A stretch of DNA of 64,000 nucleotides, taken from NCBI GenBank assembly GCA_018873225.1, contig JAEILZ010000002.1:3100001-3164000 (forward strand), given 5' to 3'. Position 1 is the first letter of the stretch, and every line of letters begins with the position of its first letter. A program made the position numbers and the translations under genes. The notes beneath the pieces were generated by a model. It ran no database searches. It had not been told where the DNA came from and was given only the letters and a program-made list of their open reading frames with translations. Below, one piece after another: positions 1 through 64,000 of this stretch. The DNA is from [Phialemoniopsis] sp. UDSM-2020 (lineage: Eukaryota > Ascomycota > Sordariomycetes > Thyridiales > Thyridiaceae).

Positions 1-3000
1 TAATTCTATTAAAAGTTTCTTAGTATTTCTTTATTTAATTAAAAGCCTTACTTTTTTTAGTAAGATTTATTAATATAATTATTAATTTATTATATTCTTT
101 TAAGAATTATCTATAATAGTTTATAAATCTTAAGAAGAATTAAACTTCTTTAATATTCTTAGATATTAATTAGTTTTTAATTATTTTAAGTTTTATTAAA
201 TCTATTTATACTTTCTTTAGTTAAATTAAGTATTTAAAGTATAATATCTCCTATATATAGAATTAATTTTTACTAAAGTTTACTAGTAGATTTACTATTT
301 AAAGATTTTAAAGTACTTTATAAATATATTATTAATATTCTTTTAATATTTTAAAATAAATAAGAATATTATTAAGATAGATAATAATAAAATTATTAAG
401 ATACTTTCTAAGTATATTATTAATTAAATTCTAAAAAGATATTAAAATATTTATAAATCTAAAAGGTATAATAAGATATTTAAAATATTTTAAATAGGTT
501 CTAAATATAGTTTTTTATTTATATTCTTTTTTAATATAAATTAAATTATAAGTTCCTAATAGATCTAATATTATAAATTAATTAATACTATATAACCTAT
601 TATATAGCTTAATAATTAAAAATAATAAATATTAATTTTTAATTATAATATTATTAAGTTATTAATAGTTAATATATATTTTTTATTTATTATTCTTCTT
701 TAATATCTAAAGGATTAGATATCCTATTAATAATTTAAATAGTTAAATAAAATCTTTTTAAAGGTTTTTCTTTAAATATTTCTTTAATTTCTTAAGTTAT
801 AATTCATTTAAGCTATAAATCTTTTAAAACTTAAGTATAGTTTCTAGCTTTAGTAGTATTTTATAGTTATAATATAAGTATAGTAGTAATATTATTTTAA
901 GTTTTAATTAAAATAATTTTTTATATTAATAGTATTCTTTTAGTATTATTATAGTTTTATTAGGTTATTCTTCTTTAAGATATAATAGAACTTTATAGAT
1001 TAATAACTTATATATATTCTATCTCTAAGGAGCTTTATTAATTAAGTTCTTTTTTAATTATTCTTAATATAATTATTTTAATTATATTATTTAGCTAGTA
1101 GACTAATTAATATATAGATTATTTTATTATAACTATAGTATTTCTAATATTTAAGGTTATTAAAATAGATTAAAAGGTAACTTAAATAAGAAGTTATATA
1201 GTTTTTTAGTTAATTATTTTATTATTATATTAAATTTAATTTCTTTTTATTATAAATAATTTATATAGATTCTTCTTATAGATTTATAAAATCTTAAGTT
1301 TATTAATTAGTTATAATAAGATATAGTTTCTTTAAGTATTACTATTAATTAATATAGTTATTTTTTTATTATTAAGTTATATTTTAATTAGTATTAGTAT
1401 ATAGTTAAAAATAGTTTTTAGAGTTTTTTATATTTTACTTCTTATTTAATCTCTTAATAAGAGCTATATTTATTTTTTAGTATTTATTTATTTATTTCTT
1501 TATTATAAATCTATTAGTAAATATATTCTTATTATATTATAAAGTCTTTTTATAGTACTTTAAGTTTTATTATTTATATTTCTTATTATTAGTTATATAA
1601 TATACTTTTTTCTATTAAATTTTAATATTATTTAATATATTTAGTTTTTATTAATTTTTTTAGGTCTTTTTTAAGCTCTTTTTATATTCTTTTCTTAGTA
1701 ATTTTAATTTATTTATAGTAATTTTTTAAGACTTATTAATTAGATACTTTTTTATTAATTATTATCTTTATAGATACTTCTATTAAGGTTTATTTTAAGG
1801 GTTCTATTTATAATATCTTATAAAGTTATTTTAGGATCTCTTTTTCTATTAGTTAGTTAGGTTTCTTATTAAATTATTTTCTTAATATTTAGTTTAATTA
1901 AAGATATATATATATTTACTATATTATTTCTATTTTAAGATAATATTATACCTTAAGTTTCTATAGGTAATATATCTTATATTATATTATTATATAAATA
2001 TTAATTATTCTTTCTTTTAATATATAAGATAAGGGATAATTAGCTTTTATATATAGTTTTATATATCTTCTATTATTATTTATTTAATAAACTTTCTAAA
2101 ATTTTAGTTTTTCTTATAAGTAGATATAGATTTAGTAGTCTTTATATTATTTTAATAGGAAGTTATATTTTATTTTTAACTTAAAATATATTAAATATTT
2201 ATTATAGATATATATTATTTAGAATAATTATATATATCTTTTAATTTTATAGTAAAGTTATAGGTCTTTATATAAATGAATTTTCTATTTTTATTATTAT
2301 TTTCTTTAACTAGCTTTTTAAGGATTCTTTCTTATAATTATTATCTATTAGTTATTATCTATTAGTATTAGATTTTAATACTTCTAAAGTGTTTTTAGTT
2401 ATTATTTAATTTTTTATCCTTTAGGGATTAATATTATAAGGTTTTTTTCTTTTTCTTTTTACTTTTTAATTTAAATAAGAGCTTATTCTTTATTTTTAAT
2501 AGTTATTTTATTAGTAGATTTACTTATTTAGTTATTATTCTTTTCTATTAGGTTCTTAGTATATTATTTTATTTTATTCTTTAAAAAGTATATTATTTTA
2601 AGTAGGTTTTTAAGGTAAATAATATTTATTATCTTTTTTAGGATAATTTTTTAGTAGGTAAATATTTTATTTTTAAAATTATATTATTATATAACTATTA
2701 CTACCTTAAGTTATTCTATATATTTAAGGTATTAATTATTATTTTATTTTCTTAAAAGATATATAATATAATTATTATAATAATATATTATTTAGTATTT
2801 ATCTTTATATTATATTTTCTAAGTAGTATTTACTTAATATTTTAATTTTAAAACTTTCTAAAACTTTTTCTTTTAATAATAGTTCCTAATAAAATATTCT
2901 TCTTTTCTATAATTAAAATACTTTCTAAGTTCTTATTTAATAGTATTAAGCTCTATAGATTCTTTATATTAAGTATTTCTCTATATAGTAATAGTTTTTT

Positions 3001-6000
3001 ATTATATTATTTTTTTCTTTTAATTAGTTTATTTAGGATAGAAGGTTTATAGTTATTATTCTTACTTTTTAAGGTATTATTTATATAATTAGTTATTAAT
3101 TTATATAGCTATAGCTATATACTTAAAAAACTTTTTTAGTTAGTTTATCTTTATAAGTTTATCTTTAACTTTAAATTTTAATCTATTATAAAATAAGACT
3201 ATAAAGGGTTTATTATTCTATTCTAAATTAATTATAATTTATTAGAATTTTATTATATAGGAAGTAGTTAATTTAATCTATTATAACTACTAAAGTTATT
3301 ATTTAATTAATCTTTTTTTATTAGGATCTTTAAAGGTATTCTTAATTATCTTCTTAAAGGTATTAAATCTATTTATAAATAGATTTTATATTCTTTTTTA
3401 TTATTCTATTATTAACTTCTTAAGGAAGTCCTATTATATAGATTTAAACTAAATAAATATCTTTCTTTTAAGCCTAATAACTATAAAGAGGATCTAGTTA
3501 GTAATATATAGAAAGTTATAATTATATTTCTAGATATAGGTATAGTATTAAATAAGAAATCTTTATAAGTCTTTTTTTTCTTTTAAAAAGGCCTTAGATA
3601 TTTTATATTTAGTACTTTTAATATAGATTTATATTATAGTAAGTTATCTTTTTAGCTATTAAATTTTAATAATAGCTTATTTTATAATATAAATCAATTT
3701 AAAATTAATTAATTAAGATTCTAATATAATTCTTTTTATATTATTACTTAGAATATAGTTTACTTATTAAATAAGAGTATTTAATATATAATAATTTTTT
3801 ATTTTAGACCCTTAAGGTATTAAGATAGAATATATAAAGGATTTATATTAATAATAAGTAATAGATATAGAATAATAATATAAATTAATTAATTATAGCT
3901 AAAATAGTTTTTATTTAAAGATATATTATTAGATAAAGATATTTTAAATATTAAAAAGCTATTTAGATAGATATTTAAAGGTAGATTTTATTTATATATA
4001 TAAATAGTTAAATTATTTTAAATTATTAATTTATTATAATTAAATTACTTTAGATTAATAAGAACTATTAATTATTTATAATTACTTATCTTATTTATTT
4101 TATTATTTTTAACTATTTAGATTACTACCTTATAGTACTATATTTTAATTTTATAATACTTTATAAAAATAATTTATTATAATAATTATATATATATAAT
4201 CCTAATTTAATTATATAGTTACTATATAAAGAAATATATTTATTACTATTTATATAATAATCTTTTTTTATATTTTAATAATAAATATTATTATATTATT
4301 AGCTTTTATAATAAAATATATATTAAATATATTTAATAGTTATATAGTTTTTAATATAATTACTATAGTAATAATATTAATAAGTTATTTAATAATAATT
4401 TTTTTTCTTCTAATAATAATAGCTTAAATAAGAAAAATTCTAATAAAAAGAGCTTAAATAAGAATAGTTTTATAAATAATAATAATAATTTTATTATAAG
4501 TAAAATTATATACTTTTTAAATATTTATAATTAAAATAATTAAATTTTATATAGTAATATATATTCTTTATATAGAATTTAGATTTTTATAATAGGGATT
4601 TTAATAGTTATATATAGCTATTAATAAAAATTCTTATCTTTTTTATCTTTTATATATTACTATAATATATTTATTATATAATTAATACTTCTATATAGTA
4701 TTTTTAAGTTAATTAATATAAGTTTTAACTTATATATTAAGTTTATTATTTAATATTAGTTTCTTTAGTATAAAATTTAAAGTCCCTTTTATATATATAT
4801 TTATAGGATTATTCTTTCTACTTATTTATTATATATTTATAATCTCTTTTCTCTTATATAACTCTTAGAATAATATAATATTAATTATTAAATACTTTTT
4901 ATTTATTATATTTAATTTTATTAGATAGTTATATAATAATTTTAAATTAAAATAAATTATAATAGGTATATATAAAACTTATAAAGAATTTATAATTCTA
5001 TATAGAATTATATTAATTATAATATTACTATTAAAGTTATTAATTATTTTATATAATTTACTTATTAAAATACTTTATATAACTCTTTTATATTTAATTA
5101 AGCTTTAATATATAATATTCCTTTAAATTTTAAAGGAAGTATTTATATAAATCTTTATTTTAAGTATAATTATAAATCTAATTTATAATATATAATTCTT
5201 ATTATTAGTAAATAATCTATTTATAAAGATAAATAGCTTTATATAGATAAGATTTAATAGGATATAATTAAATCCTTAAATAGTATTATTAATTTATTAT
5301 TTAATTTATATATTAAGTTTCTTAATATTTTTCTTATTTAAATTTTAAATTTAAATTATAATTAATAAATTATATATAGCTTTAAATTAATAAATAGAAA
5401 TAATATAAGCCTTTTATATATATTATATTATATATTATACTACTATATCTTTTATATAAAGGTTAATAACTTTAAGATATTTTATTTATCTTTTTTATAT
5501 AAAGAAGATAGTATCTTTATTTAAAGAAATTTAATCTTTATTAAATTCTATAGAATAATCTTATATAAGTATTATTTTAGCTTTTATATAAAGAATAGTT
5601 TTCTATAGTTTTTTTTCTTTTTATATAGAAAAAGCTTTTATTATAAAACTAAATATATTATCTATTTATAAACTAATAATATTAAAATTATATAGGCTAA
5701 TAGTTATATATAGTAGATATAAGTTATATATTAATATATTTATTTTTAATTTCTCTTTATAATATATATAATAGATCTTATACTAATAAAGTTTTAATTC
5801 TATTAATCTATATAAAGGTTATATAATATAAAGCTTTATACCCTTTAAATATTTATTTTTAATCTTTTTAAATAGTTATATAATAATCTTATAGATAAAC
5901 TTCTTTTTAACTTAAATATATACTTAAATAATATTCTAAAGTTTACTCTTTATATTAAAATTTTAGATTAAAAATAGGCTTAATATAAGAATAAATCTTT

Positions 6001-9000
6001 AGTTTATCCTTTAAATTATTAGTAATTATATTAATATTTTATCTTTATTATTATTATTATATCCTTATATAACTAGCTTAAACTTCTTATAAGATCTTAT
6101 TAATTTAGTTTTAATCTTTTATATAAGCCTTATATAAAAAACTTAATAGTTACTATATATAGTCTTATTAAACTTTATAATCTTAAAGATATTTTAATTA
6201 AAAAGTTTATTAATTTTTATTATATTTAACTCCTTAAATAGCTTTTTTAGTATTATAATTTTACTTTCTATATAAAGTTTTATAGCTAAAGAGTAGCTAT
6301 TCTTTTCTTTTTATATAAGAAAGTATATAAGTATCTTTAATAAATATTCTCTTTATCTTAGGGGCTCTAAAGATGCCTATATATAGATTTTATCTTTCTT
6401 TTAAGGCTATATAATCTCCTTATATAGCTATTTATACCTTTAAGACTTTAGATCCTCCTATATAGAGGCTATATCCTTAAATAAATCTTCTATTAGCTTA
6501 TCTTAGTAATAGAACTTAATATATATTATATAGAACTTTATAGATTTAAATAGTATACTAATAATTATATTAATACTATTTATTATTTTTACTTTATATA
6601 GACTATTTTATTTTTTTTTCTTTCTTTATATTAGAATCTTATTTTAGAAAGGAAGATTAGCTATATAATTAATATTAGAACTATTCTTAATATTAATTAT
6701 ATAGCTAATATCTATCTCTATATAGATCTTTTATACTTTTTTTATTATCTTTTAAATTATATTAGTTTATATAATAATATTTAAAGATAGTAATAATATC
6801 TTATTAATTCTTAAATATATATTAAATACTAAAAGTATTAATATAAATCTATTTAAATTAATTATATTATTTAAGGTCTTAATAGCTATTTAAAATAAAA
6901 TATTATTATTTATATAATATTTAATTTTCTTTTATAAGATATTAAATACTCTTCTTAATAAGTTATATACTCTTTTAATCTTACTAACTATCTAATAAGC
7001 TTCTATTAATATCTTTTTATATAAAATACTTATAATCTTTATATTATTATAAAATTCTTTAGATATAAAATTTATATTTAGATTATATATAAGACTATTA
7101 AGTAGGTTTTAATAAATATAAATTTAATACTTATAAAGTATATTTTATATCTTCTATATAGATATATCTTTTAGAAAAATAACTACTTAGAATAAGATTA
7201 TATTATTAATTATATAAAGTATTAGCTTTATATTAAAATATATAATATTAATAATAATCTTATAGTTAAATTTTAATTTATCTTTAATAGAGAATTTAAA
7301 TCTATATAGAGTTTAATTATACTTCTAATAGTAATAATAGAATTTCTAAATCTTATTAAGGATTTTTATATTAATATCTTTATATTTAGCTATTTTAAGT
7401 ATTTTATAAAGTCTTTCTATATAGGGGTATTTAAATCTCTAATAGAAATATTAAAGCTTCTTTTCTATAAAGAAAAGAATTATTTTTATATAGCTAGGAT
7501 TAAAAAAAGTATATCTTTATTTCTAAATAATTAATATCTTTAAGTTAATCTTTCTTTATATAATAATATCTTTAATATTATTAAAGTTTATATTAAGATT
7601 ATTTATATCCTTTAAGTATAGAAAAAAAGAAATAAAAATATCTAAGATATAAAAGATAATTTATTTAATTAAAGTTTCTATCTTTATAGTTTTAATAATA
7701 TATATAGCTTTTTTTCTATTAAATCTAATATTAATATTTTCTAAGGTTTAATTAATCTTTATATAAGGATTCTTTTTAATATATATTTTAATTTAGACTT
7801 TTCTTACTATTAATATTTTAACTATATTAATATTTTAAAATACTTCTTAATATTTAATATTATATAGATTTTATAATAAGAATTAATAGATATTATTAGT
7901 TTATATAATTATAAAGATATCTTTTTTAGTTATATTATATATTTAAGTAATTATTATTAGGAATTAAATAGCCTTATATAGTATTTCTAATTTAATTTTA
8001 TTATTTCTATTTAAGTTCTTATAAGCTATTAATTGCTTCTTATATTTAATTAAATAGAAAATAAAGTTTTTATATATAGGATTTAAAGTATTATTTATTT
8101 TATAAAATTAAAAATATTATTTATATAAATTATCTTTTTCTATTTTAAGGTAATTAATTAATTAATATTTTTTCTTTTTATATATAAAATACTTCTTTTT
8201 TATAAATTTTCTATCTATATAAAGATAAAAAGATTTTTAAAAGGGTTTCTATATAGGTTTTTAGTTTTAATAAGAGGATTTTTATATAAATAAATAGGAT
8301 AGTTTTTATATAAAGAAAAAGTAATTATACCTTTTATTAATATAATTAATATTATATATCTTTAATATTTTATATTATTAGGTTATTTCTAATATAATTA
8401 TTACTTATAAAGCTATATAAAGATTTATAAATAATTTATTATATATATCTATATAACTTAAAAAATTAATTTTTAATATATTTATATCTTTATATATATT
8501 AAAGATTATTATATATAATTAAATCTCTTCTTAATAATCTTTTTTTAAGGCTTTTTATATATATAAAAGTCTATTAATTAATTTATTAAGTATCTTAAAA
8601 GGTAATTTATTTAAATATTTTCTTTATATAATATTATATATTAAAATAATTTATTTATTATATAGATTTTTCTTATTAATCTCTATATTAAAATAAATAT
8701 TTAATATATTATATATCTTATTTTATCTTTATTTAAAACTAATATAAGACTTATAATAGTTTACTATATATTCTTATAGGATATTTAAAAAGATTAAATA
8801 ATATTAATTTAATATAATTCTTTTTTATTTATAGAATTTAATAAATATATAAATTTTATTTATTAAAATCTTATTATATACTTTAATATAATTATTATCT
8901 TTATTTTAAAGCTTTATAAAGAAACTAATCTACTAAGGATTAAAATAAGCTTTTTAATTTATATATAGTAATAAAAATTAATAAAAATCTTTTAATATAG

Positions 9001-10050
9001 GAATTTAATAAATTAACTATTTAAATTATTCTATATAAAATATTTAAAGATATATATAAATTAATTATAAATAGATTTCTTTAGGAGAATAATTTTATAT
9101 AATATAAAATATTTAAATAAAATAAGATTCTAAGGTTTATTTAAATAGTATATAGAAATCTTAAGTTAAATAATAAATATTTAAAAGTAAACTTATTATA
9201 TATAACTTTAAGATTTTAATTTTAATTATATATTAAAAGGGTTTTTTTTCTTTTTTTTTAATTTTTTCTTTTTTATATATATTTATTATAATTATATAAA
9301 TTAATATATATAAATTTTAATTAATTTTTTAATTATTCTTACTAATTAAATTAATTTATTTCTTTTTTAATTAATTAAAAAATTAATATTTAAAATAGAT
9401 TTAAATTTATATAAAATAATTTATTATTTAGCTTTTAAATTTTATATTATATATTATATATATAATATTTAATTTTAATTATATATTAATTAAATCTTTA
9501 TAAATATATATAAAATAAATAATAATTCTTTTATTTAATAGATTTTAAATAAAATTAATCTCTTTTTTATTTTAATATTTTATTTAAATATATTTTTTCT
9601 ATAGTTTATCTAAGATTTTAATCTTTTTAGTTATATCTTTATAATTAAATAGAATAAAAAGATTAATATTAAAAAAAGAATTATTATATAATATATTTTT
9701 AAAGATTAATTAAGCTTAAAAGATCTTAGATTTAAATAAATTAATTATTATTATTAGTAGTTTTCTATTTTATTATATAAAATCTTTATATATTTCTTTT
9801 TATAGATATTTCTATATAATCCCTTAAAGATTATAAATAATAATCTTAAAGATATTAATTAAAAAATAAAAAGAAATATATAAATATTATTTTATATATA
9901 AATTTCTCTTTTTTAAACTTACTAATCTATTATTAAATATATAATATATAGAGACTATTAATTCTTTCTTAATAATTATATAATTATTTTTATTAATAAC
10001 TAATTAATATTACTAGGGTAATAGATATATATATATATAAAGGTAGATAT
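1..10050. repeat. RIP-degraded A+T-rich repeat block
   Basis: The first 10 kb is almost entirely A and T (10 G/C in the first 60 bases). Residual C sits nearly always before T or C and residual G after A or G. CpA, TpG and CpG are almost missing, although GpC, ApC and GpT persist. This is the footprint of fungal repeat-induced point mutation, which converts CpA to TpA on both strands. ATG is nearly absent (examples at 2276 and 6373), TAA and TAG are everywhere, and no reading frame of 60 codons exists. The source was probably one or several transposable elements, but no terminal repeat or protein domain can be recognised. The edge at about 10,020-10,090 is sharp, passing through a short (TA)n run. 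Confidence 0.9.
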
Positions 10051-10536
10051 ATAGTTAGGGTTAAATTGGTTGGTTTATATTGCTTGCTTAAGAGAGAGTA
10101 TAACTGTATAGTGCCCCTAAGATAAGGAAGCTGTATACTGGTGTAGGCCTGTAGTCTACGGCCTCGGGCCGACTATTGCCCGCACGGTGGCCTACCGTGT
10201 GGGAGGTCGAGGGGGCTGTGCGATCACACTGTACCCGTGTGGTGATATACCAACAGTAAGACCCATAGATGGGTTGGAGGAATGTGCCTCTCGATATGGG
10301 GCTATGCATTGGCTTGGAGCGGCTGCATCTTGCCGACGTTCTAGGGTGCCTCGAATGAATGTCTATTTGGGAAAGCTTGCCCACGAGCGGAGGGGAATGT
10401 GGCGATCTTGGTTATATTTGTACGCCGTCTTCGACCTCTCTTGCTTCCACCTCATTTGTACCTCGTCGCAAACGAAGCAGTGCATGCCCACAAAACGAAT
10501 CACTTCTACTAGACGAAAATTTTCAACAAAACCACC
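10051..10536. other. Boundary and upstream region of the MFS gene
   Basis: Base composition returns to normal within about 50 bases after the RIP block. The only open frames here are short and run into the MFS gene in the wrong frame. The last 100 or so bases are probably its promoter and 5' leader; the start codon sits in a good ACCACCATGG context. No clear TATA box or repeat was found. Confidence 0.5.
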
Positions 10537-12309
10537 ATGGCCGACGAGAAGAAGGTCGACAACTCGGACCCTGACGTTGAGAGGGAGCTCCGGGTCGACA
10601 GGTCAGAGTACAGGGCGGCCGAGCCCGGGGACCGAAATGCCGTGGGCCTTCACGAATATGCCGAATCCGAGGGCTACGTGATTGACGCGGAGGAAGGAGG
10701 CGCAGGTATCAAACTTGCGAAGGACGGGCGGACGCGATTGATTCCTCAGCCCAGCGACGATCCCAGAGATCCTCTAAACTGGAGCTCCTGGACCAAGCAT
10801 ATCATGCTGTTCATTGTCGCCCTCACGGCGTTTCTGCCCGACTACGGCAGCGCGACGGGAGCTGTCACCCTGCTTGCGCAGGCAGCGTATGTCACACAGT
10901 CGAGGAAGACACGTTGAGGAGACAAACTGATTGACTTCTTACCTACAGACAATGGGAAATGAGTGAAGACGAGGTGAATCACTCCCAGGTCGGTAACGTC
11001 TTTATGCTAGGCGCCGGCGGCATCACAGGTAAGTCGACCAGCACAGCCGTAGAAAGACATGCGCTTCATCAGGCTAACACTTTCGCTTCTAGCCGTCATC
11101 CTCTCCGCCTACTTCGGCCGCCTCCCCGTCATGTTCTACTTCATCGTCATCGCCACGGGCACCGCCGCCTGGTGCGCCGCCGCCACGAGCTTCGAGTCCT
11201 TCATGGCCGCCCGCATCCTCAACGGCTTCTTCTCCACCGTCGCCCAGTCCTGCGGCCTCATGTTCATCCAGGACATGTTCTTCTTCCACGAGCGCGCGCG
11301 CAAGATCAACATCTGGGCCTCTTTCTTCGTCATGAGCCCTTACATGGGCCCCCTGCTCGCGGCCTTCATGATGACCACGCAGGTCTGGCCCGTGCCCTTT
11401 TGGGTCTACACGGCCGAGACGGCGCTGTGCCTCGTGCTCATCGCCGCGTTCCTGCGCGAGACGTACTACGACCGGCGCATCCCGGCCGCGGAGCAGCCGT
11501 CGGTCGGCAACAGGGTGCAGAGCCTGCTCGGCATCGCGCAGTTCCGCTCGCGACACCTGCGTAACTCGTTCCTGCAGGCCGTCTGGCGGTGCTTCAGCGT
11601 GCTCCTCAAGCCGACGGTCCTGCTCGCCAACATCTACTACATGCTCGTAAGTCCACTACCGTGATGCTCCCCAGCCCTACAAAGCTAATATCCACAACTT
11701 CAGACCTTTGCGTGGGTCGTCGGCATCAACACGACCCTCTCCATCTTCCTCGGCCCCCTCTACCACTTCGAGGTCCTGCAGATCGGCTACTTCTACTTCA
11801 CCCCCGTCGTCGCCGTGCTCCTCGGCGAGCTGGTGGGCCACTGGCTCCACGACGCCCTGGCGCGGCAGTACATCCGCTCCCACCGCGGCCGCTTCGAGCC
11901 CGAGGCCCGCCTGCGCGCCATCGCCCTCGCCGTGCCCTTCATGGTCGTGGGGCTCGTGCTCATCGGGCAGTGCCTCGGCAAGGGGTGGCACTACATGGCG
12001 ACGAGCGTGAGCTGGGGCCTGTACGTGTTCGGCGTCATGATCACGACCACGGCCGTCAGCAGCTACTGCCTCGACAGCTACCCCGAGGCGAGCGGCGAGG
12101 TGAGCGCGTGGCTTAACAACTCGCGCACCATCGGCGGGTTCATCATCAGCTACTTCCAGGTGACGTGGGCGACCAAGCAAGGGCCGCAAAAGAGCTTTGG
12201 CATCCAGGCGGCCGTCGTGTTTGCGGCATTCCTGATTGTCGTCGCGCTGATGCGCTGGGGCAAGGCGCTACGCATTTGGGCTGGGCCACTGCACTTTACG
12301 ACGTCGTGA
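10537..12309 (+). CDS. MFS transporter, DHA1/HOL1-like
   Basis: Four exons (10537-10886, 10949-11028, 11093-11646, 11704-12309) give 529 residues. All three introns have GTATGT or GTAAGT donors and normal acceptors. The cytoplasmic N-terminus of about 75 residues ends in DPRDPLNWSSWTKH, the entry motif of fungal drug/polyamine-type MFS carriers. About 12 hydrophobic helices follow, with SGEVSAWLNNSRTIGGF in the C-terminal half, as in HOL1/SVOP-like members. The protein should be a proton-coupled plasma-membrane carrier; the sequence does not tell the substrate. It converges on the 5-oxoprolinase gene with a gap of only 190 bp, so uptake of a 5-oxoproline-like or amino-acid-derived compound is a reasonable inference. 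It is the only gene of the putative cluster with introns and lies about 490 bp from the RIP block. Confidence 0.9.
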
Positions 12310-12499
12310 TCTGCTGTTCAGACCACGGCTTGTAGGAGGAGGATAGTTTAGTCGAGGAGGAAGCAACGGCACGAAGGGGATAATTGGAAAGAAAAGACAA
12401 TGATATTTTGGTATATACCCCAAGACCTATGATAATGCAGATAACAAAATCTATGCAATGCTAGTTTCCCGTCCTCCTTTCCCACAGCAGACCCAAACT

Positions 12500-15400
12500 C
12501 TACGCGTGCCCATTGACACCATTAACCTCCAATCCGCCCCATGCACCACCACCAGGCGACTGGATAATGACCCTGTCACCCTTGCCCAGCTTCGTCGTCG
12601 CCTTGGCGCCCATGTTGACCGTGCTCTCGCGGCCCTCCTCGTCCCTCCGCACGATGAGGTTGACGCCCGAGGCGCCGTGCCCGCCGCCCTCCATGCCGTA
12701 CGGCTGCCTGCTGCGCCGCTCGCTGAGGATGGAGCACTGCACGGGGACGCGGAACTCGATGTCGCGCACCGTGCCGTCGCCGCCCGGGTTGCGGCCCTGA
12801 CCGCCGGACCCCTCGCGCAGCGTGAACGCGCGCAGGATGCACGGGTAGCGCTTCTCAAAGACCTCCGGGTCCGTGATGCGCGTGTTGGTCATGTGGACGT
12901 GCACGCCGCTCGTGCCCTTCCAGGTCGGGCCGGCGCCGGCTCCGCCAGCAATGGTCTCGTAGTAGCCGAAGCCGTCCTTGTGCTCGCCCGTGACGGGGTC
13001 CTTGCCGCCCGTGCCGAACGTCAGGTTGTTGCAGCAGCCCTGGCTGGCGGCGCAGGCGCGGAAGGCGCGCAGCACGACGTCGGTGATGCGCTGCGAAGTC
13101 AGGACGTTGCCCCCGACGACGGCGAGGCCCTTTGTCGGGGACAGGATGCTGGCGTCGGGGACGCGGATGTCGATGGGGTTGAGGCAGCCCTGGTTGAGCG
13201 GGATATCTGAGGCGACGAGGGCGCGCAGGCAGTAGATGATGGCGCTGTGGGTGATGGCGATCGGGGCGTTGGTATTGCCCAGGACCTGCGGGCCCGTACC
13301 GGTGAAGTCGAATACGGCGGAGCCATCGTCGGCGATGGTGATGCGCAGCTTGATGGGCGTGCCGTCATCCATGTAGTCGACGGCCTCGAGGGGCTCAGCG
13401 CCAAACTTGGCGACGGTGGCCTTCATGAGGTCGCGCACGGCGAGCTCGGCGGTGGTCTGGATGGCGTACATGTAGCGGTGCACCGTGGCCAGGCCGAACT
13501 CGGTGATGAGGGCCTTGATGAGAGAGATACCCTTGACATTGGCAGCGATCTGGGCCTTGAGGTCGGAGACGTTGTCGGCCAACTTGCGGGAGCCAGAGCA
13601 GCCATCGTACTGGGCCGGCTCAATGAGCAGAAGCCTCCTGACTTCATCCTCGTTGAAACGACCTTCACTGACGAGCTTGGTGCTCTCAATGGCGGCACCC
13701 TCTTGCCAGAGGGCACTGCTGGTGGGCGGCATCGAGCCAGGAAGCATACCGCCGATATCGGCGTGGTGGCCACGGCTGGCAACGTAGAATGCGAGGACAT
13801 CGCCGTCGAAGACAGGAGTGATGACAGTGATGTCGGGGAGGTGGGTACCACCGCAGCTAGGGTGATTCGACACCAGCACGTCACCGTCCTTCAGCTTGCC
13901 CTCCCACAGCTTGTGCTGGTAACGAACGGCGAACTGCATGCTGCCCAAATGAACAGGGACGTGAGGCGCGTTGGCGACGAGACCTCCGTCGGGCGAGAAG
14001 ATGGCGCACGAGAAGTCCAGACGCTCCTTGATGTTGGTCGACACCGCGGTCTTTTGGAGGGTGCGGCCCATCTGCTCGGCGATCGACATGAAGCGGTGGC
14101 CGAAGATGGACAGCTGGATGGGGCTGAACTCGGTCTCCTGCTGAGTCTGGGGAGTAGCATCGGACTGGAGGTCGATGACGACATAGCTGTCGAGGATGGT
14201 GGCGACGGAGCCAGGAGTAACAACAATCGTCTGGGTCTTGTCAATGACAAGGGCCGGGCCGGTAAGGCGAGCACCGTTGGGCAGGCCCTGGAGCTCGTAG
14301 ATCGGGGTCTCGGCCCAGCCGCCCTGGGCAAAGAAGACACGGCTTGTGCCGTTCTGAGCCGGGGCAGCAACGCTGGCGCCCTCGACAGCCTTCATCTGAG
14401 CGAAGGGGCTCTTCTCAACGCGAGAGCGAGCAGCGCCAATTGCACGGACACGGATGTCGTCGACGAGAATCGGCTTGTCGTCAAAGTTGAAGCCGAACTC
14501 ACGCTTGTGGACCGTCTCGAACTCGCGCTTGAAGTCCCAGTCATCGCCCTTGAGAATCATGAGTGAGCTGCTAGAGCCGGCATACCTCATGTTCAGATAG
14601 GTGTTGTAGGAAATCTGCTTGGCAGAGAAGCCCTGTTGGGTGAGCTCGCCCTGAGCTTGCTGCACGAGCTCACTGAGCTGCGACTGGATCTCGGACTCCG
14701 TCTCGGCACAGTAGGTCACGGCAGCCGGGCGCTGCACCTCGTGGACAACGTCAGCCAGAGACATGCCGTAGGCAGACAGGATCGAGGAGTATTTGTGGAT
14801 GATGACCCTGGAAATGCTCAGAACATCAGCGACAGAGCAGGCGTGCTGCCCACCAGCGCCACCAAAGCAGGCAAGGTGGTGGCTCGAGGTCTCGTAGCCT
14901 CTGGCCTCGGTCAAGGCACGGATGGGGCGAGCCATGCCCTCGTTGGCGACCTTCAAGAAGCCCATGGCGACCTCTTCAGCGGAGAAGGGCGTGTGGCCGT
15001 TCTTGCGGCGCTCCTCGTTAATCTCCTCGGTAAGGGCCTGGAACTTCTGGGCCGTGACCTCCCTGTTCAAGGGCTCGTCCTCATTGGGGCCAAAGACCTT
15101 GGGAAAGTACTCCGGGAGCAACCGACCGACGAAAAGGTTGGCGTCAGTCACGGTCAGAGGGCCACCTTTCCTGTAGCAAGCGGGTCCGGGGTGTGCGGAG
15201 GCCGACTCCGGGCCGACGTTGAAGAGGCCGTTCCTCCAAGTCAGGATGGAGCCACCACCGGCAGCTACGGTGTGGATATCAAGCTGCGGGGACTGAACGG
15301 AGATACCAGCAGTGGTGGTCTCGAAGACGTGATCGTACACGCCAGCGTACCGCGACACATCGGTGGACGTACCGCCCATGTCGAAGCCGATGATAGGGCA

Positions 15401-16360
15401 CTTCTCTTCGCTGTCCCAGGACGTCTGAGCGTAGCCGACGACACCGCCAGCAGGGCCGGAGAGAATGGCCTTGAGACCGCTGAACTTGCGGAAGTCAACG
15501 AGGCCACCATCTGACTGCATGAACTCGATGCGTGTGTCGTGGGATTCGAAGCCACCCCTGAAGTTGGCTGAGATGGAGTCAATGTAGAGCTTGATGACGG
15601 GTGTGAGGTAGGCGTCGGCCATGGCGGACATGCCTCTCGGCACAGCATTAATCATGGGCTGGACGGCGGACGAAAGAGTGACAGAGAAGCCCATGTCAGC
15701 TGCAAGCTTGCCCACAGACAGCTCGTGCTCGGGGTAGGCGTATGAGTGGATAAAGACAATGGCGAGAGACCGGTAGCCCAGGTCCCATAACCTCTGGAGC
15801 TGCGACTTGACAGCTTCTGTGTCGGGCTTCTTCATGACGCGGATGGTCTCTCCAGTGATGCCGGCGACAAGCTCAGCATCCTCTGCCGTGGGGAGAGTCT
15901 TGGCAGTCTCTGGGTCCTCGGTGTAGTCCTCCATGGTGACACGCTCGTCCACCTCGACTACCTGCTCATAAAGCACCTCTGGGCGTGCCACTGACAGATC
16001 AAAAATCTTGGGGCGGGACTGGTTGCCAATGAGCAACAGGTCCTTGAAGCCCTTGGTGATGAGAAGCGCCGACCGGGCACCTTTCCTCTCCAGCAGGGCG
16101 TTGGTGGCTACTGTGGTGCCCATGCGAATGGACTCAATGTGGACGAGGTCTAGGAGCTGGCCCCTGGGGTGCGGCTTGCCGGTAGCCAGCTCCAATATCC
16201 TCCTGATGCCCTCGGTGGGTGCATCTTTGTAGTTGGCGGGATCAACCGACAGCAACTTGAGGATGATATCTTCCCTACCGGGGATCGCGGCGTGCACATC
16301 AGTGAACGTGCCACCTCGATCAATAGAGATGCGAATCTTAAGGGGGGTATCGACGGTCAT
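12500..16360 (-). CDS. OXP1: 5-oxoprolinase, ATP-hydrolysing (fused HyuA-HyuB)
   Basis: A single uninterrupted frame of 1286 residues, the size of yeast Oxp1 and animal OPLAH. It should hydrolyse 5-oxo-L-proline to L-glutamate with ATP in the cytosol. The HyuA half (about 1-740) starts with the ATP-binding DRGGTFTDV (14-22), then [14 protein letters not shown] and [13 protein letters not shown]. The HyuB half (from about 745) has [13 protein letters not shown], a GHHADIGG motif and SPGGGAWG near the C-terminus (about 1272). An in-frame codon 19 positions upstream could start translation, but the Met at 16360 gives the family's normal N-terminus. The neighbouring DUF1445 gene, read divergently, may produce the substrate. 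One GATAAG site lies in the shared upstream region. Long antisense frames over this gene are compositional shadows. Confidence 0.96.
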
Positions 16361-17569
16361 TTTGTGTATGCTGACAAAGACAAATGGGAGAAAAGAAAGG
16401 ACAAGATCTTGATGCACACGAAAAGCAAAATGCCGGATAGTATGAAGAGAGATTGGGGGTGAGTGAGCGAAGATAAGATGAGGCTGCTCGTTCTTTTAAG
16501 AGGCTAGCTTTCCCGTCGTGCTGGCGGGCTTGCCACTACACGAGACAGCGGGGGTCGACGTCCGATATGAGAAAGGCGACAATGGCCGAACCCATAAGTC
16601 TAGTCTTCGGGCCCCGTAGCTTCTGGTCATCGGCTTGTAGACGGGGTGCCACTTGGAGCAAAGGACTGGGGTTCCGGCAAGGCTTCTTGCGGGAGAGCCA
16701 TTTCGATGCTCACAGACGGGAAATGCGTCCACCAGCCGACCGTAGCACACTCTTCTGCCTACCAATTCCGCGGGTTTTCTCAGGAGCAGGCGATCGATTC
16801 CTAGCTTACGCCGATAGCGCCAGGTGGTTTGGTAATGAATTGGTGAAAACAGAGGCTTTCGCCCATCGGGAATCTCGTCCTGTCCTCTGCTATCATTCCT
16901 CGTCGGGGTGGGTCCCCGACGCTAGCATGGTCAAACAAGAAGTGTACTCAATGCACCGTAACGATTGTGCGATATGAGACCCCAAACTGCTGTGTATTGA
17001 TTGAAAGCCAATTAGACCTCGTGCGATTGTCATTTTCAGGGTAATGGATCCAAAATCTACGGTCCCAAGAGCTAGATACTTGAGGCCAGAGGTGCGTCTG
17101 ATCGGTAATCTGTACGTGCTGTCTGCGCCCAAACACTCCGCTAAGACACCACCATGCCCCCCTGTAATACCTATTCCCGATCACCTGTGGGGTGCCGGCA
17201 CCGGCACCTCTGGCGGGCATGGGCCCCCGCGGGGCGGGCCAAGCAGACGGTCATTCAGAGCGACAACTTCAAGAACAAGGGCAGGGCGGTGTTCAATGTC
17301 CATCTAGAGCGGCCTTGGAAGTCCGCACCTGCGAGACCGGGGTTTCTCAACGAGGCAAAGCAAGTATTGTGTTATCAACACCACTGTTGCATCATCTCTT
17401 GCTTGGTCCTGAATACTAGGATATCCAACCATCAACGCCCTCACTAATACATCTCAACATCCGCACATTTCACTGCCTAGGACGCTGGTCGTCATACGCA
17501 ACTAAATCCCTGACGACTTAGACAGTCATATCACCTGAACATAATACACAACCTCCACCACTTCACACA
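16361..17569. promoter_or_regulatory. Divergent promoter region, oxoprolinase/DUF1445
   Basis: About 1.2 kb separates the divergently read 5-oxoprolinase and DUF1445 genes and could allow shared control. A GATAAG element at 16472-16477 fits the AreA/NIT2 nitrogen-regulator consensus, but a single copy is weak evidence. A G+C-rich GCCGGCACCGGCACC patch lies near 17190-17205. Short frames here have no protein-like features. Confidence 0.45.
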
Positions 17570-18490
17570 ATGTCCTCCACCGTAACCCAGGCAGCGTCCG
17601 CCGCCCCGTCCCTCAAGACGGGCCTCGAGGTCCGCCTCGCCGCCCGCAGCAAGGTCCTCCAGGCGCACACGTCGGGCCTCGCCCCGTCCTACATCCAGGC
17701 CAACCTCATCGTCCTGCCCAGCCGCTACGCCGACGACTTCCGCCTCCTCTGCGCCCGCAACCCGGTCCCCTGCGCCCTCATCGCCGAGTCCACGCAGCCA
17801 GGCTCGTTCTCCTCCCTGAAATCGCACGTCCCGGACAGCTCGGCGGCCGGCAAGACCTCGCCGCTCGAGCTGGCGCGCGACATCGACATACGGCACGACT
17901 TCCCGCGCTACCGCGTCTACCGCGACGGCAAGCTCGTCGAGGAGACGGCCGACCTCGAGGCCGTCTGGACGGACGACCACGTCGCCTTCCTCGTAGGCTG
18001 CTCGTACAGCTTCGAGCAGGCGCTCGCCGACGCCGGGCTGCCGCCCCGGCAGGTTACCCAGGGCCGTAATGTGGCCATGTACAAGACGACCCTTCCGCTG
18101 TGCCCGGCGGGCGTGTTCAAGAACTGCACGTACGTCGTGTCGATGCGGCCGTACAGGGCCGAGGACGTGGAGCGCGTGCGCGACGTGACGCGGCCCTTTG
18201 TCGCAACGCACGGCGAGCCGATCGCCTGGGGTTGGGACGGGGCGCGGCGCTTGGGTATCGAGGACATCACGCGCCAGACCTGGGGGGACCAGTCGCTACG
18301 GCTCGACGGCAATGGGCCCTTTGACGAGAGCGAGCAAGGGTACGTCCCCGTGTTCTGGGGGTGCGGCGTGACGCCGCAGAGCGCCGTGGTGGACGCCGGG
18401 CTGAGCGGGACCATCATGGCGCATGCGCCGGGTTACATGACTGTCCTGGACGTGCGCGACGAGGAGATGTTCCCCGTGTTGAAGAAGTAG
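17570..18490 (+). CDS. DUF1445 / D-glutamate cyclase-type protein
   Basis: An intronless gene of 306 residues. Conserved DUF1445 blocks are all present: GLAPSYIQANLIVLP (about 39-53), MYKTTLPLC...VVSMRP (about 170-196), HGEPIAWGWDGARRLGIEDI, VPVFWGCGVTPQ (about 259-270) and MAHAPGYM near the end. In mammals the DUF1445-containing DGLUCY converts D-glutamate to 5-oxo-D-proline; in Bacillus the DUF1445 protein YcsI is encoded with the PxpABC 5-oxoprolinase. The neighbouring 5-oxoprolinase here makes a role in 5-oxoproline or D-glutamate metabolism likely. Databases often label the family 'putative hydro-lyase'. There is no obvious targeting peptide, so the cytosol is likely. Codons are strongly C/G-ending, as in the neighbouring genes. 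The lack of introns and mainly bacterial distribution of the family leave transfer from bacteria possible. Confidence 0.9.
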   Translation: MSSTVTQAASAAPSLKTGLEVRLAARSKVLQAHTSGLAPSYIQANLIVLPSRYADDFRLLCARNPVPCALIAESTQPGSFSSLKSHVPDSSAAGKTSPLELARDIDIRHDFPRYRVYRDGKLVEETADLEAVWTDDHVAFLVGCSYSFEQALADAGLPPRQVTQGRNVAMYKTTLPLCPAGVFKNCTYVVSMRPYRAEDVERVRDVTRPFVATHGEPIAWGWDGARRLGIEDITRQTWGDQSLRLDGNGPFDESEQGYVPVFWGCGVTPQSAVVDAGLSGTIMAHAPGYMTVLDVRDEEMFPVLKK

Positions 18491-18616
18491 ATGACTCCCT
18501 GTTTGAGATAGTATTTTGATATGAAGAATGAATAATCATGACATGTATTCCGGTCCAAAGCTGCTAATATTCCAAAACGTTATACAAATCATTCGTCGTT
18601 CCCATCTCTCAGGGAA

Positions 18617-20863
18617 TCATCCCACCTGATTGAGGCTGTCCAGCCCGCCGCCATCGACAGCCATCTGCGTCGCCTGCGTCCACTGCGTGAGATCATAGCC
18701 CGCAGGGTCCGCAAACCCTTCCTCCCAGAGCATAAAGTCGTCATCACTGGCGCCCGCGACGCCGCCGCTACCGCCAGCGCCGCCGAGGGCGGCGTCGACA
18801 TCGACATCGTAAAACATGTCGCCGAGCGCGTTGGCTACTAGCGGGAACGTCGGCATCTCGGCGCCGCCTGCCGACCCAAAATTGCCCATCAGCCCGCCGA
18901 TGCCCACATCGGTGCCGCCAACGTTGGGCATATGACCCAGCATCAACATACCAGCTTGACCCTGAGCTGGATTCCTGGTGCCCACCGCCGTCGGCGCCAC
19001 AGTGCCGCTCGCCGAGGAGGTCGACGCTGGTGTAGTAGCCGCCGCAAATGGTGTCATCACAGTACCCAGTCCAGCCGAGGAATCAGGCATCAGGATCGAC
19101 TTGAGATGCGCCAGCAGCTCATATCGCGCGCCCATGTGGCTATTGCCCCTCTGCGCCATGCCGCGCAACAGGTCCAGCCCGGCGTTCATGGCCAGCGTGT
19201 TGGGCACGCTAGTCGGGAACGCGCCGCATACCATGACGAGCACGATGGCGGCGCTGAACGCGTGCTCGCCGTCCATGTAGCCGTACGTGGCGACGAGGTC
19301 GCGCTGCGCCGCGATGGTCATCATGTTGATCGTGTCCTGTGCCGCCGAGATACACATCTCGATGACGCGGATCGTCGTCTGCGACAGGCCGGCCTTCCAG
19401 TCCTGCTGCTCCTTGGCCGTGCTGCCCGGCGGGCTCGTCTTGAGGCGTCGCTGGACCACGTGGAATAGCAGGGGGCGCGCAGTCATGTTGATACATTGGT
19501 AGTAGTGCAAGAATGTTGAAACCGACTCGCGTGAGATGCTCAACTTGGCCGGGTCGAAGCGCAGGCCCTCGGGCAGCTCGCGATGCCACTTGGAGAGTGA
19601 CATCATAATGCTTCTCACCGATGCCATGAGGCGACTGCCTGACTTTGGCGTTTTGCGGTAGATGAAGCTGAGCACTTCGCCCAGAATGCGTGACAGCTCC
19701 GTGTAGTGTCGGAGCACGACTGCCGGACAGTACTCTGGCTCGCTAGGTAGTTTGGAAGGCATGGCGATGCCAATGTCCTCGTCTTGAATGGTGAGGGGAT
19801 TGCCCGACTTGACCGACACTATGCGGTCAAGACTGTAGATGCTCCACCACACACGCCGTCTGTGTTCCTTTGTAGTCTCATCCAGACCAGGCCCAGACAC
19901 CTCCTGATGAAGGCCTAGTGATATGGCCATGCGTAGGGCCATACCAATATAGAGAAAGGCGGCGTCGCGGCGGTTCATGTTTTGCATGAAGTAGCCGACG
20001 TAAGCGAGGGTCTCGACGCACAATATTGACCCTTCCTCATGCGCATCGGGGAGGAGGTCCAATGCCGCCGTGAAGTAGTCGAACCCAGGAGGGCCTTTGA
20101 AGTCGATCCATTGGTTGATCGAATAAAGCTGGCCAAAAGCCAGGATCATCAGCACCTTGGCGTATGCAAGACATGCCTCCTTGTCTGAAGTGTCCGGTGG
20201 GCCTCGATACGCCTCGAGAAGCAGCTCCTCGAAAGTTACGGGGTCGGTAAAGAAGAAGATGGTGCCAATGTAAGTGTACTGCGCGGCGAATAGGCGCCGT
20301 GCAATGTCCATCGGTGGTAGTCTGGCCCTGCTTCGTAGGGCGAATCGCCGTGACGGAAGAGCTCCAGGGTCGTAAAAGTTCGCATTCAGATCAAGGCTAC
20401 CATCATCTCCGTAAAGACCCGACAGCTTCCGTACACTTCGCAGAAAGTTGTCAGATGATCCCGGACCCTTGAAACTAACGGAGGGCCTTCCTGGCACATT
20501 GACACTTAGGTGCGTGAATGGTTCAAGAAGTGGCAATTTGTCCTCGATCTCTTCGTCGTCGTCTCCTCCATTGAATGGCCTAGTCCGCATCGGCACAGAC
20601 ATAGGTGCCGTCTGGACCTGATCTGCTTTCAAGGCCTCATACTCCTTGACTTTTGATTCGAGTTCCCTGAGGTAGCTTTCATTGATGGTGATCTTTCGGG
20701 CCTCCTCGTACACACACTCAAGTCCGCTGTCACGGCATCTTGAGCATTGGGGCCGCTCCTTGGAGCAGCCTGACCGGCGCTGCCTGCAGCGCAAACAGGC
20801 GACGGGCCGGATGGATGTTGTGTCGGATATTGTTGATCCAGGTGAGTTGGAGTTAGCAGCCAT
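18617..20863 (-). CDS. Zn2Cys6 transcription factor with fungal_trans domain
   Basis: A single frame of 748 residues. The N-terminus has a complete Zn2Cys6 cluster with Cys at 23, 26, 33, 40, 43 and 50, followed by a short coiled-coil-like segment (about 62-80, NESYLRELESKVKEYE). The middle (about 190-460) is a fungal_trans regulatory domain, with RRRVWWSIYSLDRIVSVKSG as the typical block. The C-terminus is rich in Gly, Ala and acidic residues and may activate transcription. It is a nuclear DNA-binding regulator. It ends 127 bp from the DUF1445 gene, converging on it, so it may be the pathway-specific regulator of the 5-oxoproline group; that is inference from position only. Confidence 0.92.
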   Translation of the reverse strand: MAANSNSPGSTISDTTSIRPVACLRCRQRRSGCSKERPQCSRCRDSGLECVYEEARKITINESYLRELESKVKEYEALKADQVQTAPMSVPMRTRPFNGGDDDEEIEDKLPLLEPFTHLSVNVPGRPSVSFKGPGSSDNFLRSVRKLSGLYGDDGSLDLNANFYDPGALPSRRFALRSRARLPPMDIARRLFAAQYTYIGTIFFFTDPVTFEELLLEAYRGPPDTSDKEACLAYAKVLMILAFGQLYSINQWIDFKGPPGFDYFTAALDLLPDAHEEGSILCVETLAYVGYFMQNMNRRDAAFLYIGMALRMAISLGLHQEVSGPGLDETTKEHRRRVWWSIYSLDRIVSVKSGNPLTIQDEDIGIAMPSKLPSEPEYCPAVVLRHYTELSRILGEVLSFIYRKTPKSGSRLMASVRSIMMSLSKWHRELPEGLRFDPAKLSISRESVSTFLHYYQCINMTARPLLFHVVQRRLKTSPPGSTAKEQQDWKAGLSQTTIRVIEMCISAAQDTINMMTIAAQRDLVATYGYMDGEHAFSAAIVLVMVCGAFPTSVPNTLAMNAGLDLLRGMAQRGNSHMGARYELLAHLKSILMPDSSAGLGTVMTPFAAATTPASTSSASGTVAPTAVGTRNPAQGQAGMLMLGHMPNVGGTDVGIGGLMGNFGSAGGAEMPTFPLVANALGDMFYDVDVDAALGGAGGSGGVAGASDDDFMLWEEGFADPAGYDLTQWTQATQMAVDGGGLDSLNQVG

Positions 20864-21917
20864 GTCGCACAGGTGATAAGTGGTCGTTCATGCAGGGTTT
20901 GAACAAGGGGTCTGTCTGGTGTGGGCGGAAGCGTGCGATGGACTCCATCAGCACTGACCAGAACGCCCCGCGGTGGCAAGACGGTCCTTAAATGTGATGG
21001 CTGTCCTGCCGTGATGTGTGAAATCTTAAGAGTCACCTGCAAGGATCTGAGCGTCTCATGCACTCACAAGACTCAGCTGAAGTCTTGCAGCCTGTATTAG
21101 GGTCTGTGTTGTCGTTCTTGGTCGAGATGAGAAGGCTGAGTTGCAAGCCTGCATTGTCCGAAGGCGTGGGATGTGGGTTGGTGTGACCCCAATCTCAGGG
21201 TGCTTGATGCATATGGGGAGTGCGAATCAGGGTGGTGGAGACTGCAGAAAACGCCTATCATCGCTGTTCTTCCCCGCCAGCTTCCAGCGTTCTGTCCGCT
21301 AAGCTTGATCGGGAATTAGGCCTTGTGGAGGCGGCGTTTAGCGCCGAAACACCGTCAACTGCGATTTCGGGGTCCTTCAGCCATCCCCAGGTTGATCCCG
21401 CATGCTTGGCTTCTGCATGGCAGAATCTTATAAGATATCCCACAGAACCTCAGCTGAAGGAAAGAGCAATCGCCCTCTCAAAACCGTCGGAAAAGATATG
21501 GGGAGAAGCCCAAAGAGCTACCCAGGTACCTAGAGTCTACCAGACACAACTGATGCCGTTAGTTCCCAAGGATCCGTTCAACAATCGTGTGAAGCCAGCC
21601 GTACAATGAGTGAGCTGTAGGATGATCATCGTGCAAGATCAATCAATAGATGCAGAATTGGTAAGAATTGCATTACCACTTGACAGTGTCTTGAACCGCA
21701 ATGCTATGATGCTGTTCTCAAGCCTTTGACGTGCAGGCGGACTAGATGCCCGATGATTGACACGCAACCGGCCGCTTACAGGGCGTAGTCGGACTTTTCA
21801 TTGGGTGAAGGATGATATCATGGCGTGGCTTATCTTTGCTACATGCCCTGTACCCCGGGTCTGCTGCCCGCCCCAGCCAGCCACTGATTCACATCTGGTG
21901 ACATGATCAGTCTGCCG
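20864..21917. other. Intergenic, upstream of the Zn2Cys6 regulator
   Basis: About 1 kb between two regulators on the same strand. It should carry the promoter of the gene ending at 18617 and the 3' end of the gene ending at 21918. An open frame of 129 codons at 21220-21609 on the + strand has no recognisable features and is not called. Confidence 0.4.
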
Positions 21918-24219
21918 TCACGATCCGAAATGATTCCAGGTGCTCGTCCAATTCTGAGGGATTCCCATGTCAAGGTTCGCTTCCAGCGCCGTGTCGATAG
22001 CGCCTAGGTCGAAGTTGGGGTCAAAGTACCCAAACAGGTCGACATCCACGTCCAGATTGTCCAAAATTGCCGGATCGAAAGGCTCCATCTCGGCGTTTAA
22101 CGGCAGCGGGTTGGGTTGGGGAACAAGACCTAGTGGTCCCGGCTCAGCCGACTTGTGCTCCCGAACACCATTCACCATCCCGTCTTCCCCGCGTTGGCCA
22201 CCGGCGGAGTCGGCTCTGCCACCAGCGTCGCTGGATCCCTGCTCCGGCTCCTCCCGTACAAGAGTGCAGGCCGTCTTATTCATCTCCCGCAAAATGGTCT
22301 CTCCGAGCTGTACATTGAGCCTGGCGCTCGAGTAGACGTCGCCGTACTTTTTCAACACCGTTACGATCTCCTTGAACGAAGCAGTGGCACGCGCCCTGAA
22401 CATCGGGGTCTTGCTGTAGCGCATCTTACGGTACTGCACCGTCAAAGCGAGAGAGACGGCATAAGGGACGAAAGGGAGCGGAGCAATGTCCTCATTTTGA
22501 ACGGCCCAGACGATACGATCCGCAGACAGGGATCGCCGCGGGTTGATTACCGGGTGGGGGAGGTGCGATGTATCGTCTGTCGCCGAGGTATCGGAGAAGT
22601 CGCTGAAGGGCTGGCGACAAGAGAGCACGCACACGGCGTGATAGAATACCTCGATTGTAGCTGTCGTCCAAAGTCAGCGACCGAGAAGATTCCTGTGGGA
22701 TCGCCGGAAAACATGAGCCATACCTAGGATTTTAGTTGGCAGCTTGGTAGCGCCTTCCTGTGTAATGAGAGCTTCGAATATGGGGATGTCAATGTACTGA
22801 AACGGCTTCCTTGGGCGATAGAGCTCGATGATCTTGTCAAGAGACTGAACCACGCGGAGGAACAAACGTGACGCCGGCGGCTGCCACTTGATATGTTCGT
22901 CGATGTCTCTGTCATTGTCTCGCTCGTGCATGATGCAAGGGCGCGAGTACCATGAGGAGCCGACCCGATCCACCGCCCACACAGCCAAGAACAATGACTC
23001 GATGTTCTCAGCCTTCTTCGGGCATCGGTACCCAAGAAGATGCGCGCCAAGATTATGGAGATGATGTGCCGCTTGCGTGCAGAGGAATGACGCCTTGCTT
23101 CTCTCCTTTGCAGTCGTCGGTTGGAAGTAAAAGGCCATCATCACCAAAACCCGGATGAGATCTACCCGATAAGAGATCAGTTCGCCATCGGTGACTGCTA
23201 TGATGGCCTCGGAAAGGCGGCGTCGGAAGTCTCGAGCTTTGAGGAGGGGTCCATCGGGGCGAAGCCTGAGGTGCTTGGACATCTTGGGGTTCGTCGCCGC
23301 GGCAAAAGCGATGACTTGTCTCATCACCGTAATGTACACCGTCGGTGCTCCCTCCCAATTGAGGTCAGACTCGACAAACACCGGCAGTATAGGGTGAATT
23401 TCCTCCAGAAACAGAGCCTTCAGCGCCTTGAAGTCCGCATCAGGGGGCATCAGCGAAAGGCACTCATCCCAGAGGTAGTCATTCTTTGCCCTCTCATAGG
23501 CCAAGGCCTTGTCAGATTTGAGAGATCCACCGGCGTCAGACCGATGAATGGTCGGCTTTTGTTCCGGGCTGGATATCCTAGGGATGGTGTTGGGGATAAT
23601 TGGGGCGGCCTCTGACTGTTCAGGGGCGATCCACGTGCCAATATCGCTTTTCGATCGGTACGAAGACTCGTTGATCTTGTGTGCAGGAGCAGTGGCTTGG
23701 ATGAACATCCCTTCGGGATTCATATCACAAACAAAGCGTGATGAGAGCTCAACCAGCTGTGAGGCGGCTTCCTGAGATGCGTCCTCATCCCGCTCATGGA
23801 CCGAACCGTTGATGTCCGGCGAGCCGGACTGGCGGAAGCCATTTGCCTTTTGCGGTGTAAGGCGTTGTTGTTTCTGGGGGCGAGCTGTGGACGTATCGTG
23901 GTCTCCTTCGGTCTGTGCCGCATCATTATGGATGCATCGTTTCTTACGCCGCGCGTCAGTACGTGGAAGCAGGAGGAACCTCGCCATCGATAGACAGAAA
24001 ACGCAAGTACAATCCGTGGAATGAGAGCTATGAAGAAAAGACCATGGAGCCACCCCATGCGAACGGCGAGATAAGAAGATGGATATGGAACAAGCCTACC
24101 TTCCTCTTGCGACAGGCAACGCAGGCATGTTGGACCTGCTTCCGCTTCAACGGAAGGCCGTCGGCGTCGGAGGCCACGAATTTGACCATCGAGGGCGCCG
24201 TTGCCGACGCGGCCGCCAT
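21918..24219 (-). CDS. Zn-cluster transcription factor with incomplete cluster
   Basis: Three exons read from the right: 24219-24100, 23942-22724 and 22660-21918, giving 693 residues. The 63-nt second intron is clear (GTATGG...GACAG). The 157-nt first intron is inferred, because joining at 23942 restores CX2CX6C (Cys 33, 36 and 43, with RKRKKR between the second and third). After Cys 43 the usual CX2CX6C second half is missing, and no further Cys occurs until a conserved-looking SSRFVCDMNPEG block. A fungal_trans-like regulatory region follows (IHPILPVFVES, then about 200 residues), and the tail is acidic and Asp/Pro-rich. Probably a nuclear regulator of unknown targets. The first exon junction is the weakest part of the model. 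Confidence 0.75.
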
Positions 24220-25580
24220 GGCTAAGTGCGGAGATGCCAAAGTCTGGCTAATGCGATGCGGCTTGGGATAAGCGGCGGTGTTGTGGAGATGACAATCACT
24301 CTCTTGACCCTCCGCGGGACGCAGTGTCGGGATGTTCGGGCGGGACAGCTACCGGCTGGCGGTGGATGCCAGGTAGGGCGACGGGCGTCATACACTGACA
24401 GGCAATGCAGTCACTGGAATGCAGTAAGCACTCAAATGCCTTCAGATCAGCTCTGCAGCGTTTCAAGGGCTTGGACAGCACGAATATCGACGTCTGGCGG
24501 AGCGACGCTGGGGTGTGTTTTGAGATCCAAAGTTTCCAAATTGCGCAAGTCCGAATGGTGTGCCAAAAATTACGTAGTAGCCATGCCGCGAGGTCCCGGC
24601 CCGCAAAACACTAGCGCGCAAACTTTGCTAATATATATACCCTTTCTCGCCCCATAAAGACGCGTGGCCGCATGTACTTCTGATAGGACTCTTAGCTTGA
24701 CAAACTTGACCCTTTTCAGCAAGTCCGCCCTGTTGACTTTTTGCCCACAAAATCACACCAGACAGCTTCACCCACGGCATCCTGCAGGCAATTATCATGG
24801 CAGTATCCACAGGCTTTGACCGGTTAAGATGTTCGATTCCCCTTGGTGTACTTACCTCTACGGACTTAATTAGTGTCGATGGAAAAGGATGCAGGAAACA
24901 GATCCGGACTATGGTCAGGATGTCCAGGTCAGTCTCAACTGGGCAGGAGCACGGATTCATTCACTCCAGTCGCCCATTCCTAAACACATCGACACTCTCT
25001 GTAACTTCCCGAGTTACTTTCTTGCATTTTCTCGCTCTTCCAGTAGAAAAGCCTCAAGATTGTACGCAAACAGCAAGACACAAGAGCTGTACCAAAATAG
25101 TAAACTTGGGCAAAAAGATCAAAAACTTACAGCACCGAGGATTCCCCAGTCGTCACCGACCTGAGTACTGATTCGGCGATTGGTAGCTTGTCTATGGGAG
25201 AGCGGACGGGATCCCGAATTCTCTACCATCTATGGCCGTAAGTGAAAGCTCATGTTCTTGCTTGGTTCATATCTCTATGCCGTGGGCAAGGAAAACATGA
25301 CATCTTGGCTAGATGAGGTCGCCAACCAAGGCAATAGAAGATAGACGAGGCCAACCTAATCAACGACGCAGTATGACATAGCCGGACAGTGATGTTGACA
25401 TTGTTCTTATTGCACAATGGTAAAAACTAAACCAGAAGGTATCGACGCGGTAACACAAGTCTATATCGGTATATCCATCCAGAAAGCCTTAGGAATAAGA
25501 AAGCTCATATCATCATAACTCCAATCTCAATCACAGCTTCTTTATTTCGCCTCCATTCATCCAGCCCACTCTTCCTACAC
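24220..25580. other. Intergenic, no gene recognised
   Basis: This 1.36 kb holds the promoter of the regulator starting at 24219 and the 3' flank of the membrane protein gene. TATATATA at 24632-24639 lies in a T/A-rich stretch. Open frames up to 143 codons have no signal peptide, domain or splice structure, and I see no gene. Confidence 0.4.
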
Positions 25581-26491
25581 TTAGTACCTCGTCTGTTGCA
25601 CCTGAACATTTCCCGCGCCGCCCTTGCTCTCCTCATCCTCCTGGCTGCCTGACCGGCCGCCGTTGGCCTGCAACATCTCAGCCGGCAACTTGGCAAGCGT
25701 GAGGCCCGTGCCGACGCAGAAAGCCACGACGATGATTTCCTCAAGCACCGACATGCACAGGTAGATCGTCGGGTCGCCGTTGAACGAGTTGAAGCGCGAG
25801 TCGCCGGCGAACTGGGCCACGAGGGCATACGCCAGGCGCACGGCGATGAGCGGCGCGCACGCAGCGAAGCAGTAGAGCAGGCGGGCTTCTCCGCGAGGCA
25901 GGCTGCCGGCGTTGCGGCGCTGGTGCCGGAAGAGGTGGACGAAGATGCCGCAGGCGGCGACGTAGATGGCGGTGAAGAGGCAGACGCCGGCCTTCATGAA
26001 GTTGTTGGGGGTCAGGGGCGAGGACGAGTTGGCGGCGTGTGTGCCGCCGTAGATGGAGATGGAGATGCCGACCATGGAGACGAGACTGAGGAGGCCGAAG
26101 TGCTTGGCCGTGATCTTGGTGGTGAGGAAGCGGTTACTATGGCAGGTAGGGATAGGTCAGTATTCTTTTCTTCTCTCAAGATGAATATGATGAGCAAGTG
26201 GAGGACTTACACCCTGGCCAGGAGACCCAGGTTCAGCACAGTCAGGGGCGAGATACCGACGGCTTCGCAGATGAGGGCACCGCCGTAGACGGAACGACTC
26301 GCGTAGTGAATGGTAGCTAGCTGGAAGCTGCCGCCGATGAGACGGAGGAGAGAGAAGGTGATGAGGATCAGCCAGCCGGAGCTCCTGTTGAAACCGTGTC
26401 GGCTGCACAGCAAGATGCCGCATCCAAGGTAGACGGCAAAAAAGACGATCTGGAGAATGGCAAGGCCATCACGGTAGGTGACTCCGGACAT
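25581..26491 (-). CDS. DUF7702-like seven-helix membrane protein
   Basis: Two exons (26491-26211 and 26136-25581) joined across a 74-nt intron (GTAAGT...ATAG) give 278 residues. About seven hydrophobic segments span the protein. The N-terminal half carries the block RHGFNRSSGWLILITFSLLR, which I recognise from the fungal DUF7702 family of integral membrane proteins. The last 30 or so residues are polar and Gly/Glu-rich and probably cytoplasmic. No enzymatic or transport motif is visible and the function is unknown. Confidence 0.85.
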
Positions 26492-27561
26492 GTTAAGGTC
26501 GGGTGAAGTAAGGTGATAAAAGACAATGTTTCAGAGGTAGTAAACAAGTACTTGAAGTATCCAACGAGAAGATGATGCAGTGTATTGATGTCTAGAGCAA
26601 TAGGAGACGAGAGGAATGCCAAGAAGCTGCCCAGGTGCCAAGGGAGCTTCTTATAGACAAGCTTTTTCTCTCCAGACCCTTGGGGACCCCCATCATATCA
26701 TAGCACTCGGCCGGGAACACGCCTGTGCGGATCGTTGTCCCCGCGCAAAACCCTTATTGCTGACAACATTTCAGGATTAAGCATGGCTGGCGCGTGTTAG
26801 CTCCAACGGCTGAAACGAGGTGCAGATCCGTTAGCGATAGCGATACCCATCTCGCTCGCACAGAATTGCCCAAGATTGCTCGTCTCGGGACCGGTTGGCA
26901 GCGCTGGAGGTGGGTTTCGTCGTAGGGCTACGACGCGGTCGACCTGTCAAGCGTCAAAAAAGGGCCCCCAAATGCTGGCGAAGGATCAATATGCTGTGGA
27001 GTACGGTAGAGTAGCGTAGTAGCACTAGGGGAGAAGGTGGTTTAGCTCCGGGTTCGCCAGTCAGACCTGTCAGAGCTTAGCTCTGCACAAAGGGAAGATT
27101 TCTCGGTTTCGGTATCGCACCTTGACCTTCTGCAGCAAAAACATGGCAAACCGGCCACTCGCATTGAGCGACTTATGGTATTCCCAGGCCAACAACATAA
27201 CAGAGTCGCAGCATTCTTTTCGCGTTCATGTGGACTAAACAAGTGCTTATATTCCAAAGAATCGAACAAATGACGATCTATCAAATAGGTATTGGTGAAC
27301 GTTGACTGAAAAAGGTCGCTCGAAAATCCCGAGCGCCGGAAACGCCCCGTTTCGTACACAATCCCATAGCGCGTACCTGACCGGCAACCGAGCCGCCAAG
27401 GCCGCAGAAGTGTGTGGCTCGGCGCGGCCATAAAGCGCCCGTCCTGTCGCATTCGCACCACCAGGAAGCAAGTTAAGAAGCACCGTCGCTATCGTTTCGT
27501 CGCTTCCAGTTTTCCTTCCCATCGTACATCACTACTCCAATATGTCGTCGTCATCTGCGCC
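26492..27561. other. Intergenic, no gene recognised
   Basis: About 1.07 kb between two membrane-protein genes on the same strand. It contains the promoter of the DUF7702-like gene and the 3' flank of the RTA1-like gene. A 139-codon frame at 27042-27461 on the minus strand has an unnatural Arg/Ser-rich composition and is not called. Confidence 0.4.
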
Positions 27562-28913
27562 TTACACCGCCGCCGGTCCCCTCTCGCTGTGACCCGTGCT
27601 CTGCGAGCCGTTACGGTCGCCGTTCTTGCCGAAGCCGTTGGTCTCCCAGAAGGGCGTCTGCTTGGCCGACGTGTCCTTGAGGAACCACCCGAAGGGGTCG
27701 AGCAGCGTGATGAGGAAGTGGCGGTTGTCCTTGTACCCGTCGCCGACGAGCTCGGTGCGTCCGTCCTGGGCGAGGTAGACGCGGTGGTCCTGCGGCAGGT
27801 ACAGGCGCGGGTGGCGCATGTTCCACATCCACGAGTTGACGAGCATGGGCACGGCCTCGAAGACATAAAAGAACCACTCCCAGCGGATGATGGGGCTCAG
27901 CGACATGGGGTCCATGCCCGGCTTGCGCACCGTGTTCTCGCCAAAGTACTCGACGGTGCGGTAGACGCAGCGGATCAGGACGAGCGCGCTGCTGAGGTAC
28001 ATGGTGATGATGGGAGGACGAATACGGCGCGCGTGGTCGGGTCCGCCACGCTTGGCGCAGCGGTGCTGGAAGACGGCGACAAGGACGACAAAGAAGGTGA
28101 TGACCACCAGCTGGATGATCAGGGACGCCTTGAGCAGCGCCTCACCGACCTTCATGATGCTCTCCTTGGTGTTGGGATTGACCATCCACGCCACGCCCAG
28201 GGCATTCAGAATCTCGACGAGGGCGGAGATGGCGCCGAAGGTCGTCAGAGTGCGGCCGGGGTGGATCGGCGCAAAGTACGGAATGAAGTACAGAATTCGC
28301 CCGAGGATGTGGTAGTTTGCTAGCTCCACCAGGGGACTGGTAGGTTATGGTCGGTCAGTATTTCTTTCTTTTCCTTCTCTCCTGCCGCATCGAGCACTTT
28401 GGGCCTGCAGTGACGAGAGTCGCGGCGAAAACACTTACGGAGCCATGTAGATGAGCGTATTGCTCGCGATGTAAATGTTGACATTGCCATAGTCAAAGGC
28501 TTCGTAGCTCCGCAGAGCATACCCGACACAAAAGATGAGGCAGGTAAAAGGATAGAGGCCAGTCACCTTGAAGGCTTTGAACTTGCTGTCGTGAGAGAGA
28601 CAAAGTGTCAGTAAGGGGGCCGATACAGCGGAAAACCAACAACGGCGGTCGTCGAAAACCTGCCGGCCATATCTGCCGACCACGGAAAGGAGGGAGAAAC
28701 AACGTACATGCATTGGTACAGATGCCACACTCCGGTAACGGCCCAAGCTACTGTGAACCAGATGGCTGCGCCCCTATTGGGTGCATAGAAGTAAATGCTG
28801 CCGGGCACTGCATTATGACGCGATTTTTGGTCAGCCGAGTGGGCATAGAGATAATGATGGTCAGGAGGCGGTGCGTGGGAATACTCACCCGGCTCGCCGT
28901 TGCCAACGCCCAT
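27562..28913 (-). CDS. RTA1-like lipid-translocating membrane protein
   Basis: Four exons (28913-28889, 28807-28708, 28585-28439, 28336-27562) give 348 residues with seven predicted helices. The first exon has only 25 nt. Its start Met (MGVGNGEP) gives a short luminal N-terminus before the first helix. RTA1 family hallmarks include WHLYQC after helix 1, PLVELANYHILGR, and RCVYRTVEYFGE in the middle. Yeast relatives RTA1 and RSB1 export or flip sphingoid bases and confer resistance to 7-aminocholesterol, so a plasma-membrane lipid role is likely, but this paralogue's substrate is unknown. The 60-residue polar tail (from the FLKDTSAKQTPF segment onward) is cytoplasmic. Confidence 0.9.
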
Positions 28914-30144
28914 GGTCGTTCTCTTTACCTGGAATAGGCGGGTGGTTATGAGGTCTCGAATCTTGTGCCTTAAATCGGTATCGTGCGGTGGGGAGTGAGA
29001 CGGTGATGTAATCTCGGCGGCCGCGTTGGCGAGTTCAGAAGAACCAGAAAGGAAAAAGAGAATATGTAGTACAAAAGAAATCGTGACTTCGATTTGAAGG
29101 ATTTGTTTGAGTTTTAGGCTTACAATCGACAATCATCGAGCCGGAGGATTCATGGGTTGGTTTATATTCTTGATATTCCCCCTCGAAGCCTCCACAACCT
29201 AAATTATCCAGGTCAAGAACCATGACGTTTGATGTCCCACAAGGCTGGTCGGGCCCTCGCTTCAGGGTCTATTCAAAGGTGATCAACAATGATGCTCATT
29301 ATGCCAAGCGTCGACCATTTCCCAAAGAGGCAATAGGAGGTAGAGGTACCTTTGCCAGAGCCGCTCTGGGCGTTCTTGATTTCTGGCGATGCCATTGGCT
29401 GACGGACATGTCCTAGAGGCGATGCTGCTCAGCCAAGTCACCGCAAGTCATCGCCCGACCCAGAAAAACTCCACATTCGTCTCGGCGCTTGACCATCTCG
29501 GGCAAAGACGCTGGCCAAGCTGGGCGAGAAGTGAGTAAGCCGTGCATCTCCAGGAGGTTAATCTGGCGACAAGAGCACAGCCGCCAAGCGCAGTCGATTT
29601 GGTAGCGTCCCCAGCTGGCCCCTCCCGTATTGGCGGCGTATCTGTCGCTCTCGTTGCCGCCCTGCGCGTATCCGTACTAATTCCTCTTTCGGGGCGATAT
29701 TCGAAGGGCTGACATCTCGAGAAGCTTTTAATCACCACCCTCCTGGTCTCCTGTACTCGTCTGGTCACAAGTTCCGCGCGCCGCCGACCACCCGCCCGCA
29801 GACATCGACAAATCAATTAATAAAAAACATTTCATACTGTTCCTCAAAGGGCATAATATTGCCAGAGACCCGCATTTACCTTTGATTTGCGGGAGATCTG
29901 ATCTTGGAACACCATCTAACAAAGCAAGACCAAGATCAAGACCTAGGCTAGGAACAGGAAGCAGAAACAGGCAATCCCAAGTATCCTGTCTTGTCTTCGG
30001 CCCCGACGTGCTGCCTCTAGCTCTAGCCTACCCGGAAAGCAGAAAGCCAAGCAAGTCGGGGATCCTCATTGTCCTCTCTCCAGGGTATCAGATCTACAAA
30101 CGTCAAATCTAGGAGGAAGAAGAAGCTTAAAACCCCTCCCTACC
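28914..30144. other. Divergent intergenic region, RTA1-like/regulator
   Basis: About 1.2 kb between the RTA1-like gene (left) and the Zn2Cys6 gene (right). Both promoters should lie here. Nothing beyond short spurious frames was seen. Confidence 0.4.
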
Positions 30145-32208
30145 ATGGGCGGCACCTGTGCGGCTGCACCCGCTGCCCCAAAGCGGCAATGCTGGGAATG
30201 CCTTCGCCGACGCCTCGTTTGTGACTCGGTATACCCTGTCTGCAACCAGTGCCGGACTAAGGGCATCACCTGTCCCGGATATGAAGACAAGAAGCCGCTC
30301 ACATGGCTCGCCCCGGGCAGAGTAACCTCGCGGACGAGACGTCGTCGCAAGAGCCCAGCCGGCAATAACCCCCTCACTCATACACCCTCGCCCAGCCCAG
30401 GTCCCAACCCCAAACCCGAGCCCAGTCCCCGGCACTTTGTCACGCTACCACCCGCCGCGGAGCCGCATCCAGATCCAAACCGAGAAGCCGAGGCGGCCGA
30501 CCGGGACTGCTGGCAGTTAGCGACGACCCTGACGCAGGTCACCCTGGAGAATGTGGGGGGCTTTCCAAGAATGGTCTTGAGGACCGACCAATGTGACGCG
30601 TATCACGCCGCATATTATTGTGAGTAGTCGTCGATTTAAGCCTCGCATCATGCGTACCCATCCGTATTGCCCGTATCCCGTATGCCAGAGCATCCCAGAT
30701 ATGCACTTCCCCATCCCCTCCCGCATAAACACTACACCCATACGGCATACGGCCGTACTCCCGTGGCCCCCAAAGTCACGGTGCAGTACCCTGTGCTCGG
30801 GGACCTTGCAGTGTAGTACCGTCCAATCACAATAGAAGAGAAATATCCGTGTTAACCAGATCCGTACCTCTTATTGCCTTTTACAGACAACTACAATATA
30901 TACCCGGACCTGGTGGCCACACAGCTGGCCGAGACGCCCTTCGTGCTGCCGTCCCTGCACAAGTTCATCGAGTACCTGCCGCCGGCCATGCGACACATCT
31001 TGATAGCCATGGCCTACTCGCATCACATCCTGCACCGGCCGCACCCGCCGGACAAGGAGACCATGAGCCGGGAGCTGTCCGCCTTCCACCGGCATCGGGG
31101 CCAGGCCATCCACTCCCTCAACAAGGAGATCGGCAGCGACGCCACGCGCGGCAACGACGTGACCATGATCACCGTCCTCATGTTCCTCATGTCCGAGCTG
31201 CAGCAGTCCACGCTGCCGGCTTGGAGGCAACACATGGACGGCTTCATGGCGCTCATGTCGCTGCGCGGCGAGTCCCTCACCTCACTAATACGAAGGGCTA
31301 CCAACGGCCGGGCGGGCCTGCTCTCATTTCTGATGTAAGCTGACTCTTCCTGATCTCCATACGAAACAAACCCCAAGCCGTCAAAGTAGCCTACTCCCCT
31401 TGGCGATCTAAACCAAGCTAGGCCTTCCAAACCGGAATGGAGCCATGTACCCACCCCCAGTAACCCCCAAAAGATAAGATGCTGACACACGCCGATCCCC
31501 TCCAGCCTTACCATCTACAGCAACACAACCAGCCCGCCGGCCGACCAGATCATGGTCGACCAGCTCGTCGAGGCCATCGAGCCGGTCGAGGACCTCTACC
31601 GCTTCGCCGTGTACCCCAACGCGCCCTGCCCCGTCGACGTCTTCCTCTGCATCCTGCGCATCAACTCGCTGCGCAGCCAGGCCGTCGGCGTGTCCCCGGC
31701 CGAGACCTCGTCCGGCCGCTCCTCCCTCGAGTCCCTGCGCCTCGTCGCCGAGCACGTCCTGCAGTCGATCCTCGCCTTCGACGTGGACGACTGGGTCCGC
31801 CCGCAGAAGAGCTTCGTCGAGGAGTGGCGCGTCATCGGCGGTGCGTACCGAGCCGCCGCGGCGCTGTACCACGTGCACGCCCTCTCGCAGCTCTATCCGC
31901 TCGCCGCGCGGCGCGAGCTGCACGCGCAGACGCGGCACCACGCATCGGCGCTGCGGCGTTTCTTGCTAGAGGCGCGGGAGCGGCCCCGGGCGCGCAGGGG
32001 CATGGCGTGGCCGCTCGTCGTGGCGGGCGTGACCGACGCCGACGACGAGGGGGTGCGGCAGCTGGTCAAGGAGGAGCTGCTCGAGATGAGCCGGCATCAG
32101 GGGGTGGCGTCGCCGTTGCAGGCGCTGAGGGTGCTGCAGCGGTACTGGGACTCGGGCAAGAGGGGATGGGACCAGTGCTTTGACGAGCCTTATGCGCTTG
32201 TGGTGTGA
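30145..32208 (+). CDS. Zn2Cys6 transcription factor, fungal_trans_2 type
   Basis: Three exons (30145-30619, 30887-31334, 31506-32208) give 541 residues. The Zn2Cys6 cluster has Cys at 16, 19, 26, 33, 36 and 43, followed by PGY, the arrangement typical of the fungal_trans_2 (DUF3468) group. A Pro/Arg-rich linker of about 80 residues leads to the regulatory domain, with the block LPPAMRHILIAMAYSHH. Introns are 267 and 171 nt, longer than most here; both have GTGAGT or GTAAGC donors and give an uninterrupted frame. It is a nuclear regulator with unknown targets. The divergently transcribed RTA1-like gene is a candidate by position only. Confidence 0.88.
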
Positions 32209-32577
32209 TGCGTGTGTGTATATGACTGATAGGTACGAAGAACGAATATACGGCATAGACTCATTTCCTGTGAAAGGGGCCTAAGTTCAGCTTGGTCATA
32301 ACACGGGCGTCTGAGTAAAGCATCTTGTCATTTTATGAGATGCAGAAAGTCATCGATTCGGTATCTCTCCCGTGCACCAGTAACACTCCTCTTGCTGATG
32401 CAAGTTCCCTCCTTTTCTTTCTTTGCTGCCCTCACGATCGCTCAAGTTCTGCGTTGTGCCGCGATGACATGTCGCATTCCTCGTTCAAAGGCTCCCGTGG
32501 CATCCTTCCACTATTCCAAAAACGTCTCATGTTCCTATTGGGTTGAGCTCGGTCTGATGCCTCCATGCGTTTCATCA
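32209..32577. other. Intergenic between convergent genes
   Basis: A 369-bp gap between the 3' ends of the Zn2Cys6 gene and the first MYND-like gene. It should hold both 3' UTRs. No other feature was seen. Confidence 0.4.
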
Positions 32578-33186
32578 TCAATCGAGAACGATCACCTCCC
32601 GGCCACAGTCCTCAGCACCCTCAGCCGAGCCATCCTTCTCATTATCGGCGACTGAGACATCGTGCTCGCCATCCGATGCATCGCTCTCCTCGTCAGAAAT
32701 CATGACCGGCTCAGTGATCTTCTTGCACGCAACCTCGTCGCCGTTCAGGAAGCGGCGGTTCGCGTGTGCCCAGTCGCTGGAGATGATGTCGTCGGGGTAC
32801 TTGCGGTATTGCTCACAGATCTTGTCTCCAAGAACATGCTCCTTGCGCCATTTGTCGATGAGTTGGGGGGGCGTCCACATTGATTTGATCTTGTTATAGA
32901 CCCGCAACAACTGTTCTCTCTGTTGCGGGTCATCGATGTCGCAGAATCGATAGTCTCGGTAGGCTTGCTCGGAGTCAGAAGGAACGGACAACGGCCACAA
33001 CGGTCGGAACAAGTCGTCCGCGGTGCACTTGGGCAGATTCTCGTGGTGATATTTTTTGTGCATGTCGGTCGACAAGGAAGCGCAATAGTCGCTACAGAAG
33101 TAGCCTTGGCCGCAAATAAAGCAGAGCTCGGTGGTCTTGGTGCCGCAGCACAGGCACCGGCCTTTCTGTTTCTTCGTTTCAGCCAT
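32578..33186 (-). CDS. MYND-like zinc-finger protein, copy 1
   Basis: A small intronless gene of 202 residues. The frame is open further upstream, but the Met at 33186 begins MAETKKQKG just before the finger and aligns with the neighbouring paralogue, so I chose it. The finger is C11-X2-C14-X7-C22-X2-C25-X5-C31-X3-C35-X7-H43-X3-H47, MYND-like except that the last ligand is His rather than Cys. A region with LIDKWRKEHVLGDKI is shared with the paralogue at 33833-34525. The C-terminus is acidic (SDEESDASDGEHD). MYND fingers usually bind proline-rich partners. The family function is unknown. Confidence 0.75.
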   Translation of the reverse strand: MAETKKQKGRCLCCGTKTTELCFICGQGYFCSDYCASLSTDMHKKYHHENLPKCTADDLFRPLWPLSVPSDSEQAYRDYRFCDIDDPQQREQLLRVYNKIKSMWTPPQLIDKWRKEHVLGDKICEQYRKYPDDIISSDWAHANRRFLNGDEVACKKITEPVMISDEESDASDGEHDVSVADNEKDGSAEGAEDCGREVIVLD

Positions 33187-33832
33187 TGCGATGAGTAGTG
33201 TCTGAAGCAAATTAGCTTGAGTATGATCAAACCAAAGTCGTGTGGAGTGAAGGAGAAGTCTCACAGGCAGGCTTGTTGATGTCGAAGTGTTGGGTGAAGG
33301 GCTTGAGTGGTCTGGTATCAGTGTGGTATATCCAGAAGGCCAGATGTGGACGTCTGAATAGGGAGAGACAAGCAATGGATTCGGAGGGGTAGATCTCGAG
33401 ACCTTGCTTAAATAGAAGAATGTGAGGGGCCTGAGGCAAAGACCTACCAGAGGTGTGAAGGTTACGGTCCAGGGTTCGGGCCTCCCAAGGTACTGGGAAA
33501 GCATCGTGAAAGTGTCCCCAGTAGTGGGGACCACGACTGTGTTCACTGTATCTTTTTGTCATATGACGTAAGGAACGGTCTCAAAACTCGCCTCTATCAT
33601 GGAAGCCAAAGTCAAGAGATCAGGTAGTTGTGAGTGGTCAATATCTCCAGCTCTCAACGACATCACATGAAATATAAGCTTACAGCAAGCATCGAACAGA
33701 GATCTTTCTAGTAATTTGATCCTGTATTCGTGACAATAGATCCAACAATGTAGAAATACGTAGGTAGACGACCTCAGTTTCTCCATTCCTTAGAGATCTT
33801 CTCTCCATTCCATTCCATGTGCTCGTCGTCTC
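33187..33832. other. Intergenic between the two MYND-like paralogues
   Basis: A 646-bp stretch holding the promoter of copy 1 and the 3' end of copy 2. The frame of copy 1 stays open upstream to 33546, but that extension shows no protein-like composition. Nothing else was recognised. Confidence 0.4.
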
Positions 33833-34525
33833 TCAATCGTAGCGGTAACCCTCCCTATAACAAATGTTTCTGAACTTGCGATCCAGCCGACCAACAGGGT
33901 CGTCAATATTCTCCTCGTCCGAATACATCTCCGGCTCGATGGATCTGAGCTCGTCGGCGACACCGTTCAGGAAAGGAATGTTTTCGTCGACCCAGTCGCG
34001 CAGTGTGAGCAGCTGCATTTGCTCGGGATTGTTTTTGAGATCCCCGATAGCCTTGGGGACACCACGCAGGGAGAAGATGGGAGCGATCATTTTCCCGAAC
34101 CTCTTCTCTCTGCGCCACTTGTCGATCAGCTCAGGTGAAGCCAGGACCGTCTCCGTCGTCGGGTCCTCCGTCAGAGGTTTGCAAATGTACCGGATAACAT
34201 TGTAGAAGTAGCAGTCGACGCCGTGTTTCTCCAGTATGTCGATCCGGTAGTCTGACACAAAGTTCCTCGGTCCGGGATAGTCGTCTTCGGTGCCGAAACC
34301 CGCAAAGGTCTGGGCGTAGTGCACTAACTCGTGGGCAGATGTTTCCGGAATATCCTTGTGGTGTGTCTTCTCGTGTTGTTCGGTTGAAAGACCACCACAT
34401 CGCTCGCCGCAAAAGAAGTCGTTGCCGCAGACCCAGCAACGCTCGGTGGTCAGGCTACCGCAGCGCAAACATGGGTCCTCCAACTCTGCCTCGTTCTTCT
34501 TGCTGATGTCTTTTGTTCCGTCCAT
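33833..34525 (-). CDS. MYND-like zinc-finger protein, copy 2
   Basis: An intronless gene of 230 residues, a diverged tandem paralogue of the gene at 32578-33186. The finger has the same spacing: C19-X2-C22-X7-C30-X2-C33-X5-C39-X3-C43-X7-H51-X3-H55, again ending in His. Shared segments include CxxCGxxTTExCxxCG, LSTxxHxKxHH and LIDKWRREKRFGKMI. The two copies differ at most other positions and in their C-termini, so the duplication is not recent. No catalytic (for example SET) domain accompanies the finger. The function is unknown. Confidence 0.78.
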   Translation of the reverse strand: MDGTKDISKKNEAELEDPCLRCGSLTTERCWVCGNDFFCGERCGGLSTEQHEKTHHKDIPETSAHELVHYAQTFAGFGTEDDYPGPRNFVSDYRIDILEKHGVDCYFYNVIRYICKPLTEDPTTETVLASPELIDKWRREKRFGKMIAPIFSLRGVPKAIGDLKNNPEQMQLLTLRDWVDENIPFLNGVADELRSIEPEMYSDEENIDDPVGRLDRKFRNICYREGYRYD

Positions 34526-35673
34526 GTTTGATATTTGTCGAGGGCAATCTGTTAATGTCGGCTGGTTGTACGTGTGGACCGATGGGGAGCGAGGTTTGCA
34601 GAAGGCCCTTTAGTAGATCGGGGATGGCAAGTAGGGTTCTTGAGCAGGTGTGAAAGATGAAGTTCCAATCCTCATATTGAATGTTAAAGGCTGTGGTGAT
34701 GGACTCAGAATTTCAAAGTTGGTGCAGGGGCTTTCGTGGGTGAGAATGCAAATAAGGTGAAGGTGCGAAGAAAGGTTGACAACTTTATACCCTCAAGCAG
34801 GACGAGTCGCTGGGATATTGACTGTGCACCATAAGAAGGTGAACGCAATCTGAGGCGATGGCGAATGGCAAAGTGAGGTCTGCGGTTTGTTTTGCAGCAT
34901 CGCATAGTTACAGGCTAGTTTGGTCAGTGCGTATTCACTCTAGGCTAGACCTATTGCTCAACAAAGCAATTTTGGCCATAATGACCTATGGCTCACCTCT
35001 CTTCCTTCTTGTTCCTTTCCACTTTTTTAGTTTTTGATGTTGGTGATGGATGCCTCTGAAAAGAAGAGTCTAAGGATGGGTTCTGGTCAGGTACATGTAG
35101 ATCATAGTGATGATACCAATAGCGATTTTTACTTGAAAACTTATACAGACAATTTTCGGTTCATACTTTGGCCAGGACTTTGTATTCAATGCCTAGAGAA
35201 GCTATCTTTGGACCGGCTGTAGGAGACATCCTATATTCATTAAAGCAGGTCAACTGAAATGGTGCTTTTCAGCTATGATAGGGCCACCTGTCCTTGATAG
35301 ACACAATCTATGGATGTGGCTCATTCCTTCAAGTCACTAAACATATCAAGCATTGAGAACAGTATGCAAATAGGCGGTAATGAAGTCCAGAAAACCACAA
35401 GTAGATAGGCTAGCTCTATTAATCTCCTTGTTCATGTATGAGCAAATTCGGCCCTTTCACCATGGGCTGAGCAAATTCTCACCTCTTAGTCACGTTTCAC
35501 CTACTTAGCTCAAAGTAACCAAAATCATATTGGGCCATCATTTCATATCAAGCAGTGCTCATCTTAATTATCAGACTCTCTGTACGACCACCTATCAAAC
35601 CTATTGTTCAATTACTTCACAAACAGACCAGAATCAGTACGACAGTGCAGTCTGACCCAACCAGAGGGAAAAC
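34526..35673. other. Intergenic, no gene recognised
   Basis: About 1.15 kb, more A+T-rich than the flanking coding DNA. It carries the divergent promoters of MYND-like copy 2 and the GIY-YIG-like gene. No repeats or RNA genes were seen. Confidence 0.4.
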
Positions 35674-37326
35674 ATGGCTGATATCAAATTGGCCTACACT
35701 GCTGAAGGCAAAATCGTCATTGTGCCTGCCAGAACTGAGCGGCAACTACAAGAGGACATGTTTAATGGCACATACGGAATCGATGTCGATAACAACATCA
35801 TTGTTCTGCCCAAAGCCCGACATCTTAGCCCTGATCGAGGTGCGACGGAGAGTGAGGGCTTCTCAATGCAGGCCTTCAAAGATGGACGGAATTTTGGAAC
35901 CACACGGCAACAATGGGAGCGCGGTCTGAAAGAAGATGACGAGAGCGCTCTCAGAAATGTTCTAGAGGACATGTTAGCATCCAAGCTTGATACGATGGAT
36001 CCTAGCTTATACAACGCCGCCACTTACTCCGACGCCAACAACCAAGCCCGGTTAGCGGTAGCTACGGTAATCAGTATCCTCCCTGAGGATCTTGAAGTTC
36101 CGTATCATATTTCGATCCTGGAGGATGGACTTCAAAATTTTGTCTACTCAACAATCAAGTCAAGGCAGCAGCGCGGCTTGAAGGAATGGGAAGCCTTTAG
36201 AAAGCAAACCTTGACAAATCACCCTGCTGCCACTTCGCTAGATCCTGAGAAGGCATTTCTTCACCTCCTGGAAGGCGCTGCTGCTCTGCCCGGTTCAAGA
36301 AAATATCAAGATCTACTCTCGCGATACAGTCCAGCCGACCTTTTCAAGTGGCTCAAGACAAGCATACGACGTAACATATGGAAATCATTGTTTGAGGAAG
36401 GCAGATTCACTGATCAGGCATATCTCAAATCGTTGGCTACAGAAGAGCAGGAGTTTCCACGCTCGCCTGGATGGTATCTCGCTGTTGTTATGGATGATAA
36501 AGAAACCGGACTGAGGCCGGCATTCTTGGCACTTTACGTTGGGCAAGCTGATGACCTCTTGGATCGACATGGAAGTCATACTAGAGCTGCCAAGTGTGCT
36601 TCAAAGGATAGTCTATTCTATTTCACATGGCGCGGAGATGGACCTCTTGCTAAAGATGTGCCTCTTTCTCAAGATGCAAGCCTTCCACGGAGGGTCGTGT
36701 GGGTACGACTCGGCACGGATAAGAGTCCTTTACGAGGTCCTGACGCTGCAACATTCCTCAACCTTGGGGAGATGTTTTCGGCTCTGATGTTGCAATGCCT
36801 TCAGCCGCAAGATCTAGCAAGATGGCTCCCGGGTAACTACCAACCTCGAGACCTTGGTTTTCGGCCCTTGAATGTGGCCCTCCCTCTTCACCAGGGAAAA
36901 CATGATAAATCCAAGGCCGCTCTTGGAAGACTTTTTTGGTCTTCTAATCAGCAAGTATTACAATATGCACGGAGCCAGAATAAACGCAATACTGCAGCCG
37001 CCAGTAAGGCACTGGCAGGTGCCGGCTTCCTTCCTAGTACCTTAGGTTCGAGAAGGAATGGATCCCAGTTCTACCAGTATTACCGGGATGCTGACCCATC
37101 CCTGGGCGATCCCGAAGAAGTCGAAGTATCTTGCTACAAGTGCCAATGGACCAAGATAGATCGAACTCCGGCTTTCTTGAAGAAGACTGGAGCCTACTCC
37201 ATCAGGTATTCTAGGTGTGTGGGCTGCCGAGGTGCAAACAGCAGATTCCACCCCACAGACCCGGCTATCGAAGGATTTGATAGGAATTTGCTGGACCACG
37301 CCAAAGACAAGTCAATTTACTTGTAA
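35674..37326 (+). CDS. Fungal protein with GIY-YIG-like core and zinc ribbon
   Basis: An intronless gene of 550 residues that I cannot assign to a named family. The middle looks like a GIY-YIG nuclease core: GWYLAVV (266-272) in the GIY position, LYVGQADDLLDRHGSH (287-302) giving YVG, Arg298 and His302, and a possible catalytic Glu366 in NLGEMFSALMLQ. Two CXXC pairs (Cys487/490 and Cys515/518) near the C-terminus could bind zinc. The N-terminal 260 residues are helical and charged. Third codon positions are less G/C-rich than in the metabolic genes nearby. If active it would cut DNA, but the fold assignment is from motifs alone. The start at MADIKLAY has good context and no better upstream Met. 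Confidence 0.8.
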   Translation: MADIKLAYTAEGKIVIVPARTERQLQEDMFNGTYGIDVDNNIIVLPKARHLSPDRGATESEGFSMQAFKDGRNFGTTRQQWERGLKEDDESALRNVLEDMLASKLDTMDPSLYNAATYSDANNQARLAVATVISILPEDLEVPYHISILEDGLQNFVYSTIKSRQQRGLKEWEAFRKQTLTNHPAATSLDPEKAFLHLLEGAAALPGSRKYQDLLSRYSPADLFKWLKTSIRRNIWKSLFEEGRFTDQAYLKSLATEEQEFPRSPGWYLAVVMDDKETGLRPAFLALYVGQADDLLDRHGSHTRAAKCASKDSLFYFTWRGDGPLAKDVPLSQDASLPRRVVWVRLGTDKSPLRGPDAATFLNLGEMFSALMLQCLQPQDLARWLPGNYQPRDLGFRPLNVALPLHQGKHDKSKAALGRLFWSSNQQVLQYARSQNKRNTAAASKALAGAGFLPSTLGSRRNGSQFYQYYRDADPSLGDPEEVEVSCYKCQWTKIDRTPAFLKKTGAYSIRYSRCVGCRGANSRFHPTDPAIEGFDRNLLDHAKDKSIYL

Positions 37327-37465
37327 TATGCCGGTGACTAACACTGGTCAACCCTGAGCTAGCCTGAGGACCTTCTGGTCCAGCCGCTTCGCCTTGTCCA
37401 AGAGGTTGGAATGAGGCCTACTAGGCACATGCAGCTGTAATGTTAGGAATTGAGCGAGGAGAAAT

Positions 37466-38287
37466 TCAAAGGTTGTTAATATGGTTAGACCTACTTGACG
37501 CTTGTGCTTCGTTTGGTTCTGGCTGTCCATGGACAATTTCTTGTCTGCTCGTCTTGTACGCGAAGCCTTGTCGAGCCGGCCTAGCGGAGCGTGTGATGGT
37601 CCCTCCCCAAGCCGGGATGACAAGGCAGGCGTTCGTCGCACTACGACGAGCCACAAAGGGGCTGCTTTCGGAGCTGGGCACTGCTTTCAGCTTGACTTCG
37701 TCTAGAATTCCAGTGACAGAGCTGGGAATGTCTTCGAAGGGGATTTCGGCTGCGGCACGCACTGAAATCCGGGTACCATCGCAACCAACCGGCCACAGAG
37801 CTTTGATCTCGACTGTTTCCCCGGTCACACATCCGCCTGAACCGACCGTGGCGGCCGTAACGACCGCGCCCTCGGGGTTTTTGGGAAGAGTGCCAAGAAT
37901 CCGGGGCCCCACGAGAACGGCGCCCCGGCCACTTCGCACTCTGTCAACAAGATGGCTCCGGTCAACATCTGCAGCACTGTCAGTTAGTACGGATGGCGAA
38001 TGCCAAGAGCCTCCTCGGTCATTTCAAGGAAGGTCGGCACGGCGGCAAGGCGGCAAAGCTTTGGGTACCCGGCGGGCGCCTTCGAGGAAAATTGGGGTGA
38101 GGACACGCGAGTCCAAGGTTTCCAACGATCCGGCCGAGAGGGTAAGTGCTTTGGAGAAGCCATCACGGTCATTGCGAGATGTTTTAATGTCAATGACAAG
38201 AACGTCGATACCAGCTCGTTTCAGCCCGAGAGTCAGCCAAAGACCGACGGGCCCAGCGCCAACGACGAGAAATGTAGCAGAAGACAT
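37466..38287 (-). pseudogene. Broken FAD-dependent monooxygenase
   Basis: The N-terminal 75 or so residues begin with a perfect FAD-binding Rossmann start (FLVVGAGPVGLWLTLGLKRAG, then an acidic end of the second strand). That frame stops at 38024, while recognisable sequence continues in another frame to about 37984. A third open stretch (37939-37466) carries VGCDGTRISVRAAAEIPFED, the mid-domain 'GADG..S.VR' block of phenol hydroxylase/TetX-like enzymes. No C-terminal half (GD motif, substrate domain) follows. No intron of plausible size repairs the frame. It reads as a decayed, truncated gene, not one mutated by RIP, because its base composition is ordinary. Confidence 0.7.
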
Positions 38288-38630
38288 TGTATGTGCAGAC
38301 TTTCGTAGTATGCACCACGATACCGAAATATTGTTGATGGCTACTACTAGTCAGGCCAGTCCTATGAGTGCTCTTCTATGTGCCACCTTTGTTAACATGC
38401 CGTCCATCTTAGTTGTTGACCACCTTGATAACACCGAAGGCAGGACCGGCAATTCTTCAACCATTCTCAAACCTTAGCCGCTCTTAGCGATATTGCCCGA
38501 ACACTTGTGTAACCCAAAATGTCTCGTGAATCCACTTCGATACACTCACACCCATAAATCTGTCTTCGAATGGTAAGACTTTGAATACCGGAAGGGTGGG
38601 CAAGATAAAAAAAGGGAAGAATTAAATTGC

Positions 38631-38636
38631 AAAAAA
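38631..38636 (-). terminator. Pol III terminator of tRNA-Pro copy 1
   Basis: Six T on the minus strand, four bases beyond the end of the tRNA gene, as expected for RNA polymerase III termination. Confidence 0.7.
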
Positions 38637-38640
38637 GATT

Positions 38641-38786
38641 GGGACTTGCCGTGGATCGAACACGGGACCTTCGTATTGTTAGTTTTAAGTTGCTTGTTAT
38701 TGTGTAGTTTGAATTTTTGCTTACCTCTCGCAAGGTTGTGCTCAGGTTTACCCTAAGCGAGAATCATACCACTAGACCACAAGTCC
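38641..38786 (-). tRNA. tRNA-Pro (AGG), copy 1, with an extra intron-like insertion
   Basis: A complete cloverleaf can be drawn: acceptor GGACTTG/CAAGTCC (7 bp), D-arm, anticodon stem CTCGC/GCGAG with loop TTAGGGT (anticodon AGG), T-arm CCGTG/CACGG with loop TTCGATC, and discriminator C. An 18-nt canonical intron follows base 37. A further 56-nt insertion (38724-38669) interrupts the variable loop between bases 45 and 46. It begins GTAAGC, ends AAG and has CTAAC about 15 bases before its end. Without both inserts the tRNA is 72 nt. The exons and the canonical intron are identical to copy 2, while the 56-nt insertion differs. The A and B boxes are intact and a T6 terminator follows. Confidence 0.88.
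38669..38724 (-). other. Second, spliceosomal-like insertion in tRNA-Pro copy 1
   Basis: A 56-nt A+T-rich insert in the variable loop. It has GT at the 5' end, AG at the 3' end and a CTAAC branch-like element, and its length matches the shortest mRNA introns in this window. It matches the insert of copy 2 at roughly three quarters of positions. ACAATAACAAG and AAAACTAACAA are the shared blocks. Confidence 0.7.
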
Positions 38787-39769
38787 GATGTATCCCCGAG
38801 CGTCTTATTTATGGTTATGCACTAAACATTACACGAAAGGCACACATTTTCACACTAGCAAAACCGTTCGGGCTGTCGCCCTTTTGACAGACCTACCATG
38901 CACGGGTATACAAGGTCAAGGAAAACGGTTCATATTGCCCAAAACTTGGACAGATGGTATTTTGAACATCTACAGCACAATAAAATGTCATTGGCTTCCG
39001 ATCCGGGCATCATGACTGGCCGCCGCCGCCTCCAGCGGCTCGGCCCGTGAGTGCACGCCGGCTACATACAACGTCTTCTATGAAAGTGTGCCAGTGCAAA
39101 TCAGCAATTAGCAGACCGGTATGTAGGAGAGAACGAAAAAAAAAAAAAATATCCGGTAGCTCACGCCAGAGGAGAATTCGCAGCAAAAATCTCGGTCATG
39201 AACGATATCAAACACAGGCCCGGTGGTTTGGGAGCTACCGCTCGCGTCGCATTGGGACCGAAAAGACCGAAGCTCACAACATACTTGCCTAGGGATGGAG
39301 AGGCGTCAGACCGCAGCCCAGCATCGAGACCAACTGTTCTGAATTTTGCGAGGACTCGTGTTAATCATGATGGAATGCCAGAGAGACCACGTCAATAGTG
39401 ATTCTATTACAGCCACTGATGGATGAAGGGATGAGTAGAGCGAGTTGTCCACTGAGAAGTGAGGCAGGATATTCAGGGCTGGTGTTTGTGCTTTTTGGCG
39501 GGCTTTGTCAGGCCGCACACACTGAAATGGCATGGCACTCCTCCGCCAGGGACATCGCGACTGTCACCTAGGTAGGGCTACAAAAGCGAGTTATCAGAAT
39601 TTCTTTGATCATCTGAGTGATTTGGCAATTTCATTCCAATGCATGCTTGCTACATTTGCTCCTGGATGGCGTAGGTTAGATACGGCAAAAATGTGGTGGG
39701 CGGCTCGAGGAGTTAGGTGCTTCATCTTGCGACCATAGACAAAAAGAACGGCCAGCCTTTCCATCAATT
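38787..39769. other. Spacer between the inverted tRNA genes
   Basis: A 983-bp spacer flanked by the 5' ends of the two tRNA genes, which point away from each other. It contains an A-run at about 39138-39150. No protein-coding gene, TATA-like element shared by both tRNAs, or repeat pair was recognised. Confidence 0.4.
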
Positions 39770-39913
39770 GGACTTGTGGTCTAGTGGTATGATTCTCGCT
39801 TAGGGTAAACCTGAGCACAACCTTGCGAGAGGTAGGCAAATTTCCACTAAACAATAACAAGTAATTCAAAACTAACAAATTCCAGGTCCCGTGTTCGATC
39901 CACGGCAAGTCCC
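39770..39913 (+). tRNA. tRNA-Pro (AGG), copy 2, with an extra intron-like insertion
   Basis: The same tRNA as at 38641-38786, in the opposite direction. All arms pair, the anticodon is AGG, the 18-nt canonical intron is identical, and the discriminator is C as in other eukaryotic tRNA-Pro. The 54-nt variable-loop insertion (39832-39885) begins GTAGGC and ends CTAACAAATTCCAG, a good branch-point and acceptor arrangement. T6 at 39917-39922 terminates transcription. Standard tRNA finders that allow only the anticodon-loop intron may report this as a pseudogene or miss it. Confidence 0.88.
39832..39885 (+). other. Second, spliceosomal-like insertion in tRNA-Pro copy 2
   Basis: A 54-nt insert with GT-AG ends and CTAAC shortly before the acceptor. 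It lies between bases 45 and 46 of the tRNA, a place where fungal nuclear tRNAs do not normally carry introns. Confidence 0.7.
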
Positions 39914-40283
39914 AAATTTTTTACATTGTTTTTTTTTTTTTTTTTGAGTTCCATCGCATATACATCAATCCGCACTCAACGGCCTTTTTTTTTTTTTTTT
40001 TTTTTTTCTTCTCCCTTTGTTCTCAAGATGGGTTATGCGTGTATTGGAATAATAGCAGTCCGTACTCTAATTGATGCCATCCAGTATGTTCAGCCATGCC
40101 AAAATGAAGACCCATTCCGTCGCCACTGCTTTCCTCGACCGAGACCCCTGAATCCAACGCAAAGTGAGAGGAGATAATGTTACACGTCTCGTCTTTCCTT
40201 TCCCATCCGATCCCTGAAAGCGCAAACCAAAAACCAATGCACAGCGCCAAACCACAACCCTAGCCCCAGTACCGACATCACCC
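39914..40283. other. T-rich 3' flank of tRNA-Pro copy 2
   Basis: It holds the T6 terminator (39917-39922) and two long T tracts, 17 T at 39929-39945 and 23 T at 39985-40007. The rest is the 3' flank of the gene ending at 40284. Confidence 0.6.
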
Positions 40284-40961
40284 TCATTTGGTGATGTAAA
40301 GCCAGACCACATCCCTCTCGCCAGGGAGACCACTGCGACTCGAGTCCCAGCCGACCTCCTTGATGGTCTTGTTTATTTTGTCCTCCTGGGACTCGTTGAA
40401 CATCAGGCCCTTGTACCACTTCCCACCGGCCGGCGTCACCTCGTAGACGATGTTGAGTTCGGCATTCCGGTTGTCCGCGCCGAAGCCCTGCAGGAGCTGG
40501 AGAATGGTCACGTTTGTGGGGACGTAGGTGGCGTGGAAGTTGGGCGTCGAGTTCTCCGGGAGCTGCCATGGCGGAATCTTGGTCCTGAGGACGTGGACCT
40601 TGGTGTGCTCGCCGGGGAAGAAGTAGTTGTAGCCGGGCTCGAGCCCGACGCCGCCGGTCGCGTTAGCCAGCTGGGCTGCTGGCATGCCTGGGTCGTACTT
40701 GGGAGGATTCTGTGGCGGGCGACCACCCAGAGCCATGCCGTTGGGCAGGGTCTGATATCGGGCTACGGGGTAGCCGTACTGTCCCATGTAGAACTGCGTG
40801 GCGTTCTGTTGAGGGTAGTACATGGGTTGATGGTATTGGTGAGGATAGTAAAGCTGATGAGCAGCAACAGCTCCAACTCCCGGAGGGCCCATGCCGGCAT
40901 CGCGACCGAAGACGGGGTTTGCGCCCATGCTCATGCCGTAAGAAGGTTGAGACAGAGACAT
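40284..40961 (-). CDS. Fungal protein of unknown function, Tyr/Pro/Met-rich N-terminus
   Basis: An intronless gene of 225 residues. The first 95 or so residues are low-complexity and rich in Tyr, Pro, Gln, Gly and Met. The last 120 form a denser domain with GEHTKVHVLR, VTILQLLQGFGADNRN, GGKWYKGLMF and ERDVVWLYITK, which looks folded and conserved, but I do not recognise the family. There is no signal peptide or membrane segment. The N-terminal composition resembles prion-like or condensate-forming regions; that is only a compositional remark. Confidence 0.75.
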   Translation of the reverse strand: MSLSQPSYGMSMGANPVFGRDAGMGPPGVGAVAAHQLYYPHQYHQPMYYPQQNATQFYMGQYGYPVARYQTLPNGMALGGRPPQNPPKYDPGMPAAQLANATGGVGLEPGYNYFFPGEHTKVHVLRTKIPPWQLPENSTPNFHATYVPTNVTILQLLQGFGADNRNAELNIVYEVTPAGGKWYKGLMFNESQEDKINKTIKEVGWDSSRSGLPGERDVVWLYITK

Positions 40962-43900
40962 CTTGGTGGTTTAGTTGTTGATCGAAACCGGAGGCGAATT
41001 TGGAGGTTTGGAGTTGAAGCGGAAGCTGTGCAGCTTTTGTAAAAGACTTTGAATGGAACGAGTGGAGGAACAGGAAGAGAGGAAAGCCAAGGGAAGACGG
41101 TGGTTGCACACTTTTATAGACAAAAGCCAGGATTCGGTATGCGTTTCATCGTTTGACAGGTTATTCACCATGTAGGTGGATGATAGACCATTCACCTTGT
41201 CGTGAGAGTCAGTGACAACAAGTCAAAGAGCGATGCGCTGACCTTCTGAGGCACTAGCCAGCTGCCCCCCTTTCACGTCCAGGCTCCATCATCCCAACTC
41301 ACTGAGTTACGCGCTCCGGATAATGACTCACGCGTCTGTATGTGCACGCGTCAGGTGGACTGCAACGCTATTGGCAGGTCAGTTGCCTTGTCACCATGAA
41401 ATAACAGGAGAGTCTCAAAGCACACTAGATCGTAAAGGTCAGTACAGCTCATCTTGTTGTATTCGTGAATCAGGTTCCTTGCGCTTTGTATGATTGCAGT
41501 CTCAAAGCACTTAAAGCTTAACATACCAGCGAATATTCGAAGAAAGAGCAATAAGATGAAGTTTGGACGAAGATGACCGATTCCATTGCTTAAAGGCGAT
41601 TGGAAAGACTGGTGTTACCAAGTTATGAGACTGCCGTATCGAGGCTCTCACACTCGTCGCGTATAGGACTTATGAATCAAAGACCCGTGGTGTGCGATCA
41701 TGACAGTGTTTGGTGGACGGCATCGCTCAACAGTCATCTTACCTGGCATGCGGAAGAGGGCTCAGTACGGTTGGCACCAGGCAGCCCAACTCGTGACCCA
41801 AGATCATTTTGATGAATATCCGATTCTTGCAGGCGAAGGTGTAGAATGCGTGGCGTTCTTGATCCTTGTATGCCTCGAAAATGTCGTAGATTCTGTGCTT
41901 AAGAACGCTAACGCACCTCTAGGCGTGCACCTCCTTGGTAGACGCTTTGTATGGTTTGAGAAGGGGTAATTATATATATTCGTGAGTAGTTCGAACAACG
42001 TGTTCAATTCGCTGGATCTCTATGCTGTCATCAAACCGAGATGGCCCACACTGTCGAATAGCTGATGTGACAGAAATAGGTGAGGAGTAGAGCTTCGAAA
42101 TGTGAAATTGAGGAATGGTCGAATAGATGCTCCCTTCAAAGCAAATACAATCTTTTGGCAGGCATGGGACTGACTGAAGTCACTTGTGTGGGAGGTATCG
42201 CCTCTTGTTGATTTTCCTGCTGCCTACAGCCACCACATCACAAACGCAAACAATCTCAAGGCTATTTCTTCTTCAGGACGTACCATTATCATGCCTACCT
42301 TGAAATACCGCAAACCACTGCAATGACGACGCAAAGCGAAACATTATGTGCAAGGATCTGCGAAGAAAAAGATCATCGGAACGACTCGATTCCCTCAAGT
42401 GCCTCTGAGCCTTTCTCTAATGATATTTGTTCTGCCGACTTGACGCCAGGCCGTCACGCAGCGCGAGCCAAGTCACTCCGTCACGTGGCTGGAGCACGAT
42501 GGTCTAGACACGAGACTCAGCTCATTCATCGAGGTCTCGTCAGTATTCAGCTGCGCCATCACCAGACACATGGCATGATGATACTTGAAAGGGGCCTTGG
42601 AGCTAAGCTACCGCCTCTTTACCACGACTACCCACAAACTACTGCCGGAAAACATAATCACTGAGCTAGCAAGTGGGTGTCAGAAAGGCTGACGGGTTTG
42701 GATCAATCTCTACCCAAATCACTAACAAACAGAATGATCCATACAATCTTGGGGAGTGGGATAATCCTGGGTGATCAGTTAAGAATTGAGGTACATCGAG
42801 AAGGCAACCCGTCAACGAATCTGTCACTCACTTGGCTAGCAACATACACAGAGGTTGAAATCAGCATCTTGTGGTGCAAGCTGATCTAAAGTCGTTTGGA
42901 ACGCCGATCACTACTCCGCAGATGGCTCACGTCATGTATCAAACGACATGGGAAAACCCTGACAAGAGCCATCGATCTGCGCGCTTCGACTTGCAGCATC
43001 TGCCAGCTTGCTCCATTCTTTCAACATGACCTGGATTTCCCTTAAGGCCGTATACGTGCCTGAATAAGCAGCATGTCAATTAATTGTTCAGCTTGTGCTA
43101 CAGAGGACCTCTTCTTCGTTCCGTGCGCGGCCCCGTCATGCGGCCTCGAATCCGTTCCCGCATAAGGAAAGAATACTCCTAATTCGTCAATAGTGTAGGA
43201 TGCATTATTACTTCTGCATACCGGGCCTACTAGGGGTATCATCAATCAATATCGATGAGGTTGGCGGGAGGATACGAGTTTCTTCAAGGAAGATCAGGCC
43301 GTCTCCGGCTCACCGCCTCGGGGCTGGACCGTTACCAACGGCAGGGCATACGAGCGACCAGCCGATGCAGCTTGCAGCAAAGCCCTGAGCATGGAATTCT
43401 TTCCGTCGTACAGAATGGAACACTTCGATGCTGCTGCAGGCGTGCGTCTTGCCTTGTCCCAGCCCGTTGGAAACTGTGCGCTGCGCAGAAACGTGGCTGG
43501 GGAAGCTTCGACAGCTGAAAAATTAAAGTCAGGCACCGAGCAGCGTTGATTTGCCGCCTTTCTTGTGGCTCGTTTGCAACGTTACCAGCGATTGACCCAG
43601 CCGGCCGTGTCCGTACTTTAGGTCTGCTGTCAGTGTGGCTTGGTCGTCGGCGGTGGAACCAGTGAGACCGAGACTTGTGCACCGAAGGGGCAATAGATCA
43701 GGGCACCAGTCAGCCAGTACCAGCTAATCAATGCTCGAATGGCGGCCAAAAATAGCAAGAGTGGGTAGAGAGATCTGCGGTGCCGACATGCATGGCGTGG
43801 CGGGAGAAAAAGTGCCGAGCCTTCACGGGCACTGCGGGGAGAGTGAGGAAGTGCACAAGGGTCATTGGTAGGGCCAACAGCGAGAAAACGGCTGGCAGGG

Positions 43901-44288
43901 CAGTAGGGCAAAGAGGGACACCCAATGAGGGCATCGGACCGCCCGCTTCGGTCGGGTAGGACCCGTCCAGGGGTCCCGGGTTAGGCTTGGTCTGCTGTCA
44001 AACCCATCTCAATTTGCACCTCACTCTGGGCTGGTGGGACAGGGCCCCTAGCAATACGAGGTCTTGGCCAGTGCTAAGATCGCCCGCCCGACGTCACACA
44101 TGGAACCCTTCTTTTTTCTTCCACGCTGCCAGACAGCAAAAAACAACGGATAATCGGGATGTGAGGCCCTGGGGCGATACGGAGTTGCAACGCTTTGCTA
44201 CGTTCCAACCGTGACGCTACCCAACACGGGACCAGGTTTTTGCTTTGCTCGACTTGCAGCATCGTCATCATCATCACGAGCCCCAGGT

Positions 44289-44319
44289 GGTTGGTGCGCG
44301 CGGTTGGTGCGGTTGGTGC
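44289..44319 (+). repeat. Three direct copies of GGTTGGTGC
   Basis: GGTTGGTGC occurs at 44289-44297, 44302-44310 and 44311-44319, about 110 bp before the TATA box of the secreted-protein gene. Close spacing and promoter position suggest binding sites for a regulator, unproven. Confidence 0.6.
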
Positions 44320-44426
44320 TATGCTCCGGGGATGCCATAGCACCACCAGCCCAGCATTCACCAAAGCGGTCAAAAAGATAGTCGCTCACGAACAGCCAAC
44401 GCATATCCCAGAGACCAGAACAGAAA

Positions 44427-44434
44427 TATAAATA
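44427..44434 (+). promoter_or_regulatory. TATA box of the Alt a 1-like gene
   Basis: TATAAATA lies about 195 bp before the start codon. The intervening CA-rich stretch looks like a typical long fungal 5' leader. Confidence 0.6.
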
Positions 44435-44627
44435 CATCGTCCTGTCGCCGGTAGATCTCTATTTCCAGAATCTCCATCAGACAACACACACTACTCCAAG
44501 AACCGGCAAAGAGCATCGTCTCTCCATCTCTTCTCAGGAACATCATCCTCATTCGCTCAACTTACTCCAACAACCCCATCTTCCCACAATAAAAGCTTCA
44601 AGCAGATCTTGCAAATCACCAGTCACC

Positions 44628-45203
44628 ATGCACGCCACCCTTGCTACCGCCCTCTCCCTCCTCTCGGTCGCCTCCGGCGCCGTCATCCCGGCCCGGGACA
44701 ACAACCCCGGCTGCCAGGCCGCCTCCATGGACAACTTTGAGTGGAAGGTCACGGGCTTCGACTACCACGCCTCGTACATCTTCACCACCCCGGCCCACCA
44801 GAACTCGTGGGGCTACGTCAACTTCAACGTGAGCAACCCGGCCCTCGCCTACCACGCCACCTGCAGCGCCACGAGCAACCAGCTCTCCGACTTCTTCTAC
44901 GGCACCGTCAACTACAAGTGCACCAACCCGGAGGGCACCCCGGCCTCCACCGAGACCACCTTTGCGTGGAACTACCCGGCCGGCAGGCTCGACCTGAACC
45001 AGACCTGGACCTGCAGCGACCAGGACCCCCAGTACCCGACCCGCTTCAACGCCTACGGCACTGCCCAGGTGCCCCAGGAGTGCAAGGACGTCACCCAGAA
45101 GAACGACGACTGGGAGATTGGCCAGATCTACTCGAGCCGCACCGTCACCTGCGACGTCGTCGACCTCAACATCAAGCCCTACGAGATGACCGCCGTCGCC
45201 TAA
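44628..45203 (+). CDS. Secreted Alt a 1-like (AA1-like) protein
   Basis: An intronless gene of 191 residues. Residues 1-17 form a clear signal peptide (cleavage probably after SGA), so the mature protein is extracellular. It has six Cys (29, 79, 98, 129, 152, 175). The order of segments, such as FEWKVTGFDYHASY, ATCSAT near the second Cys and YKCTN, fits the beta-barrel Alt a 1/AA1-like domain found only in fungi. Relatives are allergens and plant-associated secreted effectors that bind plant PR5 proteins. Codons end almost always in C, suggesting high expression. The assignment rests on length, Cys pattern and these blocks, not on a search. Confidence 0.8.
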   Translation: MHATLATALSLLSVASGAVIPARDNNPGCQAASMDNFEWKVTGFDYHASYIFTTPAHQNSWGYVNFNVSNPALAYHATCSATSNQLSDFFYGTVNYKCTNPEGTPASTETTFAWNYPAGRLDLNQTWTCSDQDPQYPTRFNAYGTAQVPQECKDVTQKNDDWEIGQIYSSRTVTCDVVDLNIKPYEMTAVA

Positions 45204-45680
45204 GCGTCACAACCCACTTTCACGACAGACACAACATTCTTACACTACGACCACGACATACGACCTTTTTAGAGCACGCACATAATGATTTAATTAGAAG
45301 ATAATTGCATATTTCCCCCCCTCTTGCGACGAAGAGGACGATTGGGGGGTGGGGCGATGGAGTTGGGAATTCTTCGGCGTTTACAAACATTCTGCATGGA
45401 CGGGCATGATACACACTCCTTACGACACACAAAAGGCAACTTTTGCATAGATGATGGATGGGATAAGGGAGTTATTACAGATACCCCACGGACATACACA
45501 CTCCTTAGATGACTTGCATATATAATGAATATTGCGACCTGCTTCAGCAGCATTACATACACCCAAAGACTCTGTTTTGCCTCAAGTGATGATGATGACT
45601 GCCTAAGGCCTTGCTTGAATTGATCTACTTATTTTGTTAGCAAGTTATTGAGACAGGTCGCACTACCTGCCGGGGTACTT
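45204..45680. other. Intergenic between convergent genes
   Basis: A 477-bp stretch with the 3' flank of the secreted-protein gene on the left and that of the Cys-rich small gene on the right. No other feature was seen. Confidence 0.4.
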
Positions 45681-45998
45681 TTAGTGCAGGCTGAGTAGCC
45701 AGTCCAAGGCTTCTTGATCGCGCTTTCGCATGTACTCGTGAGCCTTCTCCACGGCCGCAGCCGAGCTGGACGGGGATCCATACCTACCGCCCTCGAGCTG
45801 CCGCAAGACACACTCGTCGCACAGGTGCTCCCGGTACGTCAGCGGCTCCGCGTTGCGATAGGGCAGGCTCTCGCACTCGTCGTCGGGATTGCTGCAAAAC
45901 ACGGTCTTGAAGTCCTGCAGCTGTAGGCTTCTTGCGACCCAGCCTTTGTCGCAGTCTGCGTTGGCGCAAACCCATCGGACGGGATGGAGACCGCACAT
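45681..45998 (-). CDS. Small Cys-rich protein of unknown function
   Basis: 105 residues from the Met at 45998. The frame is open further upstream, but that part lacks protein-like composition and MCGLHPVRW has the best context. Seven Cys (2, 11, 16, 35, 42, 60, 63) lie in the first 63 residues, with CANADC and CDEC pairs that could bind zinc. The C-terminal 35 residues are helical and charged. There is no signal peptide, so it is probably intracellular. I do not recognise the family. Confidence 0.65.
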   Translation of the reverse strand: MCGLHPVRWVCANADCDKGWVARSLQLQDFKTVFCSNPDDECESLPYRNAEPLTYREHLCDECVLRQLEGGRYGSPSSSAAAVEKAHEYMRKRDQEALDWLLSLH

Positions 45999-46869
45999 GA
46001 TCTGTTCTGTAGGGTGTTTAGAGTTCTGAATGAGAACTTTGTGTCTGAAATGATGTAAAAACGGGGATTTGCTCGTGCAGGACCCCTGAGCAATGTGCAA
46101 TGATGGTGTTGTTGAATTGGTGGAACGGATGGTGCATTAGTGGGACGTCATCTCATGGCGACATGGAGACACTGGGTACTTATACCTTAGATTCTCCGCG
46201 AGAAATGAATGCCAGTATTGTTCATGGACATGGACGTTCTTTGAACAAAGGGTCCTTATTTGAGACAAAGTCACACATGGCCAGGGGCTCGAACTGGTAA
46301 GACATTACACCACACTGTCTTTGTCACAGAGAAATCACAAAGGTGGAATTTCGCGATAGGCTTGTATTGAGTAATGATGACGAAAGAAGGATGAAGAACT
46401 CTGAAAAAGGAAAGGCAAGGAAAGATAGTGAAGGGACACGCCTGATCGGTATCCTGTGTTTCTCCTGAGTGATGGTCGCTCATCCAGATTAATGACCATC
46501 CGTCCCGCGATATGATGTAAAGGCGCGATTGGAAAAAAGAATAAGCGACAGAGTGACAAGACGAGAAGAAGCAAAAGCGTTGTCGTCGATCTCTGTCGAA
46601 AGTGCAAAAGTTTCGTGGCCAGACGGGAAGAAACAAACCTTCCTCCCGTCCGGCCCGTCAGTGGACGATCCCGTCGATGGTCTGGATCCTCCCACCCCAA
46701 GGGCCCCTGTTGTTCTTTTAGCTGCCCTCAGAAGGGAACTTTAGACGAACGTAAACTCGCCCTTTCCACCCCGGCTGCCAAGTCGGCACCGGTGCCGAGC
46801 CGTGTCGGCACTGTACATTTCGCAGCGGCGGCACTTTTCCATCCCGCACGCGCTCAGGACACCCTCCTC
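45999..46869. other. Intergenic, no gene recognised
   Basis: About 870 bp upstream of the small Cys-rich gene and downstream of the Tyr/Pro-rich gene. A GTTCGAGCC B-box-like string on the minus strand near 46290 is not part of a foldable tRNA. Confidence 0.4.
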
Positions 46870-47841
46870 CTAGTTGGGTACGTCTGGCGCGTCGTAGACG
46901 TCGATCTCGCAGTCCGAGACGTCTTCATCATCGGACGCGGGCCAGCACGGTTCGCAGATCGAGGAGCCGGAGTTGTCTGAGCACCTGCGATGGTGCTGCT
47001 GGTCATGTTTGTGGTTCCTGGCCTCAAGGCTCAGCGCCGCGAGCTTGGTGTTGAAGGCGCTGTGCGCGGACGAGTCGGGGGACTTGGGCCGATAAGGCGA
47101 GCGCTCGTCGCGTCTGATGGGGAACTCCGGAACGAAGATCTGGCTCGGCTTTTCGATGGCCTTCTTCTGTCTGGGGTACTGGCGAGCCTGCTTAGTCGGC
47201 GTCTCGTCCGAGGGCGTGCGCGGGCCAGCAGGGGTGCGCGGGCTTGGACCGTTCGAATTGGTGAGGCCCGGAGTGGCCTGAGGGGTGTGGTATGAAGGGG
47301 TGTAGGGGTAGCCATATGGATACCACGTGGCTTGCTGCGACCTGCAAGAGATTGTCAGTAAGTTGGCCCTGTGAGATTATTGGCAAGGGAGGAAAAAGTC
47401 GTACTGTGCGCCGGGCATCTGAGCCGGTGTGGCATGGCCGTAGTAGCCAGGGTAGGCGTACATGTTAGGGCCAGAGTGAGAGTAGTCCCCAGGGTTACTG
47501 GCAGAGCGCTGGTTCACTGGTGTATCGGTTCCGACTGGGTGGGAATTGGTCAATGGGCCACTGAAGGCTCGCTGACCGCCGTTGTTGCCTGCCATTGGCA
47601 CCTGATAGCCGCCCTGGGTGGGAGCGGTGCTGGCACCCGTGTAGGGGTGAGGTGTTCCGTACGGCATTGTGGTCGGAGTTTCACAATGCTGGTAGTAGTG
47701 TTGATGGTAAGCACCAGGATCGCCATATACCTCAGGAGCATAGGGGTAAGGATACTGATTTGCGGGTGTGGTCGCCTCTACGGTGCCCTTTGCGTCGTTC
47801 GCATACGGGGCGCCGTAGTAGGGATATGAGTAGTAGTTCAT
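46870..47841 (-). CDS. Tyr/Pro-rich protein of unknown function
   Basis: Two exons (47841-47405, 47341-46870) joined across a 63-nt intron give 302 residues. The N-terminal half is low-complexity, rich in Tyr, Pro, Gly and Thr (MNYYSYPYYGAPY at the start). The second exon is Pro/Arg/Lys-rich with TPAGPRTPSDETP. Near the end, CEPCWPASDDEDVSDCE adds a Cys pair and acidic residues. No domain is recognised. The composition resembles disordered RNA- or cytoskeleton-associated proteins. Confidence 0.75.
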
Positions 47842-48923
47842 GTTGAGAAATGATGACCCTGGTAAGATTGTCCCATGTAATGATTATTTCCAGCTTTTTG
47901 TTGGAACTTGTGGGTTTATGATACAGTGACGTGAAGAAAAAGACGGATAGAAATGCTGAATTGGTGCCTGAGAATTCGAATCAGGGCCAGGTTTGTCGAA
48001 AGTGAGGCGCATTCGATTGGGCCGAGAGAGGTCCCTCAGATTCTCGATATGAATATCTTGAGGGCTTGAAGAATTGGTGGCTTGGGAAGAAGTGGGAAGA
48101 TGAAGTGAAATTAGTTCAGGTGTTGATGATCGTTAATGATGAGAATCTCGGTGCCGAACCACGGGCTGGAAATAGAGAGGTAAGAGAAGAGGTAAGGGAA
48201 TTGGCGGTAGGTAGAAGAAAGAATAAAAAGGATCTGGGAATTGAAGAGGGAGGAAGGGATGGGTAGGAGTGGAAGAGTTGAATGATCGAGGGGAGAACTC
48301 GAGATCTGACTTGGAAGCGGAGAACGGGAGGGTTGAGGAGGCGTGACTTTGCGGGTCCTGCAAGGGAAATCTGGCTGGCAATCAGACGCAGAGCTGGTGT
48401 GAGAAGGGAACATTGAAGATGTTCTCACCTCATAATCGAGGCCAGTCCCTTGTCGTCCGGTCGATATTGGAGGACGCAGGTCCTGACCGGCCCTGTTACT
48501 GAAGTGGGGCCGAACAGGCCCGCCGGCAAAAGTGGGACCTGTCGGCGCTGGCTCACATCCTCCCGACATTGACGTCTGACGTCCTTTGAGCCTTTTTGGA
48601 TTTGAGCCAATGCAAGACATTTCAATCGATAACATGAACAAATAAACATTCCTCCTTGAAAGAGACAATGAATATTAAAGAGGGAGAGAAATGCAAGTGT
48701 GTGGATAATATTGTATTCCTTCTTCGCTAATCGCAATCGTTGGCCTAGGCCATCCGAGTAACACTGTTGCTATTGGTATCTCTCATTAGAAAAGCAAACC
48801 AGGAAACCTGCAACTATACCGACCCAGAGCTAGTAACACACTCGCCGCCACACAATACACCACAAGCCGGAACTCCAAATCTCTAATGCTGATGGAATCA
48901 GATGCTCGCTGAACAAAGGCAGT
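47842..48923. other. Intergenic, no gene recognised
   Basis: About 1.08 kb between two minus-strand genes. The left part is the promoter of the Tyr/Pro-rich gene and is purine-rich (about 48,060-48,260). Nothing else was supported. Confidence 0.4.
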
Positions 48924-50683
48924 CTATGCTTTGGGTCGCAAGTCATGAACATAGTAATCGAGACGGCTCGATATATAGACATGACCGGGAGGGTGCGTGG
49001 CTTCTTTGTAAAGCCTGTCCGAGTCGATGTCGTGCTGATGGAATGTATCGGTTTTCGTACATTGCAGAAGGTGGTTCAAGCCAGGTGGATGCGTCAGCCG
49101 AAACACGCCCCAGCTAGAAGCAGAAGTTGTTAGTGGAAAGCTTTCAATGGAGCTTTTAAAAAGAGGTGACTCACGATGGGTCATACTTGGGAGCACAAAC
49201 AATAGCAATGCTCTCGGGAGTCATGATCTGGTATCCGGCATGCGTGTGCAAGTCGCGCGAACTCATGAAGCAAGTTTGCGTTGGGTGCGTGTGGATCCAG
49301 CCTAGTTGCACGAGGTCTTCCTTGTCCATGAAGTCGAAGTAGGAACTCTCGTTGATCGTCTCGCAAGTATCGGGTGTACCTTTCTGCTCTGGAATGAGCA
49401 GACAGGTGACGAACAAAGCGTTGTTGACGATCGTTCCGCACAGCAGGCCGCACATCTCAATGCCCTGTCGCGTCTTGTCCGCAGCCAACTGCACAAATTC
49501 TCGACGCAGACCTTCCGGTAGGAACACAGGACGAAGAGGGTCGCCGTTTTCGAGGTAATCCGCCGGCTTGAAGGTGTAACGCTCCTTCTTTTTGGCCGGC
49601 TCAAACTGGGGCGACTTTTCCGGCACCTCGGGCGGAGGGCTCAATGCCCCTTGGTTCGAAGGAGGCATGTTGACCTGATCAAGCTCCTTTCTGGGAACGA
49701 GTGGCGCGTATGATTGATTGAGTGCGTGGTTTCGGGTCGCAAACTCTTTGGGCGGGCGTGGCGGTTGTGGCGCCAATGCATCCCGCGGTCGTTCGTGCTG
49801 AGAAGCTTCGTACCGCAAAGGAGCCGACTTGGATATGGTGGGATAGTTATAAGAAGATGAGCGCGGGGTGAGTTGTTGAGTTGGTCGACTCGGCTTGTGG
49901 TCTTCGACGCTGTCGGGGTGGTCTAAGCGCCTCCGCGCCATTTCCATCTGGCTCTGAAGGTCGTCATCACGGACGGACCGCTCACGAGAAAAGCCTCTAT
50001 CACCACCATCCCAGTCGCGGACCTCCCGATCACCGTCTTGGTCCCACGAACCGGGGTACCTTTCAAGCCTTCGTCTCTTGAATTCCTTTGTTGCCAAGTC
50101 CACGGCAAGTTCCTGGTTATCCCCCGCATCCAGGACTTTTGCGCGCCCCTTGTTACTCCAGGAGAGGGCGGGATCTCTGGCGGCGTGGGCGGCATACTCG
50201 GGGGACTTCTCGGACGAAAAGTCCTGCACTTGGTTCTGTTCTGCTTCGCTCATGCGTTGCCATTCCTGATTCGCCTCGTCGATTTGAGGCTTCATTTCCT
50301 CAAGCTGGCCTATGATGCCCGGAAGACGAGCCTGCAGGGTCTTGAGCATCTTCCTTCCTTCCGGTGTTCTCGCAAGCGGGTGCTTAGCAAGGTTGTTGAG
50401 GTACAGAGAGGAAAATCGATGGAGGAGCATGTATGCCTTGGCAAGGTTGCCCTCGCGCCGGTATATCGAGCCCTATCAGAAGCGTTAGAAAGCGACAAAA
50501 GCACATTCTCGCGCAGGAGATGGGGAGACCTACCTCTCGATACAGGGTGTCTGCGGCGCCGACCCATTGTCGGAGGGGCACTGAAGGGTTGTAGACATAG
50601 TTCTCGGCTTCGGCAGCCAGCTCAGCGGCGCTGGACGGGCGGCTCGCCGGCCCATGGCCGTTGGACGACGAGGGGCGTGGCAT
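48924..50683 (-). CDS. AMSH-type JAMM deubiquitinase
   Basis: Three exons (50683-50534, 50472-49175, 49113-48924) give 545 residues. The N-terminus is a USP8-type dimerisation/MIT-like helical region (WVGAADTLYREGSIYRREGN across the first junction). A long charged, Arg/Pro-rich linker follows. The C-terminal JAMM domain carries the metal ligands in HTHPTQTCFMSSRD (about 444-457), with the upstream Glu in a GIEMCGLLCG context. The last exon supplies WGVFRLTHPPG. Relatives (AMSH/STAMBP, S. pombe sst2) remove K63-linked ubiquitin from cargo at endosomal ESCRT sites. VPS4, which recycles ESCRT-III, lies 2 kb away. Confidence 0.93.
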
Positions 50684-51382
50684 CGTGAGTGACGATGAAG
50701 CGCTACGGTCTCTCGGGACGGTGTGGCGACGCGACTTCAATGGTCTATCATCGCCAGCAGCGGATATCGCAAGGCATGGAAGGGAATCGACGGCAGGAGG
50801 ACGACGAGTAAAGAAAGGTCGAGGAGAATCGAGTATTGAAATTCAGGAGGCGACAAAGACCAAAGATCAAAGAAAGTTGGCAGCCTGGCCTTTGACGCGC
50901 CACCACGACTCGACTTGAGGCTTCAATGTTTCCAGAGGTTGACGTAGGCAGGCTGGTATGGCCCAACCTTGGGACCTTGCTGGGTTGGCCCCGCGCTGTC
51001 ACGCTAGGCGGGGTGCCCTGTTGTCACAGGCAGCCTAACGCGTTTAGTGGTTGGTACCTGCTCAGCCCGAGCTTCACATGTTAATCCACGCACGCTTTCA
51101 CTCGAGATGTAGAGATGCATGTTTAAGCTTTGAAAGGCATATATCTGTCGTTTGATTTTACTTTCTTATGTTAATGGGATGCAGATGGTCAAGGGGTCCT
51201 CTACTGGTTCATGAGTCTTTTATGGTGAGCCCTTGGTCGTATGTTCCTCTATCGCTGGCAAGATCGCATTTCTTTAACAGCTTTGGTAAACAGTCATGAA
51301 CGCCTGTTCCTTCTCACAGAAAGTGTTACAAGAGTAAGGCACTTGGGCAAGCTCATCCCTTGAATTTTATGCCATTCAATCA
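50684..51382. other. Intergenic
   Basis: About 700 bp holding the promoter of the deubiquitinase gene and the 3' flank of prefoldin 6. No other feature was seen. Confidence 0.4.
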
Positions 51383-51952
51383 TCATGCCTTGACAGCCGC
51401 ATCGCCTCCATTTTGGCCAGGTCCTTGGGCACTGGCTTGTATCGACACAATCTCACCCTTGATCTTCTCGACCTTGCCTTGAATCTCCTTGATCTGACCC
51501 TCCAGCCTTGAGCTAGTGATTGAAATTCCTTGGTCAGCTGAGAACACAGAGAAGGTCGAGAACTAGAAATGAGACAAATACTTACATCTCGTTGCTAATG
51601 AACTCTATCCGTCCGTTGACTGTGTTCTCCGCCTCGAACTTGTCCTGCTTCAAGAGAACAGGGCCGACAAGCTTGTAGATTGTCTCCTCATCCTTGAGCT
51701 TCTCAAACTCCTGCACCGAATTAGTATGTGGAAACAACTCAACGAGTCAAAGAGGTGCACACACATTCTGTACGCCCAAGTTCTCAGTTTTTTGAGCCTC
51801 GAGCTTCTGCCGGGAGGCTATCGTGGTTTGCAATTCTTGGAACGTATCTGTGAGCATATGATACTAGTACATGATCTCAGATGAGGCCTACCCTGCTGCA
51901 ATTTTGTGAACTCCTCGGAGAGCGCCTGGAGGCGCTTCTGGATGTCGGCCAT
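51383..51952 (-). CDS. YKE2: Prefoldin subunit 6
   Basis: Four short exons (51952-51892, 51847-51765, 51710-51586, 51512-51383) give 132 residues. Its pieces are too short to stand out as open frames. The protein is two long coiled-coil helices joined by a beta hairpin: SRQKLEAQKTENLGVQNEF in the first helix region, KLVGPVLLKQ in the hairpin, and FISNEISRLEGQIKEIQ in the second helix. These match beta-type prefoldin 6 (Yke2/Gim1), part of the hexamer that hands unfolded actin and tubulin to the CCT chaperonin. The C-terminal tail is Gly/Ala/Gln-rich. Confidence 0.93.
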
Positions 51953-54057
<2,105 letters not shown>

Positions 54058-54501
54058 AGACTAGGGGACATGGCTGGGCGTGCATGGCGTTGTCTATACT
54101 TGGTTTTCACTTCTGTTCACTTTTTCTACACAAACAGCGAATATGGTATTCAGAGCATTATCGGAACGGTCAGGCTTCGCAACATTAAACGGGGAAGCGT
54201 TGTATTGTAAATGAAAACTTCTGGGCTGAGATGTAGCATGTAGTCGAAACAAGGCATCGGTGCTGAATCACAAAGTCTCCATGAGAAGGGACAGGTGTCA
54301 TAGAAATGCTTCAACTTTGTATGCAGGAGAAGGTAAACCGCCAATATCATCGTCGCCAGCCTATCCTTTTCAGACCATCTCATGCAGTGTGATGGGTATG
54401 ATACACAGACGCAAATCGCAGCCAAGTAACTCCGTTTCCCAATCCGGCCATGAACTCCAAAGAAGAAAAAGCAAAGAGGGCATCTTCATGGAAGGAAGCG
54501 A
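54058..54501. other. Intergenic between convergent VPS4 and NOP58
   Basis: A 444-bp stretch with the two 3' UTRs. No other feature was seen. Confidence 0.4.
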
Positions 54502-56158
54502 CTACTCGGCAGAGACCGACTTTCTCTTCTTCTTCTTTTTCTTCTCACCATCGGCCTCGCCGTCAACGTCCATGGCGTCGGCGTCCAACGACTTCCGCTT
54601 CTTGTCCTTCTTCTCCTTCTTGCCCTCCTTGTCCTTCTTCTCCTTCTTGTCCTTCTTCTCTGACTTGGCCTTCTTCTTGTCCGCCTCGGTCGGGTCACCC
54701 TCGTGGGCATCGATCATCTCGTGGTCGATGGCGAGGTCATCACCGCCCTCAGCCATGATCTTGTCCATGGCTGCCTGCATGGCATCGACGTTCTTCATGG
54801 GCTTCTTGCCGCTGGCGTAGAACTCTAACCTGTCCTCGAGCTGCTGGCGCAGAACCTCACCGAAGCGGTTCGAAGGGTTCTCGGAGAAATTGTCGATACG
54901 ACTAGCGATACTGCACTTGTTGGCGAGATAGCGGGAGATGCGACCCTTGTGGCGAGCACCAGCGCGGCCGATAAACGAACTCTGGTAGATCAGACCATAC
55001 TTGGGGGTGTTGCCCTTCGTCTTCAGGGCACGGAAGAGAGCCTTCTCAGCACCGAGGATCTGCAGTGTTGAGGCGGGGTACTTGGAGAGGTTGGTAAGGG
55101 AGCCGGCGTGTGAGATGAGGCGGGCAGCCACAGCAGTACCCAGGATGGTCTGCAGGTTAGGGGCGACTATGCCGAGCTTCTTCTCGAGAGACTCAGCCAG
55201 CGTCCGCCGGTACGCAGCCATCTTGGAGACGCTCTTGGCGAAAGACTTGACCATCTCAACATCGGTCTCGGTGATGTCCTGGCCCATGGAAACCTTGGCA
55301 GCATCGATGATGGCCTGAGCCTTGTCACCGTCGTCGCCAACAAGAGCTGCCAGATCGTGGAGGCTGTCCTCGTTCAGAGACTTCTTGTCGCCGATGGCAA
55401 GGACAAGCTTGGCATATGCGACGTTGTCCGACTCGATCTTGATGAGCTCGGGGAAGTGCCAGCCGTACCACTCCCTAACTCTCATGCAGCCAGCGTTGAT
55501 ACCCTTGTCGAGCGCATCCAGAGTCGCGATCTGCTGGATGATGTGGTTGTCGTTCTTGTGGACGTTGAACTTGACCTTGGAGCGGGAGTAGGCGTGACCC
55601 ATACCGAGCTGGGCCCTCGCAACATCGCCCTCGTGCAGGCCCTTCAGGAGCTTCTCCGAGTGCAGACGAATGCCACGGAGCAGGTCGGCAGCGACTTCGG
55701 ACGTATCGTTGGTCTCGCACACAACACCAGGGAATGTTGCGCTGATCTCTCCGGCCAGCTTCTTATCGGCGACACCCAGGCAGACCTTGCTCTTCTTGCC
55801 GCTGGTCTTGGGCAGGTTCAGCTCGAGAGCCGACTTGAGGTAGTCGGTCAGGATACCCTCTGAGACTTCGTTGATCTGCTGGAGACCTTCGGCGTGGTTG
55901 CTAGATAAAAAGAATGAGTCCTCTCGTCTTCCTACCACCTATCCCCCAAGGCACTGTCTTCCCAAGGTGCCTCTGCATTTGGACTTACCGCCACGGCGTG
56001 AAGTTGACGAGCTTCACCATCTTTCCGAACTTGGAGAGGTCGGACATGGAGTCCTGGACCTCCTTGAGGCGCAGGCCGACGCTGTCGGCCTGGTAGACAA
56101 CTTCGAAGATGCCATAGCCTAGGGCCGACTCGTGCAGGAGGTAATTGACGCTTGCCAT
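54502..56158 (-). CDS. NOP58: NOP58, box C/D snoRNP core protein
   Basis: Two exons (56158-55989, 55900-54502) give 522 residues. The NOP5 N-terminal domain begins [19 protein letters not shown] coiled-coil NOSIC region and the RNP-binding Nop domain follow, with [22 protein letters not shown] as the signature. The last 75 residues are Lys/Glu/Asp repeats ([19 protein letters not shown]), the classical KKE/D tail. The protein scaffolds 2'-O-methylation of rRNA in the nucleolus with Nop56, fibrillarin and Snu13. Its upstream region shares an ATCACGTGGG element with the ribosomal protein promoter at 59.2 kb. Confidence 0.97.
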
Positions 56159-56677
56159 CTTGAATTCGCGGCGCGGTTCAGTTGGCCCTATTTTGGTCTA
56201 TGGTGCAGACTTGGGGATTTTTCCTGGGCCTCGAATTTTTTTTTTTCCTGAGCTTCAAGCTTGGGACTGGACAGCACGGGCCACCCGCCGTGGGGCACTT
56301 CTCAAATCACGTGGGCTGTCAATCCAAATGGGTTCGGCCACCAGCTGGCTTACCTGAACCATCTGGCAGCTGGCAGTTGTACCTAGGAGGAGTCGCCGCC
56401 ACTGGCGATGAAGCTCTTCGGTGGCACCGTACCAAGATCTAAGCCACACCAATGAACCTGGTCAAACACGCACGCATTCATGCATCCAAGTGGGTTGCCT
56501 CATGACGATGGACCCAACGGTGAGTTGTTTGCTGTCTTGTTGATGCATCGTACATATCCGAACTGTGAATTGAATGCTAGTACGCCTCAAACATAAATAA
56601 GTGCGAGTTTATCCTCTTCCTCACCAGCTCCTCTCTCTTTGTCCCATCGTTCATCGCATCACAAGCTTCAGTAGTCC
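56159..56677. promoter_or_regulatory. Divergent promoter, NOP58/chitinase
   Basis: 519 bp. ATCACGTGGG (E-box core CACGTG) at 56306-56315 lies about 150 bp before the NOP58 start codon. A T run near 56237-56246 is also on the NOP58 side. Confidence 0.5.
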
Positions 56678-58018
56678 ATGCCGAGTCTTAGGTCCGGTCT
56701 ACTTACACTTCTCTTTTTGTTCGCGGTCTTCTTTGCTGTGCTCTTCCAGACGGATACTTTGCATAATTTTGGTCTTCAGAATCCCCTCTCCTACAACGAT
56801 ACCAGCAAGATGGGCGGTGGACCTGCGACCGGCGGTTACCGCACCGTGGCTTACTTTGTGAACTGGGCCATCTATGCCAGGAAGCATCGCCCTCAGGATT
56901 TGCCTCTTGAGAAACTCACCCACATTCTCTATGCCTTCGCCAATGTCCGGTCAGACTCTGGCGAAGTCCATCTGACCGATGGCTGGGCCGATACAGACAT
57001 CCACTGGGAGGGCGACTCGTGGAACGATTCGGGCACCAATCTCTATGGCTGCATGAAGCAGCTGAACCTGCTCAAGAAGCGGAACCGAAACCTCAAGGTT
57101 CTACTTTCCATTGGTGGCTGGACCTACAGCTCCAATTTCAAGGGCCCAGCGTCCACCCCGCAAGGCCGAGCTACCTTTGCCAAGTCCGCCGTTGAACTGA
57201 TCAAGAACCTCGGATTTGACGGCATCGATATTGACTGGGAGTACCCGCAGAGCGCCGCCGAGGCTGCCGACTTTGTTGCTTTGCTAGAGGAGTGCCGGCG
57301 GGCGATGGACGAGTACTCTGCCACCCTGAGCTCACCCTACCACTTTGAGCTGACCGTGGCCTGTCCCGCCGGCGCTCAAAATTACGAGAAGCTTGATCTG
57401 CCAGCCATGGACAGGCTGCTGGACTTCTGGAACCTCATGGCATACGATTATGCCGGGTCTTGGGACTCTGTCGCTGGCCACCAGGCCAATCTCTTCCCAT
57501 GCAGCCAGAACCCCAGCAGTACTCCCTTCAGCACCGCCCAGGCGCTGGACTACTACACCAGCCACGGCGTAGCCTCAAATAAGATCGTGATGGGTATGCC
57601 TCTTTATGGCCGAGCATTTGAGAACACCGATGGCCTAGGTAAGCCTTACAACGGTATCGGAGAAGGTACCTGGGAGCGTGGCGTGTATGACTACAAGAAG
57701 CTTCCTCTCGAGGGTGCCGCGGAACATCACGACCTTGAGTCTGGTGCAAGCTATTGCTATGACCAGGGCAAGCGGACACTGGTGAGCTACGACACAGTAG
57801 ACATGGCAAGAAAGAAGGCCGACTTCATCAAGGACCGGGGATTGGGTGGTGGAATGTGGTGGGAGAGCAGTGCCGACAAGGAAGGCCCACAAAGTTTGAT
57901 TGGAAACGTTGTGGATGTGCTCGGTGGGAATGGAGCATTGAAACAAGATCCCAACTGCCTCGAGTACCCGCAAACCAAGTACGACAATCTGCGTGGCGGG
58001 CTTCCCAATGATCAATGA
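56678..58018 (+). CDS. GH18 chitinase, ChiB1/Ech42-like
   Basis: An intronless gene of 446 residues. The catalytic motif is complete: [10 protein letters not shown] with Asp181, Asp184, Asp186 and the proton donor Glu188; SIGGW (about 144-148) is the second conserved block. It has no carbohydrate-binding module, Ser/Thr-rich tail or GPI signal, so it is a small subgroup A-type endo- or exochitinase. The N-terminal residues 8-23 are strongly hydrophobic and could be a signal peptide or a type II anchor; an alternative Met45 would give a leaderless enzyme as in Aspergillus ChiB1. Likely roles are chitin turnover in autolysis or nutrition. Confidence 0.95.
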
Positions 58019-58278
58019 TGACGGGCAACGATACCCAATGTTCTGCAAAGTCATGCTAGGTATTGGATGGACAAGGCAGGCCAAAGAGTAGGATATGGAC
58101 AAAATCACACGAGACAAATATCACGTAGACAAGCGATGAGTTGAAATATTGTTCAAGTCGTTTCATTCCATTGCAAACCAAGCCAGATCCATTGAGGTGA
58201 TTTTATGCTACATCAACGCCGTAAACAGAGGCATCCAGATGTCCTCGCATCCGTAACCATTAACCCATATGGTCCCGC

Positions 58279-59401
<1,123 letters not shown>

Positions 59402-60121
59402 ATGCCTAAGAAGAGAAAGTCCAAGTACGCGATCATCCTCACCCCTTCGACCACATTGTAATCGGCAATACTGACAATCTCTTCTCTACAGCGGTCGCAA
59501 CAAGAAGGGTCGCGGCCACGTCAAGCCCATCCGCTGCTCCAACTGCTCGCGATGCACGCCCAAGGACAAGGCCATCAAGCGCTTCACCATCCGCAACATG
59601 GTTGAGTCTGCTGCTATTCGTACGTGAACACCCACATATACCTTGGACACCCGGAGAAGTCGACCTCGAACCATGCTCGACCCTCCTCATCCTGCTCCCA
59701 CTCCCTCGAATTGCTCCACGACGACCGGAACAAGACATGCTAATTTTTCGCTTTCTCAACAGGTGATATCTCGGATGCCTCCGTCTTTCAGGAGTACACC
59801 GTCCCCAAGATGTACCTCAAGCTGCAGTACTGCGTTTCTTGTGCCATTCACGGCAAGATCGTTCGGTACGTTTGCCCTCGGGAGGGGCAGCTGTCCTCGG
59901 TTCATCTTCGGATGCCAGGCACAGGCGGCTGAGACGAACCTTGGCGGCATCGCCTTCTCCCACCCCCCGATGTGTCCCCTGCGTTAGTATACTGACATGA
60001 TGACCCGTGTAGTGTCCGCTCTCGCGAGGGTCGCCGCAACCGCGCTCCCCCTCCGCGTGTCCGCTACAACAAGGACGGCAAGAAGGTGACGCCTACTCAG
60101 CAGGGTGCCAAGACCTCCTAG
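59402..60121 (+). CDS. RPS26: 40S ribosomal protein S26
   Basis: Four exons (59402-59424, 59492-59619, 59763-59865, 60013-60121) give 120 residues. The first exon has only 23 nt (MPKKRKS plus two bases). Zinc-ribbon Cys lie in RCSNCSRC and YCVSC. The sequence [17 protein letters not shown] and a basic, Pro-containing C-terminus ([11 protein letters not shown]) identify eS26, a head/platform protein of the small subunit that contacts mRNA near the exit channel. Early intron position is typical of ribosomal genes. Confidence 0.97.
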
Positions 60122-60522
60122 AAAGATGGTCTGAAGGCCCCTGCTCAGGACTCGACCCCGAAGGCCGCCGCTCCGGCGTGGTGAAAATGGGATGGATAGG
60201 ACGGCGCAACTGGCTGTTATGAATGCATGAAAATTGGCATTTGGGTTCCTAGGTATTTCCGGGAGATTAGAGCCATAGTCACCTATTCTGAACTTTGGGA
60301 GTTGCTCTTTTGACGACACAACCACTTCGTCACTCTGGTCATTGTGCTTGGTATAATGTGGTTCTTCGTTTGTGTGAGCTGGGATTGTTGTTGATTTGTC
60401 TACTTCATATCGAGCCACCCAGTTCATCCCGTCCATTGCTGGGATCCAAAGCAAGACTCACAAGTACCTACGGTCTCCTCCGTATGTACAAGCCAGATCT
60501 TTAGCGAATCTTTTCGTCAGAT
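60122..60522. other. Intergenic between convergent genes
   Basis: A 401-bp stretch with the two 3' UTRs. No other feature was seen. Confidence 0.4.
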
Positions 60523-62233
60523 CTACCAAGTGACTGGTAGATCTACGATACCCACATCACGATCCAACGGAGTGTAGTTCACTTTATCAAGTGGCACTGC
60601 AAGCTTTAGGTTCGGCATCTTCTTGAACAACGTTTCTGTCGCCCATGTTAGGGTCTGTTCACCAAGGATAGAAGCTCTTCAAATGCAGTCTACTCACCAA
60701 ACACGGTCACCATTTCAGCTTTCGCCAAGTGCTCTGCGATGCATCGATGCGGGCCAAATCCGAAGCCCAGGGGATCGTCGTCGCCCCATTTGCGGTGCAT
60801 GTCAAAGGTGTCTGGCTTGCTAAAGATATCCTCGTCGCGGTTTCCGGACTGGTTGGACGCGATGATGCCCTCCCCGGCCTTGATGGCGGTGCCGCCAATG
60901 TTAACGTCCTCCTTGGCCACGCGCTTCATGGCCAGTGCCGAGCCTGTGTGGAAGCGGCACAACTCTTCGACAAATGCCGGCGCCAGTGACGGGTTAGCCT
61001 TGAGCTCCTCGAGCTGAGCCGGATGTCGTTGCAGCTCAACCACCCCCTGTCCTTCTGGTTAGCGCGCCTGCTTCTATCCGAGGCGGATGGGTTGGACATA
61101 CGAGAGCAATCATGTTCACCATGGTGGCATTGCCAGCTACGAGCAGGAGAAATGCGATCTGGACAGCATCGGCCTTCTCGATGTGTCCGGGTTTGAGCTG
61201 CTCCACGCAAAGCTTGCTGATGAGGTCGTCCTTGGGCTCTGCCATTCGCTTATCCACCAAGTCTGCAATGTAGTCAAGGAGGCCGCTGTTGCGCGGTTAG
61301 CTTTATCCTCAAGAAATTGTAGTCCTCGGAGAGCATACTTGTTGGCCGCTGCCGCCTGCTGTGCTGTGGCACTGCCATTGGTACGGATTGCGTTCTGGTT
61401 TGTCAAGTACGCCAGATCTTCGAACGGAACCCCCAGGATTATGTAGATGATCTATGGCACCCCGGTGATTAGTTCCTGAGTTTCTCGTGTCTGGACAGTA
61501 CAGGCTTACATATGAGGGCACGGGCAAGGCAAAGTTTTCGACCAAGTCCACCGGCTCCTCGCAGCCCTTGGCTAGCATCTTGTCCAGCAGATCATCAACC
61601 GTCTTTTGGATGTACGGCTTGAGACTCTCGACGTGTTCCTCGGTGAACAATGATGCAACCATACCTCTGAAGGAAATATCAGCACGCATCCTGAAAAACT
61701 TACGGTAGATGGACAATATACCTCTGGTTCATGTGATCTGGCGCATCCATGTCCACAAAGGTAGGCTTGTTCTTCCCGGCGGCCTTTCCGCCGGCGCTCA
61801 GCTCTGGGAAACCAGGACGAGTTCGTTGCTATACCAGGTCATCTTGCTGCCTCCTATGCAAGGGCAATATTTCTTAGCGGCATACCTTGGAAAGCCTCTC
61901 GTCCGTCGCCACGGTGCAGACATCTCGGTACTTGGCGACCAGCCAAGCCAGACTGCCATCGTACATCTTCACTCGGGAAACAGGGCAGGTGGCACGGAGC
62001 TTGGCGTACTTCGCTGGCGGCTCCGGTCCTGACGCCCTTGGGAAGGGAAAGCTTGGTGCTTCTTTGCTGCTCATACTGTTGGATTTCGTAGAGCATGTCC
62101 TTGCAACGAACGATTTGTTATGAGTGAAAGATGTCGATGCGCCTTTGCTCAACGGTGTCACGGAGCTACACAGGGAACGTGTCGGATTATATACACGCTG
62201 TGATGCACGGAGGTTGCACAAGTACGAAAACAT
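60523..62233 (-). CDS. CYP55A: Nitric oxide reductase P450nor (CYP55), mitochondrial form
   Basis: Seven exons (62233-61886, 61828-61722, 61666-61510, 61451-61339, 61285-61102, 61046-60698, 60635-60523) give 456 residues. A 53-residue Arg/Ser-rich presequence without acidic residues precedes Met54 ([20 protein letters not shown]). Translation from Met54 gives 403 residues, the size of cytosolic Fusarium P450nor. Landmarks: PTFVDMD, the I-helix [16 protein letters not shown], the ExxR-type FVEELCRFH region and heme-binding [17 protein letters not shown]. The enzyme reduces two NO to N2O with NADH directly, without a reductase partner, in fungal denitrification. The exon 1/2 junction replaces a usual Val by Gln and is the least certain junction. 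Confidence 0.96.
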
Positions 62234-63855
62234 CTTACGCCTTCATCAAAAGAAACAAGTAATGCCCATGGTGGGTAATGTTCTGCATGCCATAGGACAT
62301 GCATTATATCATGCCCGCTCATCATGCTCGGCATCGTTCCTTCAATCAGACCACCTCTGTGCCTTCGGGCTGTGAAGGGGTGGAGATTTTCGATCTCAGA
62401 TGGTCAAGACTCACCTCCGCGGAGATACACCTTGCCGTCATGCAGCTACGTATCGGGTGTCTAACCTGAAAGATCCCGTAGTGTTTCACCAAAAGCTTAA
62501 GAATACCAAATTGGGCTGAGTAACAAAATCAAGTTTATTGGGCGTCATGCTCAAGGTCTCCCCGCTAGTAGGTCTACCTGGCATTACCATGATCTCGGCA
62601 AGCTTGGCTAGCTGCCACCCGCAGATTCATGGCGAGGTGATGGGCCTATCAAAATTGACAACCACGAATTGGAGGACTTTGAGATCTGCGCTTTGCATGT
62701 CTAGCTGGTCAAGTGTTATTTGCGGTTGAGCCGCGTTCCCGCTGACATCATGGCTGGCTCACTTCTCCTTGTTGAGGTGGTCTGATACCCCATGTAGGAG
62801 GCTAATATCCACGCGCCTTGTATCGTTCCAGAAGCCGAGAGTTTATACACGAATACCCGAGTCCCCGGCTTGTGACTTCGATGCGATGCTTGGGCTGTCA
62901 CTCCTCCGTGGTTTTCTTCTGGGATATCCATCACGCTACTGAACATTGACGATATCTCACGAAGTATACTGCGGTGCTTCCCCATCGAGTATGCAAGATC
63001 TCACATAGTGTTACTAAGCCAAAGGCGAGCTTTTGGAATACCGGGTTTTCACGGAGCACAACGCCAGGGGTTCCAGTAAGCTGGGCCAGGTGTAATGCTT
63101 CGGGGTCTGGACCGGAGCAACAGAACATCCACTTTACGGCAAGGCAGGCCAGAACGTTACACGATACTTCGCTTTCCTCAAGCTACCGTTCCGCTCGCAA
63201 GACCGATAATGTAACATGTGGCCGCGGAAATCGTATATGATCCGGTAATCGGACGTCGCAATGTTTTGGAGAACCGGGTTATTAGCCTAGATTGGCTGTG
63301 GCATAGAACATGACGGCACACGGTCCAGACACCGACTTCCTTGTTAATTAGCCGTCCTTCACAGAGCCCAAGCCTTTCAGCCATATATATTGTGCATGCT
63401 GTCCAATATTCCCGCTCGTACTGGACCAATCCTGGTCTCGATGGTCGACTCGTCTGACCACAACACGGTCCGGACCTCTGGTAAGGAAGCGGCCCAGACA
63501 CGGAAACAGGATATTAACCCCCAAGCTATCTTTCATATCTACTACGTAGCTAAGGCAAAGCTTGATGGACAACGGCTGCGGAGTGCGAAGGCCCAGAGCT
63601 TCCCCCCCTCCGAAATGATGTAGCATAGATGAAATATAGCTTCCAGAACTCGACCAGGTTCCCAGTTATGGTTCCATTGATCGAAAATAGCAACAATTTG
63701 AAGTTGGTCCGCCTTACCCAGCTCGTATAATACCTAGTGACCTGGGTGATATATATCTCTCGGCGAGAGCTGAATACGCTTCGCTATAGCTCCTTTGTCA
63801 ACGACACTCCTCGACTCGCCCGCCCGTAGAAAGCTGCACGCAAGCTATAGAAAAG
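62234..63855. other. Divergent intergenic region, P450nor/LysM protein
   Basis: 1.62 kb with no gene I can support; frames up to 107 codons lack features. The P450nor promoter lies at the left. TATATAT near 63750-63756, about 100 bp before the LysM start codon, is a likely TATA box. Confidence 0.45.
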
Positions 63856-64000
63856 ATGGCCTCGTCAATTTTCAACATTCTCGCCTATGTCTTGGCCTTT
63901 CAAGCCCTTCTCGCCAATGGCAGCCAGCTTTCATCGAGGGCTTGCACTCGCACTGTCAATGCCAAGGACGGCGACTCCTGTGCAACACTGTCCAGGTCGG
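63856..64000 (+). CDS. LysM-type secreted protein, 5' part only
   Basis: The first 48 codons run off the window end. Residues 1 to about 21 are a signal peptide (hydrophobic core ILAYVLAFQALL). Residues 30-46 read CTRTVNAKDGDSCATLS, matching the start of a fungal LysM domain (TV..GD.C..L). LysM proteins bind chitin or its fragments and protect hyphae or hide them from host receptors. The number of LysM domains and any catalytic domain lie outside the window. Confidence 0.7.
   Translation, partial: MASSIFNILAYVLAFQALLANGSQLSSRACTRTVNAKDGDSCATLSRS

What the first reader, a model, noticed from the sequence alone, without database searches (positions are those of the whole stretch)
38641..39913. 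Two tRNA-Pro(AGG) genes with a second, spliceosomal-like intron in the variable loop
Seen directly: both genes form a full cloverleaf only when two inserts are removed, the normal 18-nt intron after base 37 and a 54-56 nt insert between bases 45 and 46. The second insert has GT...AG ends and a CTAAC element near its 3' end, and matches local mRNA introns in size. All exonic bases and the canonical intron are identical between copies, but the second insert differs at roughly a quarter of positions. That pattern argues that the tRNA is under selection and the insert is removed. Established knowledge: fungal nuclear tRNA introns lie after base 37 and are cut by tRNA endonuclease; variable-loop introns are known in archaea and a few algae. 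Removal by the spliceosome, or by a relaxed endonuclease, would be new. I cannot exclude that both are inactive.
Basis: partly seen in the sequence, partly recalled or inferred. Interest (0 to 1): 0.88.

Follow-up and report, generated by a model that had tools for sequence, protein, structure and literature searches.

The report
Messenger-type introns inside fungal tRNA genes
Several transfer-RNA genes of this fungus, including those in the window, are interrupted by short inserts that look like messenger-RNA introns, which suggests that the mRNA-splicing machine also has to finish some essential tRNAs.

Summary
Window 38641-38786 (-) and 39770-39913 (+) are tRNA-Pro(AGG) genes. Each has a canonical 18-nt intron plus a 54-56 nt GT...CTAAC...AG insert at 45/46; exons and canonical introns are identical, inserts 76%.

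The window's genome (44.2 Mb) holds at least nine tRNA genes of six isoacceptors with such inserts, at five sites: Pro(AGG) x3 (one gene has two), Lys(CTT) x2, Glu(TTC), Gly(CCC), Ser(GCT, inside the anticodon) and Leu(CAA). Nine of ten are GT-AG with a branch-point-like A 10-14 nt from the 3' end; the Leu insert ends in GG. With the inserts removed ARAGORN calls the expected tRNA. None forms a strict bulge-helix-bulge.

For Lys(CTT), Pro(AGG) and Glu(TTC) my (incomplete) searches found no intact insert-free gene; the two insert-free Pro(AGG) copies have T-loop deletions. So these genes must probably be spliced.

Best explanation: spliceosomal introns in Pol III tRNA genes. This resembles the U6 intron; ten searches of an open-licence library listed no such report for nuclear tRNA. 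No RNA evidence and no relatives' genomes were available.

The parts
38641..38786 (-). tRNA-Pro(AGG) gene copy A: two introns; a T6 run begins 4 nt after its 3' end
38733..38750 (-). copy A canonical intron after base 37, 18 nt (tRNA endonuclease type)
   Evidence: alignment; ARAGORN i(38,18) on the spliced sequence
38669..38724 (-). copy A variable-loop insert (45/46), 56 nt, GTAAGC...CTAAC...AAG, spliceosomal-type
39770..39913 (+). tRNA-Pro(AGG) gene copy B: two introns; a T6 run begins 3 nt after its 3' end
39806..39823 (+). copy B canonical intron after base 37, 18 nt, identical to copy A
39832..39885 (+). copy B variable-loop insert (45/46), 54 nt, GTAGGC...CTAAC...CAG, spliceosomal-type

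Best explanation
The variable-loop inserts are U2-type spliceosomal introns lying in functional, Pol III-transcribed nuclear tRNA genes. They are one part of a wider set (ten such inserts in nine genes of six isoacceptors, one with a defective 3' end) in this Sordariomycete. The likely path has four steps. (1) Pol III transcribes the whole gene from internal A and B boxes to a downstream T run (inferred from the boxes and, in eight of nine genes, T runs). (2) The nuclear spliceosome removes the GT-AG insert and joins the exons so that the cloverleaf forms (inferred from consensus, geometry and restoration of the tRNA). (3) The Sen endonuclease and tRNA ligase remove the ordinary intron after base 37, where there is one (established route for fungal tRNA introns). 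(4) The mature tRNA serves codons for which no intact insert-free gene was found: AAG by Lys(CTT), CCU/CCC by Pro(AGG), GAA by Glu(TTC).
For: Nine of ten inserts are GT-AG, against 0.05 expected when composition-shuffled inserts keep their flanks; 9 of 10 have the full GTRNGY...YTRAY...AG layout, against 0.0007 expected (zero counts taken as 1 in 20,000); dinucleotide shuffles that keep the end letters give the full layout in 0-0.5% per insert. Of the six others, found by exon, tRNA model or B box, five fit. Branch A to 3' end is 10-14 nt in 10 of 10, beside 12-25 nt in 11 local mRNA introns; lengths 48-72 beside 55-102 nt. Removing the inserts turns ARAGORN's wrong call into the expected tRNA in 9 of 9 genes (insert ends were set by me from exon context), with full stems apart from one acceptor mismatch in Gly and one D-stem mismatch in Ser. 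The Ser(GCT) insert splits the anticodon between bases 34 and 35; a sister gene on C1 matches through that point without a break. Exons of A and B, and of Lys1 and Lys2, are identical while the inserts differ at about 24% of ungapped sites. Lys(CTT) anticodon arms were recognised at two places, both interrupted. BLAST with exons of Glu(TTC), Gly(CCC) and Leu(CAA) found no second copy. No strict bulge-helix-bulge. Precedents: S. pombe U6, a Pol III RNA, loses an mRNA-type intron by splicing (PMC10484740, passages); lichen rRNA genes carry spliceosomal introns that yeast removes from Pol I transcripts (PMC8527467, passages).
Against: There is no RNA evidence of any kind. The Leu(CAA) insert ends in GG, so that gene, the only Leu(CAA) found, would not splice by the usual rule. 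Glu(TTC) has TTTT inside its insert and no T run in the 29 nt read downstream. Avoidance of T runs is not significant (1 of 10 inserts against 4 of 11 mRNA introns have T4 or more). The variable-loop insert of the C6 Pro gene is not recognisably homologous to those of A and B (28 identical columns against a shuffled mean of 27). L127 has paired tRNA ends, a T-arm and about 44 extra nt but no recognisable GT-AG insert; it was left out as unnamed, as were four other doubtful loci, so non-fitting inserts may be under-counted. The tRNA set was not read completely: 26 of 90 B-box hits were not read, one 3-mismatch Lys site was not read, and family and BLAST searches miss genes. Identity of exons in paired copies could also reflect recent gene conversion.
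Confidence: 0.84

Rival explanations
1. The inserts are removed by the tRNA splicing endonuclease (Sen) with relaxed site choice and joined by tRNA ligase, as proposed for ectopic tRNA introns of red algae.
For: Ectopic tRNA introns attributed to an endonuclease are known in Cyanidioschyzon, and in nucleomorphs by a route not yet understood (PMC4090602, section 5 read). Six of the nine genes (Pro x3, Ser, Glu, Leu) carry an ordinary Sen intron as well.
Against: None of ten inserts reaches 4 of 4 central pairs of a strict bulge-helix-bulge in any register (looser motifs not tested). The GT, AG and branch motifs, together present in 9 of 10, have no known role in Sen cleavage. Inserts of 48-72 nt in the D-loop, inside the anticodon and in the variable loop do not fit the eukaryotic ruler mechanism described in PMC4090602.
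Confidence: 0.05
2. The interrupted genes are dead copies or relics; inserts are tolerated because other genes supply these tRNAs.
For: Damaged tRNA copies exist in this genome: two C8 Pro(AGG) genes with T-loop deletions, a Glu 5' fragment and a Lys 3' fragment (L106). The Leu insert lacks a 3' AG. Ser(GCT) has an uninterrupted sister gene. The survey of tRNA genes was incomplete.
Against: The two Lys(CTT) anticodon arms recognised in the 44 Mb assembly both lie in interrupted genes (one 3-mismatch site not read). Pro(AGG) has no intact insert-free copy among those found. No second Glu(TTC) was found, and Glu(CTC) should not read GAA (established decoding). Exons are identical between copies while inserts diverge. 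Dead genes would not be expected to keep splice signals in 9 of 10 cases.
Confidence: 0.08
3. The spliceosome acts, but on Pol II read-through transcripts that contain the tRNA genes, while the Pol III product is a dead end.
For: Spliceosomes normally work on Pol II transcripts. For Glu(TTC) no T run was seen in the 29 nt read downstream.
Against: A and B boxes are kept in the nine interrupted genes (by eye) and a downstream T run was seen in eight of nine. Introns in the D-loop begin with the G that restores the A-box GG. U6 shows that Pol III RNA can be spliced (PMC10484740, passages).
Confidence: 0.03

Closest known systems
mRNA-type intron of the U6 snRNA gene (Schizosaccharomyces pombe)
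   Same: A spliceosomal (mRNA-type) intron inside a Pol III-transcribed non-coding RNA gene (PMC10484740, passages).
   Different: U6 is part of the spliceosome and its intron is attributed to reverse splicing near the catalytic bases. Here the hosts are tRNA genes of six isoacceptors, at five positions. The three U6 matches found in this genome span 92-102 bases over the full 105-position model, so leave no room for an intron.
Spliceosomal introns in ascomycete and lichen rDNA
   Same: Short spliceosomal introns (one of 57 bp was used) in a structural RNA made by a polymerase other than Pol II (PMC8527467, passages; Bhattacharya et al. 2000 and Cubero et al. 2000 seen only as citations).
   Different: Pol I and rRNA rather than Pol III and tRNA.
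Ectopic tRNA introns of Cyanidioschyzon merolae and of nucleomorphs
   Same: Introns at non-canonical positions, several per gene in some tRNAs, including the D arm (PMC4090602, section 5; PMC3978253, passages).
   Different: In Guillardia they are 3-24 nt; in C. merolae the bulge-helix-bulge is held to be critical. These are 48-72 nt, with spliceosomal signals and without a strict bulge-helix-bulge.
Canonical fungal tRNA intron (after base 37)
   Same: The Pro, Ser, Glu and Leu genes carry one as well.
   Different: The inserts described here lie elsewhere in the tRNA.
Introner-like elements of fungi
   Same: Spread of new spliceosomal introns (recalled; seen as a citation).
   Different: BLAST of seven of the ten inserts against the own genome found only their own loci and one Glu fragment. 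It also missed the known 76%-identical Pro B and Lys2 inserts, so only near-identical families are excluded.

Membership tests
U2-type spliceosomal intron | GT 5' end and AG 3' end | tested here: met
   9 of 10 inserts, including both in the window; the Leu(CAA) insert ends in GG
U2-type spliceosomal intron | branch-point motif (YTRAY) near the 3' end | tested here: met
   10 of 10, branch A 10-14 nt from the end
U2-type spliceosomal intron | length like local mRNA introns | tested here: met
   48-72 nt against 55-102 nt in 11 local introns
U2-type spliceosomal intron | removal by the spliceosome through a lariat | not testable with these tools
   no RNA data
functional nuclear tRNA gene | full cloverleaf and correct anticodon once inserts are removed | tested here: met
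   ARAGORN expected identity in 9 of 9 genes; stems full except one acceptor pair in Gly and one D pair in Ser
functional nuclear tRNA gene | Pol III A box and B box | tested here: met
   by eye in the nine interrupted genes; the two C8 copies fail (T-loop deletions)
functional nuclear tRNA gene | Pol III T-run terminator downstream | tested here: inconclusive
   T5-T7 run 3-42 nt downstream in 8 of 9; none in the 29 nt read after Glu(TTC)
functional nuclear tRNA gene | expression | not testable with these tools
   no RNA data
bulge-helix-bulge (Sen-type) ectopic tRNA intron | two 3-nt bulges around a 4-bp helix at the splice sites | tested here: not met
   best central helix is 3 of 4 pairs; relaxed variants of the motif not tested

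The most novel reading that the evidence does not exclude
In this fungus the spliceosome is an obligatory tRNA-processing enzyme. Essential tRNAs, at least Lys(CTT), Pro(AGG) and Glu(TTC), can be made only after spliceosomal introns in the D-loop, anticodon arm or variable loop are removed from Pol III transcripts, some of which then pass to the Sen endonuclease for a second, different splicing. The insert-free C8 Pro pair, which keeps the Sen intron but lacks bases beside A58, could be a gene-converted cDNA of such a half-spliced, m1A58-modified precursor (speculation).
Probability: 0.68. Interest if true: 0.94.

Novelty: new variant of a known kind. Interest (0 to 1): 0.9.

Why it matters
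Nuclear tRNA introns and mRNA introns are taught as two separate worlds with separate enzymes. A fungus in which several tRNA genes, some apparently the only source of their tRNA, carry spliceosomal introns would join the two. It would show that spliceosomes work on structured Pol III transcripts on a useful scale and make translation directly dependent on splicing. It would also open intron gain in non-coding genes to direct test, including insertion inside an anticodon and repeated insertion at G18|G19. It would further warn that annotation programs miss or misname such genes: ARAGORN gave wrong identities for all nine unspliced genes.

Tried and rejected
Annotation as Leu(TAG) with a 52-54 nt intron (ARAGORN): rejected, because it disappears when the insert is removed. 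Strict bulge-helix-bulge splicing: rejected. Near-identical mobile intron family: no further copies of seven inserts in the genome, but that search also missed the known Pro B and Lys2 inserts at 76%. Selection against Pol III terminator runs inside the inserts: not significant (1 of 10 against 4 of 11). Common descent of the C6 and C4 variable-loop introns: not shown by sequence. Relatives: exact exon patterns gave 0 matches in viral contigs and in bacterial and archaeal contigs, as expected for a fungus; no fungal genome other than the window's own was available. The RF00005 search misses intact genes (for example the six Gly(GCC)), so it is not a census. Patterns as such are not enriched: one search gave 107 hits against 293 for the backwards control, one search gave 90 against 105; only hits inside a complete tRNA were used. 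Left out of all counts as doubtful: L103, L104, L106, L107 and L127. Pro(CGG) L046 was not counted as a carrier because removing its GTATGT...TACTAAC...TAG stretch would not leave a Pro anticodon loop. Names given by eye against ARAGORN: L045 Pro(CGG) (ARAGORN: Ser(CGA)) and L060 Ser(GCT) (ARAGORN: Glu(TTC)). Literature: ten searches listed no report of spliceosomal introns in nuclear tRNA genes; only open-licence papers are held, and most listed papers were seen as titles and abstract starts only.

Full report
Observation. Their exons and the 18-nt intron after base 37 are identical. The second insert, between bases 45 and 46, is 56 nt (GTAAGC...CTAAC...AAG) in A and 54 nt (GTAGGC...CTAAC...CAG) in B, with 41 identical of 54 ungapped columns. 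Both genes have an intact A box and B box and a T6 run 4 and 3 nt downstream.

Other Pro genes. The window lies in a 44.18 Mb assembly of 11 contigs that can be searched. The Pro D-arm word occurs at eight places with at most one mismatch. Pro(TGG) on C5 and, by eye, Pro(CGG) on C9 (ARAGORN: Ser(CGA)) have only ordinary introns. A third Pro(AGG) gene on C6 has three inserts: 66 nt GTGAGT...CTAAC...CAG between bases 26 and 27, an ordinary 21-nt intron of different sequence, and 59 nt GTATGT...TTAAC...AAG at the same 45/46 site as in the window. A head-to-head pair on C8 shares short 5' flanks with A and B and has no variable-loop insert, but one copy lacks C56 and the other C56-G57 of the T-loop, the core of the Pol III B box. 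Thus no intact insert-free Pro(AGG) gene was found.

Other tRNAs. The same kind of insert turned up in Lys(CTT) twice (C6, D-loop, 58 and 54 nt), Ser(GCT) (C10, 48 nt between anticodon bases 34 and 35, next to an ordinary intron), Gly(CCC) (C6, D-loop, 55 nt), Glu(TTC) (C1, D-loop, 72 nt, plus an ordinary 45-nt intron) and Leu(CAA) (C1, 51 nt between 32 and 33, GTGAGT...CTAAC but ending in GG). That is ten inserts in nine genes of six isoacceptors. By my tally of nuclear tRNA genes or gene-like loci seen (47 of its 62 matches, the other 15 lying on C3, a 28.9-kb tRNA-rich contig that I take to be mitochondrial; 8; 1; 2; 9; 5), this is 9 of 72. Five doubtful loci were left out. One of them, L127, has paired ends, a T-arm and about 44 extra nt without a recognisable GT-AG insert. 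The survey is incomplete: of 90 B-box hits, 26 were not read. Families without inserts include six Gly(GCC) and three Glu(CTC) genes. All four D-loop inserts fall at G18|G19, so that the first base of the intron restores the GG of the A box (position numbers assigned by me).

Statistics. With flanks kept and inserts composition-shuffled, a GT-AG register is expected in 0.05 of ten inserts and seen in nine; the full GTRNGY-branch-AG layout is expected in at most 0.0007 (zero counts taken as 1 in 20,000) and seen in nine. Dinucleotide shuffles, which keep the end letters, give the full layout in 0-0.5% per insert. Selection of cases matters. The other six were found through exons, the tRNA family model or the B box, and five of those six fit. 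Branch A lies 10-14 nt from the 3' end in all ten. Eleven ORF-supported introns of the window have similar 5' ends and lengths of 55-102 nt. That set was chosen with branch-point and splice-site filters, so its motif content is not independent; its lengths and T runs are.

What removal does. Before removal ARAGORN misnames all nine genes (Leu, His, Thr, Ile, Tyr, Phe); after removal of the inserts alone it gives Pro(AGG) x3, Ser(GCT), Lys(CTT) x2, Gly(CCC), Glu(TTC) and Leu(CAA). I set the insert ends from the exon context, so for Leu, where the end is not AG, the restored anticodon is not independent evidence. Stems are complete apart from one acceptor pair in Gly and one D-stem pair in Ser (stems typed by hand; for Lys a register shifted by one base was entered, and I judge by eye that the register starting GCCCGGT also gives 7 of 7 acceptor pairs).

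Necessity. Lys(CTT) anticodon arms were sought with up to three mismatches and as a 13-base core. The two interrupted genes are the only ones recognised. Of the other hits, two read in context are not tRNA and one 3-mismatch site on C7 was not read. A Lys 3' fragment on C5 lacks the anticodon arm (L106). BLAST with exons of Glu(TTC), Gly(CCC), Ser(GCT) and Leu(CAA) found only the genes already named, the Ser(GCT) sister on C1 and the three Glu(CTC) genes at 78%. GAA codons should not be read by a CTC anticodon (established decoding rules), so Glu(TTC), and by the same kind of argument Pro(AGG), should be essential. A divergent missed copy cannot be excluded.

Mechanism. The signals are those of the major spliceosome, nine of ten inserts leave exactly the tRNA exons when cut at their GT and AG, and a strict bulge-helix-bulge is absent in all ten. 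That a spliceosome can act on a Pol III transcript is known from U6 of fission yeast (PMC10484740, passages read). Spliceosomal introns in rRNA are known from lichen fungi, and their removal was modelled in yeast (PMC8527467, passages read). A review of tRNA introns describes canonical introns and bulge-helix-bulge or very short ectopic ones, and supposes insertions in D or T arms of eukaryotic tRNA genes to be mostly pseudogenes and non-canonical introns to be rare (PMC4090602, section 5 read; also PMC3978253, passages). Removal, polymerase and order of the two splicings are inferred here, not shown.

Against. The Leu(CAA) insert lacks AG although it is the only Leu(CAA) gene found; it may be broken or use an unusual site. 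The Glu gene has one TTTT inside its insert and no T run in the 29 nt read downstream, while the other eight genes have one 3-42 nt downstream. T-run avoidance is not significant. The C6 variable-loop intron is too diverged to be matched to those of A and B. The inserts are not a near-identical repeated family. Nothing is known of related species from these tools. The host is a Sordariomycete whose nearest named match, in one protein, is Thyridium curvatum at 82% identity.

Verdict. The finding is real and is best read as spliceosomal introns in functional nuclear tRNA genes, a new variant of a known kind of intron in a class of gene where ten searches of an open-licence library listed none.

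Noticed in passing
L046, genome C8:2874986 (+): A second tRNA-Pro(CGG)-like gene whose 73-nt insert at the canonical place contains GTATGT...TACTAAC...TTTAG; base 37 would be T, and removing the GT-AG stretch would not leave a Pro anticodon.
   Followed up: partly
L005, genome C8:2737460-2737880: Insert-free Pro(AGG) pair sharing short flanks with the window pair, each copy missing one or two bases of the T-loop next to A58; this may be intron loss through a cDNA.
   Followed up: partly
L116, genome C1:2349113-2349273: The only Leu(CAA) gene found carries an insert with GTGAGT and CTAAC that ends in TGG instead of an AG.
   Followed up: partly
L127, genome C1:3474486-3474768: A tRNA-like locus with fully paired ends and a T-arm, about 44 nt longer than a plain tRNA, whose identity and insert I could not resolve.
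   Followed up: partly
L164, genome C1:1299703-1299742: A fragment of Glu(TTC) 5' exon plus the first part of its D-loop insert, about 1 kb from the whole gene on the other strand.
   Followed up: partly
L106, genome C5:1106477: A Lys(CTT) 3' fragment with a 3' flank like that of the two whole Lys genes.
   Followed up: no
genome C1, C4, C6, C7, C8, C10, C11: Several tRNA genes lie as close inverted pairs: head to head (Pro on C4 and C8, Lys, Thr, Arg on C6) or tail to tail (Ile on C1, Gly on C7, Asp on C10, Ser on C11).
   Followed up: no
window 25124-25243 (-): A 5S rRNA gene, uninterrupted (Rfam 87.3 bits).
   Followed up: no
L065, genome C4:6073465-6073595: Thr(CGT) gene (ARAGORN) with a 59-nt insert at the canonical position that contains CTAAC but has no fitting GT-AG register by eye.
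   Followed up: no
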